This document shows positions 1-56,875 of a stretch of DNA of 56,875 bases, piece after piece. The notes under the pieces were generated by a model. The model did no database searches. It was not told the DNA's origin and was given only the letters and a program-made list of their open reading frames with translations. Origin of the DNA: Hydrogenimonas sp. (lineage in GTDB: Bacteria; Campylobacterota; Campylobacteria; Campylobacterales; Hydrogenimonadaceae). The stretch's first letter is position 1. Each line of letters opens with the position of its first letter. The stretch lies in contig WFYC01000019.1 of the NCBI GenBank assembly GCA_015490295.1, forward strand, positions 1 to 56,875. Reading direction: 5' to 3'. The translations under genes were made by a program, and so were the position numbers.

Positions 1-28
1 CAAAGGTCGTTACTTATCTATTACTCGG

Positions 29-140
29 TTGTCAAAGATCTCGCTATCTTAAATAACGCCGACAAACTCTCACTCAACCTCAACTCGAGGCCTCTCTGTT
101 TGTGGACGGGAATTATAGCACCATAGAAACCGGTTGTCAA
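29..140 (-). promoter_or_regulatory. rRNA-type promoter and leader, reading out of the window
   Basis: On the minus strand a TTGACA box (135-140) and a TATAAT box (112-117) are separated by exactly 17 bp; both match the sigma-70 consensus perfectly and are followed by a C-rich discriminator. Transcription should start near 105. At 29-40 lies GATCTTTGACAA, close to the boxA antitermination element of rRNA leaders. A consensus promoter plus boxA with no reading frame is typical of the start of an rRNA operon; the rRNA genes would lie beyond position 1 and are not visible, so the identity is an inference. Confidence 0.7.
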
Positions 141-262
141 GAGAAATCGGGCTCAATTTGAAAAATTTTTTGAAAGATTTTGAAAAACAATGGTGTTTTG
201 AAATTAAATCACTTTAATTACAGTTTTTTTCGTGTCTGCAATAAAGCGCGATATGAAGAAGA

Positions 263-1264
263 TTATCGGGCAGATTTGCCCGCAAAAGGAAGAAGGGCAC
301 TTCCCCAAGTCAGACCGCCGCCAAATGCGTCAAGCAGCATCGTATCTCCATACTGGAGCCTCCCGTTCTCCCATATTTCGTTCATCGCCATGGGGATGGA
401 AGCTGAGGAGGTATTGCCATATTTATTTACAGTAAGTACAACCTGCTCCTCTGAAAGATTCAAAGCATCCCCTACCGCTTTTATGATTCTATAGTTCGCC
501 TGATGAGGGATGAAGTGTTTTATCTCATCGGAGGAGACTCCGTTGTCGTTTAGAATATTTACCACATCGCTTGTAAGTGTACGGACGGCTATCTTGAAGG
601 TCTCATTCCCCTTCATCTTCATTGTACACAGCTTCTCTTCAATAACTTTTTGCGAGCATGGGTTTTTTACACCGCATCCGGGAGTCATGAGAAGGTCTCC
701 ATAGTTTCCGTCTGCCGATACGTGTATATCCGTAATGGCTTCACTCTTTTTGCGAGTTGCGCTGACCACGGCGGCACCGGCTCCGTCACCGAATAGGACA
801 CATGTGGTTCTGTCCGTATAGTCAACAATTGCGCTCAATTTCTCGGCACCTACAATGAGAACGTTTTTTTTCATTCCGGACTCGATAAAAGCCTTTGCAA
901 TTGCCAGAGCATAAATAAATCCAGTACAGGCTGCAGAGATATCAAAAGCGGTTACGTTGGTTCTGCCGAGTTTCGATGCGATGACACATGCTGTCGAAGG
1001 CATACACAGATAGTCAGGTGAGATGGTGGCACATACAATCATATCGATATCGTTGATCTTCAGACCGGCACGATGGATCGCGACTTTTGCAGCCTCTACG
1101 CCCATATCGCTCGTCAATTCATCCTCTCGTGCGATCCGCCGCTCTTTGATTCCGGTGCGTTTGGATATCCACTCGTCCGTCGTCTCCACCAAAGACTCGA
1201 AATCTCTGTTTGTCATAACCCTTTCAGGAACATATGCACCGATAGATTTTAAAGCGGCTTTCAT
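263..1264 (-). CDS. fabH: beta-ketoacyl-ACP synthase III
   Basis: Condenses acetyl-CoA with malonyl-ACP to start fatty-acid elongation in the cytoplasm. The 333-residue length is normal for the family. The thiolase-fold triad is visible: Cys113 in SAACTGF, His254 in PHQAN and Asn284 in YGNTSSAS. It is the last gene of the ndk-DUF177-rpmF-plsX-fabH run, 14 bp after plsX. A CGGGCA/TGCCCG hairpin (267-282) covers the last codons and might help end transcription before the rRNA-type promoter downstream, but no U-tract follows it. Confidence 0.96.
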
Positions 1265-1278
1265 TACTCTTATACCCT

Positions 1279-2271
1279 TTACGAATTCATAGATTCAAGA
1301 CGCTCTCTTATCGCTTTGTTGACATCCGACTCAACAAATCTTATCGCTTGAAACATCGCATTTTTAATGGCTTTCGGATTACTCTTGCCATGGCTTATTA
1401 TTGTGCACCCCTTGACGCCAAGGAGCGGTGCACCGCCGTACTCTGCATAGTCGGTCTGCTTTTTCAGTTTTCTGAAGACTCTCTTCATCAAGATAGCACC
1501 TGCAATCGCTACCGGAGAGTGTTTTACCTCTGACTTCAGGTAATGGCTTATAGTGTCTGCAACACCTTCGCTAGCCTTGAGCAGAACATTTCCCACAAAG
1601 CCGTCGCAAACCACTACATCTACAGAGCCGTTGAATATATCTCCACCCTCTACATTGCCCACAAAACTGTCCAACTGGCTTATGAGGGGATAGGCCGCTT
1701 TGGTTACATCGTTACCTTTGGAAGGCTCTTCGCCGTTTGAGAGAAGGCCGACCTTGGCTTTTGAGCATCCCAAAACCTTGTTTGCGTACGCATCTCCCAT
1801 GACGGCGAATTGAAAGAGGTTTTCAGCATCACAATCAACATTCGCTCCTACATCAAGCACTACCGTCATCTTGCCGGTTATTGATGTAGGCATGAAAGTT
1901 GCGATCGCAGGTCTGGATATTCCTTTTATGCGACCGATTCGGAGTGTCGCGAGGCTCATAGTGGCGCCGCTGTGTCCTGCCGAAACGACGGCATCGGCTT
2001 TGCCGTTTCTAACCAGATCAACGGCAACATATATAGATGAGTTTCTTCTTTTAAGAGCGTCAGTAGCGTGTTCATGCATAGATATGACATCATCGCAATG
2101 AACAATCTCTACACGTTTTTTGAATTTTGGGGGAATGAGCGGAGTGATTTTGGTCTCGTCACCCACAAAAATCGGCAGATAGTTTCTCTTTTTCAGGGCG
2201 AAAATTGCCCCTTCTACAATCGGGTAGTGACCGAAGTCACCACCCATTGCGTCAATGGCGACTCGGACCAT
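1279..2271 (-). CDS. plsX: phosphate acyltransferase PlsX
   Basis: Converts acyl-ACP to acyl-phosphate, the donor for the first acylation of glycerol-3-phosphate in phospholipid synthesis. The protein has 330 residues, begins with the family signature IDAMGGDFG, and contains AGHSGATM and GFVGNV typical of PlsX. Its ATG follows the rpmF stop codon with no gap, so the two are probably translationally coupled, and fabH follows directly. The rpmF-plsX-fabH linkage is a widespread arrangement tying lipid synthesis to ribosomal protein expression. Confidence 0.95.
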
Positions 2272-2424
2272 TTACGCTTTGTATTCACCTGTAAATTTGT
2301 TCATGCGGTGGGGCATTCTCCATGTACCGTCTTTATCTTTTACCGGTCTTGCAAGAGTTAGTTTGTAATGAGTTCTTCTTTTCGCCGCACGCGTCTTACT
2401 GTTTCGTCTCTTTGGTACTGCCAT
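2272..2424 (-). CDS. rpmF: 50S ribosomal protein L32
   Basis: A 50-residue basic protein of the large ribosomal subunit. The N-terminus [12 protein letters not shown] is the L32 signature and the length fits the family in this phylum. The start is supported by an AAGGAG ribosome-binding site 6 nt upstream. The two zinc-binding Cys pairs found in some L32 proteins are absent, so this is the Cys-free form. It lies between the DUF177 gene and plsX; the stop codon abuts the plsX ATG. Confidence 0.95.
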
Positions 2425-2448
2425 CTTCTTCTCCTTGACTTGTTTATA

Positions 2449-2820
2449 TCAAATTTCAATTTCAAAATCTTCTTCACCTTCACACTCGGGACAAAGGTGA
2501 TACTGGCTCTCAATCGATGCGATTTCACTTCTGCAAACCGAATCGAAATCGACAACTCCGTCGAGGCATTCTATCATATCTAGCGACTCTTCCACCTTAA
2601 CCGGCCTGTCAACGGCTTCGAGAACAAACGACTCGTCCACAGATGCGCTAAAGCTATTGCCGCAGCGGTCACAGACAAAATCGGCTTCCCCTTTAAGTTT
2701 TCCTTCGATTGTGACTTTGTACCTTCCGCTCCTGTGAAAAGTCCCGAAGCACTCAATTCCATCCTCTTTTAGATGAAATTTGCCGGGAGACTCATGAATC
2801 TTGCGAAGTGGAATCTGCAT
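2449..2820 (-). CDS. DUF177 (YceD-like) protein
   Basis: A DUF177/YceD family protein of 123 residues, normally encoded just upstream of rpmF. In other bacteria and plastids the family is linked to 23S rRNA or large-subunit accumulation; the exact activity is not settled. Two Cys pairs, CDRC near residue 50 and CPEC near residue 112, could bind a metal, and the C-terminus is very acidic. I chose the ATG at 2820 over a TTG one codon earlier; neither has a good ribosome-binding site. It lies 10 bp after ndk. Confidence 0.85.
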   Translation of the reverse strand: MQIPLRKIHESPGKFHLKEDGIECFGTFHRSGRYKVTIEGKLKGEADFVCDRCGNSFSASVDESFVLEAVDRPVKVEESLDMIECLDGVVDFDSVCRSEIASIESQYHLCPECEGEEDFEIEI

Positions 2821-2830
2821 CAAAGAGTAT

Positions 2831-3244
2831 TCAGCTTATCTCTCTCTGGGCGAAGAAAAATGCTATCTCTTTTTCGGCATTCTCGAGGCTGTCGCTTCCG
2901 TGAACTGCGTTGGCGTCGATACTCTGTGCAAAATCGGCTCTTATGGTTCCGGGGGCCGCCTCTTTAGGATCTGTAGCACCCATCAACTCACGGTTTTTCG
3001 CAACCGCATTCTCACCCTCAAGCACCATGACTACAACGGGACCGCTCGTCATGAACTCCACAAGCTCACCGAAAAAGGGGCGCTCTTTGTGGACAGCGTA
3101 GAACTCGCCGGCATCCTGTTCGCTGAGCTGCAGTTTCTTCATTGCAGCTATACGAAGACCGCTGCTCTCAAACCTGTCGATAATCTTTCCGATCACACTC
3201 TTTGCAACCGCATCCGGTTTTATAATAGAAAGCGTTCGCTCCAT
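2831..3244 (-). CDS. ndk: nucleoside diphosphate kinase
   Basis: Transfers the gamma-phosphate of ATP to nucleoside diphosphates through a phosphohistidine. The protein has 137 residues, begins [10 protein letters not shown] as usual, and carries the catalytic His115 in [14 protein letters not shown] ribosome-binding site precedes the ATG. It is the promoter-proximal gene of the run leading to rpmF, plsX and fabH, and a TATAAT element lies about 32 bp upstream of the start. Confidence 0.97.
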
Positions 3245-3275
3245 GATGATTCCTCAAATAAATAAAATGGGTGGA

Positions 3276-3281
3276 ATTATA
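3276..3281 (-). promoter_or_regulatory. probable -10 box for the ndk operon
   Basis: TATAAT on the minus strand, preceded by GTG and an A/T-rich tract. No convincing -35 hexamer lies 16-18 bp upstream, which is common for sigma-70 promoters in Campylobacterota. The distance to the ndk ATG allows a short leader. Confidence 0.45.
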
Positions 3282-3334
3282 CACGAAGTTAGTTTAAGTT
3301 TTTTTAAAAGGTTGTAATAATGTTTTGTGAAAGT

Positions 3335-3365
3335 GATTTCGGCAGAAAAGGGTTCTGCCGAAATC
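3335..3365 (-). terminator. perfect 13-bp hairpin downstream of the ferredoxin gene
   Basis: GATTTCGGCAGAA and its exact reverse complement flank a 5-nt loop (AAGGG). It begins 16 bp after the ferredoxin stop codon, so a terminator or mRNA-stabilising 3' end is likely. No run of U follows on the minus strand, so it is not a textbook intrinsic terminator. Confidence 0.5.
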
Positions 3366-3380
3366 GTAAGTAAGCAGTTG

Positions 3381-3665
3381 CTATTCTACTACAGGCTGAT
3401 GCTCTGTACGGGCCTCTTCGGAGATATCGTCACGGCAAGTAGCACCTTCGGCACATACATCCCAGACTATACACCCTTCAGTAGGACACGCAGTGGCACA
3501 TGCCGGCTCGTCATGGTATCCAACACACTCTACACACTTGTCTGCATATACGTAATAGATCTCTTCCCCAGTCGGATTATCCTCATCATCAACGATCGCT
3601 TCTACCGGACACTCGTCTATGCAAGCACCGCAGTTAATACAGGTATCTGTAATCAATACAGCCAT
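3381..3665 (-). CDS. 2[4Fe-4S] ferredoxin, Alvin type
   Basis: A small low-potential electron carrier of 94 residues. Cluster-binding cysteines are C9, C12, C15, C19 in the first motif and C44, C47, C56, C60 in the second; the extra residues between C47 and C56 and the C-terminal extension fit Alvin-type ferredoxins. The AAGGAG site 6 nt before the ATG fixes the start. It has its own promoter-like sequence and a strong hairpin at its 3' end, so it is probably monocistronic. Its redox partners are not evident here. Confidence 0.92.
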   Translation of the reverse strand: MAVLITDTCINCGACIDECPVEAIVDDEDNPTGEEIYYVYADKCVECVGYHDEPACATACPTEGCIVWDVCAEGATCRDDISEEARTEHQPVVE

Positions 3666-3698
3666 TCCCAGCTCCTTTTTTCAAATTTAATCATCCGT

Positions 3699-3704
3699 AC
3701 TATA
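3699..3704 (-). promoter_or_regulatory. probable -10 box for the ferredoxin gene
   Basis: TATAGT on the minus strand in an A/T-rich tract, 34 bp upstream of the ferredoxin ATG; no clear -35 element. Confidence 0.35.
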
Positions 3705-3739
3705 ACACAACAATTTTAAAAAGTATTTAAATGGCTCTC

Positions 3740-4897
3740 TTAGAGTCCCAGAGTGCTTTTGAGTGCTTCTATTTTATCTGTTTTCTCCCAGGTAAAGTCG
3801 GAAAGTTCGCGTCCGAAATGCCCATATGTAGCCGTCTGCCTATATATCGGGCGCAACAGGTCGAGCGACTCTATAATACCCTTGGGGGTCAAATCGAAAA
3901 GCTCGTGTATAGACTTTTCGATCCTGCTTTCATCCACTTTGCCGGTTCCGTGCGTATCTACCATGATCGAGACCGGCTCAACCACCCCTATAGCGTATGC
4001 GATCTGTATTGTCACTTTGTCGCAAGCTCCTGCAGCTACAAGATTTTTTGCAACATATCGCGCCGCATAGGCCCCGCTTCTGTCTACCTTTGTAGGATCT
4101 TTGCCGCTGAACGCCCCACCGCCGTGCGGGCAGCTGCCTCCATATGTGTCGACGATGATCTTCCTGCCTGTAAGCCCTGCATCTCCCTGTGGTCCCCCTA
4201 TGACAAAACGTCCTGTAGGGTTGATATGGTAGGTTATATTATCGTCTATGAGCTCTTCGGGAATTACCTTATATATAAGCTCTTCAATGATTGCATTCTT
4301 CAATTTCTCTTGTGAAATATCCGGATCGTGCTGGGTGGATACCACTATTGTTTTGACTTTATTCGGCTTGCCGTCTACATACTCTACCGTAACCTGAGCC
4401 TTACCGTCGGGACGGAGAAAAGGGAGCGTACCGTCCTTTCTGGCTTTAGCCAGCCCTTCGGTGAGCCGGTGGGCAAGATATATCGGAAGAGGCATCAGTG
4501 TAGGCGTCTCCCGACATGCATAACCGAACATCAACCCCTGGTCTCCGGCCCCGATCGCACCGCCGCTTTGATCAACTCCCTGATTGATATCTGGCGACTG
4601 TTCACCGACACCGTTCAAAACTCCTGCGGATCTGTAGTCGAAGCCGTAGAGTGCATCGGTGTATCCTATCTGGCGGACAACCTCACGCGCTATATCCTGC
4701 ATAGGTGCATATGTTTTGGTTTTGAGTTCGCCGGCAATGACGCAAAAACCGTTCGAAAGCATCGTCTCACAGGCGACTCGGGCGTTGGGATCACGTTCAA
4801 TGATATAATCCAGAATCGCGTCGCTTATCTGGTCGGCCATCTTGTCGGGATGCCCTTCGGTGACGGATTCGGAAGTGAAGAGATAGCTTCTTGACAC
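3740..4897 (-). CDS. metK: S-adenosylmethionine synthetase
   Basis: Makes S-adenosylmethionine from methionine and ATP in the cytoplasm. The 385-residue protein starts with a near-invariant N-terminus ([11 protein letters not shown]) and has [12 protein letters not shown] and [16 protein letters not shown], which bind ATP, phosphate and metal. Translation starts at a GTG (4897), preceded by AAGGA at 5-nt spacing. It is divergent from the peroxiredoxin gene across a 140-bp gap holding a promoter for each. Confidence 0.97.
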
Positions 4898-4930
4898 ATA
4901 TATCCTTTATTTATTTCTATTTTGGGGTTG

Positions 4931-4936
4931 ATTATA
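4931..4936 (-). promoter_or_regulatory. probable -10 box for metK
   Basis: TATAAT on the minus strand, 33 bp upstream of the metK GTG; the -35 position reads TTAATT, a weak match. Confidence 0.4.
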
Positions 4937-4995
4937 TCCAAATATTCGTAAAAAATTAATGCTTCCAAATTATCTATATTTTTATTTCATTGTGA

Positions 4996-5001
4996 TATAA
5001 T
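4996..5001 (+). promoter_or_regulatory. extended -10 promoter for the peroxiredoxin gene
   Basis: TATAAT preceded by TGA, an extended -10 element, 36 bp upstream of the ATG. No -35 match is seen. In this phylum such genes are often under PerR; I could not pick out a convincing PerR box. Confidence 0.5.
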
Positions 5002-5037
5002 TTTCCCTCAAAAAATCTTATCAAGGGAGAATCCATC

Positions 5038-5634
5038 ATGCTCGTAACCAAAAAAGCGCCTGACTTCACCGCAAATGCAGTTCTGGGGAACAATGAGATA
5101 GTTGACAATTTCAACCTCTACGAAAACTTCGGTGAAAAAGGTACTGTACTCTTTTTCTACCCTCTCGACTTCACATTCGTCTGTCCTTCAGAGATCATCG
5201 CGTTCGACCACAGACTAGACGAGTTCACAAGCCGCGGCGTCAATGTCATCGGTTGTTCGATCGACTCTCACTTTACGCACCTTGCGTGGAAGAATACACC
5301 CGTAGAAAAAGGCGGTATCGGGCAGGTACGCTATCCGCTCGTCGCCGATCTTACAAAAGATATCGCACGCGATTACGATGTACTTCTTGACGGTGGAGTC
5401 GCCCTTCGCGGTTCATTCCTGATCGATACGGACGGAACTGTTCGCCATGCGGTTATCAATGACCTTCCGCTCGGAAGAAACATCGACGAGATGATCCGCA
5501 TGATCGATGCAATGCACTTTACAAACGAGCACGGAGAAGTATGCCCCGCCGGATGGCACAAAGGCGAAGAGGGTATGAAAGCTGATCCCGAAGGTGTCGC
5601 GAAATACTTGGAAAAGCACGCCGAAGAGCTCTAA
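5038..5634 (+). CDS. typical 2-Cys peroxiredoxin (AhpC/Prx1 type)
   Basis: Reduces hydrogen peroxide and organic hydroperoxides using thiols. The peroxidatic Cys49 sits in FTFVCPSE and the resolving Cys169 in EVCPAGW; the 198-residue length is that of the typical 2-Cys class. A strong ribosome-binding site (AAGGGAG) lies 8 nt before the ATG. It is a single-gene unit, divergent from metK and convergent with dxs. No AhpF-type reductase gene is present, so reduction by thioredoxin is likely, as in related bacteria. Confidence 0.95.
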
Positions 5635-5655
5635 AGCTCTAAGTTATAAAATCGG

Positions 5656-5707
5656 TCATGAGGGGCGAAAGCTCCCATGACTTCAATTACCCCGCAAATT
5701 GCAGGGG
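5656..5707. terminator. paired hairpins between convergent prx and dxs
   Basis: Two inverted repeats lie between the convergent genes. The first (5656-5680) pairs CATG and GGGGC with GCTCC and CATG around a GAAA tetraloop, with one bulged A. The second (5690-5707) pairs CCCC-GC with GC-A-GGGG. Neither is followed by a long U-run, so termination is inferred from position. Confidence 0.4.
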
Positions 5708-5728
5708 CTTACATCGCAAAAATCTCTA

Positions 5729-7570
5729 TTAAATCCTTCCAAGACTCTTCAAAATCTTTTCGGCAATCTGCTCAGACAGCAGCCCCAAAGACTCTTCTAC
5801 TCTTTTCGTCTTTCCGTGAGGGATAAATCTATCTTCGTACTCAAATGAATAAATCTCGATCTTTTGCAGAACTTCAGGAGTTACCGCCTCCATTATCGCC
5901 GATGCCACTCCTCCCTCTCTCGCACCGTCACTGAAAACGAACCATTTTGAAAATTTCATGGCCGCATCCTCAAGAAGTGCCGCATCAATAGGTTTAACAA
6001 AACGAAGATCCAAAACCGCTGCTTTTACACCGTCGTTCGCAAGCGTATCCGCCACTTTCACGGCCCTTCCGACTCCGTTTCCATAACCTACCAGCAGTAT
6101 CTCTCCCTCTCTTTCCAAATACTCCGCTTTACCGAGCTCGAATCGGCTCGCCTCGTATCTTCCATTCTCGAGCATCATGGAACCGCGCGGATACCTGAAA
6201 GCACATGGAGTCGGAAAAGATGCCGCATATTCGACGGCAAGCTCCAAAGTCGCGTTGTCCCGGGGTGCAAAGAGAGTCAAATTCGGGATAATACGCAAGA
6301 AGCCTATATCGAAAGCTCCTTGATGTGTCTCCCCATCCTCCCCCACTATTCCGGCACGATCGATTGCAAAAGCGACCGGAAGGTTCATCAGTGCAATGTC
6401 GTGCACGACCTGATCGAATCCCCTTTGAAGAAATGTGGAGTAGATCGCTACAAAAGGCTTGAACCCCTCTTTCGCCAGCGGTCCCATCGAGGTAACGGCA
6501 TGCTGTTCAGCTATTCCGACATCCCAGAAACGTTCGGGAAATCTCTCCATAAGCAGCTTCATTCCCGTACCGCTCGGCATTGCCGCAGTCACTCCGACAA
6601 TCTTTTTATCGCTCTGCGCCAATTCGCAAAGTTTTTCACTGAAAATCTGCGTAGCGCTTTTGCCATTCCCTCTTTTCAGGATCTCTCCGCTCTCTTTGTC
6701 GAACGGACCTACGCCGTGCCAATGCTCGTAATACCCCTCCGCAATCTTGTACCCTTTTCCTTTGACTGTTTGGGCGTGTACTATTACCGGTTTTTGCATC
6801 TGCTTGGCGATTTCGAGAGTCTCTATCAGCTGTTCGATATCGTGCCCGTCGACAGGTCCGATATACTCTAGCCCCATCTCTTCGAAAAGGATACCGGGTG
6901 TGATCATGCGTATCCCCTCTTCCATCCTCTTGGCCATATATGCCGCGGAATCGGGAAAGTGCTCGAGCATCTTCTCCGTTCTCTGTTTGAATTTTTGATA
7001 AAAGGGGCTCGCCATCGCTTGAGAGAGTATACGGCTTATCGCTCCTATCGGTTTCGCTATGCTCATCTCATTGTCGTTAAGTATTATAACCGCAGGATAC
7101 TTTTTGTCTCCCAATTCGTTGAGCGCTTCATAGACCATGCCCGCACTCATCGCACCGTCGCCTATCATAACGACCGGTATACGCTCCCTCTCTTCGCCTC
7201 TTAACCTGATCGCTTTGGCAGCCCCTACGGCCAAAGAAACCGAAGTTGAACTATGTCCAGCCACATAGTAGTCATACGGCGATTCGGAAGGCTTGGTGTA
7301 GCCGCTAATACCGCCAAACTGGCGAAGAGTTTCGAACTGTTCCCATCGATCCGTAAGGAGCTTGTGAGCATAGGCTTGGTGACTGACATCGAACAGAAAA
7401 GGGTCCTTTTTTGCATCGAAAACATAATGCATCGCGACAATTAGGTCGGTAGCCCCCAATGTGCTGCTCAGATGGCCGCCGTGACGGCTCACTACATCGA
7501 GTATCCGTTCCCGTATATCATCCGCCAGTTTTTCAAGCTCCGGTAGACTCATCTGCTTGATGTTTTTCAT
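5729..7570 (-). CDS. dxs: 1-deoxy-D-xylulose-5-phosphate synthase
   Basis: Thiamine-diphosphate enzyme that condenses pyruvate and glyceraldehyde-3-phosphate in the first step of the MEP isoprenoid pathway; its product also feeds thiamine and pyridoxal synthesis. At 613 residues it is full length. The ThDP/Mg motif is GDGAMSAGMVYEA with NDNEMSI, and GIAEQHAVTSMG and FAIDRAG match the pyrimidine-binding domain. It overlaps fliH by 4 bp, so it is read from the flagellar operon; this linkage is conserved in Campylobacter. Confidence 0.96.
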   Translation of the reverse strand: MKNIKQMSLPELEKLADDIRERILDVVSRHGGHLSSTLGATDLIVAMHYVFDAKKDPFLFDVSHQAYAHKLLTDRWEQFETLRQFGGISGYTKPSESPYDYYVAGHSSTSVSLAVGAAKAIRLRGEERERIPVVMIGDGAMSAGMVYEALNELGDKKYPAVIILNDNEMSIAKPIGAISRILSQAMASPFYQKFKQRTEKMLEHFPDSAAYMAKRMEEGIRMITPGILFEEMGLEYIGPVDGHDIEQLIETLEIAKQMQKPVIVHAQTVKGKGYKIAEGYYEHWHGVGPFDKESGEILKRGNGKSATQIFSEKLCELAQSDKKIVGVTAAMPSGTGMKLLMERFPERFWDVGIAEQHAVTSMGPLAKEGFKPFVAIYSTFLQRGFDQVVHDIALMNLPVAFAIDRAGIVGEDGETHQGAFDIGFLRIIPNLTLFAPRDNATLELAVEYAASFPTPCAFRYPRGSMMLENGRYEASRFELGKAEYLEREGEILLVGYGNGVGRAVKVADTLANDGVKAAVLDLRFVKPIDAALLEDAAMKFSKWFVFSDGAREGGVASAIMEAVTPEVLQKIEIYSFEYEDRFIPHGKTKRVEESLGLLSEQIAEKILKSLGRI

Positions 7571-8373
7571 CGCTCCCCTTGCTTCACGGTTCCGAATACC
7601 GCTTCTTTAATTCTATCGAACCGGTGCATGATCTCTCCGTCGATATTTCCGATATCGCTCAAGATGATTACACCTCCTGCGCCGACAGCAGGATCGGCTA
7701 CTATCTCTATGCCGTTGCCGTTCTCTTCAAGATCTTTTTTTACAAACTCATAATCGTCCGGATTGACCTTGAGAGTGATTTTAGCCGCCTCCTTCACCTC
7801 AGCAAGAAGAAGATGTGCAAGCCTCAAGGCCACCTCTTTCGAGTCGCTCTGAATCTCTTTCGCAACAACCTGCTTGGCAAGATCGAGTGCAGTCTCTATC
7901 AGCTCCTCTTCGATCGTATCGACCTTTTTGAGAAACATCTGCCTGCTCCGCTCCAGTGCTTCTATCGTGGCAGCAAACCGTTTTCTCTGCTCCTCTGCAG
8001 CCGCTTCGACCTGCTCCATGCAAGCTTTTCGGCCCGCCTCTTTCCCCTCTTCGAAAGCTGTGGCCTTCGCCTCTTCGATACGGCTTTCAAACTCCTGCTG
8101 CTGCTTTTCCAACTGCATCTGCATCTTTACAAGGTTTGTAGAGAGCTCATCCGCTTTCTTCAGCATTTGCTCGACAACCTCATTTTTCGGCTCAACGGTC
8201 GGAGGCTGCTGCATATAGTCTGCATGCTCTTCCTGCACTCTACCCTGACCTTCCGTCAGATCCTCGTTGGACGGAAGAGTCTCCTCTTTGACTACATCCT
8301 CCGAAAGTACTTTAAAATGGTATTTCTGAATCACATGGCCGCTGGTTTTGTCAGGCGGGATAACGGTTTCCAT
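7567..8373 (-). CDS. fliH: flagellar export ATPase regulator FliH
   Basis: Stator-like protein that binds the FliI ATPase at the flagellar export gate. The 268 residues show a variable Glu/Gln-rich N-terminal half, a long predicted coiled coil (about 80-160, rich in QQQEFE and EEAKATAFEEGKEAGR) and a conserved C-terminal FliH/V-ATPase E domain (QVVAKEIQ, LKVNPDD). It lies between fliG (1-bp gap) and dxs (4-bp overlap). Confidence 0.9.
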   Translation of the reverse strand: METVIPPDKTSGHVIQKYHFKVLSEDVVKEETLPSNEDLTEGQGRVQEEHADYMQQPPTVEPKNEVVEQMLKKADELSTNLVKMQMQLEKQQQEFESRIEEAKATAFEEGKEAGRKACMEQVEAAAEEQRKRFAATIEALERSRQMFLKKVDTIEEELIETALDLAKQVVAKEIQSDSKEVALRLAHLLLAEVKEAAKITLKVNPDDYEFVKKDLEENGNGIEIVADPAVGAGGVIILSDIGNIDGEIMHRFDRIKEAVFGTVKQGER

Positions 8374-8374
8374 A

Positions 8375-9406
8375 TTACTCTATCATCTCCTCTGCCTCTC
8401 CGATACTGACAACTCCCTCTTCCGCCAGCTTCTGAACCACTTCGACAATCTTTCTCTGCGCCCCTTCAACCTCTTTGACCTTTACAGCTCCCATAAACTG
8501 CATCTCCTCTTCAAAGGCATCCCTGGCACGCTGGGACATATTGGACAGGAAGCGCTCCTTAAGCTCTACAGGCGCACTTTTTAGTGCAAGCATCAGATCT
8601 TTCTTGTCTACCGATTTCAGTATCTCCCTTATGGCATTGTTATCCAGATTGACGATATCTTCGAAAGTAAACATCATCTCTTTGATTGCGCTGGCAAGCT
8701 GCTCGTCGAGCTGCTCTATCTGAACGAGGGTAGACTTGGCCGCCTTCTGGCCCAAACGGTTGAAAATATCGGCGACGGCTCTCGGTCCGCCCACCTCAAC
8801 CTTGTAGCTGGCCAGCGATTCGAGTTTGTTCTCCAAAACGGTAGAGACGCGCTTGATAATCTGAGGAGAGATATCTCCGAGGTTCGCCATACGCATCGCT
8901 ATCTCGGCGCGAAGATCGTCTTCGAAGAAGCTCAAGACGTTTGCGGCATCACTGGGGTCCATATGGGCGAGAATAAGGGCGATCGTCTGCGGATGTTCAT
9001 TGACGATGAAGTCCGCGAGCTGCTGCGGCTTGATTTTGGAAAGAAAGCTGAAGTTCTGGCTGCTCTGCATCGTTTTCGAGAGCCTCTCGATTATCTTTTT
9101 CGCCTCATCCGGTCCGAGAGCTTTATATAAGATCTCCTTGGCATACTCCAGTCCACCGGTACTTAGGTACTGATTGGACTGCATTATCGCATAAAACTCC
9201 TCCAGTATCGCCATCGCGACCGGCTTGTCGATCGTTTTAGCCATCGCTATGAACTTCGATATCTCGGTAATCGACTCCACATCCAGATGCGCGAAAATAT
9301 TGGTCGTCACATCCTCTCCGAGCTGTATCAGCAAAATGGCGACCTTTTCGGCCATCGACAACTCTTCAAGCTGTGCCTGCTGCTGAGGCGTCAACTGCAC
9401 ACTCAC
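8375..9406 (-). CDS. fliG: flagellar motor switch protein FliG
   Basis: Rotor protein of the C-ring that interacts with the MotA stator. The 343 residues include the N-terminal FliF-binding domain, the middle domain motif EHPQTIALILAHM and the C-terminal torque helix (LMFTFEDI-type stretch and charged residues around LMLALKSAPVELKERFLSNMS). The GTG start overlaps the fliF stop codon (GTGA) and follows an AAGGAGG site; a second in-frame GTG two codons on is possible. Confidence 0.96.
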   Translation of the reverse strand: MSVQLTPQQQAQLEELSMAEKVAILLIQLGEDVTTNIFAHLDVESITEISKFIAMAKTIDKPVAMAILEEFYAIMQSNQYLSTGGLEYAKEILYKALGPDEAKKIIERLSKTMQSSQNFSFLSKIKPQQLADFIVNEHPQTIALILAHMDPSDAANVLSFFEDDLRAEIAMRMANLGDISPQIIKRVSTVLENKLESLASYKVEVGGPRAVADIFNRLGQKAAKSTLVQIEQLDEQLASAIKEMMFTFEDIVNLDNNAIREILKSVDKKDLMLALKSAPVELKERFLSNMSQRARDAFEEEMQFMGAVKVKEVEGAQRKIVEVVQKLAEEGVVSIGEAEEMIE

Positions 9407-11112
9407 GAACCCTCCTTATTGATCTTGCCGGCCGCACTCTGCTCCAGCTCGTTCTCATCACGGATCAGGGCACTTATCAGTGCCGCGAATTCGTCTGTTT
9501 TATCCTCGGCCATCTCTTTGATCTTTTCTAGCAATATATCATATTTGAGTTCATCTTCGCTGAACTCTTCGGTAAGGCCAAGCTGCTCCTCCACTTTCTT
9601 GCGCATCTCCGTAAACTTCTCCGTCAGCGACTCATGCTCCTCCTCGCCAAGGCTGAGAACCGGCTCCCCTTCCGTCGTCTCCTGTGTCGGAATCTCCATC
9701 ATTCGTTCACTGAACGGAACGATGACTTTTTTATAGAAGAAAAAGAGAACCAGAGCCAGCAGAAGATATTTCAGTATCGGGACTACCGGCTCTATGTAGG
9801 AGTAGAATGTCGAAACAGCCGACCTATAGGCATCCGGTGTCATCTGCTTCGCTACCGATTCAAACTTGAAATTGGAGACACTCACTTCATCTCCGCGGTT
9901 TTTATTGAAGCCGATCGCCTGTTTTACGAGTGAAGCGATTTTGTCCAGCTCCTCGGGAGTTCTGGGTGTATACTCCATATCTCCGTTTTCGGACGGAATA
10001 TATTTGCCGTCGACCACTACGGCGGCCGTTACACGTTTGATGATAGCGAACGGACCTTTGATATTTGAAACGGTCTTTGAAATCTCATAGTTTGTGGTCG
10101 TTGTAGACTTCTGGTATTTCTCCTTTTGGGAAGAGGACTCTATTCCCTGAACAGGGCCGATATTGCTTACTGCACCCGGAACTCCTCCGGTCTGCGCCGG
10201 AGCCGCACCCTCTTTTTTCTCCTCCATGCTCTGTTCGCTTCTGACCACGTTTTCAGGGTCGTACCGCTCTTCTACACTCTCTCTTTGGGCAAAATCGAAA
10301 TCGATCGTCACCTTTGCGACAACTCTATCTTTGGAACCGATAAAAGGCGCAAGAATATTTACAATCTTTCTCTCGTACGCGGACTCGTAACGGTTCTTAT
10401 ACTCTATCTGAAGCTTGGCTAGCTCTCCGTCGACACCATCTTCACCGGCTTCGCTGAGCGGCTCTCCGTATTCGTTGACCACTTTTACATTTTGGGGAGA
10501 AAGATTGGCAACCGCAGCAGCCACTATATTTTTTATACCGGCTATCTGCTTTCTGGTAAGACGCATTCCTTCCGCAGTTTTTACTACTACCGAAGCACTT
10601 GGGGGTGTGGACTTTGAGACAAATACACTCTCTTTGGGAAGTGCAAGATGCACCGATGCGCTCTCAATTGGTTGAAGACTCTGAATCGTCCGGGAGAGCT
10701 CACCTTCCAACGCCCTCAAAAATTTTACTTTCTGATCAAAATCTGTAGATCCGAACTGCTGTGTATCGAATAGTTCGAATCCGACATGGCTCTCTTTTGG
10801 AATTCCCTGCGATGCGACATTGATTCTGACTCTATAGACCTTGTCACGCGGTACTTCTATAACACCGTCTTTCGGAATCTTGTAGGGAACACCCTCTTTT
10901 TCGAGCTCCTGTATCACAAGCGCGGCATCCTTGCTACTCAGGTGATCGAACAAAACGGCATAGTCGGCGTTTCGGGAAGAGGATGTGTAAAGAACCAGAA
11001 AGACGATAAAACCGATTACGGCGAGCAGCGTCCCGAGGATAACGAGCTTTTGTGCGCGGTTTAGCCGCTCATAGAGACGGGTAAGCTGTGTTGCCAGATC
11101 TTTGAAATTCAT
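9403..11112 (-). CDS. fliF: flagellar MS-ring protein FliF
   Basis: Forms the MS ring of the basal body in the inner membrane. The 569-residue protein has a transmembrane segment near residues 25-47, ring-building motifs with the YscJ-like domain (EGELSRTIQSL, ASVHLALP), a second membrane segment near 445-465, and an acidic C-terminal tail that binds FliG. The order fliF-fliG-fliH is the expected early flagellar order; its ATG overlaps the hisC stop (ATGA). Confidence 0.96.
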   Translation of the reverse strand: MNFKDLATQLTRLYERLNRAQKLVILGTLLAVIGFIVFLVLYTSSSRNADYAVLFDHLSSKDAALVIQELEKEGVPYKIPKDGVIEVPRDKVYRVRINVASQGIPKESHVGFELFDTQQFGSTDFDQKVKFLRALEGELSRTIQSLQPIESASVHLALPKESVFVSKSTPPSASVVVKTAEGMRLTRKQIAGIKNIVAAAVANLSPQNVKVVNEYGEPLSEAGEDGVDGELAKLQIEYKNRYESAYERKIVNILAPFIGSKDRVVAKVTIDFDFAQRESVEERYDPENVVRSEQSMEEKKEGAAPAQTGGVPGAVSNIGPVQGIESSSQKEKYQKSTTTTNYEISKTVSNIKGPFAIIKRVTAAVVVDGKYIPSENGDMEYTPRTPEELDKIASLVKQAIGFNKNRGDEVSVSNFKFESVAKQMTPDAYRSAVSTFYSYIEPVVPILKYLLLALVLFFFYKKVIVPFSERMMEIPTQETTEGEPVLSLGEEEHESLTEKFTEMRKKVEEQLGLTEEFSEDELKYDILLEKIKEMAEDKTDEFAALISALIRDENELEQSAAGKINKEGS

Positions 11113-12218
11113 TTTTCCCCACTATCGAGCAGTTGCTCCATCTCTTCGAAAAAGCGGAGATTCTCTTCCGGCTTTCCGATCGTGATTCGTATGGCATTGA
11201 TACCGTAGCCTTTCAGATCCCTGACGATGATTCCCCTGCGAAGCAGCGCATCACTGAGCTCTGTAGAGTCGGTCACACCTTCGAGTAGATAGGTTACGAA
11301 GTTCGTATAGCTATCTATCACCCCTATGCCGAACTTTTCGGCAAAAGCTTCGTACTCCTTCATCTGCTCGAAACAGCTTTTGAGTGTCATCCGAACGAAC
11401 TCCTCATCCGCAAGTGCAGCTTCCGCGGCTATCAGGCTTAGAGTCGTCACGTTAAACGGGGGGCGCAGCTTGTAGAGTCCTTTGATGATATCCTCATCCG
11501 CAATACCGTAACCGACACGCATACCGCCGAGGCCATATGCTTTCGAAAAGGTCCCCAGATAGAGAAGATGGGGAAATTTCGCTATCATGGCTGCGGGATC
11601 GAGCGCTTTCGAGCCATCTTTGTAAGCCGCATACTCCTGGTAGGCTCCGTCGAGCACAATCAGGGTATCGCGATCTATCGCGTCTATGAAGTTCTCTATA
11701 TCGACTCTGTCGAGGCAGTCTCCGGTCGGGTTGTTCGGAGCGCAGACAAAGATTATCTCCGGTTCATGCTCTCTGTAAAGATCGAACATGACATCGAGAT
11801 CGTGGGCCACTCCCGGTGCCTTGATAATAGAGGCGCCGCACTGAGATGCGTATATCTGGTACATGGCGAAAGTTATCTCGCTCTGCAGAATCTTCGCTCC
11901 GCCGTAAAGTTTCGCTCTGCATGCCAGTTCGATCACCTGGTCGCTGCCGGCACCGATAATCAGATTGCTGTTCTCAACCCCGAAACGGCCGGCAAGTGCA
12001 CTTTTCAAACCTCTCATCGTATCGTCCGGGTAGCGGAACATCAGCTCTGCAGCCTTTCGCACCGCTTCCTCCGCTTTGGGGCTGCATCCATACGGGTTTT
12101 CATTGGAGGCGAGCTTGATGATCTGAGACGGCTCTATGCCGAACTCTCGCACGACGAGCTCTATAGGCTTGCCGGGCTCGTAAGTTTTGAGGTGCTCGAT
12201 AACCGGATTGAATTTCAT
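11109..12218 (-). CDS. hisC: histidinol-phosphate/aromatic aminotransferase
   Basis: Class II PLP aminotransferase of 369 residues. The cofactor lysine lies in TFSKAYGLGG, with NPTGD and SNENPYGCSP substrate and PLP contacts. HisC transaminates imidazole-acetol phosphate in histidine synthesis; its position directly after pheA suggests that it also makes phenylalanine or tyrosine from the keto acid. It is 8 bp after pheA and overlaps fliF by 4 bp, joining amino-acid and flagellar genes in one transcript. Confidence 0.92.
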   Translation of the reverse strand: MKFNPVIEHLKTYEPGKPIELVVREFGIEPSQIIKLASNENPYGCSPKAEEAVRKAAELMFRYPDDTMRGLKSALAGRFGVENSNLIIGAGSDQVIELACRAKLYGGAKILQSEITFAMYQIYASQCGASIIKAPGVAHDLDVMFDLYREHEPEIIFVCAPNNPTGDCLDRVDIENFIDAIDRDTLIVLDGAYQEYAAYKDGSKALDPAAMIAKFPHLLYLGTFSKAYGLGGMRVGYGIADEDIIKGLYKLRPPFNVTTLSLIAAEAALADEEFVRMTLKSCFEQMKEYEAFAEKFGIGVIDSYTNFVTYLLEGVTDSTELSDALLRRGIIVRDLKGYGINAIRITIGKPEENLRFFEEMEQLLDSGEK

Positions 12219-12226
12219 TCTATTCC

Positions 12227-13288
12227 TTAACCGTTCTGGACGTAGCTGCCCAGATATTTGATCTCTTCTTGATGCTTAAGCAGAACCTTCTTGATGGCCG
12301 GCTCATCCTTATGACCCTCGAAATCGATGTAAAACCAGTAGTCGAACTCCGCCTCCGAAGATGCAGGCCTGCTTTCGATCTTTTTGAGGTTGATGCCTGC
12401 ATCATGAAAACTCCGCAGAAACTCGTAAAGACTTCCGGGTCTGTCCGAAAGCTTTGCGAGTATGGAAGTCTTGTCCGATCCGCTCGGCTCGTTTTCGAAG
12501 TCGCTCAGAATAATGAAGCGGGTTCTGTTCCTGTGGTTGTCCTCTATATTTTCGAACATGACCGGCACCTTGTAGAGCTTGGCCGCGATGTGTGAACAGA
12601 TAGCCGCACTCTCACTGTCGTTCGCGGCCAGTCTTGCTGCTTTGGCTGTCGATTCGACCGGAACGTACTCTATGGTGTCGAGCTCATGTTCGAGCAGAAA
12701 GCTTCTGCACTGGTTGAATGCGATATCTTTGGAGTATATCCTCTTTACCTGATACAGATGCTGCGCTTTGGTAACGAAAGAGTGGTGTATGGGCAGGTAG
12801 AGCTCGGCCACTATTTTAAGATCGCTCTTGGCCAGCTCGTCGAGCGTCTCGCCGACGAAGCCGTTCGTATTGTTCTCTATCGGAACCACGGCAAAACGGG
12901 CCCTGTCGGCATGGACCGCTTTGAAAACGGCCGGAATCGAGTGTAGGGGGATATATTCGCTCATCGCGCCGAAACGGTTTTCCGCAGCCTGATGCGTAAA
13001 ACTTCCTTCGGGGCCGAGGTATGCAACACGTTGCGGCTGTTCGAAATTTCTGGCGACCGCGAATATCTCCAGAAATATCGCTTCTATCGCCGCCTCCGTA
13101 AGCGGTCCGCCATTTTTTTCTACCAGTCTCTTTATTATCGCCTTCTCACGCTCCGGCCTGTAGATAGATGCTCCTGTTCTATGCTTGAGTTCACCGACTT
13201 TCTGGACAACGCTTATGCGCCTGTTGAGCAGCTCCAGCAGCCTGTCGTCTATCTCGTCGATCTGCTTTCTTAGCTCTTCAAGGCTCAT
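12227..13288 (-). CDS. pheA: chorismate mutase/prephenate dehydratase (P-protein)
   Basis: Bifunctional enzyme turning chorismate through prephenate into phenylpyruvate. A chorismate mutase helix (LEELRKQIDEIDDRLL) fills residues 1-80, followed by the dehydratase domain (GPEGSFTHQA; ESTAKAA) and a C-terminal ACT domain for feedback by phenylalanine (RPGSLYEFL; ESRP). I start it at the ATG at 13288, which overlaps the HAD gene stop as ATGA and has AGAGGTG in front, rather than 10 codons upstream. That gives 353 residues. Confidence 0.95.
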   Translation of the reverse strand: MSLEELRKQIDEIDDRLLELLNRRISVVQKVGELKHRTGASIYRPEREKAIIKRLVEKNGGPLTEAAIEAIFLEIFAVARNFEQPQRVAYLGPEGSFTHQAAENRFGAMSEYIPLHSIPAVFKAVHADRARFAVVPIENNTNGFVGETLDELAKSDLKIVAELYLPIHHSFVTKAQHLYQVKRIYSKDIAFNQCRSFLLEHELDTIEYVPVESTAKAARLAANDSESAAICSHIAAKLYKVPVMFENIEDNHRNRTRFIILSDFENEPSGSDKTSILAKLSDRPGSLYEFLRSFHDAGINLKKIESRPASSEAEFDYWFYIDFEGHKDEPAIKKVLLKHQEEIKYLGSYVQNG

Positions 13289-14085
13289 GCGGCACCTCTT
13301 TCGTAAGATTTGAACCACTCACGCACATCGGCGCAGATCCATTCCGGCTCGACCTGCTTCAACTGCCCCTCCACCTCTTCTACCGAGGCTACCTTTCCGC
13401 TAAGAACCAGTGCGGTGCGCATCCCCATCTCTTTGGCCCCCTTTAGATCTCCGACCAGATCGTCGCTGATCATTACGACACTCTCGGGCTCTATGGAGCC
13501 CTCCTGCGCTTTCAATCTGCGCATCGCCTCGCTGTAAAAGCCGGTGCTTGGTTTTCCCACAACGCCATACCCGCACCCTGTAGCGAAAGAGAGCATCTTA
13601 AGCAGTGCCCCGACACCCGGATACCTGCGGCCGTTTTTGGAGTATAGAGAAGTTTCATGCATGCCGACCAGTTTCGCCCCGCCCAGAAGCGCTTCTATCA
13701 TCGTCGAAAACTCATCGTTGCAAAAATCCTCTTTAATACCGACAAGCACGGCTTCCGGAGACTCATATTCGAGTCTGTAGCCGCGCTGGTGCAGCACTCT
13801 CAAAAAAGGTTCCGTCCCGTAGGCGGCAACCGGGCACGGCGGTAATGTTTCTTCAAGTACCATAAGGGGGTCCAGATACTGATCATCCGTGAAATCGAAA
13901 CCAAGACCCCTCAGGTATGACCGAAACTCCATACTCTCCATCTTGGTATTGTTGGTTACAAGAAGAAAAGGGAACCCTCTCTTTCTCAAAGATGCGATCA
14001 CCTCCAAAGAGCCGGCAATCGGTTTTTTGTCGATATCGTCGATCAGTGTTCCCTGCACATCGATCATAAACCCTTTTATAGGCAC
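13285..14085 (-). CDS. HAD-superfamily IIA phosphatase-like protein
   Basis: A 266-residue HAD hydrolase of subfamily IIA (NagD/LHPP/HDHD2-like). Motif I reads DVQGTL: the nucleophile Asp9 is present but the usual general-acid Asp at +2 is Gln11. Motif II (TNNT), the motif III lysine (GKPST) and motif IV (SDDLVGD) are intact. It overlaps lysA by 10 bp and pheA by 4 bp, as its counterpart does in Campylobacter. The substrate is unknown; a phosphatase role in amino-acid metabolism is only guilt by association. Confidence 0.85.
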   Translation of the reverse strand: MPIKGFMIDVQGTLIDDIDKKPIAGSLEVIASLRKRGFPFLLVTNNTKMESMEFRSYLRGLGFDFTDDQYLDPLMVLEETLPPCPVAAYGTEPFLRVLHQRGYRLEYESPEAVLVGIKEDFCNDEFSTMIEALLGGAKLVGMHETSLYSKNGRRYPGVGALLKMLSFATGCGYGVVGKPSTGFYSEAMRRLKAQEGSIEPESVVMISDDLVGDLKGAKEMGMRTALVLSGKVASVEEVEGQLKQVEPEWICADVREWFKSYERGAA

Positions 14086-15278
14086 ATCTTCTCCAGTCTG
14101 ATTAGATCTTCGAAACTCTCTTTCGCTCTTATGCAGCGCTCCTTGCCGTCTACGATAGCCACTTCGGCCGGTCTGGGGCGTGTGTTGTAGTTGCTTGCCA
14201 TGACGAAACCGTAGGCCCCGGCACTATGCACTATTACCAGATCGCCGGGTTCGGTTGCAGGCAGCATACGACTTTTCGCGAAGAAATCGCCGCTTTCGCA
14301 TACCGGACCGACCAGATCGGCTTCGCTGCACGCACCGCTTTTTCCCAGCACCTCCACCCTATGGTAGGCGTTGTATAGGCTTGGGCGCAAAAGGTCGTTC
14401 ATGCCGCCGTCGACGATAATGAACCTTTTGCCCTCGTTGACCTTTTCGTATAGTACACGTGTCAGGAAAAAGCCGCTGTTTCCGACCATGAAGCGACCCG
14501 GCTCGCAGACGACCGTGACATCGAGTCCGTGCAGAACCGAAAAGATCGCCTGCGCGTAATCGTAAGGCTCTATCGTCTTCTCATCATCATAGACGATTCC
14601 GATTCCGCCGCCCACATCGAAAAAACGGATATCGATCTTTATGGCCTTCAGGCTGCGAACGAGATCGGCGACGATCGCGGCAGCCTCTTTTATAGGCTCC
14701 AGTTCCGTAAGCTGGGAGCCGATATGAAAATGTACCCCTACAGGGTCGAGGTGCGCAGAGTTGTTGGCGCGTATGTACATACGCTTGGCGGTTTCGAGAT
14801 CGACTCCGAATTTGTTTTCGTGCAGTCCGGTCGATATATACGGATGCGTCTTAGGGTCTATATTCGGATTCACCCTGATACTTATTCGAGCTTGTCTGCC
14901 GATCTTTTCCGCAATCTCTTCGACGCGCTCCATCTCCGCTTCGCTCTCCAGGTTCAGAAGCAGAATATCCTCTCTCAGAGCCTCTTCGATCTCGTCGTCG
15001 CGCTTGCCTACCCCGCTGAAGATTATTTTGTATTTGGGAATACCGGAGATCAGCGCTCTGCGAACTTCGCCTATCGATACACAGTCGGCACCGGAGCCGA
15101 GTTCGGCAAGGTGTGAAATCACTGAGAGGTTGGAGTTTGCCTTGACGGCATAGCTTATGAGAGATTTCCTTCCCGAGAAGGCTTTTTTCAGCTCTTCGTA
15201 CTGTCTTGTTATATGAGCGAAGTCATATACATACAGCGGTGTGTCATATTTCTCTGCAAGGACTTTGAAGTCGATCAA
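14076..15278 (-). CDS. lysA: diaminopimelate decarboxylase
   Basis: PLP enzyme making lysine from meso-diaminopimelate, the last step of lysine synthesis. The 400-residue fold-III protein has the PLP lysine K46 in SYAVKANSN, HIGSQ, the GGGIGI phosphate loop, CEPGR and the second-subunit CESGD. The start is a TTG at 15278, judged by alignment with the usual N-terminus (DFKVLAEKYDTPLYVYD); no strong ribosome-binding site precedes it. A 21-bp palindrome lies about 110 bp upstream. Confidence 0.94.
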   Translation of the reverse strand: MIDFKVLAEKYDTPLYVYDFAHITRQYEELKKAFSGRKSLISYAVKANSNLSVISHLAELGSGADCVSIGEVRRALISGIPKYKIIFSGVGKRDDEIEEALREDILLLNLESEAEMERVEEIAEKIGRQARISIRVNPNIDPKTHPYISTGLHENKFGVDLETAKRMYIRANNSAHLDPVGVHFHIGSQLTELEPIKEAAAIVADLVRSLKAIKIDIRFFDVGGGIGIVYDDEKTIEPYDYAQAIFSVLHGLDVTVVCEPGRFMVGNSGFFLTRVLYEKVNEGKRFIIVDGGMNDLLRPSLYNAYHRVEVLGKSGACSEADLVGPVCESGDFFAKSRMLPATEPGDLVIVHSAGAYGFVMASNYNTRPRPAEVAIVDGKERCIRAKESFEDLIRLEKMCL

Positions 15279-15385
15279 GAAAGGGCCTTTTATTGAAAAT
15301 TTTTCTATACTGAATAACGGATATTACGCTATTCCGGTTAAAACCCGAAATTTGTGGGCTGGCTTGCCCATCATCCCCCTGAATC

Positions 15386-15406
15386 TTCGAAATCTCAGAT
15401 TTCGAA
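15386..15406. repeat. 21-bp palindrome between lysA and the LptF/G gene
   Basis: Two 10-bp arms (TTCGAAATCT and its exact reverse complement) around one central C. It sits in the 235-bp gap downstream of the permease gene and upstream of lysA. The near absence of a loop favours a protein-binding operator over an RNA hairpin, although a shorter hairpin would also form. Nothing else definite is seen in this gap. Confidence 0.5.
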
Positions 15407-15513
15407 AATAAGATTACAAAAAGGGATAATATCAGGATTTTACGTAAATATGGGTATTTTATCAAAAAATCGTTAAAGTAGAGATTTCACCCGGAATATG
15501 GCACCATTTCAGA

Positions 15514-16575
15514 CTATCTGGCAGTCCTGAACATATAGCTGTAGAGCGCTCCTGCCGCAAGCAGAGCCGTCGCGGCAACCGTTCCGAGCTCCGGTACTAT
15601 TACGCCGCTCAAGCTTATACGGTAGAGAAGATATATGATTCCCCAGACAAAGAGGGTTGTTCCCGTCAGAACGAAAGAGACCAGCAGCAGGTTGGAGCTT
15701 CGAGCGTGCGGCGGTATGGAGAGGAAAAATATGATTACAAGAAACATGGCGAAAAAGGGTGAGACGACCATATAGTAGAGAATCGAGCGGACTTTCGATG
15801 TCTCCAGTTTCTGCGAAACGAGAAGATTGAGCGCATCGTAGGCATCCTGGATCGTGTAATATCTTTTTCCCTCGAAGACGGAAGTCAGAATTTTCGGTTT
15901 GAATCCTTCAAGTGTCTGAACATCCTTTTTATGCTCTATTTCAAGCCCTTGGGAAGAGAGCCCCTGTACGTGCGGTTTGGTCACTATCCTGGCATCGGCT
16001 ATAAGCCATCTGCTTCCGTCGAATCTGGCGCTTTTGCCGTAAATAATCTGCACAAGATCACCTTCGCGCATCCTGTATATGCGAATATCTTTCGCCTCTT
16101 TTTTTGATGGGATAAGCTGCGAGATATAGACGAAACTGTCATTGTATTTGACGAAGAGGTTGCGTGTAACGGTCAGGTTGTGCTTCTTTTGCATGAGTGC
16201 TTTAGCATAGAGTTCGGAGTTTACGAAAGTGGTAAAATGCAGAGCGATATAGAGCAGTGTCAATATGAACGAGACAAAGATAAAAGGTCGCAGGACCTCC
16301 TTTTTGGAGTATCCGAGAGCGTAGAAACTCACAAGAGCGTTCGACCGTATCAGTGCCATTTTGGCCACTATCATCGAAAGAACTAGCGCTATGGGAAACA
16401 GCAGGCTCAAAGCGTACGAGCCTTTGTAGAACATATACAGAATTTTTATATTGAACCCTGTCAGCTTGGAAGCGTTCTGCATATAGTCGAGACCTGCGAA
16501 GAAAAAGGCGAGTGCAAAAGCTATCATAAAGAAGTGGCGTATGTAGAGCAAGGAGATATAGCGGTACATTCTCAT
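15514..16575 (-). CDS. LptF/LptG-family permease (YjgP/YjgQ)
   Basis: Inner-membrane permease of the Lpt system that extracts lipopolysaccharide for export. The 353 residues show the family plan: transmembrane segments near 15-30, 50-75 and 95-115, a periplasmic beta-rich domain (about 120-250), then three segments near 265-350. The ATG overlaps the pth stop (ATGA). Sequence alone does not say whether it is LptF or LptG; the other Lpt subunits are not in the window. Confidence 0.85.
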   Translation of the reverse strand: MRMYRYISLLYIRHFFMIAFALAFFFAGLDYMQNASKLTGFNIKILYMFYKGSYALSLLFPIALVLSMIVAKMALIRSNALVSFYALGYSKKEVLRPFIFVSFILTLLYIALHFTTFVNSELYAKALMQKKHNLTVTRNLFVKYNDSFVYISQLIPSKKEAKDIRIYRMREGDLVQIIYGKSARFDGSRWLIADARIVTKPHVQGLSSQGLEIEHKKDVQTLEGFKPKILTSVFEGKRYYTIQDAYDALNLLVSQKLETSKVRSILYYMVVSPFFAMFLVIIFFLSIPPHARSSNLLLVSFVLTGTTLFVWGIIYLLYRISLSGVIVPELGTVAATALLAAGALYSYMFRTAR

Positions 16576-17144
16576 CTGTTTTTCCAGTCGCCGCTTTTGA
16601 CACTGTAGCGTGAAGCTACATAACCGAGAGTATGGCGCGTAAGCTCCAGGACCGCTTCCGCAGTATGCTCAATCCACTCCGGCAGCACTGCCATCTCTTC
16701 AGGAGTAAACGGGCTCAATACATAATCGGCCGTCTGGGACTTGTAGGCAGGTTTTCCTATTCCCATCCTTACACGTAGGTAACCGTTTCCGATGGCGGCA
16801 TCGATAGATTTGAGGCCGTTATGCCCACCGTTACCGCCGCCCTGCTTGAAACGGACCGATCCGAACGGCAGGTCGAGATCGTCGTGAATGACTACGATAC
16901 GCTCCAGTTCGACCTTGTAAAAGTGTTTTACCGCCTGTACGCTGATGCCGGAGCGGTTCATGAAAGTTGCAGGCTTAAGAAGAAGCAGGTTTGGTGTTTT
17001 GTAGAGCTCTCCGTGAAACGAAGAGGAGGATGCGGGGTGCGCCTGCACCTTCCGCAGCACTCTCTCGAGCGCGAGAAAACCTATGTTGTGGCGAGTCGCC
17101 TCATATTGAACACCTGGGTTCCCAAGGCCGACGACTAGCCACAC
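16572..17144 (-). CDS. pth: peptidyl-tRNA hydrolase
   Basis: Releases tRNA from peptidyl-tRNA dropped by ribosomes. The protein has 190 residues; catalytic His19 is in TRHNIGF and Asp88 in HDDLDLPFG, with KPATFMNRSG and GGHNGLKS, all conserved. It lies 9 bp after rplY and overlaps the LptF/G gene, in the order found in Campylobacter. Confidence 0.96.
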   Translation of the reverse strand: MWLVVGLGNPGVQYEATRHNIGFLALERVLRKVQAHPASSSSFHGELYKTPNLLLLKPATFMNRSGISVQAVKHFYKVELERIVVIHDDLDLPFGSVRFKQGGGNGGHNGLKSIDAAIGNGYLRVRMGIGKPAYKSQTADYVLSPFTPEEMAVLPEWIEHTAEAVLELTRHTLGYVASRYSVKSGDWKNR

Positions 17145-17153
17145 AGCAGACTC

Positions 17154-17690
17154 TTATTTCGCTTTGATAACCCCGACAACAGGTACTCGTCCGGCTACCA
17201 TGATCTTGTATTTGTCCGACTCCGGTATGTCTCTGACCAAGATGGCGTCTCCGACATCCAGATCGCTGACATCGAGAGTGAACGACTCGGGAATGTTCTC
17301 TATAGTCCCTTTAACCTTGATACGCTTTTTGGAGATAGCCAAAACGCCCTTGTTTTTGAGCCCTTTGGGTGTTCCGACCGTTTTTACCGGCACCATGTAG
17401 TGAGTCTCCACACCCGGCTGGGCGACCATCAGGTCTACATGCAGGATCTGGTCGGTCACGGGGTGAAGCTGATACTCCTGAATGACCACATCCATCTCTT
17501 TTCCTCCCACCTTTACGGGAAAGGCAAGCTTCTCTTTGTGGCGGACGGTTCTGATAAATTCACCCATCTTGAATGCGGCGTGAGTGTTCTCAAGCCCTTT
17601 TCCATAGATGTTGGCGATTAGATAACCATCTCGGCGAAGTTTTTTTGCATCGCTTTTGCCGATACTCTCTCTAACGATTCCTTCCAACAT
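17154..17690 (-). CDS. rplY: 50S ribosomal protein L25 (CTC/TL5 type)
   Basis: Binds 5S rRNA; the two-domain CTC form has an L25 domain plus a beta-rich C-terminal domain, as seen here ([19 protein letters not shown]). The ATG at 17690 (LEGIVRES) is preferred: an AAGGA site lies 8 nt before it, whereas a TTG 15 nt upstream has none. This gives 178 residues. It leads the run rplY-pth-LptF/G. Confidence 0.94.
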
Positions 17691-17761
17691 TGTTTTGTCC
17701 TTCAACAGAAATTATCAAGTACCGTAAGTACTTTAAGAGGCGAATTTTACCGAACTTCTGT

Positions 17762-18961
17762 TTAATCTTCTTTTAAAGCGAAAATATCCGAGTCATGTTC
17801 AGGAATGTATGCGCTCTCTCCCGCCTCTCCTGCCTTTATGTTGGCATTCATCCCTTCTATGCGGAGCTTCAGATCGCTCGGACTCGATGCGTGTCTGAGG
17901 GCTTCTCTCATAGAGATTTTGTCTTTCTGATATAGTTTCAGAAGTGCGGTGTCAAAACTCTGGGTTCCGTATATCTGTGTTCCGTCATCGAGCGCATCTT
18001 TTATCTCCATATCGCGTCCCTCGAGAATCAGCTTCTGGATATAAGATGTATTGAAAAGTATCTCGACAGCTGCCGTCTTCTTCCCGTCCACTGTCTTCAC
18101 GAGCCGCTGCGAAAGGACACCCTCGAGTACCGATGCGAGGGTGTTTCGCACACGGTTCTGATCCTCTGCGGGAAAGACGCTGATAATTCTGTTGATCGTC
18201 TCTTTCGCATCAAGTGTATGGAGCGTGGAGAAGACCAGGTGACCTGTCTCCGCGGCATGAAGAGCAGTATCGATCGTTTCGACATCACGCATCTCTCCGA
18301 CCAGTATGATATCGGGGTCTTCACGCAGTGCCGAACGCAGGGCATTGGCGAAGCTTAGTGAATCCTGCCCGATACTCCGCTGATTAATAAGACACTTCCT
18401 GTCTTTATGGACAAACTCGATAGGGTCCTCTATCGTGATGATATGCTTTCTGTGTTTTCTGTTTATCTCGTCAATAAGTGCGGCAAGAGTCGTAGATTTT
18501 CCCGAGCCTGTCACTCCGGTAACAAGGACCAGTCCACGGGAGATATCTGTCAGTTTGTGAAGCGCTTCCGGCAGCTCAAGCTGGTCTATCGTCATAATAT
18601 CCACCGGAATCACCCTGAATACCGCCGAAACTCCATCCATCTGAAAAAACATATTCCCCCTGAAACGTATCTTCTCGTCATAAACATAGAGAAAGTCGAT
18701 CTCTTTTTTTTCGACAAACTCGGCAAAACGCCGGCGAAGCATCTCTTTCGCCAGCATGATCGACTCCTCTTTGGTAATCTTCTCTTTGGTAACCGTGACA
18801 ATGTCACCGTTTATCCGTGCACGGACCTGGGAATTGGCCTTTATGTGCAGATCGCTTCCCTCGTGCTCGATGAGTCCTTTCATATACTGCCGGATTCTGT
18901 TCGTCATCTCGAATGTCAGTTCATTTACATCTACATTGCGGTCGAGTTCTGTGTTTTCCAT
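17762..18961 (-). CDS. pilT: PilT/PilU-type twitching ATPase
   Basis: Hexameric GspE-superfamily ATPase that powers pilus retraction at the inner membrane. The 399 residues contain the Walker A TGVTGSGKST, the Asp box ITIEDPIEFVH, Walker B DPDIILVGEMRD and His box TGHLVFSTLHT; the invariant C-terminal AIRNLIRE motif of PilT is not clearly seen (there is SMREALRHASSP instead), which fits a PilU- or divergent PilT-like protein. No pilin or PilB gene is nearby; it lies between tal and rplY. Confidence 0.85.
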   Translation of the reverse strand: MENTELDRNVDVNELTFEMTNRIRQYMKGLIEHEGSDLHIKANSQVRARINGDIVTVTKEKITKEESIMLAKEMLRRRFAEFVEKKEIDFLYVYDEKIRFRGNMFFQMDGVSAVFRVIPVDIMTIDQLELPEALHKLTDISRGLVLVTGVTGSGKSTTLAALIDEINRKHRKHIITIEDPIEFVHKDRKCLINQRSIGQDSLSFANALRSALREDPDIILVGEMRDVETIDTALHAAETGHLVFSTLHTLDAKETINRIISVFPAEDQNRVRNTLASVLEGVLSQRLVKTVDGKKTAAVEILFNTSYIQKLILEGRDMEIKDALDDGTQIYGTQSFDTALLKLYQKDKISMREALRHASSPSDLKLRIEGMNANIKAGEAGESAYIPEHDSDIFALKED

Positions 18962-18969
18962 CGTCTATT

Positions 18970-19965
18970 TCACTCCAAATGGGATAGTAGTCTGGCAAAA
19001 GAGTCTTTGAAAGCCGTGAGCCCTTCGTCGATCAGTCTCTCGTAGAGGCTCTGCACATCGATGCCTGCGGCTTCGACGGCTTTGAAGAAGGTATCGATCG
19101 CCGCTTCATCCATAGGCAGCTTGGGTGCATGAAGCGGGTGTTCCATAAAAGCCTCTATAGTTGCAAGCGGGGCGGTATTGACCGAATGCGGCGCCATCAA
19201 CTCCTTGATGTAATAATCGGCCTCATAGGCGCTCCCTTTAACACCGGTACTCGCAAAGAGTGTTCTAAGCGCCTTCTCTTTTCGCGCTTCGACCATATTG
19301 TAGATTCGAGCGGCGTTGACGATTCCGAGCCGGCCGGGCTGCAGACCGACGCTCTCGAGCTTCTCGTCGAGCGCTCTGTCGAACCGGCTGACAAAGACGC
19401 TCAAAACTCCCCGAACGTTTTTGTCGCCGCCGGCCCTGTAGATTCTGAGCCCCTCCTGCATGGCATCCAGGCAGCGCATAGCCTGCATCGGAGAGAATAT
19501 CAGAGTCGCATTTACATGGATCCCTTCACTCATGAGACTCTTCATCGCCGTATATCCGGCATCTGTAGCAGGCACCTTGATCATAACGTTTTCCATACCG
19601 ATCTCTTTGTAAAGCCTGCGCCCCTCTTCGATCGTGCCTTCGGCGTCGTCGCACAAGAAAGGGTCTACCTCTATGCTTACAAAACCGTCTCTGCCCTCTT
19701 CGTAAAGCGGGTAGAGGGCTTCGGCAGCCATCTTTATATCGGTTGTGGCGAGAGCTTCGTATCTGGTCTTTGCGGAGTGGTTCTGCATAGTGTCAAGCTG
19801 TGCGGTATAGGCCGGTGAAGTCTCTATAGAAGATGCGAATATCGTCGGGTTACTCGTTGCACCGTTGATAACGCCGTCGGCCACAAGCAGCCCGAACTCC
19901 TTTTGCAGATGGTCCCGCTCTATAAAATCGAGCCATAAAGAGAAACCGATACGCTCATTTACCAT
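18970..19965 (-). CDS. tal: transaldolase
   Basis: Moves a dihydroxyacetone unit between sugar phosphates in the non-oxidative pentose phosphate pathway. The 331 residues match the longer single-domain transaldolases of this phylum. The Schiff-base lysine is in NVMIKVPATDAG, and NATSNP-type (GATSNPTIFASSI) and VSVFVSRFDR motifs are present. It lies just upstream of the PilT-type gene (8-bp gap) and 23 bp after aat, so it may share the clpS-clpA-aat transcript. Confidence 0.93.
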   Translation of the reverse strand: MVNERIGFSLWLDFIERDHLQKEFGLLVADGVINGATSNPTIFASSIETSPAYTAQLDTMQNHSAKTRYEALATTDIKMAAEALYPLYEEGRDGFVSIEVDPFLCDDAEGTIEEGRRLYKEIGMENVMIKVPATDAGYTAMKSLMSEGIHVNATLIFSPMQAMRCLDAMQEGLRIYRAGGDKNVRGVLSVFVSRFDRALDEKLESVGLQPGRLGIVNAARIYNMVEARKEKALRTLFASTGVKGSAYEADYYIKELMAPHSVNTAPLATIEAFMEHPLHAPKLPMDEAAIDTFFKAVEAAGIDVQSLYERLIDEGLTAFKDSFARLLSHLE

Positions 19966-19988
19966 ATAAAATCTCCTTATTCAATGCC

Positions 19989-20714
19989 TTACCACTCCAT
20001 TTCGCTCAGCAGATATTCATGCTCTCTCCACTCTCCGTGCATGCCGAGGCTTGTCTGGGTCTGTTCGAGTTCATCGAGAAACCTGTCGCGCTCGACCCGT
20101 ACGGCTCCCAGCCTGATCAAATGATCGGAGGGTATCTGGCAGTCTATAAAATCGAAATTCCAAATCCTGGCCAGCTCCACCATATGGGCCAGAGCTATCT
20201 TGGAGGCGTCGGGAACGAGCGTAAACATAGACTCTCCAAAAAAAGCCCTGCCCGTACTGATGCCGTAAAGGCCTCCGACCAGCTTCTCATCTTCGTCGTA
20301 AACCTCGACGGAGTGGGCGAAACCGCGCTGATGCAAAGCGCTGTACGACTCTATGACTTCAGGCAGAATCCAGCTCCCCGCCTGACCGCGCCGCGGCATC
20401 TTTGCGCAGTGGCGCATGACTGAAGTGAAGTTTCGGTCCAATTTTACCGAAAAGCGTTTTTGACGAAGCTTTTTTCTCAACGATCTGGAGATTTTGAAAT
20501 CGTTAGGGTAGAGTAGAAGCCTGGGGTCCGGCGACCACCAGAGTATAGGATCCCCTTCGTTATACCAGGGAAATATCCCCTTCCGGTAGGCCATAAGGAC
20601 GCGGTCCGGGTTAAGATCGCCCCCGTAGGCCAGAAGCCCCTCTCTCATCGCATAGCGCGGATTGGGAAATATATAGTCGAATCCGAGCCTGGGAATTCCG
20701 GGCCCGTTAGACAC
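19989..20714 (-). CDS. aat: leucyl/phenylalanyl-tRNA-protein transferase
   Basis: Adds Leu or Phe to proteins with N-terminal Arg or Lys, creating primary N-degrons for ClpS-ClpA. Hallmarks are YRKGIFPWYNEGDP, WWSPDPR, GGLYG and GESMFT. The start is taken as the GTG at 20714, with AAGGTTG at suitable spacing and overlapping the clpA end; a TTG three codons upstream is the alternative. Length is 241 residues. It follows clpA in the same operon as clpS, so adaptor, unfoldase and degron-maker are co-expressed. Confidence 0.94.
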   Translation of the reverse strand: MSNGPGIPRLGFDYIFPNPRYAMREGLLAYGGDLNPDRVLMAYRKGIFPWYNEGDPILWWSPDPRLLLYPNDFKISRSLRKKLRQKRFSVKLDRNFTSVMRHCAKMPRRGQAGSWILPEVIESYSALHQRGFAHSVEVYDEDEKLVGGLYGISTGRAFFGESMFTLVPDASKIALAHMVELARIWNFDFIDCQIPSDHLIRLGAVRVERDRFLDELEQTQTSLGMHGEWREHEYLLSEMEW

Positions 20715-22905
20715 GCTCGGCAACCTTGAAGCTGAGTGCTTTTCCTTTTACACCGAAGTGCACCTCGCCGCCCTCTCTCAATGAGCCGAAGAGTATCTCC
20801 TCGGTAAGCGGAGCTTTGATCTTCTCGGCGATCACACGACCAAGGGGTCTTGCACCCATCGCCTCGTCATACCCCTCTTTGGCCAGGTAGCCTCTCGCGG
20901 CATCGGAGAGTTTTATGACGATCTTTCTTTCGGCCATCTGTGCGTTTAGCTCGTCTATGAACTTGTCGACGATCTTCTTGACATCCTCGAAGCCGAGATG
21001 CTCGAAACGTACAACCGCGTCGAGCCTGTTTCTGAACTCCGGAGAGAAGGCCGATTTGATGGCGGTGTCGTGCTTCGCTTCGCTTCTGGCACCGAATCCC
21101 ATAACGTTGGCTTCAGTAGCACCCACGTTCGATGTCATGATTATGATGACGTTTTTGAAATCTGCTCTGTTGCCCGTATTGTCGGTAAGCATGGCGTTGT
21201 CCATCACCTGCAGCAGAACCTGTATCAGGTCCGGATGGGCCTTCTCTATCTCATCGAGCAGAAGTACCGTATGCGGATGCTTCCTTATCGCTTCGGTGAG
21301 CTGACCTCCCTGCTCATAACCGACATATCCCGGAGGTGCGCCGATGAGGCGGCTTACCGCGTGTTTCTCCATATATTCGCTCATGTCGAAGCGTTCGAAA
21401 TGGACTCCGAGCGCTTCGGAAAGCTCCAGTGCCAGCGCGGTTTTTCCGACCCCGGTAGGCCCTGCAAAGAGAAAAGAACCGACCGGCTTGTTGGGTGCGC
21501 CGAGACCCGCACGCGCCCTCTTGATGGCGGCGGCCACCTCCTCTACGGCACGGTCCTGACCGATTATGCGGCTCTTTAGAACACTCTCCAGATTCTGAAG
21601 AGTGGCAAGATCGTCGCTGTTTACCCGTGCCGGCGGCAGGTTCAACATGCGGCTTACCGCATCTTCGATATCCCGTTCGTTTACACGGCGACGCTTTCTC
21701 GCTTTGAGCCTGAAAGATGCTCCCACCTCATCTATGATGTCGATTGCCTTGTCCGGAAGAAACCTCTCGTGCATATATTTGACCGAGAGGTCGATCGCCG
21801 TTTTTAGCGCCTTTTCGCTGAAGTGCACATCGTGGTGCGTCTCGTATTTGTATTTGAGCCCTTTGAGAATCTTCAGCGTATCATCGAAACTGGGCTCCGC
21901 CACGTCAACCTTAGCGAAGCGGCGGCTGAGTGCGCGGTCTTTTTCGAAAAAGTTGCGGTACTCTTCGAACGTCGTCGCCCCGATACATTTGAGATCCCCG
22001 CTCGCGAGTGCCGGTTTCAGCAGGTTCGATGCATCCATACTTCCGCCGTTGGTGGCGCCGGCACCTACGAGGTTATGGATCTCGTCGATGAAAAGAACGG
22101 AGTTTTTACGCTCCTGAAGCTCCTGAAGCACACCTTTGAGACGTTTTTCGAAATCTCCCCGGTATTTCGTTCCCGCTATCAGCGTTCCTATATCGAGTGC
22201 ATACACTTCCGTATCTTCGAGCATCTTCGGCACATTTCCGTCAGCGATCTCAAGCGCCAGCCCCTCCGCTATAGCCGTCTTTCCGACACCAGGCTCACCG
22301 ACCAGTACCGGGTTGTTCTTCTTTCGGCGACAGAGAATCTGCATAACGCGCTCTATCTCGTTTTCACGACCTATTACCGGGTCTATCTTGCCTTCGCGCG
22401 CACGCTTGACGAGGTTTACGGTAAACTGGCCCAGATACTCACTCTCCTCTTCACCATCCTTCTCGCTCTTTTCGCTCTGTTCGCCTGAATCGGCAATCAC
22501 CTCGAGGATGCTCAAACGGTTGATTCCATAAGAGTTCATCAGTGCTACGGCAAACGAATGCTCTTCGTTGAAAATAGATGCAAGCAGATCGCCGATGCTC
22601 GCCTCTTTTTTGTCGGCACTCTGGGCATGGCGAATCATATGCTCTATCACCCTCGAAAGAGCCACCGTCTCGAAAGGCTCACGCGAAACCCCTTCCGGCA
22701 GCGGCCTTAAAGAGGTGACAAGATGCTGGTTTATCCTGTTTTTGAGCTTCTCTACATCGGCCCCGGCCGCTTCAAGAATCTGCGCCCCCTGACGGCTCAA
22801 AAGCACGGCAAGAAAAATATGTTCGATCGTCAGGTACTCATGCCTGTGCATTTTGGCATATTTGACAGCCTCTTTGAAAATATCGTTCAAATCTTTACTA
22901 ATCAT
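20707..22905 (-). CDS. clpA: ATP-dependent Clp protease ATP-binding subunit ClpA
   Basis: AAA+ unfoldase that feeds substrates to ClpP. The 732 residues comprise a double Clp-N domain (about 1-140, where ClpS binds) and two ATPase modules: GEPGVGKTA with [10 protein letters not shown], and GPTGVGKTA with [10 protein letters not shown]. The ClpP-contact loop appears as MGFGA after [11 protein letters not shown], where E. coli ClpA has IGL. It overlaps clpS by 4 bp. ClpP is not in the window. Confidence 0.96.
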
Positions 22906-23204
22906 TCTTTCTCCATCGTTACTCGCAAAGGAAACTCGTTGGCCCTGGCCCTTTTTGTAGCCTGGTGCACTTTGGTTTCTGCGATTTCGTACGTGTAGCG
23001 TCCGCAGACACCCTTGCCCTTCTCATGAATCGCAAGCATGATCTCGATCGCTTCCTCGTAACTCTTGTTAAATATATCGGCCAAAATCTCTACAACGAAA
23101 TCCATCGTCGTGTAATCGTCGTTCCACATGATAACTTTGTAGAGCTCCGGTTCGTCGAGATCAATCTCGCTTTCACTTTCGATCCACTCTTTTTGAGCCA
23201 ACAC
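22902..23204 (-). CDS. clpS: ClpS adaptor of the N-degron pathway
   Basis: Binds N-terminal Leu, Phe, Trp or Tyr and delivers the proteins to ClpA. The 100 residues include the core (YKVIMWNDDYTTMDFVVE) and the His of the pocket region (MLAIHEKGKGVCG). It starts at a GTG (23204) after an AAGGA site. It is first in the operon clpS-clpA-aat; a sigma-70 promoter and a leader hairpin lie upstream. Confidence 0.95.
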   Translation of the reverse strand: MLAQKEWIESESEIDLDEPELYKVIMWNDDYTTMDFVVEILADIFNKSYEEAIEIMLAIHEKGKGVCGRYTYEIAETKVHQATKRARANEFPLRVTMEKE

Positions 23205-23227
23205 TTTTTCCTTTGTCGGAATTTCCG

Positions 23228-23245
23228 GTGCCCGTTGGCGGGCAC
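23228..23245 (-). promoter_or_regulatory. leader hairpin of the clpS operon
   Basis: Perfect 7-bp inverted repeat (GTGCCCG/CGGGCAC) around a CCAA loop, located between the promoter and the clpS start, about 23 nt before the start codon. It would fold in the 5' untranslated RNA and may affect ribosome loading or stability. Confidence 0.45.
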
Positions 23246-23263
23246 GCGTTTTAGTTTATTTTA

Positions 23264-23291
23264 AGTATATCATAATTTTGAGATTTTTCAA
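23264..23291 (-). promoter_or_regulatory. sigma-70 promoter of clpS-clpA-aat
   Basis: TTGAAA (23286-23291) and TATACT (23264-23269) on the minus strand with 16-bp spacing, about 60 bp upstream of the clpS start. Confidence 0.55.
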
Positions 23292-23344
23292 GCGCCTGGC
23301 CTCTGAAGGCCGACAATATAGGGGTCTCAGAAAGTGCGGTGCAA

Positions 23345-24589
23345 TCAGCCGATACTCTTTTTCCACGCTCCGATCATATCTTCTGCAAGTACAAGAGGGG
23401 TCTCCAGACCGACCGAAACTCTAACGAGCCCAGGCGTTATTCCCATATGCCTTCTCTCCTCTTCCGCAAAATCGCGATAGATAGTGCTCGCCATATGTAG
23501 AGCCAGCGTACGGTTATCTCCTATATTGGCGGTCTGTATTGGCACCTTCAACTCGTTCAAAAAGGCGAACGCCCTCTCCTTCGTTCCGCAGTCGATCGTC
23601 ACTACAGGCCCGCATCCGTCCGCAAAAAGCGCTTCGTAACGCAGGTGGTGTTCATGATCCGCAAGACTCGGATGCCTCACTTTCACCCCTTCGTCATGCA
23701 GGAGTTGCGCAAGCTTTTTTACCGAAGTGTTGACCCTTTCGGTTCTAAGAGCCAGAGTCTCCAACCCCACCATCGTCAAAAAAGAGGCGAACGCGTTGGC
23801 ACTCATGCCAAAATCGCGCATCGCCCTCTTTTTCAATACCATCATCAAAGCGGCTTTGCCCTTTTTAAGAATGGGATGGATCGAAGCGAATTTCCGATTA
23901 ATTAGCTTCTCGTCCTCATCTTTCAGAGCGCGAAAGAGAGCCGCTCCCCCAAGGGCCGCCGAGTGCCCGCTTATTATCTTTGTGGTCGAATAGACCACTA
24001 TATCCGCACCCATTTTGAGCGGCTGCACGATAAGCGGGGTCAGCGTGTTGTCGACTACAAAGAGCGCTCCGTAGCGGTCACACATTATAGCCATGCGGCG
24101 GATATCGGGAAGTCTCAGGTTGGGGTTTCCGACACTCTCGACAAAGAGCATCTTCGCCCCGTTTTCGAGACTCTTTTCCATCTTTTCGAAATCGTCCACA
24201 TCGCAAAACTCCGCCTCTATACCGAAGCGCGGCATCGTATCTTTCATCATCGCATATGTACCGCCGAAAAATCCCCCGGCGCACAAAACTCTGTCGCCGC
24301 TTTGCAAAAAGGCGGTCAAAACCATCGCTATCGCCCCCATGCCGGACGAGGTAACTACAGCAGCGGCTCCCCCTTCCATCTTTGCAAGAGCCTGCTCGAG
24401 CTTTCCTCCGGTCGGATTTCCCATTCTCGCATACACCGGCTTCGGGGCCTCTCCGGCAAAAATCGCCTCGGCCTCCTGCGCGGATGCGTATCCGAATGCG
24501 GCGGACGGTACAATCTGCGAAGCTACAGGCCCTTCACGATTTGCCGTAAGGTGCGGCAGCAGTGTGTTAAAATATTCGTAGTGTTTCAT
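23345..24589 (-). CDS. Cys/Met metabolism PLP enzyme (O-acylhomoserine sulfhydrylase-like)
   Basis: A 414-residue enzyme of the Cys/Met gamma-family. The PLP lysine is in YSTTKIISGHSA; phosphate contacts include ARMGNPTGGKLE and SSGMGAI. Length and the GHSA-type motif favour an O-acetyl- or O-succinylhomoserine sulfhydrylase (metY/metZ) over the shorter cystathionine synthases, but a methionine gamma-lyase cannot be excluded. The ribosome-binding site AAGGAAT belongs to the first 43-bp repeat upstream. It is divergent from bioD. Confidence 0.85.
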   Translation of the reverse strand: MKHYEYFNTLLPHLTANREGPVASQIVPSAAFGYASAQEAEAIFAGEAPKPVYARMGNPTGGKLEQALAKMEGGAAAVVTSSGMGAIAMVLTAFLQSGDRVLCAGGFFGGTYAMMKDTMPRFGIEAEFCDVDDFEKMEKSLENGAKMLFVESVGNPNLRLPDIRRMAIMCDRYGALFVVDNTLTPLIVQPLKMGADIVVYSTTKIISGHSAALGGAALFRALKDEDEKLINRKFASIHPILKKGKAALMMVLKKRAMRDFGMSANAFASFLTMVGLETLALRTERVNTSVKKLAQLLHDEGVKVRHPSLADHEHHLRYEALFADGCGPVVTIDCGTKERAFAFLNELKVPIQTANIGDNRTLALHMASTIYRDFAEEERRHMGITPGLVRVSVGLETPLVLAEDMIGAWKKSIG

Positions 24590-24592
24590 TTT

Positions 24593-24635
24593 ATTCCTTT
24601 ACGCCGTCCGGGCAAAGCCCGAACAGCTACGTTGA
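24593..24635 (-). repeat. 43-bp structured repeat, copy 1
   Basis: Direct repeat partner of 24685-24727, differing at 2 of 43 positions. It contains the hairpin CGGGCAAAGCCCG. On the minus strand its end (AAAGGAAT) supplies the ribosome-binding site of the sulfhydrylase gene. The copies are 92 bp apart, with further short hairpins between and after them. Confidence 0.75.
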
Positions 24636-24684
24636 CACTGAGTCCGCTTCGGCAGCGGGCCCACGCGCAGATAAACCGCGCTTC

Positions 24685-24727
24685 ATTCCTTTACGCCGCC
24701 CGGGCAAAGCCCGAACGGCTACGTTGA
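24685..24727 (-). repeat. 43-bp structured repeat, copy 2
   Basis: Second copy of the 43-bp unit at 24593-24635. On the minus strand it ends in AAAGGA directly followed by an ATG, so it looks like a duplicated leader and start without the rest of a gene. It lies within the 213-bp gap before bioD, which is more G/C-rich than the genes around it. Confidence 0.75.
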
Positions 24728-24802
24728 GGCCGGGCCGCAGGCTTCCAGCCGGCTCAGTCATCGATATAGATTTGAAATAATTATAGCGAAAAGAGAATAT
24801 AT

Positions 24803-25453
24803 ATGGCCAAGAAAATATTTGTTACAGCCACCAATACCGGCATAGGAAAGACATATACTACACTTCGTCTGATGGAGCGGACTGCCGCGGCCGGACTTAG
24901 AGTCGGAGCTTTCAAGCCTATCGAAACCGGAGTATCGGACAACGGACCGGAAGATGGAATGAGGCTGCACGAGAGTATGAAAAGGCTGAATCCGTCAACT
25001 TCGGATCTCACTTTGGAGCAGATCGTTCCGGTGCGGCTCGAGCTTCCTGCAGCCCCTTATGTCGCGAAAGGGGAGGGAGGAGTAGATTGGCCGAATATAT
25101 TTCGTTCACTCGAACGGATCGAGCCGCTATGCGATATTCTTTTCATCGAAGGCGCCGGCGGCGTAATGGTACCAATAGACGAAAAATACTTCATGGCCGA
25201 CCTTCCAAAACTCTTCGGAGCACACACCGTTTTGGTCTCGGGCAGCAGGCTCGGTTCCATAAACGATACACTCTTGAGCTCGGAAGCGCTATCGAGAAGG
25301 GGTGTCCGATTCGAACTCGCCATAAACCTTTTTGAAGATATGGATAGCTTCGAGGTCGTCACCCTCCCCTATTACGAGAAAGCCGGCATAGAGCACTACC
25401 TCCTCCCCCGCGATCTCGAACCTCTCGCCGAGTCTCTCAGTAAGAGACCGTAA
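24803..25453 (+). CDS. bioD: dethiobiotin synthetase
   Basis: ATP-dependent carboxylation of 7,8-diaminopelargonate, the penultimate step of biotin synthesis. The 216 residues begin with the P-loop TATNTGIGKT (Lys16) and have FKPIETGV and EGAGGVMVP. AAGAG lies 8 nt before the ATG. It is a lone bio gene here, divergent from the sulfhydrylase gene; its last 17 bp overlap the 3' end of the convergent glycine-zipper gene. Confidence 0.93.
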   Translation: MAKKIFVTATNTGIGKTYTTLRLMERTAAAGLRVGAFKPIETGVSDNGPEDGMRLHESMKRLNPSTSDLTLEQIVPVRLELPAAPYVAKGEGGVDWPNIFRSLERIEPLCDILFIEGAGGVMVPIDEKYFMADLPKLFGAHTVLVSGSRLGSINDTLLSSEALSRRGVRFELAINLFEDMDSFEVVTLPYYEKAGIEHYLLPRDLEPLAESLSKRP

Positions 25454-25928
25454 CCGTCACATCGATTCTCTTCAGCGGTTCGTCACTGAATTTTACAATC
25501 TCGTACCCCTTGTACCTGGCATAGTTTTTATACCCGACGAAACGGTTTTCGGTGCGCTCTTTGTAACGGGTTTTGCATCGGCGCTCTATCCTGTACCCGG
25601 GCCTCGCCTCTCCCTGCTCGGAGAGATTTTTGCCCACAAGCGTTCCGATTATCGCCCCGCCCACGGTGGCCGCCGTCTTGCCACTGCCGCTGCCGACCTG
25701 GTGACCCAGTATCCCGCCCGCGGCGCCTCCGATAATGGCTCCCAGGGTCCCATCGCCGCTGCCTGATACAGGCACCTCTTCATCCCAACACTCCTCTACC
25801 GGAGTACGAATCGTAACCGTCCTGTAGGTCGGCTCGCTCTTTATCACCTTGACACTCTCGTGCCACGAAAAAGATTCGGCACTCAACATAGAGACCGCAA
25901 TTCCCAGAAGAAAGGCAACTCTTTTCAT
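25437..25928 (-). CDS. glycine-zipper envelope protein (17-kDa antigen-like)
   Basis: An exported protein of 163 residues with a signal peptide (cleavage likely after MLSA, residue 17). Residues about 58-100 are a glycine zipper with repeated Gly at 3-4 residue spacing (IIGGAAGGILG, GGAIIGTLVG), as in the 17-kDa surface antigen family; the rest is rich in Lys, Arg and Tyr. There is no lipobox Cys. Function is unknown, but the family is tied to envelope stress and outer-membrane integrity. AGGAGG precedes the ATG. Two GTTCACG boxes lie upstream. Confidence 0.8.
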   Translation of the reverse strand: MKRVAFLLGIAVSMLSAESFSWHESVKVIKSEPTYRTVTIRTPVEECWDEEVPVSGSGDGTLGAIIGGAAGGILGHQVGSGSGKTAATVGGAIIGTLVGKNLSEQGEARPGYRIERRCKTRYKERTENRFVGYKNYARYKGYEIVKFSDEPLKRIDVTVTVSY

Positions 25929-25952
25929 CGTAATCCTCCTTTTATTGTTTCT

Positions 25953-25988
25953 ATTATCATATCGAAACTACGTGAACCCATCGTGAAC
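25953..25988 (-). promoter_or_regulatory. putative response-regulator boxes and promoter
   Basis: On the minus strand GTTCACG occurs twice (25982-25988 and 25971-25977), exactly 11 bp apart, followed 12 bp later by a -10-like GATAAT (25953-25958). The second box covers the place of the -35 element. Direct repeats at 11-bp spacing abutting the promoter fit OmpR-family activators. The GTTMAC core also occurs before the 28305-28796 gene. Confidence 0.4.
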
Positions 25989-26010
25989 ATGGTTCTGCAG
26001 CAATATAGAT

Positions 26011-27336
26011 CTAGTTCTCCCGCTTTATGTTGAAAAGGTCCACAATCTGGCGTGAAACGATCCGTTTTGTAAAAAGCCTCAAAACTATCTCCACCGCGAA
26101 CGCCAGGAAGAAGGCACCTATCATATACCAACCCACCATCGGATCGTGTCTGCTCGAGTAGTAGAGAGTCAACCCCGCAATCGAGAACATCGCCACGGCG
26201 GCAGAGCTGACCGCCCATACGTTTGCGCTCGTTTCGTTGATACGAAGCAGATGACCCGCATGCGCAAGCCCCTGTACTATCAGAACGGACAAAGCCGCAA
26301 CTGTCGTAACCTCCGAGAGGTTAAAAAAAAGTATCATCGGAACAATAAGCAGTGCACTGATTATAAGCCCTTCGAAAGATTCGAAAACGTTGTAGCTGTA
26401 GATTTTCGGCAGGTCTCCCTCTTTCGCCATCGCATAGCCTATCTCCGTCGCGGCATACAGCGTGGCGTTGATGGCCGATGCGGTCGCCAGCAGTGCGGTG
26501 GCCGCCATAATTTTAAAACCCCACTCGCCGAAGATAGGTTTGGCCGCTTCGGCCAGCGCATAGTCTTTGGTACGTATCACCTCTTGCAAAGAGAGATTGC
26601 CGAGGACTGCAACCGAAGTGAGCATATAGAGCAGAGCCACAAGACCTATCGCCCACATCATCGCGCGCATCATGGTTTGGGCGGGATTTTGCATATCTTC
26701 CACGGTATTTGTGATTACGCTGAACCCCTGATATGCAAAAAAAGTCAGCCCGACAGCGAAAAGCATGTTTTTTAACGGAGGCATTTCATGTGTCGAGAGG
26801 TATGCGGGATCTATCGTAAAGAGGGCGGCAACGGCAAAAACGACCAGAATCGTCACCTTTGCAACCACAATGATACTCTCGGATTTCGCTACGAAAGTGG
26901 CGCCTATAAGGTTTATCGATGCAAAAAACACGACGACTCCTACTGCAAAAGAGTTTACGATCAAGGCATCCTGACCCGAATTCATAAAGGTGGCTGCATA
27001 CACTCCGAACGATTTGGCTACAGCAGCGATTGCGATCAGTTGCGAAAAGTAGAAAAGGACACTTGCGCTTCCCGAAAAGATCCCCTCTCCGAACCCCTGG
27101 ACCAGATACTCGACGATACCGCCGCGCGATGGATATCTTAACGCCAGTTTTGCAAGAGAGTATCCGCTCAAAACAGCGGCGATCCCGCCAAAAAGAAACG
27201 AGAGCCATACGATATTGCCTGCTATCGATCCCGCCTGCCCGATCACTATGAATATACCAGCTCCTACCATGGAGCCTATACCCAGCAGTACCGCACTTAC
27301 GACTCCGAACGCCTTTTTCTCTCTCCTCTTGTCCAT
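26011..27336 (-). CDS. APC-family amino acid permease
   Basis: Inner-membrane transporter with about 12 membrane helices over 441 residues. The signature GIGSMVGAGIFIVIGQAG in helix 1 and the helix 6 region FFAYQGFSVITNTVEDMQNP are those of the amino acid-polyamine-organocation family. The ATG at 27336 is chosen over a TTG two codons earlier because GGAG lies 7 nt before it. The substrate cannot be read from the sequence. The 93-bp gap upstream has an ACGAAC/GTTCGT inverted repeat. Confidence 0.88.
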   Translation of the reverse strand: MDKRREKKAFGVVSAVLLGIGSMVGAGIFIVIGQAGSIAGNIVWLSFLFGGIAAVLSGYSLAKLALRYPSRGGIVEYLVQGFGEGIFSGSASVLFYFSQLIAIAAVAKSFGVYAATFMNSGQDALIVNSFAVGVVVFFASINLIGATFVAKSESIIVVAKVTILVVFAVAALFTIDPAYLSTHEMPPLKNMLFAVGLTFFAYQGFSVITNTVEDMQNPAQTMMRAMMWAIGLVALLYMLTSVAVLGNLSLQEVIRTKDYALAEAAKPIFGEWGFKIMAATALLATASAINATLYAATEIGYAMAKEGDLPKIYSYNVFESFEGLIISALLIVPMILFFNLSEVTTVAALSVLIVQGLAHAGHLLRINETSANVWAVSSAAVAMFSIAGLTLYYSSRHDPMVGWYMIGAFFLAFAVEIVLRLFTKRIVSRQIVDLFNIKREN

Positions 27337-27435
27337 CCGCAATCTCCATAATAATTATTACGCAAAAGGCGCAACATCAGTTATTTAAAGTATAACGAAC
27401 AAGAGTGAATAGTTCGTAAATGGTCGGTATATCTG

Positions 27436-28257
27436 CTAAAAGTAGTACCCTACTCTCATCGCAAGATAGTTGTCGCTTGTCGAATCGCTCAACCCCATGG
27501 CATAGCTTGCGGTTGCAAACCAGTAAGAATCTATGCTGTAAAATGCGTAAAATGAGAGATTTCTGATAGTTTCAACACTTTTATATATTGAATCGGACTG
27601 ATAGTAAGAGATACTCGAGTATAGTTTCGGCGTGAAGTAGTAACCTGTACCGATACTGAACGCATCGGTGTTTTGATACTCGACGAGTGTCGATCCGCTC
27701 TTTACATCGTCGTCGCCGACAAGAGTGTGGTTGTACCCGGCAAACAGATTGGCATCATCGATAGAGTAACTGAAATTTAGCGATATTGTATAGTCAGTAT
27801 TATTGTTGCCTAGATCGCTCTCGTATGTCGGCAAAATCAGACCCAGCCCAGCGTATATACTTAAAAAGGAAAGAGGTTTGAACCTGTAGTATGCAGCAAT
27901 CGTGGTATCATTCATACCGTTACTGTCGTATCCTGTCGAATCGCTGCTGGTATAGTAGGATGTCGAAAACTGCAGGGAGAAGTCGTCTCTGTAGTAGTCT
28001 GCCTGAAATGATGATGTATAGGTATCGGTCTTCTCGTTTAACCTGTAGTTGAGTTCACTGTATGAGAGTCCGAATATTATGTCGTATCGCTCGCTGGTGA
28101 TTAGTGACTTTATCGAACAGCCGTTTGCATCCACCAGATCCATAATAGGAGTATTTGGGCATTTGTCCACCGAATCGTCCACACCGTCCAGATCGCTGTC
28201 AGTGAAAGCGAAAAGTGTCATAGTACACAAAAGCAGCATACTTACTGTTTTTCTCAT
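27436..28257 (-). CDS. outer-membrane beta-barrel with thrombospondin type 3 repeat
   Basis: Exported protein of 273 residues with signal peptide (MRKTVSMLLLCTMTLFA). Right after it comes one calcium-binding type 3 repeat (DSDLDGVDDSVDKCPNTP), then alternating hydrophobic-polar strands rich in Tyr and Ser, ending in an aromatic residue (VGYYF), as expected for a barrel inserted by BamA. The ligand or role is unknown. It is 47 bp downstream of the Met/Gln-rich protein gene and probably in the same transcript. Confidence 0.75.
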   Translation of the reverse strand: MRKTVSMLLLCTMTLFAFTDSDLDGVDDSVDKCPNTPIMDLVDANGCSIKSLITSERYDIIFGLSYSELNYRLNEKTDTYTSSFQADYYRDDFSLQFSTSYYTSSDSTGYDSNGMNDTTIAAYYRFKPLSFLSIYAGLGLILPTYESDLGNNNTDYTISLNFSYSIDDANLFAGYNHTLVGDDDVKSGSTLVEYQNTDAFSIGTGYYFTPKLYSSISYYQSDSIYKSVETIRNLSFYAFYSIDSYWFATASYAMGLSDSTSDNYLAMRVGYYF

Positions 28258-28304
28258 GGGGCCTCCCCTTTTGCAGGCCTAAAGGAGCGCTGTTTCATCC
28301 GGTT

Positions 28305-28796
28305 TCACTGCCTCTGACCGTGAAAGGGGACTATGGGTCCGCCACCCCCTCCCGACGCTCCGGCACCTGCTCCCGAACCTACAGACTCTCTGTACTGATC
28401 GACTCCCTGCATCTGGTGCATCTGCTCCATCTCCCCTTCATGCCGCATCTGCATGGACTGCTGTCTCTGTACCATATTCTGCATACCTTTTTGGATATGT
28501 TCGCTCGCGTGTTCTTCCGCCTGCATGGTATTTTGGACTTGCATCTGCTCTCTCAGTTTCGATATGGCCTCCATACGCTCTTCACGGTTCATTTTGGCAA
28601 GCTCTTCCTTGAATTTGTTCATCAGTTCACGTCTCTGTTCGGGATTCGCGCTTTTTATACTCTCTATTCGGGCATCAATGCTCACCTCTGCAGAAGCGGT
28701 AACACCTGTATCGGTCTTGACTGAGGTATCAGTCGCGAACAGAGTGATCGATAGACCCAGAATCAATACTGCCGCAACTTTGCATATAGCACCCAT
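28305..28796 (-). CDS. Met/Gln-rich periplasmic protein, Spy/CpxP-like in style
   Basis: A 163-residue exported protein with a signal peptide (about 1-21). Residues 45-85 are helical with repeated NPEQRRELM and REERMEAI units, recalling the LTxxQ-type helices of Spy and CpxP. Residues 86-135 are unusually rich in Met, Gln and His (QMRHEGEMEQMHQMQ), a possible copper or metal site; the tail is Gly-rich. No family is recognised with certainty. A strong AAGGAGG site and a putative operator lie upstream, next to the histidine kinase gene. Confidence 0.65.
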   Translation of the reverse strand: MGAICKVAAVLILGLSITLFATDTSVKTDTGVTASAEVSIDARIESIKSANPEQRRELMNKFKEELAKMNREERMEAISKLREQMQVQNTMQAEEHASEHIQKGMQNMVQRQQSMQMRHEGEMEQMHQMQGVDQYRESVGSGAGAGASGGGGGPIVPFHGQRQ

Positions 28797-28815
28797 AAAA
28801 GCCTCCTTGAAATAT

Positions 28816-28885
28816 TTTTATCACACCCCGATTATGACTTACAAGCGTAAGCCGACCGTTAACTGAATGTTAACCGACCGTTATC
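28816..28885 (-). promoter_or_regulatory. putative OmpR-type operator and promoter
   Basis: On the minus strand four related hexamers recur every 11 bp: GATAAC (28880-28885), GTTAAC (28869-28874), GTTAAC (28858-28863) and GCTTAC (28847-28852). A TTGTAA -35-like box follows at 28839-28844 and a weak -10 (GATAAA/ATAAAA) at 28816-28822. The tandem array directly upstream of a poor promoter is the arrangement of OmpR/PhoB-type activation; the kinase stop codon lies inside the array. Confidence 0.5.
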
Positions 28886-29949
28886 CCACCCAGATCGAAA
28901 AAAAAACGTGTTCCTATCCCTTTTTCGCTCTCTACCTCTACTCCAATAGAAGTCTGTTTGCAGAGCTTCTTTACTATATGGAGGCCTATACCAATCCCCC
29001 TCTCGTGCTCTTTGTAGAATCGCTCGAAAATCTTTTCTGGGTTCCGTATGCCTATACCGGTATCCTCTATTGTAAGCCTCTTTGCCGCCGCATCGAGCAC
29101 TACCGATACACGGCCGCCTCTTCTATTGTATTTTGCCGCATTCGTAATTACATTGTCCACTATTCTGACAATAGCGTCCTTGCTACTTTTGACTTCAAGC
29201 GAATCGAGATCCGTAGTGAACTCTATGTCGGGATACCCTTTTTGAATCAGCGAAACCCTCTCTGCCACAAGGGTGTCGAGCCTGAAGAGCTCACTATGAA
29301 GCTCATGGCCGCCGAGATAGCCCCTGAGGTTGGCCTGCAGTCTCAAAAGGGTCTCTACCGCCTCCTCTATCCTTGTGCTTTTTGAGCTTTTCGAACACTC
29401 TTTTTCGAGCATCTTTACATTGAGCCTTATTATCGCAAGAGGGGTATTGAAGTCATGAAGAATGTCGCGGACAAATTCCTGGGTCAGTTTCAGGGCCTGT
29501 CTGAGCGGGTTTATCGAGTAGAGAGAAAAGAGGATCGACAGTATTAGCAGAACTGCCTCTATTAGCAAAAACTCCGCCACTACCTCTTTGCGGATCTCTG
29601 CCGTGTCGGCACCGTAGCTCTTTGAGGGGTAGACTATTTTGAGCAGATATCGGCTGCTGCCCCCTATGGGAAATAGGGAGTAGACTCCCTCGGCACTCCT
29701 TTTTAGAGTGTAGAGCTCTTTGGAGCCGCTCTCCTCGAAATCTATCCTGAATTTTGGGCATTTGAGATCGAAACTGCATATACGCATCTGGGCAAAGAGT
29801 GCGGAGTCGAGATTGGCCAGCTCCTTTTTGTAGATCGTATAAAAAAGGATAGATAGAAGTAGACTCAACGAACCGAAGAAGAGTATGAAACTCTTTACGA
29901 ACGCCTCGCGCTCAACGCTCCTCGAGGGCATACCCGACTCCGCGCACAT
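28870..29949 (-). CDS. membrane sensor histidine kinase
   Basis: Two-component sensor of 359 residues. Membrane segments lie near 20-40 and 124-144, enclosing an 80-residue periplasmic sensor region with two Cys (C58, C64). The H-box is LHDFNTPLAII with His165; N-box NVITNAAKYN, G1 EDTGIGI and G2 GIGIGLHIVKKL follow. The start at 29949 has GGAG 7 nt upstream; a second ATG at 29931 is also possible. It overlaps the regulator gene by 38 bp. The signal is unknown. Confidence 0.93.
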   Translation of the reverse strand: MCAESGMPSRSVEREAFVKSFILFFGSLSLLLSILFYTIYKKELANLDSALFAQMRICSFDLKCPKFRIDFEESGSKELYTLKRSAEGVYSLFPIGGSSRYLLKIVYPSKSYGADTAEIRKEVVAEFLLIEAVLLILSILFSLYSINPLRQALKLTQEFVRDILHDFNTPLAIIRLNVKMLEKECSKSSKSTRIEEAVETLLRLQANLRGYLGGHELHSELFRLDTLVAERVSLIQKGYPDIEFTTDLDSLEVKSSKDAIVRIVDNVITNAAKYNRRGGRVSVVLDAAAKRLTIEDTGIGIRNPEKIFERFYKEHERGIGIGLHIVKKLCKQTSIGVEVESEKGIGTRFFFDLGGITVG

Positions 29950-30550
29950 TTTTGAACTCCAGCCCGGTCTTCTCCCTGAGTTTGTTTATGGCGACACGCA
30001 AAGCCGAAGGCCCAGGATGCTCGAAACACTCCATGAGTCGATCCTTGTCGACCACCTCTCCTCTATGCTCCAAAAAGAGTCTCAAAAGGGAGAACTGAAC
30101 GTCTCCAAGACGTATGATCTCTCCACTTTTTCTGACCACCCTCGCCTCGCTGTCTAGCTCTATATCTGCAAACTTCAGAACCCCCTTTTTGGACCCCAGC
30201 TTCGCTTTGGCCCTGATGAGCAGCTCTTCGGGAAAGAATGGCTTTTTTATGTAGTCGTCGGCACCAGCGTCGAAACCCTTTGCTATCGCCTTGATATCGA
30301 CCATTGCGCTTATGTAGATTGCGGGCGTGGTATCATCGGCGGCTCTAAGCCCCTCCAGCAGCTCGTAGCCGTCTAGCTCCGGTACGTTGATGTCGAAAAT
30401 GTAGAGATCGTAGCTGTTGTCGTAACTCAGATCGGCCGCCTCTGCACCGTCATGAACCCAGTCTACGCTGTATCCGTTCTCTTCGAGCAGCTCCTTTATC
30501 GTCTCCCCCAACGCCCTATCGTCTTCAAGAAGGAGTATGCGTCCGCTCAC
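29912..30550 (-). CDS. OmpR-family response regulator
   Basis: Receiver plus winged-helix DNA-binding protein. With the GTG start at 30550, preferred because GAGGT stands 5 nt before it (a TTG 12 nt upstream lacks this), it has 212 residues. Phosphorylation site Asp53 is in YIFDINVPELDG, the acidic pocket in LLEDD, the switch Lys in YIKKPF; the C-terminal winged helix has LRVAINKLREK. It starts 1 nt after the ATP-grasp gene stop and overlaps the kinase gene. Likely targets are the GTTMAC arrays upstream of two envelope genes. Confidence 0.93.
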   Translation of the reverse strand: MSGRILLLEDDRALGETIKELLEENGYSVDWVHDGAEAADLSYDNSYDLYIFDINVPELDGYELLEGLRAADDTTPAIYISAMVDIKAIAKGFDAGADDYIKKPFFPEELLIRAKAKLGSKKGVLKFADIELDSEARVVRKSGEIIRLGDVQFSLLRLFLEHRGEVVDKDRLMECFEHPGPSALRVAINKLREKTGLEFKNVRGVGYALEER

Positions 30551-30551
30551 A

Positions 30552-31730
30552 TCACACCTCAATGAGATGGCCGACGAACTTGCTCATATTGTCCAGTATC
30601 TCACCGCCGCGGCGGTAACCCAGGCCGCACCCTTCGTAAGCGAAGAAGACCCCGGCCTGATAACTTCTGCCCGTAGCGTCTTTGGGCAGTTCGACATACT
30701 CCTGAAATATTCCAGGCTGCCCCTCGTAAATATCATCGGCTGCCTCAAGCAGATCTCCCCCGGCATCGAGTATCTTCACACTGCCCCCTTCTCTTCCGAA
30801 AAAGGGTTTTTGCACCTGCTTTATACCGAGTGGTTCGAACGAGGTCTGCAGGAGCAGCGGATGGTCCGGGAAGAGATCCCACAAGATCTTCATCATCGCC
30901 TTGGACTGAAACATCAGCGTATAGGCCGGATTGAGGATGATCGCCTTCTGATTCTGCATGATTTTCGTCAAAATTCTGGCCAGATCACCCTCTTCTACCG
31001 CTATGACCTCCCACGGTATCAGCTTGAACCAGTACTCATACTGCTCGTTTTCAAAAAAGATCCCATCTTCATCGGAAAACCCTACCTCGTCGACATAGGC
31101 AAACTTCGTATGAAAGCCCGCATCGTCAGCCATCTTCTGAAGAAGTTTCGTTGTGTTCTCGTCCTCTATGTCTCCTCGCACGGAGCTGAAGAGTATCTTC
31201 CACCCCCGATAGTGCTCCTCGAAGAGTTCGATATCACCGTCGAGCACGATGAGCCTTTTGAAGTTGTCCCTTATCGCTTCGTAGATATTGTTGAACTGCC
31301 CCGCCTCGTCGAGCCCGTTCGCTTTCAAAAGTGCCCACTGCACGATCGCGGTTTCGAAAAGAGCCGTAGGGGTATCGGCGTTGAACTCCAGCAGCTTTAT
31401 CGGAGCGCCGCCTACACCGCCGGCGAGGTCGAAGCGGCCGTATATATGCCAGTGGACATCGTTCTCCCAGCTCTTTTTTACCGCATCTACCAGATTGAAC
31501 GGTATTCCTATCTCGTGGAAGAGTTCATTCTCTATCACATATTCGCCCGCCTCTACAAACATTGCATAGAGTGTGTTCGCCACTTCGTAATAGGCCTCCG
31601 CCTCGTCCTCAGTTATCACTACCGCCTCGTCACAGACGTAGGGGGTCTTGTCGCTGTCTGTGTGCCAGTAGAAGCCTATGGACTCCAGAAACTCCGGGGT
31701 CAGCGGCTCAAGTTTGCGCAGATGTACCAT
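30552..31730 (-). CDS. glutathionylspermidine synthase-like ATP-grasp protein (YgiC-like)
   Basis: A 392-residue protein of the glutathionylspermidine synthase pre-ATP-grasp family. Recognisable stretches are LLEFNADTPTALFE, the ATP-grasp lysine region NPAYTLMFQSKAMMKILW, and the metal-binding end QEYVELP. It lacks the amidase half of E. coli Gss, so it resembles YgiC/YjfC, whose product is unknown; polyamine or peptide ligation is inferred. It is 9 bp after the UPF0323 lipoprotein gene, a pairing also seen as ygiB-ygiC, and before the two-component genes. Confidence 0.85.
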   Translation of the reverse strand: MVHLRKLEPLTPEFLESIGFYWHTDSDKTPYVCDEAVVITEDEAEAYYEVANTLYAMFVEAGEYVIENELFHEIGIPFNLVDAVKKSWENDVHWHIYGRFDLAGGVGGAPIKLLEFNADTPTALFETAIVQWALLKANGLDEAGQFNNIYEAIRDNFKRLIVLDGDIELFEEHYRGWKILFSSVRGDIEDENTTKLLQKMADDAGFHTKFAYVDEVGFSDEDGIFFENEQYEYWFKLIPWEVIAVEEGDLARILTKIMQNQKAIILNPAYTLMFQSKAMMKILWDLFPDHPLLLQTSFEPLGIKQVQKPFFGREGGSVKILDAGGDLLEAADDIYEGQPGIFQEYVELPKDATGRSYQAGVFFAYEGCGLGYRRGGEILDNMSKFVGHLIEV

Positions 31731-31739
31731 TGCCTCTCC

Positions 31740-32342
31740 TTACGAACCGAACGTGGAGCGCGAAGAGGTGCCGCTTCTGGATCCGAAAAAGCCGGAGCGC
31801 GTAGATTTCGATGCGCTAGAACCTCCGGATTTGGCCGCTTTTTTGAAGCTGTTGACGCTGCGCTGGTAGGCCGAAGGTGATTTGTAGCCACGTTGTCGAT
31901 TCTGCTGGTAGTTCGGGTTGTTGAAGAGTTTGCTACCGATCCAGCTGCCGATTATGGCACCCGCCGCGGAAGCAAGAAGCGCTTCACCAAGGCTCAACCC
32001 TCCGGCATTGGGCTGGGTTAGCGCCGATTCTCCGCTCTCGATCCTCTTCGCCTCCTGCGCTACGAGAGCATCGAGCTCCTCTTTCGATAGAATCTTTTCG
32101 CTGCCGTCCAGTTTTCTCAGGATTACCCTTGTTGTATCGGCCGGATACTCTTCCGCGATTTTGTACTGGTTCGGGGCCACCTCGTCTATGACTACAAACG
32201 CCCCCTGCTTCTGGCTCGCCTGGGTAAAAGCGTCCCCACCGCCCTCGGGTCTCTGCTCGCACCCTGCGAACATGACCATTGCCGCCGCACCCAAAGAGCC
32301 GACCATAGCATATGTAGAGATTTTTCTGATATAGTGTTTCAT
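31740..32342 (-). CDS. UPF0323 family lipoprotein
   Basis: A lipoprotein of 200 residues starting at the ATG at 32342, which has GAAGAGG in front; longer readings run through the promoter. The lipobox is MFAGC. A Gly/Ala-rich segment (LGEALLASAAGAIIGSWIGSKL, about residues 120-142) may insert into membrane, and the tail is Ser/Arg/Gly-rich (FGSRSGTSSRSTFGS). UPF0323 is characteristic of Campylobacterota and resembles YgiB (DUF1190) in plan. Function is unknown; the conserved neighbour is the ATP-grasp gene. Confidence 0.85.
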   Translation of the reverse strand: MKHYIRKISTYAMVGSLGAAAMVMFAGCEQRPEGGGDAFTQASQKQGAFVVIDEVAPNQYKIAEEYPADTTRVILRKLDGSEKILSKEELDALVAQEAKRIESGESALTQPNAGGLSLGEALLASAAGAIIGSWIGSKLFNNPNYQQNRQRGYKSPSAYQRSVNSFKKAAKSGGSSASKSTRSGFFGSRSGTSSRSTFGS

Positions 32343-32385
32343 TACCTCTTCCTCGGATTTCGGATATAGAATTTGCTTTTGCGCC

Positions 32386-32414
32386 ATTTTATCAAAATCG
32401 ACGACCAATGTCAC
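32386..32414 (-). promoter_or_regulatory. promoter of the UPF0323-ATP-grasp-regulator-kinase operon
   Basis: GTGACA (32409-32414) and TAAAAT (32386-32391) on the minus strand with 17-bp spacing, each one mismatch from consensus. The site is nearly back-to-back with the pyrB promoter. Confidence 0.5.
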
Positions 32415-32422
32415 AAACTTGG

Positions 32423-32428
32423 TATAAT
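32423..32428 (+). promoter_or_regulatory. extended -10 promoter of pyrB
   Basis: TATAAT preceded by TGG, an extended -10 element, 43 bp before the pyrB ATG. The -35 position shows no good match. Confidence 0.5.
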
Positions 32429-32470
32429 TTCAAAATCGAAACTCTAAAAGAGCGGCACTAAAGGAGAGGT

Positions 32471-33352
32471 ATGCGGCATCTCATCACCACTGACGACCTG
32501 AGCAGCGAAGAGATAGAGAACCTTTTTGCCGATGCCGAATCGTACCTTCTCAAACCGCCGCCCAAACTTCTGCAAAACCGCCTCGTCATTACCCTTTTTT
32601 TCGAAAACTCAACACGCACCCGCAGCAGTTTCGAGATAGCCGCCAAAAAGCTCGGTGCGGACGTGGTACATCTCGATGTAGCAAGAAGCTCCACAAAAAA
32701 GGGGGAGACGCTCTACGATACGGCGGCGAACCTCAACGCGATGGGGCCGGACGCCATAGTGGTGCGCCACGCCCAAAGCGGCACGCCGTACCAGATATCG
32801 CGCCATGTGGACTGCGCCATCTTCAACGCCGGAGACGGTGCTCACGCACACCCGAGCCAGGCTCTTTTGGACCTCTTTACGATAAAGAGGCACTTCGACT
32901 CCGACATAGAGGGCAAAAAGATCGCGATCGTCGGGGACATAAAGAACTCACGGGTAGCAAACTCCAATATGCGCCTTCTGCCGAGGTTCGGGATTGAGAT
33001 AACCCTCGTAGCACCTCCGCACTTCATGCCCGAAACCGACTTCCCCTCCACGAGCAGGCTCGAAGATGTGCTCGACGATGTCGACATCATCATGAGCCTC
33101 AGAACACAGACCGAGCGGCACGCGCATCCGATATACGCCAGTCTCAAAGATTACGCCGCAGACTACTGCATAACTAAAGAGCTGATAGGTGAGCGCGACA
33201 TTCTGCTGCTGCACCCGGGTCCGGTACACAGAAACATAGATATAGACGATGCGATGCTGGCCGACCCGCGATGCAAAGTGCTGGAGCAGGTCAGAAACGG
33301 TGTAGCGGTAAGAATGGCGGCGCTGAAAAAACTGATTCTCGCGAATGGATAG
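32471..33352 (+). CDS. pyrB: aspartate carbamoyltransferase catalytic chain
   Basis: Condenses carbamoyl phosphate and aspartate in pyrimidine synthesis. The 293 residues contain the carbamoyl-phosphate loop STRTR (47-51), [20 protein letters not shown] and the HPGPVHR substrate motif. AAGGAGAGG precedes the ATG. It overlaps pabB by 8 bp. No pyrI regulatory gene is present here. Confidence 0.96.
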
Positions 33353-34277
33353 ACTCTCGGCCCTCGCAAAAGAGGGCAGACCCTTTCTCTTCGTCATCTC
33401 CTACGACAAGAGTGAAATTTTCGCCGAACCTCTGGATGAACTCCCTCCCGATATTCGGGTATCGTTCAAAAAGAGGCCCAAGACAGGGTACCCGGCCCCG
33501 CGGATGAAAAAACAGCCGGTGCCCTTCTCAAAATACTCCGACGCCTTCAAAAAGGTGATAGAGCAGATAGAGGCTGGCAATACCTATCTTCTGAATCTAA
33601 CGTTCCCTACACCGATAGAGATCGACCTGAGTCTGGAGCAGATTTACGAGCGGGCCAACGCCCCATTCAAGCTCCTGTTCAAAAACCGCTTCGTCTGCTT
33701 CTCACCGGAGCCTTTCATAACGATCGAAAACGACACCATAAGTACATTTCCGATGAAAGGGACGATAGACACCTCCATACCTAATGCGGCCGAAAAGATC
33801 ATGGCCGACGAAAAGGAGATGGCCGAGCATGTGATGGTGGTCGACCTGCTCAGAAACGACCTGGGTATAGTCGCCGATCGTGTGAGGGTCAAAAAATTTC
33901 GATATATAGAGAGTATCGTCACGGCCGACAAGACGCTGCTTCAGGTAAGTTCACACATAGAGGCGAAGCTCAAAAGCGACTGGCCGGCACGGCTCGGCAG
34001 CATCATCGATTCACTGCTTCCGGCAGGCTCGATCACAGGTACGCCCAAAAAGAGAACCTGCGAAATCATAGAGTCGATCGAATTGCACGAAAGAGGCTTT
34101 TTTACCGGTGTCTTCGGAGTCTGCGACGGCAGGAGTCTATGGAGTGCCGTGATGATCCGCTATATCGAACGGACTCCGCGGGGGCTGGTCTACAAAAGCG
34201 GTGGCGGAATAACGATAGATAGCAACCCGGAGTCGGAGTATCGGGAGCTTATAGACAAAGTCTACTTCCCGCTTTAA
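33345..34277 (+). CDS. pabB: aminodeoxychorismate synthase component I
   Basis: Turns chorismate and ammonia into aminodeoxychorismate for folate. The 310 residues correspond to the chorismate-binding domain with a short N-terminal part: [45 protein letters not shown] and FTGVFGV. It belongs to the short PabB form known in this phylum rather than to anthranilate synthase, as judged by length and the PMKGT motif. It overlaps pyrB and ends 21 bp from convergent upp. Confidence 0.9.
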
Positions 34278-34298
34278 TAGAGGATATTTTGCAAAAAC

Positions 34299-34928
34299 TC
34301 AATCGCTATCCGGCGTATTGAAAGCCCTGTCGCCTGCATCTCCGAGGCCCGGAACGATATAGGCGTCTCTGTTTAGATGAGGATCTATCTGAGCTATATG
34401 AATCGAAACCCCCGGAAATGCCGAGGCCACCCTCTCAACCCCCTCTTTGGCACCTATGACGTTGAGCGAGACGATAGCATCGGGGCCACGCTCCCCTATA
34501 AGCGTCAGGGCATCGTACAGTGAGCCGCCAGTGGCGACCATAGGGTCTACCACAATTACCGTCTTTCCCTTTAGATCTGGTATTCTGTCATAGTATAGAC
34601 GGCTCTCGTGCGTCCGCTCGTCGCGTTTCATGGCCAAAAAACCGCCCTCGGCATCCGCAAGCACCTCCAAAACGCCCTCCTGCATAGGCAGACCCGCACG
34701 CAGGATAGATACACATACGACCCTGCTCTCATCCACGAACGTTCCAACGAATCCCCCTTGCCATGTGAGAATTTTCCGCTCCGCCAAAGGGAGGCTCTCC
34801 GCCGCTTCGGCCAGAAGCAGCTTTGCCAGCTCTTTGAGCCCGTGCCTGAAAGCCATGGCATTGCACTGCACATCTCTAAGAGTGTTTACGAGGTGTTTTG
34901 CCAACGGTGAACTGCTCTGGTTTATCAT
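34299..34928 (-). CDS. upp: uracil phosphoribosyltransferase
   Basis: Salvages uracil to UMP with PRPP. The 209 residues carry the PRPP loop VIVVDPMVATGGS and the uracil-binding end YIVPGLGDAGDRAFNT. The N-terminal PLAKHLVNTLRD aligns with the family start, so the ATG at 34928 is likely correct even though it lies 53 bp inside the end of the CDF transporter gene, an unusually long same-strand overlap. Confidence 0.95.
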   Translation of the reverse strand: MINQSSSPLAKHLVNTLRDVQCNAMAFRHGLKELAKLLLAEAAESLPLAERKILTWQGGFVGTFVDESRVVCVSILRAGLPMQEGVLEVLADAEGGFLAMKRDERTHESRLYYDRIPDLKGKTVIVVDPMVATGGSLYDALTLIGERGPDAIVSLNVIGAKEGVERVASAFPGVSIHIAQIDPHLNRDAYIVPGLGDAGDRAFNTPDSD

Positions 34929-35823
34929 CGCTCTCTCCTGTTATAAGATCTTTTTCGTCATCGCGCATATATTCGGGCTGAAGTACGACATTGGTTATCC
35001 CAAAATGCTCTTTGAGCATCTTTTTGACCTCTTCGATCCTCCGGGTAGCCTCTTGGAGGGTAAGGTTCCTGCTGAAATCCAGATGCGCTTGCAAAAATAT
35101 CTCCCTATCACCAAGGCGCCACAGATGAATCTGGTAAATATTCTCTATATCGGGTATTTTGCCCACCTCTTCGGCTATCTTGTCGATATCTATATGTTTT
35201 GGAGCAAACTCCATGAGTATAGCTGTAGATTCCCGTATCAAAGAGACGGAAGCATAGATGAGATAGAGGGCTATAAGTATGGAGATCAGCGGGTCTACCC
35301 AGTAGATATGCCAAAAGTAGATCGCTGCTCCGCCCGTTACGACGGCAACCGATGTGATGGTGTCTCCAAGCAGGTGAAGATATGCGGCCCTTATATTCAT
35401 GCTCCCTTCCGCTTCCGCCTCGAGCAGCCAGATACTGCCGCCGTTTACGACCACTCCCAGCATTCCCAGAGCTATAACCCACGACGAGACCACCGGCTGG
35501 GGATTGTAAAGCCTCATAACCGATTCATAGACAAGATAGATACCGATGCCTGCGAGTACGGAAGAGTTGAAAAGAGCCGCTATGATCTCCGCGCGCTTGT
35601 AACCGAAAGTACCGAACCTTGTGGCCCTTTTGGCGGAGATTTTCTGCGCGAAGTAACTTATGGCAAGGGCTGAGACATCACTGAAGTTGTGCAGAGCGTC
35701 ACTCAAAAGTGCCAGTGAGCCGGAGATGATGCCGCCTATTATCTGGGCGACGGTTATTACTACATTGAGCACAAAGGCGAGCAGAAGTCTTCCGCCGCTC
35801 ACTCCGTGAAGGTGACTACCCAT
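34876..35823 (-). CDS. CDF-family divalent metal cation exporter
   Basis: Proton-coupled efflux of zinc or similar metals. The 315 residues have six membrane helices with the metal site in helix 2 (DALHNFSD) and helix 5 (HLLGDT), the HxxxD pair typical of zinc/cadmium CDF members, and a cytoplasmic C-terminal ferredoxin-like domain (about 205-295). The last 15 or so residues are encoded in the stretch shared with upp. The gene is 13 bp after the rhodanese gene. Confidence 0.9.
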   Translation of the reverse strand: MGSHLHGVSGGRLLLAFVLNVVITVAQIIGGIISGSLALLSDALHNFSDVSALAISYFAQKISAKRATRFGTFGYKRAEIIAALFNSSVLAGIGIYLVYESVMRLYNPQPVVSSWVIALGMLGVVVNGGSIWLLEAEAEGSMNIRAAYLHLLGDTITSVAVVTGGAAIYFWHIYWVDPLISILIALYLIYASVSLIRESTAILMEFAPKHIDIDKIAEEVGKIPDIENIYQIHLWRLGDREIFLQAHLDFSRNLTLQEATRRIEEVKKMLKEHFGITNVVLQPEYMRDDEKDLITGESDDKPEQFTVGKTPRKHS

Positions 35824-35836
35824 CTTTTTACCCGTT

Positions 35837-36253
35837 CTATTTCAGTATCGGAAGGGCCGCATCTCTCCATCCTATTATGCCGCCATCGATATTGAGCGGC
35901 TTGAACCCCCTGTCGGCAAGCAGCCTCGAAGCCTTTACACTGCGGTGGCCGCTTCTGCAGTAGACGAGAATCTCTCTTTTTTTATACGGCTCCAGTTCGC
36001 CCAGTCTCTCTTCAAGATCCTGCAGCGGAATCAGCTTCGCACCCTTCAGATGGCCATCCTGCCGATACTCCTGATCTGTACGAACATCCAGAACCACTAT
36101 ATCGGGATCTTTTTTGATCATCTCATACGCTACGGCCGGTTTTACTCTTTCAAAATTGGCAAGTATGATCCCTTTGCTGTAGAGAAAATAGAGTCCCGCA
36201 ATCAGCAGCAGCAGACCAACAAAAAGATTACTGAAATTTCCAAACTTTTTCAT
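35837..36253 (-). CDS. membrane-anchored rhodanese
   Basis: Single-domain sulfurtransferase of 138 residues with an N-terminal membrane anchor (about residues 10-25, LFVGLLLLIAGLYFLY) and a periplasmic rhodanese domain. The catalytic Cys99 is in the loop VYCRSGHRS; DVRTDQEYRQDGHLKGA is the CH2-type region. The ATG at 36253 is chosen over a GTG two codons upstream because AGGTGA lies at the right distance. Sulfur-oxidising relatives often carry such proteins; the acceptor is unknown. Confidence 0.88.
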   Translation of the reverse strand: MKKFGNFSNLFVGLLLLIAGLYFLYSKGIILANFERVKPAVAYEMIKKDPDIVVLDVRTDQEYRQDGHLKGAKLIPLQDLEERLGELEPYKKREILVYCRSGHRSVKASRLLADRGFKPLNIDGGIIGWRDAALPILK

Positions 36254-36348
36254 AGACACTTCACCTTTTCGGCATATAGAGAATCTTACCTCAAAAAGCT
36301 TGAAAAATTACCGTTTTTAAATTTGGAGAGATTGGTGAAGTAGAGGAA

Positions 36349-36367
36349 CCCGCCTAAAAAGAGCGGG
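36349..36367 (-). terminator. weak hairpin after the TraF-like gene
   Basis: CCCGC and GCGGG pair around a 9-nt loop 10 bp beyond the stop codon of the TraF-like gene; no long U-run follows, so the call rests on position. Confidence 0.3.
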
Positions 36368-36376
36368 GACCTGTAG

Positions 36377-37687
36377 CTACCAGCGTGAAACGATCGCCAG
36401 GTTCACGCGTGCATAACGCGGTATTTCGCTGCCGTCATAGTATCCGGTTTCAGTGCTGACCATGCCGGAAAGGTCTATCTGAAGCTGTTTGAAGCCTATA
36501 CCGAGGCCACCGGTCAAAACAGTTCCGAACGTATCGTCTGCAACGTTCTGCATTGCTCCTAATCTTAGAGAGAACCACTGGGTCGGGTGTATGTTCACCC
36601 CACCCCCTATATATTGGGAGTCTATGCCGTCGAGGAAGGTTTTGTTCGATGTCAGGTCGAAATCCACGGCTATATCGAGCCAGTGGTCGAGCCCAGCATA
36701 GTAGACCCCGGCACGAACCATAGGATCGATCTTGTAAACTTCGTTCGTTACGGTATCGAACTCCGGTGTATTGAGGTTTTTACCGACTATACCGAAGCGC
36801 AGATTCTGCTCCGCTTTCGGAGTGTAGTAGGCTCCAAGGTCTACACCAAAAGCGGACGACCTTCTGTCACGGTCCTTGAAAGAGTCGCTTATATCTCCCG
36901 AAGAGGTATCTATGCTCACTTTGGTATCGTAGGTTATTCCATACATATACTTAAGAGCACCGCCTACACCTATAGTACCGGCCGAGGTTTCGAAAGCGTG
37001 GCCGTATCCGAAAGGTACCTCACCAACACTTAGACCCTTGAGGGATAGATAGGTGTATCCGTTGTTGACCGCATACTCGAGCGACGAGCTCTCGTAAGTT
37101 GCCTGATCCGATAGCGAATATGTATCTGTGGCCGGGTCGTATGAGTAGTACTGCATCGTATTCTGATCATCATAAACTATCAGATCGAGACGGTTAGGGT
37201 CTATCACCGGCGTCGCTGCAGCCTCGGAAGTGACATAAAGGCCGATACCGAAATTATTGACCTGCACACCGAACGCGCCTCCGGGGGTCAAAACGATTCC
37301 GCTCGTCTGACCCGACATATTTTTAAGCACACCGAGAGCATCCTCGATTCTGGCACTGTCTCCGTTGACTGTATTGCTCCCGTTTACAGGTGCGTTATCG
37401 GCGATTCTTTGTAGAGTCCCTGTAAAATCATCTTTGCTGAGCCTGTCGAGATTTTCTGCGAGGTTGTACTCGGAAACTCCGGCTCCCCCGGAGAGAACAA
37501 CCTCTGTTTTATGACCGTTTACTGAGAGAAGCGCGGGGTTGTAGTAGACCGCCATGGAACCTGTCGCACTCGCCACTCCGGCGCCACCAATACCCATACT
37601 CTCGAACCCGAGAGGTTGAAAGCCCATCGCACTGGCGGCGGAAGCTGCGATACAGAGGCCGAACCCTTTTCTAATCCATCTTTGCAT
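36377..37687 (-). CDS. TraF-family (TraF_2-like) outer-membrane beta-barrel protein
   Basis: Exported protein of 436 residues, with a signal peptide (about 1-22) and an N-terminal GFQPLGFESMGIGGAGVAS-like stretch followed by YYNPALL, as in the FadL-like and conjugal-transfer TraF_2 families. The remainder alternates strands and ends in an aromatic residue (VSRW). The ATG at 37687 has AAGGAG 5 nt upstream; a TTG 18 nt earlier is rejected. No conjugation genes are nearby, so the name is only a family label; a channel role is plausible. Confidence 0.75.
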   Translation of the reverse strand: MQRWIRKGFGLCIAASAASAMGFQPLGFESMGIGGAGVASATGSMAVYYNPALLSVNGHKTEVVLSGGAGVSEYNLAENLDRLSKDDFTGTLQRIADNAPVNGSNTVNGDSARIEDALGVLKNMSGQTSGIVLTPGGAFGVQVNNFGIGLYVTSEAAATPVIDPNRLDLIVYDDQNTMQYYSYDPATDTYSLSDQATYESSSLEYAVNNGYTYLSLKGLSVGEVPFGYGHAFETSAGTIGVGGALKYMYGITYDTKVSIDTSSGDISDSFKDRDRRSSAFGVDLGAYYTPKAEQNLRFGIVGKNLNTPEFDTVTNEVYKIDPMVRAGVYYAGLDHWLDIAVDFDLTSNKTFLDGIDSQYIGGGVNIHPTQWFSLRLGAMQNVADDTFGTVLTGGLGIGFKQLQIDLSGMVSTETGYYDGSEIPRYARVNLAIVSRW

Positions 37688-38223
37688 AGATACTCCTTTG
37701 GACAAAATTTATCTAAAAATCGTCAATTTGATAAAAAATGTAAATAGAAATTACAACCATAATTCAAGCTCTTTACCCATGCTACAATGTATCGACGTTG
37801 CATAAATTGTGTTCGGCAACGAAAAATGCCTCCCATGAAATCCAATCTTATCTGTTTTACAGCATTCACTCTTTTTCTACAACTATTTGGGTTTGATACT
37901 TTCGCAAATGCGGGAGAATATATATTCGTACCTTCGGAAACTATAGTGTTATGCAGATCAGAGATGAGTTTGACACTCTCAACCATAGGCTCAAAGAGTG
38001 TTATAAAGAGTTTTAGAAAACTTACAACAGATATAAAAGGAGCTGTCGCACTGAAGCAAAACTTTCATGATCCATTTTCACATCAAAAGCGATTCGAATA
38101 CACAATTTGACAGCATCTATCTAACCACTTCAAAACATAAGCACAATTTTCCAAAAAGGTCACAAGAGAGGATTAACCTGGGCTCGGCTATCATTTTCTC
38201 GACCAAAAGTAAAAGAAAATTGT
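37688..38223. other. A/T-rich gap with no firm gene
   Basis: This 536-bp stretch between the TraF-like gene and the transposase remnant is A/T-richer than its surroundings. It holds a possible promoter for the TraF-like gene next to 37688, a TACAAT box near 37780 on the plus strand and one weak open frame (37835-38110). Otherwise nothing was recognised. Confidence 0.5.
37835..38110 (+). CDS. possible small exported protein (weak)
   Basis: An open frame of 91 codons beginning with a good signal-peptide pattern (SNLICFTAFTLFLQLFGF, then FANAG). The rest has no recognisable motif and its composition does not resemble the other genes here. There is no ribosome-binding site. It might be the 5' fragment of a lost gene, or chance; the surrounding decay argues for a relic. 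Confidence 0.2.
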   Translation: MKSNLICFTAFTLFLQLFGFDTFANAGEYIFVPSETIVLCRSEMSLTLSTIGSKSVIKSFRKLTTDIKGAVALKQNFHDPFSHQKRFEYTI

Positions 38224-38408
38224 ATAAGTTACCGTCAGTTAACCCTCAAAGAACGATACCATGTTTCAGCTTTGCATCAGCAAGGGATGAAGCAAAAAGA
38301 GATTGTAGTCTCAATAGACGAAAGAAAATCGATTTTTTCGCAACACCGGCAATAGCGAAACATTATGAGGCTATACACAAAAGTGGCAGGAGCCAAAGTG
38401 CACCTGCC
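38224..38408 (+). pseudogene. IS30-family transposase, N-terminal remnant
   Basis: From 38224 the frame reads SYRQLTLKERYHVSALHQQG, then MKQKEI, the N-terminal helix-turn-helix of IS30-type transposases; the start codon position now holds ATA. At about 38330 the frame shifts by one: FRNTGNSETL, a stop (38366-38368), then GYTQK follow, matching the RNTG...GY.PK region of the family. The rest of the transposase and both inverted ends are missing. It is dead and marks an old insertion next to the broken lipoprotein gene. Confidence 0.6.
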
Positions 38409-38417
38409 TTCTTCAGG

Positions 38418-39825
38418 CTACTTGTAGTAACGCATAAAAACCTTCTCCAGGCTGTCGGACAACTTTGTACAGTTCCCCTCCACCAAAGCTTCCCAACTGC
38501 CGTAGGTTCTGTTGACATCGTCTACTAAAACCTTGGCATAGGTTCTGTTTTCATCGTCAAGAGCGAACAATACAGTCGCCTCCTTTTGGCCATACAGAAT
38601 GACCTTGCCATCGAACGGCAGAGCCGAATCGTTACCATCCTGACTCTGATATTTCCTGTATACCTTCATGCCCCAATCAAAATACACTGCGCCGCCGAGG
38701 CAAGGAGTAGCGAGCGTTCCGGTTACCGTAGCGTTTATATCGAGCCCGCGCTCCAGCGCCGAAAATCTGAACCCTTTGCCGTATAGTGCAAACGCTCCAA
38801 GATCGGTAATGTTTGAATCGGCTGTATAGATAGTCAGTTCACTGCTGTTTACATAGCCTGTCAAACCGGCATAGCCGTTGACATTTATAACTTTCTTTTC
38901 CGTCTTTTCTTCATTTTCGTCATACGATACAACTCTCTCCGTCGTCACATTGAAGTCGACCGCCTGCAATGTGATATCCGCGATCTTTTTTATGGATCCG
39001 TTTTTGTCGTCTTCATTCATGTAAAAAGAGAGACATCCGTCACCCGTAAACTCGTACCTATTCAAGTAGCTGCTCTTTTCAACCTGATTGAGCATCAACA
39101 TTTCACTATTGCGACTCTCTTCCATTTGGGCAAAAATTGTCGCGTTAAGCTTACCGTTATCAAGGCCTTCATTATCTTTCCATCTCGATAGTGAAGCTGT
39201 CGGCTTCGACTCGATAACCTCTCCATCTTCTCGAGTCGTCGTAGCCCTCATACTCCTTATTTATCAGCTTGCCGTCAATTTTGTATCTTCTGTTGGTTGG
39301 CTCGTAAGTTCCGTTTAGGAATATTGAGCCGCCATACTCTCTAAACAGACTTTTCAGGTACCCTTCATACTCGACGCAGCTGCTGTAGGCAAAAGTGCAC
39401 TGCTCGTAATATATGGTTCCGCTCTCGCCTGATTCACACTCCACTCTTCTTGTACAGCTAATACTGCAGTTTTCATCTTGAACGAGGTTTGGAGCTCTCT
39501 CCGTAGGCAGTGCCACACCCAGCCTCTTTACCATATACGCAGGGTTCAAGATCGACAACTCCTCAGCCGATTCGGCCATAACGCTTCTCTTCCCTGTGGA
39601 TGAAACGTATACCGCATCGAGATTGTACAGCTTCTCAATATAGCGACGTACTCGCATAAAGAAGGGCCATAGCGTTTTGTACCTCTTCTAGACTCTGCAT
39701 AGGGACCTTCTTTCCGGTCCATTGAGGCAACTTGTCACAATCGCTAACACCACCGCCGCCGCATCCGACCATCATGATCGCTGCCGCCGCGAAGCAGAAA
39801 TTACCAACTTTTGTCTCCCTTTCAT
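38418..39825 (-). pseudogene. lipoprotein gene with at least three frameshifts
   Basis: A gene of about 470 codons in four pieces. It starts at the ATG at 39825 behind a perfect AAGGAGG site. The first frame fails within 20 codons, but the next frame gives an ideal lipobox (MMVGC, Cys codon 39761-39763) and runs to a stop at 39635-39637. A third frame covers 39657-39172, a fourth about 39185-38418. One missing A after the ATG would restore a signal peptide. The sequence has paired Cys and beta-strand-like stretches; no family recognised. Confidence 0.65.
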
Positions 39826-40035
39826 AATAATACCCTCCTTCTTTATTGGGTATATTTTCATTATATATTAAGTTAATTGTTTTATTAGATTTTAATAACC
39901 AATATAATACCGCATACTAGAGTGCGATAGATATTCAGCCGATTTTGACTTCTCAACTCTTCCGCAAGAGCCCAAGCTATTGCAGACGATGAGACCGATC
40001 TATATCCATTCAATAAACATTTATCGATGATTTAC

Positions 40036-40041
40036 TATAAT
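40036..40041 (+). promoter_or_regulatory. probable -10 box of the T2SS operon
   Basis: TATAAT 34 bp before the TTG start at 40075. It lies inside a longer open frame beginning at 40027, which is one reason for preferring the later start. The rest of the gap 39826-40035 is A/T-rich and also carries promoter-like sequence for the broken lipoprotein gene on the minus strand. Confidence 0.45.
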
Positions 40042-40074
40042 CAGATACTATTGCACAAAAATCGAAGGAATATA

Positions 40075-40806
40075 TTGGCCCTTTACTACATCAAAGAAGG
40101 TGATACCATTGTCAAAGAGTGCAGCGAGGATATAGTCGTGATCTCGCCATCTCTGTACTGGTATGCGTATGCCGAATTTCCTACAAGGTCGCTTACGAAA
40201 GCCAAAAAGCTGGCCGGCAGCTACATGGCCTCTCGCCCTTCATCGTACACTTCCATATTTGTAGAAAAGAGGGGAGACGGGTTCGACTGCTATGCATACG
40301 ACGAAGCGCATCTACGCTCACTGACGGAACCGTATGCCTCCTTCAAGACACCGGCCTATTTCCTTCAGCAGTTTTCGCGACTGCTACCCTTGCGCATAGA
40401 CGAAAACCTGACGGCCGACACGATAAACGGCATTACGGTAGAGATTAAAGAGAGTGGCACCGCCCTTCCGGCGCTCGACTCGCTGGACTTCGGCGCCATT
40501 GCGAAACCTTTCAACAGAGCCGGCACCGGAGGCTTCTCGAAGAGGCTGACCATCGCGCTTCTCGCGGCCCTTCTAGCAACTGCGGCCGGAGACCTGGCCC
40601 TAAGATACCAGAAACTTCATGCACTCGAACAGCTGAACGCAGCCGGCGACAGCGGAAAATCGATGTACGAGATAAAGGCCCTGTCGAAAAAATACGGCAA
40701 AACGGATATGGAGCAAAGAGGGCTCAGGAGAGCAATAAAAGAGGCTCTGTCGTCACCCATGAAATCGCTCGAGTGCGATCTGAAAAAGGGGTGCACCTAT
40801 GAGTAG
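40075..40806 (+). CDS. T2SS GspL-like bitopic protein
   Basis: First gene of the secretion operon. About 243 residues: a cytoplasmic domain of about 155 residues, one membrane helix (LTIALLAALLATAAGDLAL) and a periplasmic tail of about 65. This is the topology of GspL/PilM-N platform proteins, though the cytoplasmic part is shorter than in classic GspL and no actin-like motif stands out. A TTG start with AAGGA upstream is preferred. It overlaps the next gene by 8 bp. The name is by position and topology. Confidence 0.55.
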   Translation: MALYYIKEGDTIVKECSEDIVVISPSLYWYAYAEFPTRSLTKAKKLAGSYMASRPSSYTSIFVEKRGDGFDCYAYDEAHLRSLTEPYASFKTPAYFLQQFSRLLPLRIDENLTADTINGITVEIKESGTALPALDSLDFGAIAKPFNRAGTGGFSKRLTIALLAALLATAAGDLALRYQKLHALEQLNAAGDSGKSMYEIKALSKKYGKTDMEQRGLRRAIKEALSSPMKSLECDLKKGCTYE

Positions 40807-41194
40807 CTCCAAACAGTTCGCCGCCCTGTTTGCGCTGATACTCGCTGTATGGATAGGAGCCGGTATATATCTTGAAAACAGAACATCCGGAGTGCAGGAG
40901 GAGTTTTTCAGGAAAAAAGAGATCACAGGCAGATACAAAGCTCTTAGGGCTATCTGGTCCGAAAAAGCTCAAAAGCAGGCTTTGAAACAGATGGAGACGA
41001 TGCTTAGAATGTACTCCATAAAACCCAAAACAGATAAAAGCGGAGGCAAAAAGATATACACTTTCACTCTCGATGCTGCCAAAGCGGACAAGGTGTTGAC
41101 AAAACTTCTAAACAGCACTCTGGTCATAAAAACTTTCTCCGCAAAACGGATCGCCGACGACAGCCTGGAGGTCAGGGTGGAGGTTGCATTGTGA
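40799..41194 (+). CDS. T2SS GspM-like protein
   Basis: A small bitopic inner-membrane protein of 131 residues: short cytoplasmic start, membrane helix at about 8-25 (AALFALILAVWIGAGIYL), then a helical stretch and a ferredoxin-like alpha/beta periplasmic domain. Size, topology and place between the L-like and N-like genes fit GspM, which joins GspL in the assembly platform. Sequence similarity is too weak to prove it. Confidence 0.55.
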   Translation: MSSSKQFAALFALILAVWIGAGIYLENRTSGVQEEFFRKKEITGRYKALRAIWSEKAQKQALKQMETMLRMYSIKPKTDKSGGKKIYTFTLDAAKADKVLTKLLNSTLVIKTFSAKRIADDSLEVRVEVAL

Positions 41195-41703
41195 TCTGGG
41201 TGAAACGGATATCGGCGATTTTGAGTGCCGCTGTTGCGTTTGTTATTCTTACGGCGGTCTTCATCTCAAAAGAGAGGCTCTGCAACATGGCGATAAACAG
41301 CGCTGCAGAAAAAACGGGAGTCACTCTCTGCTTCGACGGGTACGGCGCCGGGACTTTCGGCTGCGATATGAAACATATCACCCTTCTGTACGGCCACTCC
41401 CCTGTCGCAAAGATAAAAAAGGCCGATTTTTCTCTTTGGAAGATGGAAGCTTCCGACATCAGGCTTAAAGGCCTTGCCGCCGATATGATGCCCGAAAAGA
41501 TAGAAACGGTAACGTTTCTGCCTCTAAGCGGCCAGATCCACTCGACAGGCGACTTCGGGGTACTGGATGGAAACATATCGCTAAGCGGCCGCAAAATCGT
41601 GCTGGAGCTCAAGCCCTCTTCTCTTATGAAGAGGAGGTTTTCCACGACACTGCGGACATTCAGATACAGAAACGGAAAGTATACCTATGCAATCTCGTTT
41701 TGA
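41191..41703 (+). CDS. T2SS GspN-like protein
   Basis: A 170-residue protein with one N-terminal membrane helix (about 8-24) and a beta-rich periplasmic part that resembles the repeated strands of GspN (INSAAEKTGV start, then LSLSG-type stretches). It is shorter than typical GspN. ATGA-type overlaps join it to the M-like gene (4 bp) and gspC (17 bp). GspN is an accessory component present in only some T2SS. Confidence 0.5.
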   Translation: MIWVKRISAILSAAVAFVILTAVFISKERLCNMAINSAAEKTGVTLCFDGYGAGTFGCDMKHITLLYGHSPVAKIKKADFSLWKMEASDIRLKGLAADMMPEKIETVTFLPLSGQIHSTGDFGVLDGNISLSGRKIVLELKPSSLMKRRFSTTLRTFRYRNGKYTYAISF

Positions 41704-42514
41704 TGCTATGGCGACCTCTATTTCGCTGATTCTGCTCCTGCTTCTTTGTGCCAGGCTGACGGCGATCGCGATAGAGACCTTTTTGCCCCCTCTGCCTCGG
41801 CTGGAGTGCAGAAGCGAGATCGAAAAACCGAACTACACCTACCGCTTCGCATCGGCGTTCGGGCTAAAGAGTGCGCCGGCGGCGACAACGAAGAGCCAGG
41901 CCCCCGCGCGCAAACAGGCGTCGCTGAAAGGGTATATTCTGAGCATGACGGCAATCGGGACTCCGAGTATGGCGATCATTGTAAAAAACGGAAAGAGCCG
42001 GCTCGTAAGCGTAGGCGAGGAGATAGATGGCTTCAGGCTCGAAGAGGTCTACACCGACAGGGTGAAGCTGAGCAAAAGCGGCCGCGAATACTGGCTGAGC
42101 ATGAAAAAGAAAAAAGCCGCCGAGACTATTGAAACGGAAGTCGGTGAAAAAGCGAAAAAGCCGGAGCGTGAGCTTATCGAGCAGGTGCGGCGAGAGGGAG
42201 ATACCTTCTTTGTTCCGCGCGAGCTGCTGAGCGAGATGCACGATCTGAAAAAGATATTCAGGTATATCAGCATAAACCCGGTCTACAGAGACAACAGACT
42301 TGTCGGTTTTGCTGTTTCAAATGTGAAAAAAGGGTCGGTTTTCGATAAAATGGGCTTGAAAAAACGTGATATCATAGAGAAGATCGACAGCAAGCCGATA
42401 AAGAGCGAAAGTGACGCTTTTGCCTATTTCAACAGACTGGAACAACTCAATTCGCTCTCTCTGACCATCAAGCGTGGTAAAGAGAGCAAGGAGCTCAAAT
42501 ATGAGATTTTTTAA
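41687..42514 (+). CDS. gspC: type II secretion protein GspC
   Basis: Inner-membrane protein linking the platform to the secretin. Of 275 residues, one membrane helix lies near 10-30; the HR domain follows (GYILSMTAIGTPSMAIIVKNG...VGEEIDGFRLEEVY split over about 85-125), and the C-terminal PDZ domain (NVKKGSVFDKMGLKKRDII, about 215-270) probably takes part in substrate choice. It overlaps gspD by 14 bp. Confidence 0.88.
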   Translation: MQSRFDAMATSISLILLLLLCARLTAIAIETFLPPLPRLECRSEIEKPNYTYRFASAFGLKSAPAATTKSQAPARKQASLKGYILSMTAIGTPSMAIIVKNGKSRLVSVGEEIDGFRLEEVYTDRVKLSKSGREYWLSMKKKKAAETIETEVGEKAKKPERELIEQVRREGDTFFVPRELLSEMHDLKKIFRYISINPVYRDNRLVGFAVSNVKKGSVFDKMGLKKRDIIEKIDSKPIKSESDAFAYFNRLEQLNSLSLTIKRGKESKELKYEIF

Positions 42515-44306
42515 GATCATCGCGGCGGCGGCACTGCTGCTCCCGCTACTGTTAAACGCGGAAAAAATTACGATCAATTTCAATGATACGCCGATAAGAG
42601 ACGTCATCCAGTTTGTCGCCAAACAGACGAACAACAATATACTCGTAACCGACAAGATAACCGGGAAGGTGAACTTCATCTCGCAAAGTCCGATCGACAA
42701 AAAAGATCTGATCCCGCTACTGACCCAGATTCTGCAGAACAAAGGGTACACGGTGGTAGACGGAAACAACGGCTACATTCTTGTAACGCGTGCCGCAAAC
42801 GCCAAAAAGCTTGCCGCTCCGGCCGGCAAAAAGGCAAAGGCCGGAATGGTGACCAAGATAATTCCCGTTCACTACATAAAAGCGGCAAATGCGGTACAGA
42901 AACTGCGATATCTAAGCAGCCAGTTCGCATCGGTATCGTTCGACAACGACAAAAACATTATCATAATCAGCGACTACCCGAAGCATATTGAAAATTTCGA
43001 AACCACCCTCAAAAAGATCGACAGGCCCATGCGCAAAGATATTCGATTCGTATCTTTGAAGAATGCCGATGCCGCATCCGCCGCCAAAAACCTCGGCGCC
43101 ATTTTCAAATCGCTCACCACCACATTCAGGTTTCCGGTGACCCTTAAAGCGGATGCAAAAAGCAACAAGATCATCGTCATAGCGGACTCCTACGACATCG
43201 AAAGAGCAGTGAATATAGTCGAAAAGTACGACTCCCAAAACAGTGCAAAAGAGATGGCGAGCGATGTCATTTTCCTGAACAACGCCGAAGCCGCCACTAC
43301 ACTCAAGATCGTAAACGGGCTGATGAAGAGTTTCGACAAAGAGACACAGGCACAAGTTTCGATTCAGGCCAAGGAAGATATCAACGCCATCGCCATCACG
43401 GGCACTCCCAAGGCTGTAAAACTGATAAGCGGGGTGGTCAGAAAGCTCGATATCGAACAGCAGCAGGTATATATAAAGGCTCATGTGTATGAGATAAGCC
43501 AGAACAAGCTCAATAATCTGGGTGTAAAATGGGGCCTTGCAGGGGGTGCATCCGCAGGAAACCTGATAGCGACATCTATCTTCAATATGGGGGGCTCTTC
43601 GTTCGTTCTGCCCTCTACTCTTGCAAGCACCATAGACTTCGGAACCACCACCAAAGGGGTGGCGATAGGCGCGATCATCGATCTGCTGAAGCAGAAGGGA
43701 GCCGTCAATGTCGTCTCCGAACCCAACATTTTGTGCATAAACAACAAGAAGTCCACCGTCTATGTGGGCAAGACGATCTCGATCCTTACCAGCCAGGCGA
43801 CAGGCAACGACACGACATCGCTCACCAGAAACACCTACAGCAGGGAGGATATCGGTCTGACCCTCGAAGTGAAGCCGCAGATAGCCAGCGACAACAAGGT
43901 CCTTATAGAGGTTAAGACGAAGATCGAAGATATCGACCGCGCAAGCACCGTGGCCGCGGACAGACCCACCACACTCAAACGTGAGGTGAATACGGTCTCC
44001 ATCGTGAACGACGGCGAAAGCGTGATAATAGGCGGGCTATTGAAAAACTACTACTCGAAAGCGGTATCGAAGGTTCCGCTGCTCGGAGACCTGCCTTTTC
44101 TCGGGGGGCTCTTCCGCTCCACTTCGGAGAGCACAGACCAGATAAACGTAATAGTCATACTGACCCCATACATCATTAAAAACAGCGATTCCCTTGCGCA
44201 GATACAGCAGAAGATCGCAAAGAGCGAAGAGCTCAAGGCCAGGCTGGCGAAAATTCTGGAGAAGGAGCTCGAGAAGGGTGGCGAAAAGAGCGGGGAGGAC
44301 GAATGA
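42501..44306 (+). CDS. gspD: type II secretion secretin GspD
   Basis: Outer-membrane channel of the T2SS. The 601 residues comprise a signal peptide (MRFFKIIAAAALLLPLLLNA), the N0 domain (INFNDTPIRDVIQFV), N1-N3 modules (about 115-310) and the secretin core (VVSEPNIL, EVKTKIEDIDRAS, VIIGGLLKNYYSK, VPLLGDLPFLGGLF). It ends in a charged coiled tail in place of an obvious pilotin-binding domain. It starts inside gspC and overlaps gspE by 4 bp. Confidence 0.95.
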   Translation: MRFFKIIAAAALLLPLLLNAEKITINFNDTPIRDVIQFVAKQTNNNILVTDKITGKVNFISQSPIDKKDLIPLLTQILQNKGYTVVDGNNGYILVTRAANAKKLAAPAGKKAKAGMVTKIIPVHYIKAANAVQKLRYLSSQFASVSFDNDKNIIIISDYPKHIENFETTLKKIDRPMRKDIRFVSLKNADAASAAKNLGAIFKSLTTTFRFPVTLKADAKSNKIIVIADSYDIERAVNIVEKYDSQNSAKEMASDVIFLNNAEAATTLKIVNGLMKSFDKETQAQVSIQAKEDINAIAITGTPKAVKLISGVVRKLDIEQQQVYIKAHVYEISQNKLNNLGVKWGLAGGASAGNLIATSIFNMGGSSFVLPSTLASTIDFGTTTKGVAIGAIIDLLKQKGAVNVVSEPNILCINNKKSTVYVGKTISILTSQATGNDTTSLTRNTYSREDIGLTLEVKPQIASDNKVLIEVKTKIEDIDRASTVAADRPTTLKREVNTVSIVNDGESVIIGGLLKNYYSKAVSKVPLLGDLPFLGGLFRSTSESTDQINVIVILTPYIIKNSDSLAQIQQKIAKSEELKARLAKILEKELEKGGEKSGEDE

Positions 44307-45793
44307 CCAAAAGCCCGATCAAAGCGGAACCCGAGATCTACACCGATGTAGCCGATCTCGATTTTTACATAAAAAACGGGCTTCTTTTCGGTATCTACAA
44401 AGGAGAGCCGCACGCATTCATACGTGAAAACCCCGATGCCGACATGCTCAACGCCCTTTCGCATTTCGGTGCGAAACTGCCTCTCGCGATACTCGACGAA
44501 GAGAGCTACGACGCTCTTAAAACCCGTTTTCTCGAGCTGAGAAGCGAAGAGGGAATCGGAGGCGTCGAAGGGTTCGAAACTCCCGAAGAGATAGAGAGTT
44601 TCCTCCAAAACGAAGATCTTCTCGCAAGCGAAGACTCCGCCCCGATAATACGCTACGTAAACTCCCTCTTCGTTCAGGCGCTCAAACGCCGCGCTACGGA
44701 CATACACATAGAGACCTTTGAAAAAGAGGGTGACGTACGTTTCCGCATAGACGGTGTACTGAACAGAATCGCCACACTCAACAAAGGGGCCATAGGCTCC
44801 ATAATAAACCGTATCAAGGTTATCTCCAACCTCGATATTTCGGAGTCCCGCATTCCTCAAGACGGCCGCACGAAGATCACCATAGCGGGTGCGGGCGTAG
44901 ACGTACGCGTCTCCATCCTTCCCACCTACTACGGTGAAAAGGCGGTTCTGAGGCTCCTTATGAAGGGGGAGTCGATACCCTCGCTGCAGCAGCTCGGCTT
45001 TTCCGAAGAGGTCTTTACGAAGCTCAAATCGCTTCTGAAGCACAGCTACGGCATGATTTTGATAACCGGCCCCACGGGAAGCGGAAAATCTACCACCCTG
45101 CACTCGTTTCTAAAAGAGATAGACCATGAGCACTACAACATAGTTACGGTCGAAGACCCGGTCGAATACAACGCCGAAGGGATAAACCAGATACAGGTGA
45201 ACGAGAAGGTCAACCTCACCTTCTCCGAAGCGCTTCGCTCCATTCTGCGCCAGGACCCGGACGTCATAATGGTCGGAGAGATGCGCGACACCGAAACGGC
45301 CAAAATAGCCACACAGGCCGCGATGACAGGCCACCTGCTACTCTCGACACTCCACACCAACAGTGCATCCGCCGCGATCCCGAGGCTCGTTGATATGGGC
45401 ATAGACCCCTTTTTGGTAAGCTCCACCCTTATAGGGATAATCGCCCAGCGGCTGGTGCGCATACTCTGCCCGCACTGTAAAACCTCCTATACACCCAGCG
45501 ACGAGGATATACGCTATTTCGACCTTCCCCACGACATTTCGCTCTTCGGGCCGAAAGGGTGCGACAAATGCGGCGGCACCGGATACATAGGGCGACGTGC
45601 CATCGGAGAGATCATCGTCGTGGATGAAGCGTTTGCCGCCCAGATCAAAAGCGGTGCGGACGAGCAGAGCCTCAAGCGATACCTTCTCGAACACACGGAC
45701 TTCAGGCCGATGTTTACAGAGCTTCGTAGAATGGTTATAGAGGGTGAAACCAGCATACCCGAAGCGGTCCGCATAGGGGTCAAGAGTATATGA
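44303..45793 (+). CDS. gspE: type II secretion ATPase GspE
   Basis: Cytoplasmic hexameric ATPase that drives pseudopilus assembly. The 496 residues contain the N2 domain (RRATDIHIE, RIDGVL), Walker A GPTGSGKSTT, Asp box VTVEDPVEY, Walker B DPDVIMVGEMRD, His box TGHLLLSTLHT and the four-Cys zinc knuckle (CPHC and CDKC). The start overlaps gspD (ATGA); the end overlaps gspF by 4 bp. Confidence 0.96.
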   Translation: MTKSPIKAEPEIYTDVADLDFYIKNGLLFGIYKGEPHAFIRENPDADMLNALSHFGAKLPLAILDEESYDALKTRFLELRSEEGIGGVEGFETPEEIESFLQNEDLLASEDSAPIIRYVNSLFVQALKRRATDIHIETFEKEGDVRFRIDGVLNRIATLNKGAIGSIINRIKVISNLDISESRIPQDGRTKITIAGAGVDVRVSILPTYYGEKAVLRLLMKGESIPSLQQLGFSEEVFTKLKSLLKHSYGMILITGPTGSGKSTTLHSFLKEIDHEHYNIVTVEDPVEYNAEGINQIQVNEKVNLTFSEALRSILRQDPDVIMVGEMRDTETAKIATQAAMTGHLLLSTLHTNSASAAIPRLVDMGIDPFLVSSTLIGIIAQRLVRILCPHCKTSYTPSDEDIRYFDLPHDISLFGPKGCDKCGGTGYIGRRAIGEIIVVDEAFAAQIKSGADEQSLKRYLLEHTDFRPMFTELRRMVIEGETSIPEAVRIGVKSI

Positions 45794-46989
45794 CCTTCCG
45801 CTACAAGGGGTATGACCGCTCCGGCAAACGCGTAAAAGGGATCATAGAGGCGGCAGGCATCGAAGATGCCAAAGAGCAGCTCAGGCATATGGGAGTTTTG
45901 GCCGAAAGCGTCAAGGCCCGTCAAAACCTCTTTAAGAGTGAACTCCCCCCGTCTCTCACCGCCGCGCTGGGACGAAACCTAAGCCTCTACCTCAAAGCCG
46001 GAATCTCCCTGCCTAGAGGACTGCACCTGGTTGCGGAAAACTACCCGGCACGCTCCAAACAGCACCGCTTTTTGGAGGAGGTGGCCAGACTCATAGAGAG
46101 CGGCGGCTCCTTCTACGACGCGCTTGCCGCCCAGAGCGTCTACAGGGTGCCGCCCTTTTTTCTGCAGACGGTAAAGGTGGCACAAAAGAGCGGAAACCTG
46201 GAGATGGTGCTTCTTGAGCTCTCCGACTATGTACAGGAGCAGGAGCGCATAAAAAGAGATGTAGTAAAAGCCTTCATCTACCCCACTTTCATACTTCTCA
46301 TAGCGGTCGCAATGATAAACTTCATGCTTACGACGATCATTCCCAAGATCGTCGATATGTTCGAGGCGACAAAGAGCGAACTGCCTACTTCTACGAAAGT
46401 GACGCTGGCTCTGTCGCACTTTTTCCAGGCATATTCGTGGGCCATGCTGATAGCTGCCGCCGTGATTGCGGCACTTCTGGCCCTTTTGTGGAAAAAGAGT
46501 GAACGCTTCGGCTATATTATGGACAAAACGCTTCTTAAAATCCCGCTTTTCGGCAGTATGATCACAGCGATGGAGCTTGGGCGTTTCGGCCGCGTAATGG
46601 CCCTGCTGCTTCAAAGCGGAGTACCCTTCGCACAGGCTCTCAACTATGCCGTCCAGACTGTCGGAAACCGTTATCTTCGCAAACTTTTCGGTAAAATAGC
46701 GACACAGATCGTAGAGGGTAAAAGCTTCACACAGGCGGTACGCGAAAACGTAAAAAAGGGAGAGATTCCGAACGACTTCATAAACGCCGTGGCACTGGGC
46801 GAAAAGAGCTCTCACCTGGCATTCTCCCTAAAGAGTCTCTCCGAACTCTATGCGGAGCAGAACCGTGACCGAATAGAGGTGATGCTGGCACTCCTTGAGC
46901 CTGTACTTATGCTGGTCATCGGCGGAATCATCGGCTTTTTGGTCATATCGATGCTGCTGCCGATATTCTCGATCAGCTTGGGCGGATAG
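45790..46989 (+). CDS. gspF: type II secretion platform protein GspF
   Basis: Polytopic inner-membrane core of the platform. At 399 residues it has two homologous T2SSF domains (about 60-180 and 270-395), each ending in membrane helices, with the signatures KAGISLPRGL, LQSGVPFAQALNYA and the C-terminal LLEPVLMLVIGGIIGFLV. It is the last gene before the 208-bp insert that separates it from gspG. Confidence 0.95.
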   Translation: MTFRYKGYDRSGKRVKGIIEAAGIEDAKEQLRHMGVLAESVKARQNLFKSELPPSLTAALGRNLSLYLKAGISLPRGLHLVAENYPARSKQHRFLEEVARLIESGGSFYDALAAQSVYRVPPFFLQTVKVAQKSGNLEMVLLELSDYVQEQERIKRDVVKAFIYPTFILLIAVAMINFMLTTIIPKIVDMFEATKSELPTSTKVTLALSHFFQAYSWAMLIAAAVIAALLALLWKKSERFGYIMDKTLLKIPLFGSMITAMELGRFGRVMALLLQSGVPFAQALNYAVQTVGNRYLRKLFGKIATQIVEGKSFTQAVRENVKKGEIPNDFINAVALGEKSSHLAFSLKSLSELYAEQNRDRIEVMLALLEPVLMLVIGGIIGFLVISMLLPIFSISLGG

Positions 46990-47018
46990 TGTTGAGTGCT
47001 CAGTTTTTAGGAGGTTGA

Positions 47019-47192
47019 ATGAGATGTAGGAATCTTGAAGCATGGAAACGCAGCTGTCGGTTGAGTGTAGAAATTTACAAGCACTTTGAAACGTGTGTCG
47101 ATTACGGTTTCAAAGATCAGATCACACGCGGTTCACTTTCGATCGCCGGCAAAAATGTTATCATCACTCAAAAAAAATCACACGAAGGATAA
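47019..47192 (+). pseudogene. truncated four-helix-bundle (S23/IVP-like) gene
   Basis: 57 codons behind a near-perfect AGGAGG site, 5 nt from the ATG. Residues 5-42 (NLEAWKRS, LSVEIYKHFE, YGFKDQITRG, SLSI) follow the first two helices of the four-helix-bundle/S23 family, which is normally about 115-120 residues and continues SIPSNIAEG; here the match ends after SLSI. The insert sits between gspF and gspG; its AAGGA tail now serves as the gspG ribosome-binding site. Confidence 0.65.
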
Positions 47193-47197
47193 ATAGC

Positions 47198-47662
47198 ATG
47201 AACGCTACTCACTCAAAACTCAAAACTCAAAACTCAAAATCCCGTAAAGCCTTCTCGCTGCTCGAGCTGATGATAGTCATCATCATTCTCGGACTTCTGA
47301 GCGCCCTGGTTCTGCCAAACCTCATAGGCAAAGCCGAAAGCGCGAAGCGGAAACTGGTCTGCATACAGATGAAGAATATAGAAGAGGCCCTGAAGTCTTT
47401 CAAGTTCGACAACGGTATGTACCCTACAACCGAAGAGGGCCTCGAGGCGCTGCTGAAAAACCCGGACCACGAGAAGTATACGAACTACTCACCCACCGGA
47501 TATTTCGAGAGCAAGCACCTTCCCAAAGATCCGTGGAAACATAGATATATCTACATCAACAACGGCGGAGAGATCGACATCATCAGCCTCGGCGCGGACG
47601 GCAAAGAGGGTGGTGACGGCGAAGCCGCGGATATCACGCTCAAGGAATGCGAAAGGCAGTAG
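47198..47662 (+). CDS. gspG: major pseudopilin GspG
   Basis: Main subunit of the T2SS pseudopilus. The 154 residues have an unusually long, polar leader of 18 residues, cleaved before FSLLELMIV (Glu at +5, Ala instead of Gly at -1), one hydrophobic helix and a calcium-binding C-terminal loop (SLGADGKEGGDGEAADI). Leader codons 5-14 lie in four copies of a 7-bp repeat, so repeat number sets the reading frame. The start has AAGGA 8 nt upstream. Confidence 0.94.
   Translation: MNATHSKLKTQNSKSRKAFSLLELMIVIIILGLLSALVLPNLIGKAESAKRKLVCIQMKNIEEALKSFKFDNGMYPTTEEGLEALLKNPDHEKYTNYSPTGYFESKHLPKDPWKHRYIYINNGGEIDIISLGADGKEGGDGEAADITLKECERQ
47211..47238 (+). repeat. heptamer tandem repeat (ACTCAAA x4)
   Basis: Four perfect tandem copies of ACTCAAA plus a partial ACTC in front (47207-47210), inside the leader-coding part of gspG. 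The unit length is not a multiple of three, so gain or loss of one copy would shift the frame. A related TTGAGTG lies at the other end of the insert, near 46992. Confidence 0.9.
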
Positions 47663-47665
47663 GGG

Positions 47666-48208
47666 TTGAGAGAGCGGGCGAAAGAGGGATTCACACTGAT
47701 AGAGCTGCTCATCGTACTTCTTTTGATGGGCATAGTCTACGCGCTCGCCTTCAGCTACATGATGCCAAAGAGCGAAAAAGAGGCCGCTTCGGAGCTGACA
47801 CTCGAAACGATCGGCACATTTTTCCGCTCGCAGGAGCTATACGGCAAGGCCGCAATGACACTCTACTGCAAAGAGAGCGGTGTCTGCACGCTTGTCGGCA
47901 GCAATAAAGAGCCGGTATCGGACATTACTCTGCGCGGTATCGGCAGAGCCTACATCGTAAACCCCGACGAGACCTTTCAATCTATCGATTACCCTCACAT
48001 CAAAATAGGAACGGAGGAGTTTCGGCCGATACTCACCATACACTGCAGAGCGGACGGCCTCTTCGATCCGCAGGTTGCAAGAAGGGGTGACAAGTGGTAC
48101 TATCTGCACCCTTTCGGCAAGGTCTACAGATTCACCGATCCTGTCTCGATGGTATCCTTCATGCGCAAAAGCGACTATCTTCCCGACAGGGCGGGTTATG
48201 CGCAGTAG
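47666..48208 (+). CDS. gspH: minor pseudopilin GspH
   Basis: Minor pseudopilin of 180 residues with prepilin motif KEG/FTLIELLIV (Glu at +5) and one hydrophobic helix. The two Cys near residues 68 and 73 may form a disulfide. The start is a TTG (47666) just after the gspG stop, with no ideal ribosome-binding site; translational coupling is likely. It overlaps gspI by 11 bp. The H label is from order and size. Confidence 0.8.
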   Translation: MRERAKEGFTLIELLIVLLLMGIVYALAFSYMMPKSEKEAASELTLETIGTFFRSQELYGKAAMTLYCKESGVCTLVGSNKEPVSDITLRGIGRAYIVNPDETFQSIDYPHIKIGTEEFRPILTIHCRADGLFDPQVARRGDKWYYLHPFGKVYRFTDPVSMVSFMRKSDYLPDRAGYAQ

Positions 48209-48593
48209 GGGCTTTACACTTCTGGAAGTGCTTCTTAGCATCTTTATCCTGTTTACGATGGGGCTTGCACTGCTCAAATTCGACGGCTGGATCAAAGAGG
48301 AGATAGGCAGGTACAAAGAGAAATCTATGCTTTTATATACATCTACACCCAACCTCTTCGAGAGCAGGCGAAGCGGTTTCAAAAAAGAGTCTCTGTACGA
48401 CATGATGAAGTTTCCGAGACTCAGAGACGACGAAGTCTTCTGGCTCAAAAGGAGTTCGGCAAATATAGAGGTGGGTAAAGGCGAAAAAAGAACTATCTTC
48501 CAGAGCGGCGAACTGGACCTTACATATATGCTCTACCCCGTAACCGTCAAGCGCGACGACGTCCAGGTGGGCTTTGTCAGGATAGTGCCGTGA
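48198..48593 (+). CDS. gspI: minor pseudopilin GspI
   Basis: A 131-residue pseudopilin with short leader and motif SRG/FTLLEVLLS. The ATG at 48198 within the end of gspH gives the expected short leader; longer readings would run antinaturally through gspH. It overlaps gspJ by 4 bp. Identity as I rests on operon order. Confidence 0.75.
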   Translation: MRSRGFTLLEVLLSIFILFTMGLALLKFDGWIKEEIGRYKEKSMLLYTSTPNLFESRRSGFKKESLYDMMKFPRLRDDEVFWLKRSSANIEVGKGEKRTIFQSGELDLTYMLYPVTVKRDDVQVGFVRIVP

Positions 48594-49105
48594 AACGCGC
48601 CTTCACCCTCGTCGAGATGCTGATATCCATAATGCTTACGGCGATTGTATTCACCTACATCTACGCCGCTTTGAACGATCTCAAAAAGAGTCAGGCACGC
48701 TATATGGAGTCGGCCGATACCGTGACGTCTGCTCAGAAGATATTCTCGCTTCTCTCAAAGGATCTCACTCAGCTTAGAGGAGCCGCCGATATAATACACG
48801 AAGCAGGGTACGACCGCGTATCGTTCACGACCGACAACACCATATACGGAATTGCCCGCCCCTGGATACACTACTACGTAAGCTCGAAATCGAGAGCTCT
48901 AATAAGGGTGGAGTCGACAGCCCCTATCGACTTTTTCACCGCAAACTACATAGGCGATGCCAACGGCACCTACTTCTTTGCCGACAAACTGGCCGAAGGG
49001 TGCGACTCTTTCAGGGCGGCACAGAGAGCGGATCGGATAGAGATACTTCTAAGGTGTGAAAATATCGCACCCATAGCATTGACACTCTACAAAGGCGGCC
49101 TGTGA
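48590..49105 (+). CDS. gspJ: minor pseudopilin GspJ
   Basis: A 171-residue pseudopilin with leader MKRA and motif FTLVEMLIS; position -1 is Ala rather than Gly. It begins at a GTG overlapping the gspI stop (GTGA). In known systems J joins I and K in a tip complex. Assignment is by order and size. Confidence 0.78.
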   Translation: MKRAFTLVEMLISIMLTAIVFTYIYAALNDLKKSQARYMESADTVTSAQKIFSLLSKDLTQLRGAADIIHEAGYDRVSFTTDNTIYGIARPWIHYYVSSKSRALIRVESTAPIDFFTANYIGDANGTYFFADKLAEGCDSFRAAQRADRIEILLRCENIAPIALTLYKGGL

Positions 49106-50004
49106 GACGCGGGGTGGTACTCTTCATAACGCTCACCATCATACTAATGCTCTCGACCGTAGTTATGCTCTTTTTGAAAGAGGGCGGCGAGATAAAGAAG
49201 AGTGTACGCCAAAATATCGCCGATATACAGATGAACCTGCTTCTAAACGACATGAGCGGATTTCTCAAAAGAGAGAATTTTTCGCAGGATGATATATTCT
49301 ACGGCTCCGAAATTCCGGTCGCCCTCGACCTGGGCAGAGTGACGGGCTCCATCTCCTTCACCTCAGCCCAAAACCGAATAAACATAAACCGCTTCATCGA
49401 ATCGGTCCTGCACAACCAGCAGGCACTCATAAGCTTTCTGGACTGGCTCGATACTCTTAAACTGAAAAACCAGCCGCTGCTTATATCGATACTGCTCGAC
49501 AGCTACGACAAAGACAGGTACGAAAGAATGAACGGAAGCGAAATAGTCCTCGAAAAACCGTGGTTTCAAAACGGAGCCGTCGCGAACGAACGGGCACTGA
49601 CCGCAATCTTGCACCGCTACCGTGAACTGAGCGGCGATCGAAACGTCTCGATAGAGCGCTGGTTGGATGTTTTCGGTTTCGACGGCGATACCATAGACAT
49701 CAACTACGCCGATATGGACCAGTTGAAGCTGCTATACCCGGACCTTCCGCAGATAGCGGTGGAGACCCTTGCAAAACATGCCGTGCGCTACCAGAGCGTC
49801 GACGATATTCCGATAGATCCGGCTTCAAGATCGAAGCTGCTGCAGAAACGCTTCGGAATCCAACCCGTACTCAAAAGCACCGATATAACCGTAGATATAG
49901 ATTTTACGACTACCCAAGAGTGCAGCGGGCATATGGGGTTTTCGATGGGAATCAAAAAAAAGAGGATATCGGCCCTGAAACTTTCGCCGATTAACTGCCC
50001 TTGA
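49102..50004 (+). CDS. gspK: minor pseudopilin GspK
   Basis: The largest minor pseudopilin, 300 residues. The leader MRRG precedes VVLFITLTI, which lacks Glu at +5, the known peculiarity of GspK. A long insertion includes a helix-hairpin-helix-like part (INYADMDQLKLL, ETLAKHAV). It starts at GTG overlapping gspJ (GTGA) and is the last T2SS gene; no prepilin peptidase (gspO) follows. Confidence 0.85.
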   Translation: MRRGVVLFITLTIILMLSTVVMLFLKEGGEIKKSVRQNIADIQMNLLLNDMSGFLKRENFSQDDIFYGSEIPVALDLGRVTGSISFTSAQNRININRFIESVLHNQQALISFLDWLDTLKLKNQPLLISILLDSYDKDRYERMNGSEIVLEKPWFQNGAVANERALTAILHRYRELSGDRNVSIERWLDVFGFDGDTIDINYADMDQLKLLYPDLPQIAVETLAKHAVRYQSVDDIPIDPASRSKLLQKRFGIQPVLKSTDITVDIDFTTTQECSGHMGFSMGIKKKRISALKLSPINCP

Positions 50005-50063
50005 AAACGGCTCCCAGGCACCTTCGGCAGACTCCAAAACACGGCCGCTCGAGGCTCTTTTGG

Positions 50064-50069
50064 TATAAT
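50064..50069 (+). promoter_or_regulatory. extended -10 promoter of the LOS core operon
   Basis: TATAAT preceded by TGG, 22 bp before the waaC ATG, in the 87-bp gap after gspK; no -35 match. Confidence 0.45.
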
Positions 50070-50091
50070 TACGTTAAAAATTAGGGTCTTC

Positions 50092-51093
50092 ATGAGAGTA
50101 GCTATCGTCCGACTTACGGCCATGGGAGATATCATACATACGCTGGCCGCCCTGCAGTTCGTCAAAGAAGCGAAACCGGATATAGAGATCACTTGGTTCG
50201 TCGAAGAGAAGTTCGCCCAGATACCGGAGCACAATCCCCATATCGACAGAATCGTACCCGTAAACCTCCACCGTTTCAAAAACTCCTTTTCGATCTCCGC
50301 ACTCAAGGATGAGGCCGAAAAGGTAAAAAAGAGCGGCCCTTTCGACCTGGTCATAGATGCCCAGGGGCTCATAAAATCTGCCGTTTTGGCGCGTATCGCC
50401 GGCAAGAACGTAGCCGGGCTCGACTACAGCTCCGCGAAAGAGGGAGCGGCCTCGTTTCTCTACAGCCGAAGATTTGCTATAGATTGTTCTGAGACAGCCC
50501 CGTTTCGATTCGCCTCCCTTATAGCAAAATCTCTGGGTATGCAGATTTCCAAAGAGATGCTGCTTGAAAAAAAGCCCTACCTCGGCTTCGATAAAAACAG
50601 TGAGTGCGAAGAGATCTCGACCTATTTCGATAAGGAAAAAAAGAGCATACTGATGGTAACCGCGGCAAGCAACGAGAGCAAAACCTACCCGCCCGAAAAG
50701 TTCGCGGAGCTTGCCGATATGCTTGGTGAGTTCAACCTTCTTCTGGTAGCGGGAAGCGAAGCGGAGAGGGAGTCGGCGAAGAGAATCGCAAAAGCTTCGA
50801 ACGCAAGGCTTCTTCCGAAAATGAGCCTCAACGCCCTCAAGTACGCCGTATCACGCTGCGATCTTCTGATAGGTGCGGATACGGGCCCAAGCCACATGGC
50901 GTGGGCCATGAACCGTCCATCTGTGCTTCTTTTCGGCTCGACCCCCAAATCGATGATGATGGAGACCCCCCGAAACATCGCCATAACATCCGGTGCGAAA
51001 GTCCATCCGTGCCGCTTCGACAAGAGCGACCGCTCCATCGCGAAGATCGAACCCAAACGCGTAGCCGAAGAGGCGAGAAAGCTGCTTGCATGA
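50092..51093 (+). CDS. waaC: lipopolysaccharide heptosyltransferase I
   Basis: GT9 enzyme adding the first heptose to Kdo. The 333 residues start RVAIVRLTAMGDIIHTL and have DAQGLIKSA, a nucleotide-sugar site GADTGPSHMAWAM and VLLFGSTP, as in WaaC. It is the first gene of the core operon; the stop overlaps the acyltransferase start (ATGA). Confidence 0.92.
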   Translation: MRVAIVRLTAMGDIIHTLAALQFVKEAKPDIEITWFVEEKFAQIPEHNPHIDRIVPVNLHRFKNSFSISALKDEAEKVKKSGPFDLVIDAQGLIKSAVLARIAGKNVAGLDYSSAKEGAASFLYSRRFAIDCSETAPFRFASLIAKSLGMQISKEMLLEKKPYLGFDKNSECEEISTYFDKEKKSILMVTAASNESKTYPPEKFAELADMLGEFNLLLVAGSEAERESAKRIAKASNARLLPKMSLNALKYAVSRCDLLIGADTGPSHMAWAMNRPSVLLFGSTPKSMMMETPRNIAITSGAKVHPCRFDKSDRSIAKIEPKRVAEEARKLLA

Positions 51094-52004
51094 GAGACAG
51101 AATCTACCTGATCCTCTTCAATCTCTTCAGATGGGTGGTGATACACACCCCCCAAAAGATAAAATCTCTCTTCATAAAGACTCTTGCAAGACTCATATAT
51201 CTGCTCGACAGAAAACACCGCCGCATCGCAAGAGTCAACCTCGACCTCGCGTTCGGCGATACGATGAGCGACGAAGAGAAAGAGAAGATAGTAAAAAAGA
51301 CATACGAAAATCTCCTCTTCAACCTGGCCGATTTCGTGCAGAACCAGGGAATCGACGAAAAGAGCCTGCTTGGCAAGGTGGAGTTCAAAAATCCTGAAAT
51401 CGTCGAATCGGCAATGAGCTCGGGAAGACCCATCATCTTCATAACCGCCCACTACGGCAACTGGGAGCTTCTTCCGCTTGCTACAGCCGCCAGGTTTGGC
51501 CCACTCATCGGTGTGGGCCGGCCACTTGATTCGAAAGTGATGGATGAGATTCTAAGCGCAAACAGAGAGCAGTTCGATATAAAGGTGGTGCAGAAGAAAG
51601 GGGCGATGAGAGAGCTCATGAAGGCGCTGAAGCAGGGTCGCTCGGTCGGACTTCTGGTAGATCAGAACACGGCCGAAAACGAGGGACTTCTAATCTCGTT
51701 TTTTGGCAAAGAGGCACGCCATACGCCAGCGGCGGCCCTGCTGGCGATGCGAACGGATGCGGTTATCATCCCCGCTTTCATAACGACCGAAGATCACAGA
51801 CGCTACCAAATAGAGTACTACCCACCCCTCGAGATTCCAAAAGAGGGGAGCAAGGAGGAGCGGATACTAAAAAACGTACAGGCGCAGGCCGACATCACGG
51901 AGCGGGCGATCCGCAAAAAACCGGACGAGTGGTTCTGGCTCCACAAGCGGTGGAAGAATCGCTTCGAGTATCTCTATGACGGAAGAGAAGATGGTGATAG
52001 GTAG
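51090..52004 (+). CDS. lipid A late acyltransferase (LpxL/HtrB family)
   Basis: Inner-membrane enzyme transferring a fatty acyl chain to the lipid A precursor. Of 304 residues, the N-terminus carries a membrane helix, and the catalytic HxxxxE motif is HYGNWE, followed by RPLDSKVMDEIL and LVDQNTAENEG. The start at 51090 overlaps waaC (ATGA); longer readings run through waaC. It corresponds to waaM/htrB of Campylobacter, also next to waaC. Confidence 0.9.
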   Translation: MRDRIYLILFNLFRWVVIHTPQKIKSLFIKTLARLIYLLDRKHRRIARVNLDLAFGDTMSDEEKEKIVKKTYENLLFNLADFVQNQGIDEKSLLGKVEFKNPEIVESAMSSGRPIIFITAHYGNWELLPLATAARFGPLIGVGRPLDSKVMDEILSANREQFDIKVVQKKGAMRELMKALKQGRSVGLLVDQNTAENEGLLISFFGKEARHTPAAALLAMRTDAVIIPAFITTEDHRRYQIEYYPPLEIPKEGSKEERILKNVQAQADITERAIRKKPDEWFWLHKRWKNRFEYLYDGREDGDR

Positions 52005-53211
52005 ACTCAAAGTGCCGCAAAGAGAGAGGCTCGATCTCTGGATAAACTACCTCATCGTAGCCCTCGGATTTACGCTTCCCATATCGATTGCCGTAAACAA
52101 TGTGCTCCTGGTGCTCATCCTCACACTATGGCTTTTGGCCGGAGATTTCAAGGAGAGATGGCACAGAATAAAGAGCAACATGGCAGCCATCGCCATCATG
52201 ATCTTTTTCGCATTCCATTTTGCAGGTCTCATATATAGTAGTGACCCTGAAACGGGTCTCAAAGAGATCATAACTAGAGAACAGCTTCTTCTATTTATGC
52301 CTATTTTTATATCGGTAATAAAGCCGGAGTTCATTAAAAAAGCTCTCACCGCATTTTTGCTCGCCCTCATGATTTCAGAAGTACTCTCTTATGGAATGTA
52401 TTTCGACCTCATCCACATCCCTTGGCACAACTATGCAAAAGAGCCATACCCTACACCGTTTGTCAGCCACCTCTCCTACTCACCGATGGTCGCTTTCGCA
52501 GTAATACTTCTCATTCACCGCATAATCTACGGCGACGAGAGCCGCCGGGTGAAGATCGTATACCTCTTTTTTATGGTGACAATGTCTTTGAATATATTCA
52601 TAAGCGGGGGGCGTGCCGGGCAGGTAGGCTTTGTCGTGATTCTTCTCTTTTATGTGGCATACCAGTTCAGAAAAGAGTTCAAGAAGATGGCGGCACTTCT
52701 TGGCATAAGCGTTGCGGCGATCGTGCTGGTATTTTTTATAAACAGACCGTTTCACGACAGGATGATGCTCGCCTACCACAATGTCGTAAATTTCAAAGCC
52801 AACCAGCACACCTCGGTAGGGCTCAGAATCAACTTTACGCTCAACTCCTGGGAGCTCTTCAAAGAGCATCCGCTGCTGGGTTTTGGAACCGGGGCTTTCG
52901 AAAAGGAGTATGAGCGTATAAACCGAAAACTCACTCCGAAAGTCCGCGCCACATCGCAGCCGCACAACTTCTATATGCTGACACTCGTTCAGTTCGGGCT
53001 CGCGGGGCTCGCACTTTTGCTCTACATATTCTATTCACTCTTTAAAATCGCCCAAAAAACGGAAGACTCCTACCGCGGCGTACGCTACTCGTTCCTGGTG
53101 CTCTATCTCACCATAATGCTCAGCGACTCCTATCTGCTGGGCCACTATACGACACTCTTCTTCGCCTATATCGCCGCACTGCTTTTTAACTCAAAGGTAG
53201 AAGATGTATAG
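51976..53211 (+). CDS. O-antigen ligase/polymerase-like membrane protein
   Basis: A protein of 411 residues with about 11 membrane helices and a large periplasmic loop containing the Wzy_C signature (HTSVGLRINFTLNSWELFKEHPLLGFG split near 265-295). This family joins O-chains to lipid A-core (WaaL) or polymerises them; the difference cannot be told here. The start at 51976 overlaps the acyltransferase by 29 bp; an ATG at 51991 is an alternative. Confidence 0.82.
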   Translation: MTEEKMVIGRLKVPQRERLDLWINYLIVALGFTLPISIAVNNVLLVLILTLWLLAGDFKERWHRIKSNMAAIAIMIFFAFHFAGLIYSSDPETGLKEIITREQLLLFMPIFISVIKPEFIKKALTAFLLALMISEVLSYGMYFDLIHIPWHNYAKEPYPTPFVSHLSYSPMVAFAVILLIHRIIYGDESRRVKIVYLFFMVTMSLNIFISGGRAGQVGFVVILLFYVAYQFRKEFKKMAALLGISVAAIVLVFFINRPFHDRMMLAYHNVVNFKANQHTSVGLRINFTLNSWELFKEHPLLGFGTGAFEKEYERINRKLTPKVRATSQPHNFYMLTLVQFGLAGLALLLYIFYSLFKIAQKTEDSYRGVRYSFLVLYLTIMLSDSYLLGHYTTLFFAYIAALLFNSKVEDV

Positions 53212-54286
53212 GAAAATTCTCATCATCGTACAGCGCTCCAACGGTGACGTATTTCTGTCAACCCCGCTCATAGAGACGCTGCATGAAAGATATGAGAATG
53301 CGAAAATCGAGATGCTCGTAAACCGCGACACCCTCGCCATTGCTAAGACACTACCTCACCTAGATGCCATCCACACCTACGACTATGGGTGGAAAAGAGA
53401 GGGTGCGGTACGAAGGCTCAAAGAGGAAGCGGCTCTTGTAAAGAGAATCTTTAAAAAGTACGATCTTGCCATAAACCTGACTGCCAGCGACAGAAGCGTA
53501 CTCTATGCCCGGCTGGCGGCCAAAAAGGCGATCTCCTGCGTAGAGAAGGAGCCTTCGAAGTCATGGTGGAAGCGCCTCGTTCTAAGCGGACACTTCGACT
53601 TTGATCCGCAAAGGCACATCGTAGAACATACACATATGCCCCTTAAACTGCTGGGAGTGGAGCCCGAGAGGATGGAGGTTCACGCCAACATACCGAAAGA
53701 GGGAGAAAAAGAGCTAAAAGATCTCTCTTTCGACACCGAAGCCCCTTTTGCTATCTTCCACCCGTCGGCGCAGTACGACTACAAGATCTACCCTGCCCAT
53801 CTGCGAAACAGGCTGCTCGAAATGCTGAACACCCTCGGTATCCCCATAGCAATCACCGGAGGCACTGGAGAAATAGACAAAAGAGTCTCGAAAGAGCTTC
53901 CCGATCTGCCGAATCTTCATAACCTGATAGGCAAGACATCCCTCGCCGGCTACATCGCTCTGTGTGCGAAATCTTCGGCCTACATAGGCATGGACACACT
54001 CAACATGCACATAGCCGCGGCACTGGATAGAAGAGTATTTGCGATATTCGGCCCGACACTTCCGCAGATCTGGTCGCCGTGGAGCAACACTTTGCAAAGA
54101 GGGGTGAAATCGAGCGCACCTTTGCAAAACTATGGCAATATAACACTCTTTCAGGCCGATATGCCCTGCGTGGCGTGCGGGAAAGCGGGATGCGACGACA
54201 GACACGGCAGGAGCGACTGCCTCTATGCCATAGAGCCGGAGAGGATATTTGAAGAGGTGAAGAAGTGGTTGAGCGAATCAGTGTAA
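53204..54286 (+). CDS. GT9-family heptosyltransferase-like protein
   Basis: A 360-residue glycosyltransferase of family 9 (ADP-heptose:LPS type): N-terminal ILIIVQRSNGDVFLSTPL, C-terminal IGMDTLNMHIAAAL and a four-Cys segment (CVACGKAGC...DC) usual near the end of WaaF/WaaQ proteins. It probably adds a further heptose or related sugar to the core. It overlaps its neighbours by 8 and 22 bp. Confidence 0.85.
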   Translation: MYRKILIIVQRSNGDVFLSTPLIETLHERYENAKIEMLVNRDTLAIAKTLPHLDAIHTYDYGWKREGAVRRLKEEAALVKRIFKKYDLAINLTASDRSVLYARLAAKKAISCVEKEPSKSWWKRLVLSGHFDFDPQRHIVEHTHMPLKLLGVEPERMEVHANIPKEGEKELKDLSFDTEAPFAIFHPSAQYDYKIYPAHLRNRLLEMLNTLGIPIAITGGTGEIDKRVSKELPDLPNLHNLIGKTSLAGYIALCAKSSAYIGMDTLNMHIAAALDRRVFAIFGPTLPQIWSPWSNTLQRGVKSSAPLQNYGNITLFQADMPCVACGKAGCDDRHGRSDCLYAIEPERIFEEVKKWLSESV

Positions 54287-55017
54287 CGATTTTGACGAAA
54301 AACTCCGAGCGCTACCTTGCGCGATGCCTAGACACGCTGGCGGAGTTCGACGAGGTTTTGATAGTCGACAACGGCTCGGACGACGCTACTCTCGAGATCG
54401 CGGCGAGGTATCCCAATGTGAGGGTAGTGGAGCATGAGTTTACGGGCTTCGGACCACTGAAAAACTTCGCCGTCAAAGAGGCGAAAAACGACTGGATCTT
54501 TTCGGTTGACAGCGATGAGGTGGCAACGCCAAAGCTCATAGACTCCATAAAAGAGCTGAGTTTTGAAGATAGAGAGAATATCTACACCATAGAGCGCCTA
54601 AACCATTACAGGCAAAAACCCGTAAAGTGCTGCGGATGGTACCCCGATGAGGTGATGCGCCTTTTTAACAGGAGGTTTACATCGTTCAGCGACGCGATGG
54701 TTCACGAGTCACTCATTGCGCCCGACGGAGCCAAGAAAATCAAACTAAAAGGGGAGCTTCTGCACTACCCGTTCGACAGTGTAGAGTCGCTAATAGCCAA
54801 AATGCAGAGCTACTCCACGCTATATGCCGAAGGGAGCGGCAAGCCCTCATCACCTGCAAAAGCCTTTTTCAGGGCCGCTTTCGCCTTTTTTAGAAACTAC
54901 ATACTTCAAAGAGGGTTTCTGTGCGGTTACGAGGGGCTCTTGATAAGCGTCTCTAATGCCAACGGGGTCTTTTACAAATATATGAAACTCTACGAGAGAA
55001 GAAGAGAGAAAAAGTGA
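54265..55017 (+). CDS. GT2-family glycosyltransferase (WaaE-like)
   Basis: A 250-residue GT-A fold enzyme: SVTILTKNSERYL, VDNGSDD for the nucleotide, and SVDSDE as the metal-binding DxD. The overall plan with the WYPDEVMRLFNR stretch matches WaaE/KdtX beta-glucosyltransferases of the LPS core. GTG start at 54265 with AGAGGTGA upstream. Confidence 0.85.
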   Translation: MVERISVTILTKNSERYLARCLDTLAEFDEVLIVDNGSDDATLEIAARYPNVRVVEHEFTGFGPLKNFAVKEAKNDWIFSVDSDEVATPKLIDSIKELSFEDRENIYTIERLNHYRQKPVKCCGWYPDEVMRLFNRRFTSFSDAMVHESLIAPDGAKKIKLKGELLHYPFDSVESLIAKMQSYSTLYAEGSGKPSSPAKAFFRAAFAFFRNYILQRGFLCGYEGLLISVSNANGVFYKYMKLYERRREKK

Positions 55018-55811
55018 AAGTTTCGCTCATCATAACCACATACAACCGGCCCGATGCCCTGAAGCTGGTCCTAAAGAGCGCGCTGAAGCAGCACCGTTTA
55101 CCGCATGAGATAGTAGTAGCAGACGACGGCAGCGGCGAAGAGACCGCAAACGTCATACAGGAGGCTGCAAAAAAGAGCGCCGTACCGATACTCCACGCAT
55201 GGCAGGAGGATGAAGGGTTCAGGGCCGCCATGTCGCGCAACCGTGCGGCGGCGATGAGCAGCGGAGAGTATATTGTCATGATCGACGGAGATATGGTTTT
55301 GCATCCGCTTTTCATAAAAGACCACATAGAAGCCGCCGAGCCCGGCACATTCGTACAGGGAGGCAGGGTGCTTTTGAGCGAAGAGGCGACAAAAGAGGCC
55401 ATCATAAAGTCGCGAATCTCTTTTTCGATCTTCTCTAAATCGATAAAAAATAGAAAAAATGCGCTAAGGTGCACTCTGCTCTCCTCTCTCTTTTCGAGAA
55501 AGAGCCGCTCTTTGAAGGGGATCAGAACATGCAACTTCGCACTCTTTAGAGAAGATCTGCTTGCAGTCAACGGCTTCGACAACCGCTTTGTGGGATGGGG
55601 CAGAGAAGACAGCGAGTTTGCGGCGAGGCTTCTAAACAGCGGAATGGTGCGCAAAGATCTTAGATTCGCCGCCATCGCATACCACCTCTACCACAAAGAG
55701 AGCCCCCGCGAAGCGCTGAAAGAGAACGACAGAAGGCTGGAGCGCACTATAAAAGAGAGACTTGTGCGGTGTGAAGACGGAATCGACAGGTTCATGAAGG
55801 ATAATATATGA
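55014..55811 (+). CDS. GT2-family glycosyltransferase
   Basis: A 265-residue GT-A enzyme: SLIITTYNRPDAL, ADDGSGEE, DxD motif IDGDM and a C-terminal GWGREDSEFAARL typical of galactosyl- or chondroitin-type transferases of this family. GTG start overlaps the preceding stop (GTGA). Sugar specificity is unknown; a role in lipooligosaccharide core extension follows from the operon. Confidence 0.85.
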   Translation: MKVSLIITTYNRPDALKLVLKSALKQHRLPHEIVVADDGSGEETANVIQEAAKKSAVPILHAWQEDEGFRAAMSRNRAAAMSSGEYIVMIDGDMVLHPLFIKDHIEAAEPGTFVQGGRVLLSEEATKEAIIKSRISFSIFSKSIKNRKNALRCTLLSSLFSRKSRSLKGIRTCNFALFREDLLAVNGFDNRFVGWGREDSEFAARLLNSGMVRKDLRFAAIAYHLYHKESPREALKENDRRLERTIKERLVRCEDGIDRFMKDNI

Positions 55812-56668
55812 GAATCAGCGGTTTTACATTTCTTAGAAACGGGCAGATGCTCGGCTACCCGTTTGAGGAATCTATAAAGTCGATACTCCCGATTGTCGAC
55901 GAGTTCATAATAGCCCTGGGCCCATGCGAAGACGAGACGCAGAGCATGATAGAGGCGATAGGCGACGAGAAGATAAAGATAATCCATACCCAGTGGAACG
56001 AGGTGATGAGGGAGAGAGGCTACGTCTACGGCCAGCAGAAGATGATAGCACAGTTCAACTGTACGGGCGACTGGGCATTCTACCTCGAGGCCGACGAAGT
56101 GGTCCACGAGGATGACCTTCAGAAGATCGTCGAGGCTATGAAGAGGTACAAAGATGACGAGAGGGTCGAGGCGCTGCTTTTCGACTACATCCACTTCTAC
56201 GGCAACGCCAACAGCTACCTCGACTCTCCGGGGTGGTACCGCCGTGCCCCACGCATCATAAAAAACTCCGTAAGAAGCTACGCTCCCGACGGCCTCTTCT
56301 GGCTGGTTCTGGCAAGCAACAAGATAGGCCGCTACCCCAACGCGGCGCTTACGGGTGCAAAGATGTACCACTACGGATGGGTCAGAAGCGAAGAGCAGAT
56401 GAACCTGAAAAGCGAGAAGGTGCAGAAGTACTGGAACAAAGAGCACAAAAAGATAGACTACTCCCAAATAGATCCCTCGATAATAAAGAAGTTCAATGGC
56501 ACACACCCGAAAGTGGTGCAGGAGTGGCTCCCGAAAGCCAAAGGGGTGTTTCAGGCAGACCCGAACCACGCTCTTACTCGCCGCGAGAAAAAGCACCGTC
56601 TTATGAAAAAACTCGAAGAGCTCTTCGGGCTGGAGCTGAGCAAAAAGCACTACCGGTTGATAAAGTGA
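55808..56668 (+). CDS. GT2-like glycosyltransferase
   Basis: A 286-residue protein with FTFLRNGQMLGYPFEESI at the N-terminus, a GD-rich donor site and LEADE as the likely DxD-type motif; the C-terminal third is Lys-rich. It resembles the SPBc2/GT2-like transferases common in surface-sugar loci. It overlaps the previous gene by 4 bp. Confidence 0.78.
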   Translation: MRISGFTFLRNGQMLGYPFEESIKSILPIVDEFIIALGPCEDETQSMIEAIGDEKIKIIHTQWNEVMRERGYVYGQQKMIAQFNCTGDWAFYLEADEVVHEDDLQKIVEAMKRYKDDERVEALLFDYIHFYGNANSYLDSPGWYRRAPRIIKNSVRSYAPDGLFWLVLASNKIGRYPNAALTGAKMYHYGWVRSEEQMNLKSEKVQKYWNKEHKKIDYSQIDPSIIKKFNGTHPKVVQEWLPKAKGVFQADPNHALTRREKKHRLMKKLEELFGLELSKKHYRLIK

Positions 56669-56672
56669 TAAA

Positions 56673-56875
56673 ATGAAGATACTCGTAGAGCTTCCGACAT
56701 GGCTGGGCGATGCCGTAATGGCCACACCGGCACTCGAAAACCTCTTTGCGGCATATCCAAATACAGAGATAACCGTCGTAGGCTCCTACGTCTCCACGGA
56801 GGCCCTGAAAGCCCACCCGCGCATCGACCGCACCGTAGTGGACAAGACAAAATCGACAGGCTTCCGACCGCTCAA
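56673..56875 (+). CDS. waaF: lipopolysaccharide heptosyltransferase II, 5' part
   Basis: Begins MKILVELPTWLGDAVMATPA, the WaaF/GT9 N-terminus, and runs open to the window edge (67 codons visible). It starts 4 bp after the preceding gene. The missing part should carry the GADTGP and Cys-cluster regions that would confirm WaaF. Confidence 0.82.
   Translation, partial: MKILVELPTWLGDAVMATPALENLFAAYPNTEITVVGSYVSTEALKAHPRIDRTVVDKTKSTGFRPL

Follow-up and report, generated by a model that had tools for sequence, protein, structure and literature searches.

Among described systems, the closest to the locus analysed here is the intervening sequence (IVS) of 23S rRNA genes. In Coxiella this IVS combines an S23 gene with a 28-bp inverted terminal stem and tandem GACAGAT heptamers before the gene, and it is cut by RNase III in vitro; the S23 protein itself is, by its authors' own doubt, probably not made in vivo (PMC4990558, in the text available). 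The elements described below resemble it in the S23 family name, the inverted terminal stem, the heptamers beside the gene and the patchy distribution, and the available part of the same source also calls the IVS selfish (PMC4990558). They differ from it in lying between protein genes, in having arms that differ by locus and in possessing hairpin derivatives, and a wobble test (see below) gives RNase III excision no support. The feature in our window (the whole analysed stretch of 56,875 nucleotides from Hydrogenimonas sp.) lies between gspF and gspG, outside an rRNA gene, and is by location not a 23S IVS, but it possesses the gene family and the end structure of one.

Other known repeats share parts of this anatomy. 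The cyanobacterial STRR are intergenic tandem heptamer arrays, and miniature elements of the MITE or REPIN type are short hairpin copies dispersed through a genome. The latter are like the short hairpins dispersed in both orientations in one of our genomes (G003); unlike them, the present elements have ends fixed by period and not by sequence, and no transposase was identified. Heptamer arrays are further described as the TAACTGA arrays of Beggiatoaceae (PMC4679880) and the GGGAATC arrays of Xanthomonas, often in convergent pairs (PMC4692102), and a survey of 7006 prokaryotic genomes found tandem heptamers to be the most abundant intergenic periodic repeats, without a clear clue to their function (PMC6344855). 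As far as the available text of these sources goes, such arrays share with ours the period of 7, a largely intergenic position and an occurrence in several phyla, as do STRR, but the three papers state no tie to a four-helix-bundle (FHB, S23/IVP) gene. In the trnL group I intron of Nostoc, degenerate heptanucleotide repeats of several classes pair into the P6b hairpin (PMC3488679, PMC4476775); this lies inside an intron and the available text mentions no FHB gene, and kinship of the hairpin with the FHB elements is a suggestion by analogy. A literature search, beyond whose reach most subscription papers lay, returned no link of FHB or S23 proteins to heptamer arrays in protein operons; the available part of PMC10910872 names the 23S rRNA IVP solely in a figure legend on CRISPR-linked genes.

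The insert between gspF and gspG

The gspF frame ends at 46989 and the gspG ATG follows at 47198, while nearby frames of this type II secretion operon overlap or lie a few bases apart. A preliminary description had singled out this 208-bp gap in a tight operon and had placed in it a truncated S23/IVP frame with a good ribosome-binding site, a TTGAGTG unit at the left (46992-46998) and four ACTCAAA units at the right, the insert also supplying gspG with a ribosome-binding site and leader codons; all of this is borne out (Table 1).

Table 1. Features at the gspF-gspG junction (positions of the window)
Feature	Position	Strand	Evidence or remark
gspF, upstream neighbour of the insert	45790..46989	+	PF00482 4.4e-49, TIGR02120 1.8e-82
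Element remnant (gspF-gspG insert); right array runs on into gspG	46990..47197	+	208 bp; in G004/G015/G009 the gspF stop and the gspG core lie 23/40/53 bp apart
Left arm: TTGAGTG and two degenerate heptamer units	46992..47012	+	2 nt past the gspF stop; G006, G012 and G001 have a similar stretch there
Ribosome-binding site (AGGAGG) of the FHB frame, sharing bases with the last degenerate unit of the left arm	47009..47014	+	Sequence
Truncated FHB frame, 57 aa; match in the first 43-44 residues	47019..47192	+	PF05635, TIGR02436, NF008912
Remains of the C-terminal FHB tail, in another frame than the N-terminus	47150..47197	+	By-eye alignment with tails in L056, L050, L051
GAAGGA, likely gspG ribosome-binding site, from the insert	47184..47189	+	Sequence
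gspG (major pseudopilin); likely leader in residues 1-18, ahead of FSLLE and in part heptamer-encoded	47198..47662	+	TIGR01710 2e-40, PF08334 3.9e-32
Right arm: (ACTCAAA)4, gspG leader codons; period-7 signal 47208-47243	47211..47238	+	Sequence, array scan

Profile searches with the 57-residue frame recovered the S23/IVP family. It matches positions 1-43 of 106 in PF05635 (E 2.9e-7, 31.1 bits, curated cut-off 33.8), exceeds the cut-off of 24 in TIGR02436 with 25.6 bits, and covers the first 44 of 117 positions of NF008912 (5.7e-17, 61.8 bits), where it stays under the cut-off of 124, as a fragment would. A complete four-helix protein is therefore not encoded in the window, whereas in G001 the frame is uninterrupted. 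The PF05635 cut-off is passed by 40 of the 43 matches in the genus, and the three below it are the truncated gspF-gspG copies. By eye the window frame is an FHB N-terminus fused out of frame to the C-terminal tail, and an internal deletion has apparently removed most of the gene, in common with G006 and G012. In a tree, where it fills less than half of the alignment columns, the window frame joins L045 and L046 (100/100), with L013 next (99/74).

The four-helix-bundle accessory protein Avd of DGRs is a pentamer that binds nucleic acid, and it is absent among the PDB matches of the FHB profile up to E 10; the profile does match 2rld and 2gsc. A DGR-like reverse-transcriptase partner was rejected as a resident requirement of the elements, PF00078 being found in 2 of 18 genomes against FHB in 17 of 18. 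For the S23 protein of Xanthomonas, a ring composed of five four-helix bundles has been described (Lin 2006, as cited in the available text of PMC4990558).

An array scan found (ACTCAAA)4 as the sole array of period 5-12 in the window, and an exact tandem ACTCAAA pair occurs in the source genome (82% complete) solely at gspF-gspG. Single ACTCAAA words number 16 in the window against 7.9 expected, and the fifth local one, at 47166, lies by comparison with L056 inside the decayed FHB C-terminal tail, outside the array. The ACTCAAA repeats of the preliminary description stand as an array of four, but not as a motif of the family, since only the period, usually 7, is common to the elements, and one nearby word belongs to the gene. 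The genome-wide search that it proposed for further ACTCAAA arrays gave no second copy. The source genome has three PF05635 matches, namely one between cysD and cysN, one between tpiA and fabI and the gspF-gspG copy, and the first two bear other heptamers. The proposal of a mobile unit with inverted heptamer flanks, made in the preliminary description, likewise holds in part: the inverted arm design is clear only in intact relatives and has decayed in the window copy, where the best gapped match of the left and right arms scores 14 and is equalled by 9 of 42 mismatched right flanks, and mobility is something that we infer from the comparisons below.

The sequence just after the ATG reads as the leader codons HSKLKTQNSK, followed by SRKAFSLLE. 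The start and leader codons of gspG come from the insert, and the heptamer-encoded stretch is likely to be part of a cleaved prepilin leader of GspG. The same holds for the intact insert of G001, which contains or adjoins the start and leader codons of gspG and whose FHB stop overlaps the gspG ATG (ATGA), so that capture of the start was possible before decay. At L001:1501-1899 the FHB frame between cysD and cysN overlaps the cysN start, and CysN begins with MTNNEQRTT encoded by GAACAAC heptamers; this is a second example of a right array supplying leader codons.

A GspG match of some sort was recovered in all 18 genomes of the family (G-numbers; L-numbers denote loci), those of G007 and G014 being weak pilin-type matches. 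The gspF-gspG junction was readable at 12 of the 16 other loci, G013 being masked and gspF falling outside the stretch in G005, G011 and G016. Neither finding that the preliminary description had named as fatal to it came up: the frame matches the family, and the long inserts of most relatives contain an FHB gene, scraps of one or arrays. G001 has an uninterrupted FHB gene between TTGAGTG and CACTCAA arrays, G002 an FHB gene with one stop and arrays on either side, and G000, G012 and G006 have the truncated frame in common; apparent later stages, read by eye, are an FHB scrap with arrays in G008, arrays in G003 and a C-terminal FHB scrap in G017. The remaining junctions are the short ones listed in Table 1 and a 118-bp spacer in G010, which is hard to place in the decay series.

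Arm matching, period and concerted change around FHB genes

The 43 FHB matches in 17 of the 18 family genomes are spread over about a dozen junctions; apart from gspF and gspG, the genes there (cysD, tpiA, hldE and others) were named by eye from translations. Their left and right arrays mostly mirror each other, and the heptamers vary by site and often by species. Together with 79 cross-phylum loci (from one contig profile scan, of whose at least 582 matches the best 80 were taken and 79 used) and 29 further loci, they form a set of 151, all best matches and from many phyla; other samples comprised 30 of 62 matches in one search and 12 of 16 in another. Two loci whose flanks were too short, L160 and L305, were set aside, and 12 duplicate loci were removed before the period-lineage, near-copy and 29-locus tests.

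Arms were compared by the ungapped score of the left flank against the reverse complement of the right, with a threshold of at least 14 and mismatched (trans) pairs as reference. At this threshold 116 of the 151 loci match in cis, as against 4-8% of mismatched pairs: in the genus 30 of 43 (mean 19.3 in cis, 9.9 in trans; 7.59% of trans pairs), across phyla 62 of 79 (19.0 and 9.5; 4.28%) and in the further loci 24 of 29 (5.91%), while in control regions about 900 nt further out a score of 14 was reached in 2 of 71. The statement in the preliminary description that FHB genes often lie beside heptamer arrays is thus broadly true. The other 35 loci fall below the threshold, and the window copy, whose terminal inverted repeats are degraded, is by itself not significant. 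We regard the anatomy of left array, FHB gene and mirror-image right array as well supported for the family as a whole.

Of 121 left flanks, 52 have 7 as their single best lag, as have 50 of 120 right flanks (far controls 7 of 114 and 6 of 111); a lag of 8 is best in 14 left and 10 right, and a lag of 9 in 4 and 6. Stretches in which at least 17 of 21 positions match at lag 7 are also present in far controls (6 of 114 and 4 of 111). Strict arrays in the 43 genus flanks have period 7 in 8 left and 15 right cases, period 14 in 3 and 3 and period 15 in one, and none has a period of 4-6 or 8-13. The period is usually 7 and sometimes 8 or 9, and the sequence of the arms is nearly free. That the FHB lineage sets the period was considered and rejected: over 95 loci of period 7, 10 of period 8 and 3 of period 9 there are 10 changes against 12.7 after shuffling, a value as low being seen in 1 of 200, a weak clustering that near copies may cause. 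L216 and L234, sister FHBs from different phyla (100/98), both have period-9 arrays, and two other Brocadia copies, L281 and L303, have period 7.

Of 42 same-junction pairs, 33 show greater likeness between an element's own arms than between orthologous arms, and the nine exceptions are mostly pairs with similar heptamers. This comparison started from 32 of the 43 genus loci, the near-duplicate L020, the three truncated gspF-gspG copies and single-locus or ambiguous sites being left out; after removal of eight loci with an arm score below 14 and of the partnerless L013, 23 elements remained, which give the 42 pairs. At tpiA-fabI the nine FHBs fall together with good support (100/99, L038 included), and yet their arms are AACTAAA-, GTAAAAG- or GAGAAAT-like according to species. 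Close to one or both arms of L015, L026, L030 and others a short GC-rich palindrome of the GCGCTTTGCGC or CCGCTTCGCGG type is seen by eye.

Filled and short junctions, and dispersed hairpins

The same junctions are occupied in some genomes and short in others. In the genus, 6 of the 15 cysD-cysN junctions read hold an FHB gene, four (G001, G004 and second copies in G003 and G016) span 2-23 bp, and five span 73-186 bp without FHB, some of them with arrays; at tpiA-fabI an FHB gene is present at 8 of the 14 junctions read, and L111 (G006) is an inverted array pair without one. CysN is found in 59 of 59 Pseudomonas genomes, and the 30 cysD-cysN junctions read among them comprise six elements of 455-499 bp, one remnant of 115 bp and 23 spacers of 9-14 bp. 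In a tree of 123 rows, with few columns and so with unsure weaker forks, neither the cysD-cysN nor the hldDE occupants form a single group: L008 groups with Bacteroidota and Nitrospirota rows (100/90), L023 with murC-site rows (99/97) and L027, at hldDE, with four cysD-cysN rows (100/94), and the Sulfurovum locus L181, which seems to lie at a different site, is nested among gspF-gspG rows (100/87-88). Recent transposition of a whole FHB element was looked for in seven pairs of at least 78% DNA identity and found in none (L011 and L044 share a contig, and one pair matches through gspG). Among the compared loci no FHB gene recurs nearly unchanged at a second site, and FHB-carrying copies may therefore move rarely or by recombination with flanking genes. 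One query protein gave no sign of phage carriage, and the eight plasmid records with a match are all cyanobacterial.

FHB-less copies were traced in G003 with the pattern GTCGATRGTCGATRGTCGAT (2 mismatches) for the heptamer GTCGATR. It has 52 matches at about 13 places there, against 1 for the reversed control; one place is the hldDE element L027, and the roughly 12 others, which lack an FHB gene, flank none of the three PF05635 matches of this genome. The pattern is absent in 8 of the 18 genomes and has 1-8 matches in the other nine, including genomes without an FHB gene of that heptamer (e.g. G013, G012 and G010). Six of the FHB-less places in G003 fall in its two rRNA operons, between which copying may occur: hairpins occupy the 16S-tRNA-Ile, tRNA-Ile-tRNA-Ala and 23S-5S spacers of both (L137:1113-1345 and 4569-4642; L441), two of them have inner sequence in common in opposite orientation, and the remaining places are single arrays or a pair. 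In G002 one 16S-tRNA-Ile spacer lacks such an insert and the other is masked; in G017 this spacer holds a different hairpin, whose left half resembles the left end of that genome's own tpiA-fabI element L030. Thus, FHB-less copies can carry the ends of an FHB-bearing copy of the same genome (L027 in G003, L030 in G017). No target-site duplication was obvious by eye at the rRNA-spacer copies. Taken with the junction comparisons, we infer that FHB elements are mobile, akin to the 23S rRNA IVS, and have hairpin derivatives.

Three further observations concern these repeats. Directly after the 23S-5S hairpin copy stands a run of ten A (L137:4642-4651). At L440 (G003:C1:1931600-1933700), positions 982-1043, a 62-nt stretch of GTCGATR/GTCAATA heptamers stands where a spacer would be, beside the degenerate end repeat of a CRISPR array; as two neighbouring spacers measure 34 nt, 62 nt equals a spacer plus four units, and the stretch may be a spacer acquired from an element and then expanded, or an insertion. 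Period-7 arrays number 6 in 400 kb of G003 and 3 in 390 kb of G016, which has no FHB match, and 0 in 400 kb each of Brocadia (8 FHB) and one Pseudomonas, other periods giving 0-2 arrays in each background sample.

Explanations of the insert and of its family

We interpret the window insert as a dead, decayed and partly co-opted copy of an IVS-like mobile element whose arms are kept matched, and which here has become the leader of gspG; we give this reading a probability of about 0.78. An intact element consists of a left array of units of about 7 nt, one FHB gene and a right array reverse-complementary to the left. It inserts at tight gene junctions, mostly along the direction of transcription; the host operon would provide transcription, and the FHB protein would bind the arms. 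At the level of DNA one arm could serve as template for the other and slippage could add units, and this combination could keep the arms matched as their sequence drifts; the machinery of movement may be supplied by the host. In the window copy an internal deletion, judged by eye, has taken most of the FHB gene, and the right end now gives gspG its ribosome-binding site, start codon and part of a probably cleaved prepilin leader.

The most durable alternative, which we nonetheless hold doubtful, is an element acting at the level of RNA, in which the arms pair within the polycistronic mRNA so that the FHB gene is looped out, RNase III cuts the resulting stem as in the 23S rRNA IVS, and selection on the RNA keeps the arms matched. 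It draws on the RNase III cutting of the anatomically similar Coxiella IVS in vitro (PMC4990558, in the text available) and on the orientation of the elements: of 60 cross-phylum loci with both sides called, 45 are ++, 5 -+, 5 +- and 5 --, a bias to sense, and the genus has 33 ++ loci among 43 and no antisense one. These calls were made by amino-acid composition (two minus calls in the genus, L028 and L033, were judged wrong from the downstream genes); a test by longest open reading frame was discarded as unreliable, since it put tpiA and other known upstream genes on the antisense strand. Selection on an RNA stem would, however, favour mismatches that G-U pairing tolerates, and over 92 loci transitions compatible with G-U in the sense RNA number 104 against 145 of the opposite kind (p=0.011 in the other direction), a result that strand-biased mutation or the nature of the arrays could distort. 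It leans to a process at the level of DNA, and a G003 hairpin copy occurs in both orientations; it is for its orientation bias that the RNA explanation is retained despite the wobble test.

It is unlikely that the FHB gene belongs to the settled gene set of the host, with little or no mobility, for instance as one that regulates translation of its operon by binding to the arrays. This view would accord with the single group formed by the tpiA-fabI FHBs, with the possible stop-start overlap of the FHB and downstream genes, as in G001, and with the lack of recent whole-element transposition among the loci compared, but it sits poorly with the short junctions and the decay series in relatives, with the different FHB lineages at one junction and with the dispersed FHB-less places of G003. 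Much less probable still are ordinary slippage-prone simple repeats without a tie to the FHB gene: heptanucleotide repeats are known in phase-variable genes (from sources seen in part), and as seven is not a multiple of three, changes of unit number in the gspG leader would shift the frame, but inverted copies of the array stand on both sides of the gene and the genus flanks lack strict arrays of periods 4-6 and 8-13, so that this account was already disfavoured. Chance similarity in a non-functional spacer, for which the PF05635 score just below the cut-off and the weak arm match of the window might speak, can be set aside in view of the NF008912 and TIGR02436 matches and is refuted by the intact element at gspF-gspG in G001.

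Beyond the decayed-element reading of the window, we tentatively put forward a wider proposal, to which we assign somewhat less than even chances. FHB genes with inverted heptamer arrays might define a bacteria-wide class of transposable elements whose ends are set by period and not by sequence, the FHB protein measuring the unit and guiding the copying of one arm from the other, so that the arms would remain matched as their sequence drifts freely. FHB-less hairpins would be its miniatures, and the 23S IVS, the Nostoc trnL P6b hairpin and much of the unexplained intergenic heptamer arrays of prokaryotes its members or relics.

Tying one protein family to heptamers makes the question testable, as FHB genes predict sites of paired arrays, and a sequence that the two arms have in common, yet that is otherwise free, points to an unusual copying process. 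The findings further suggest that the 23S rRNA intervening sequence is perhaps one site of a wider family of elements, and the window shows such an element absorbed into a host gene, in the leader of gspG. FHB elements occur between genes in many bacterial phyla, and may account for the widespread heptamer repeats to which earlier surveys could assign no cause.
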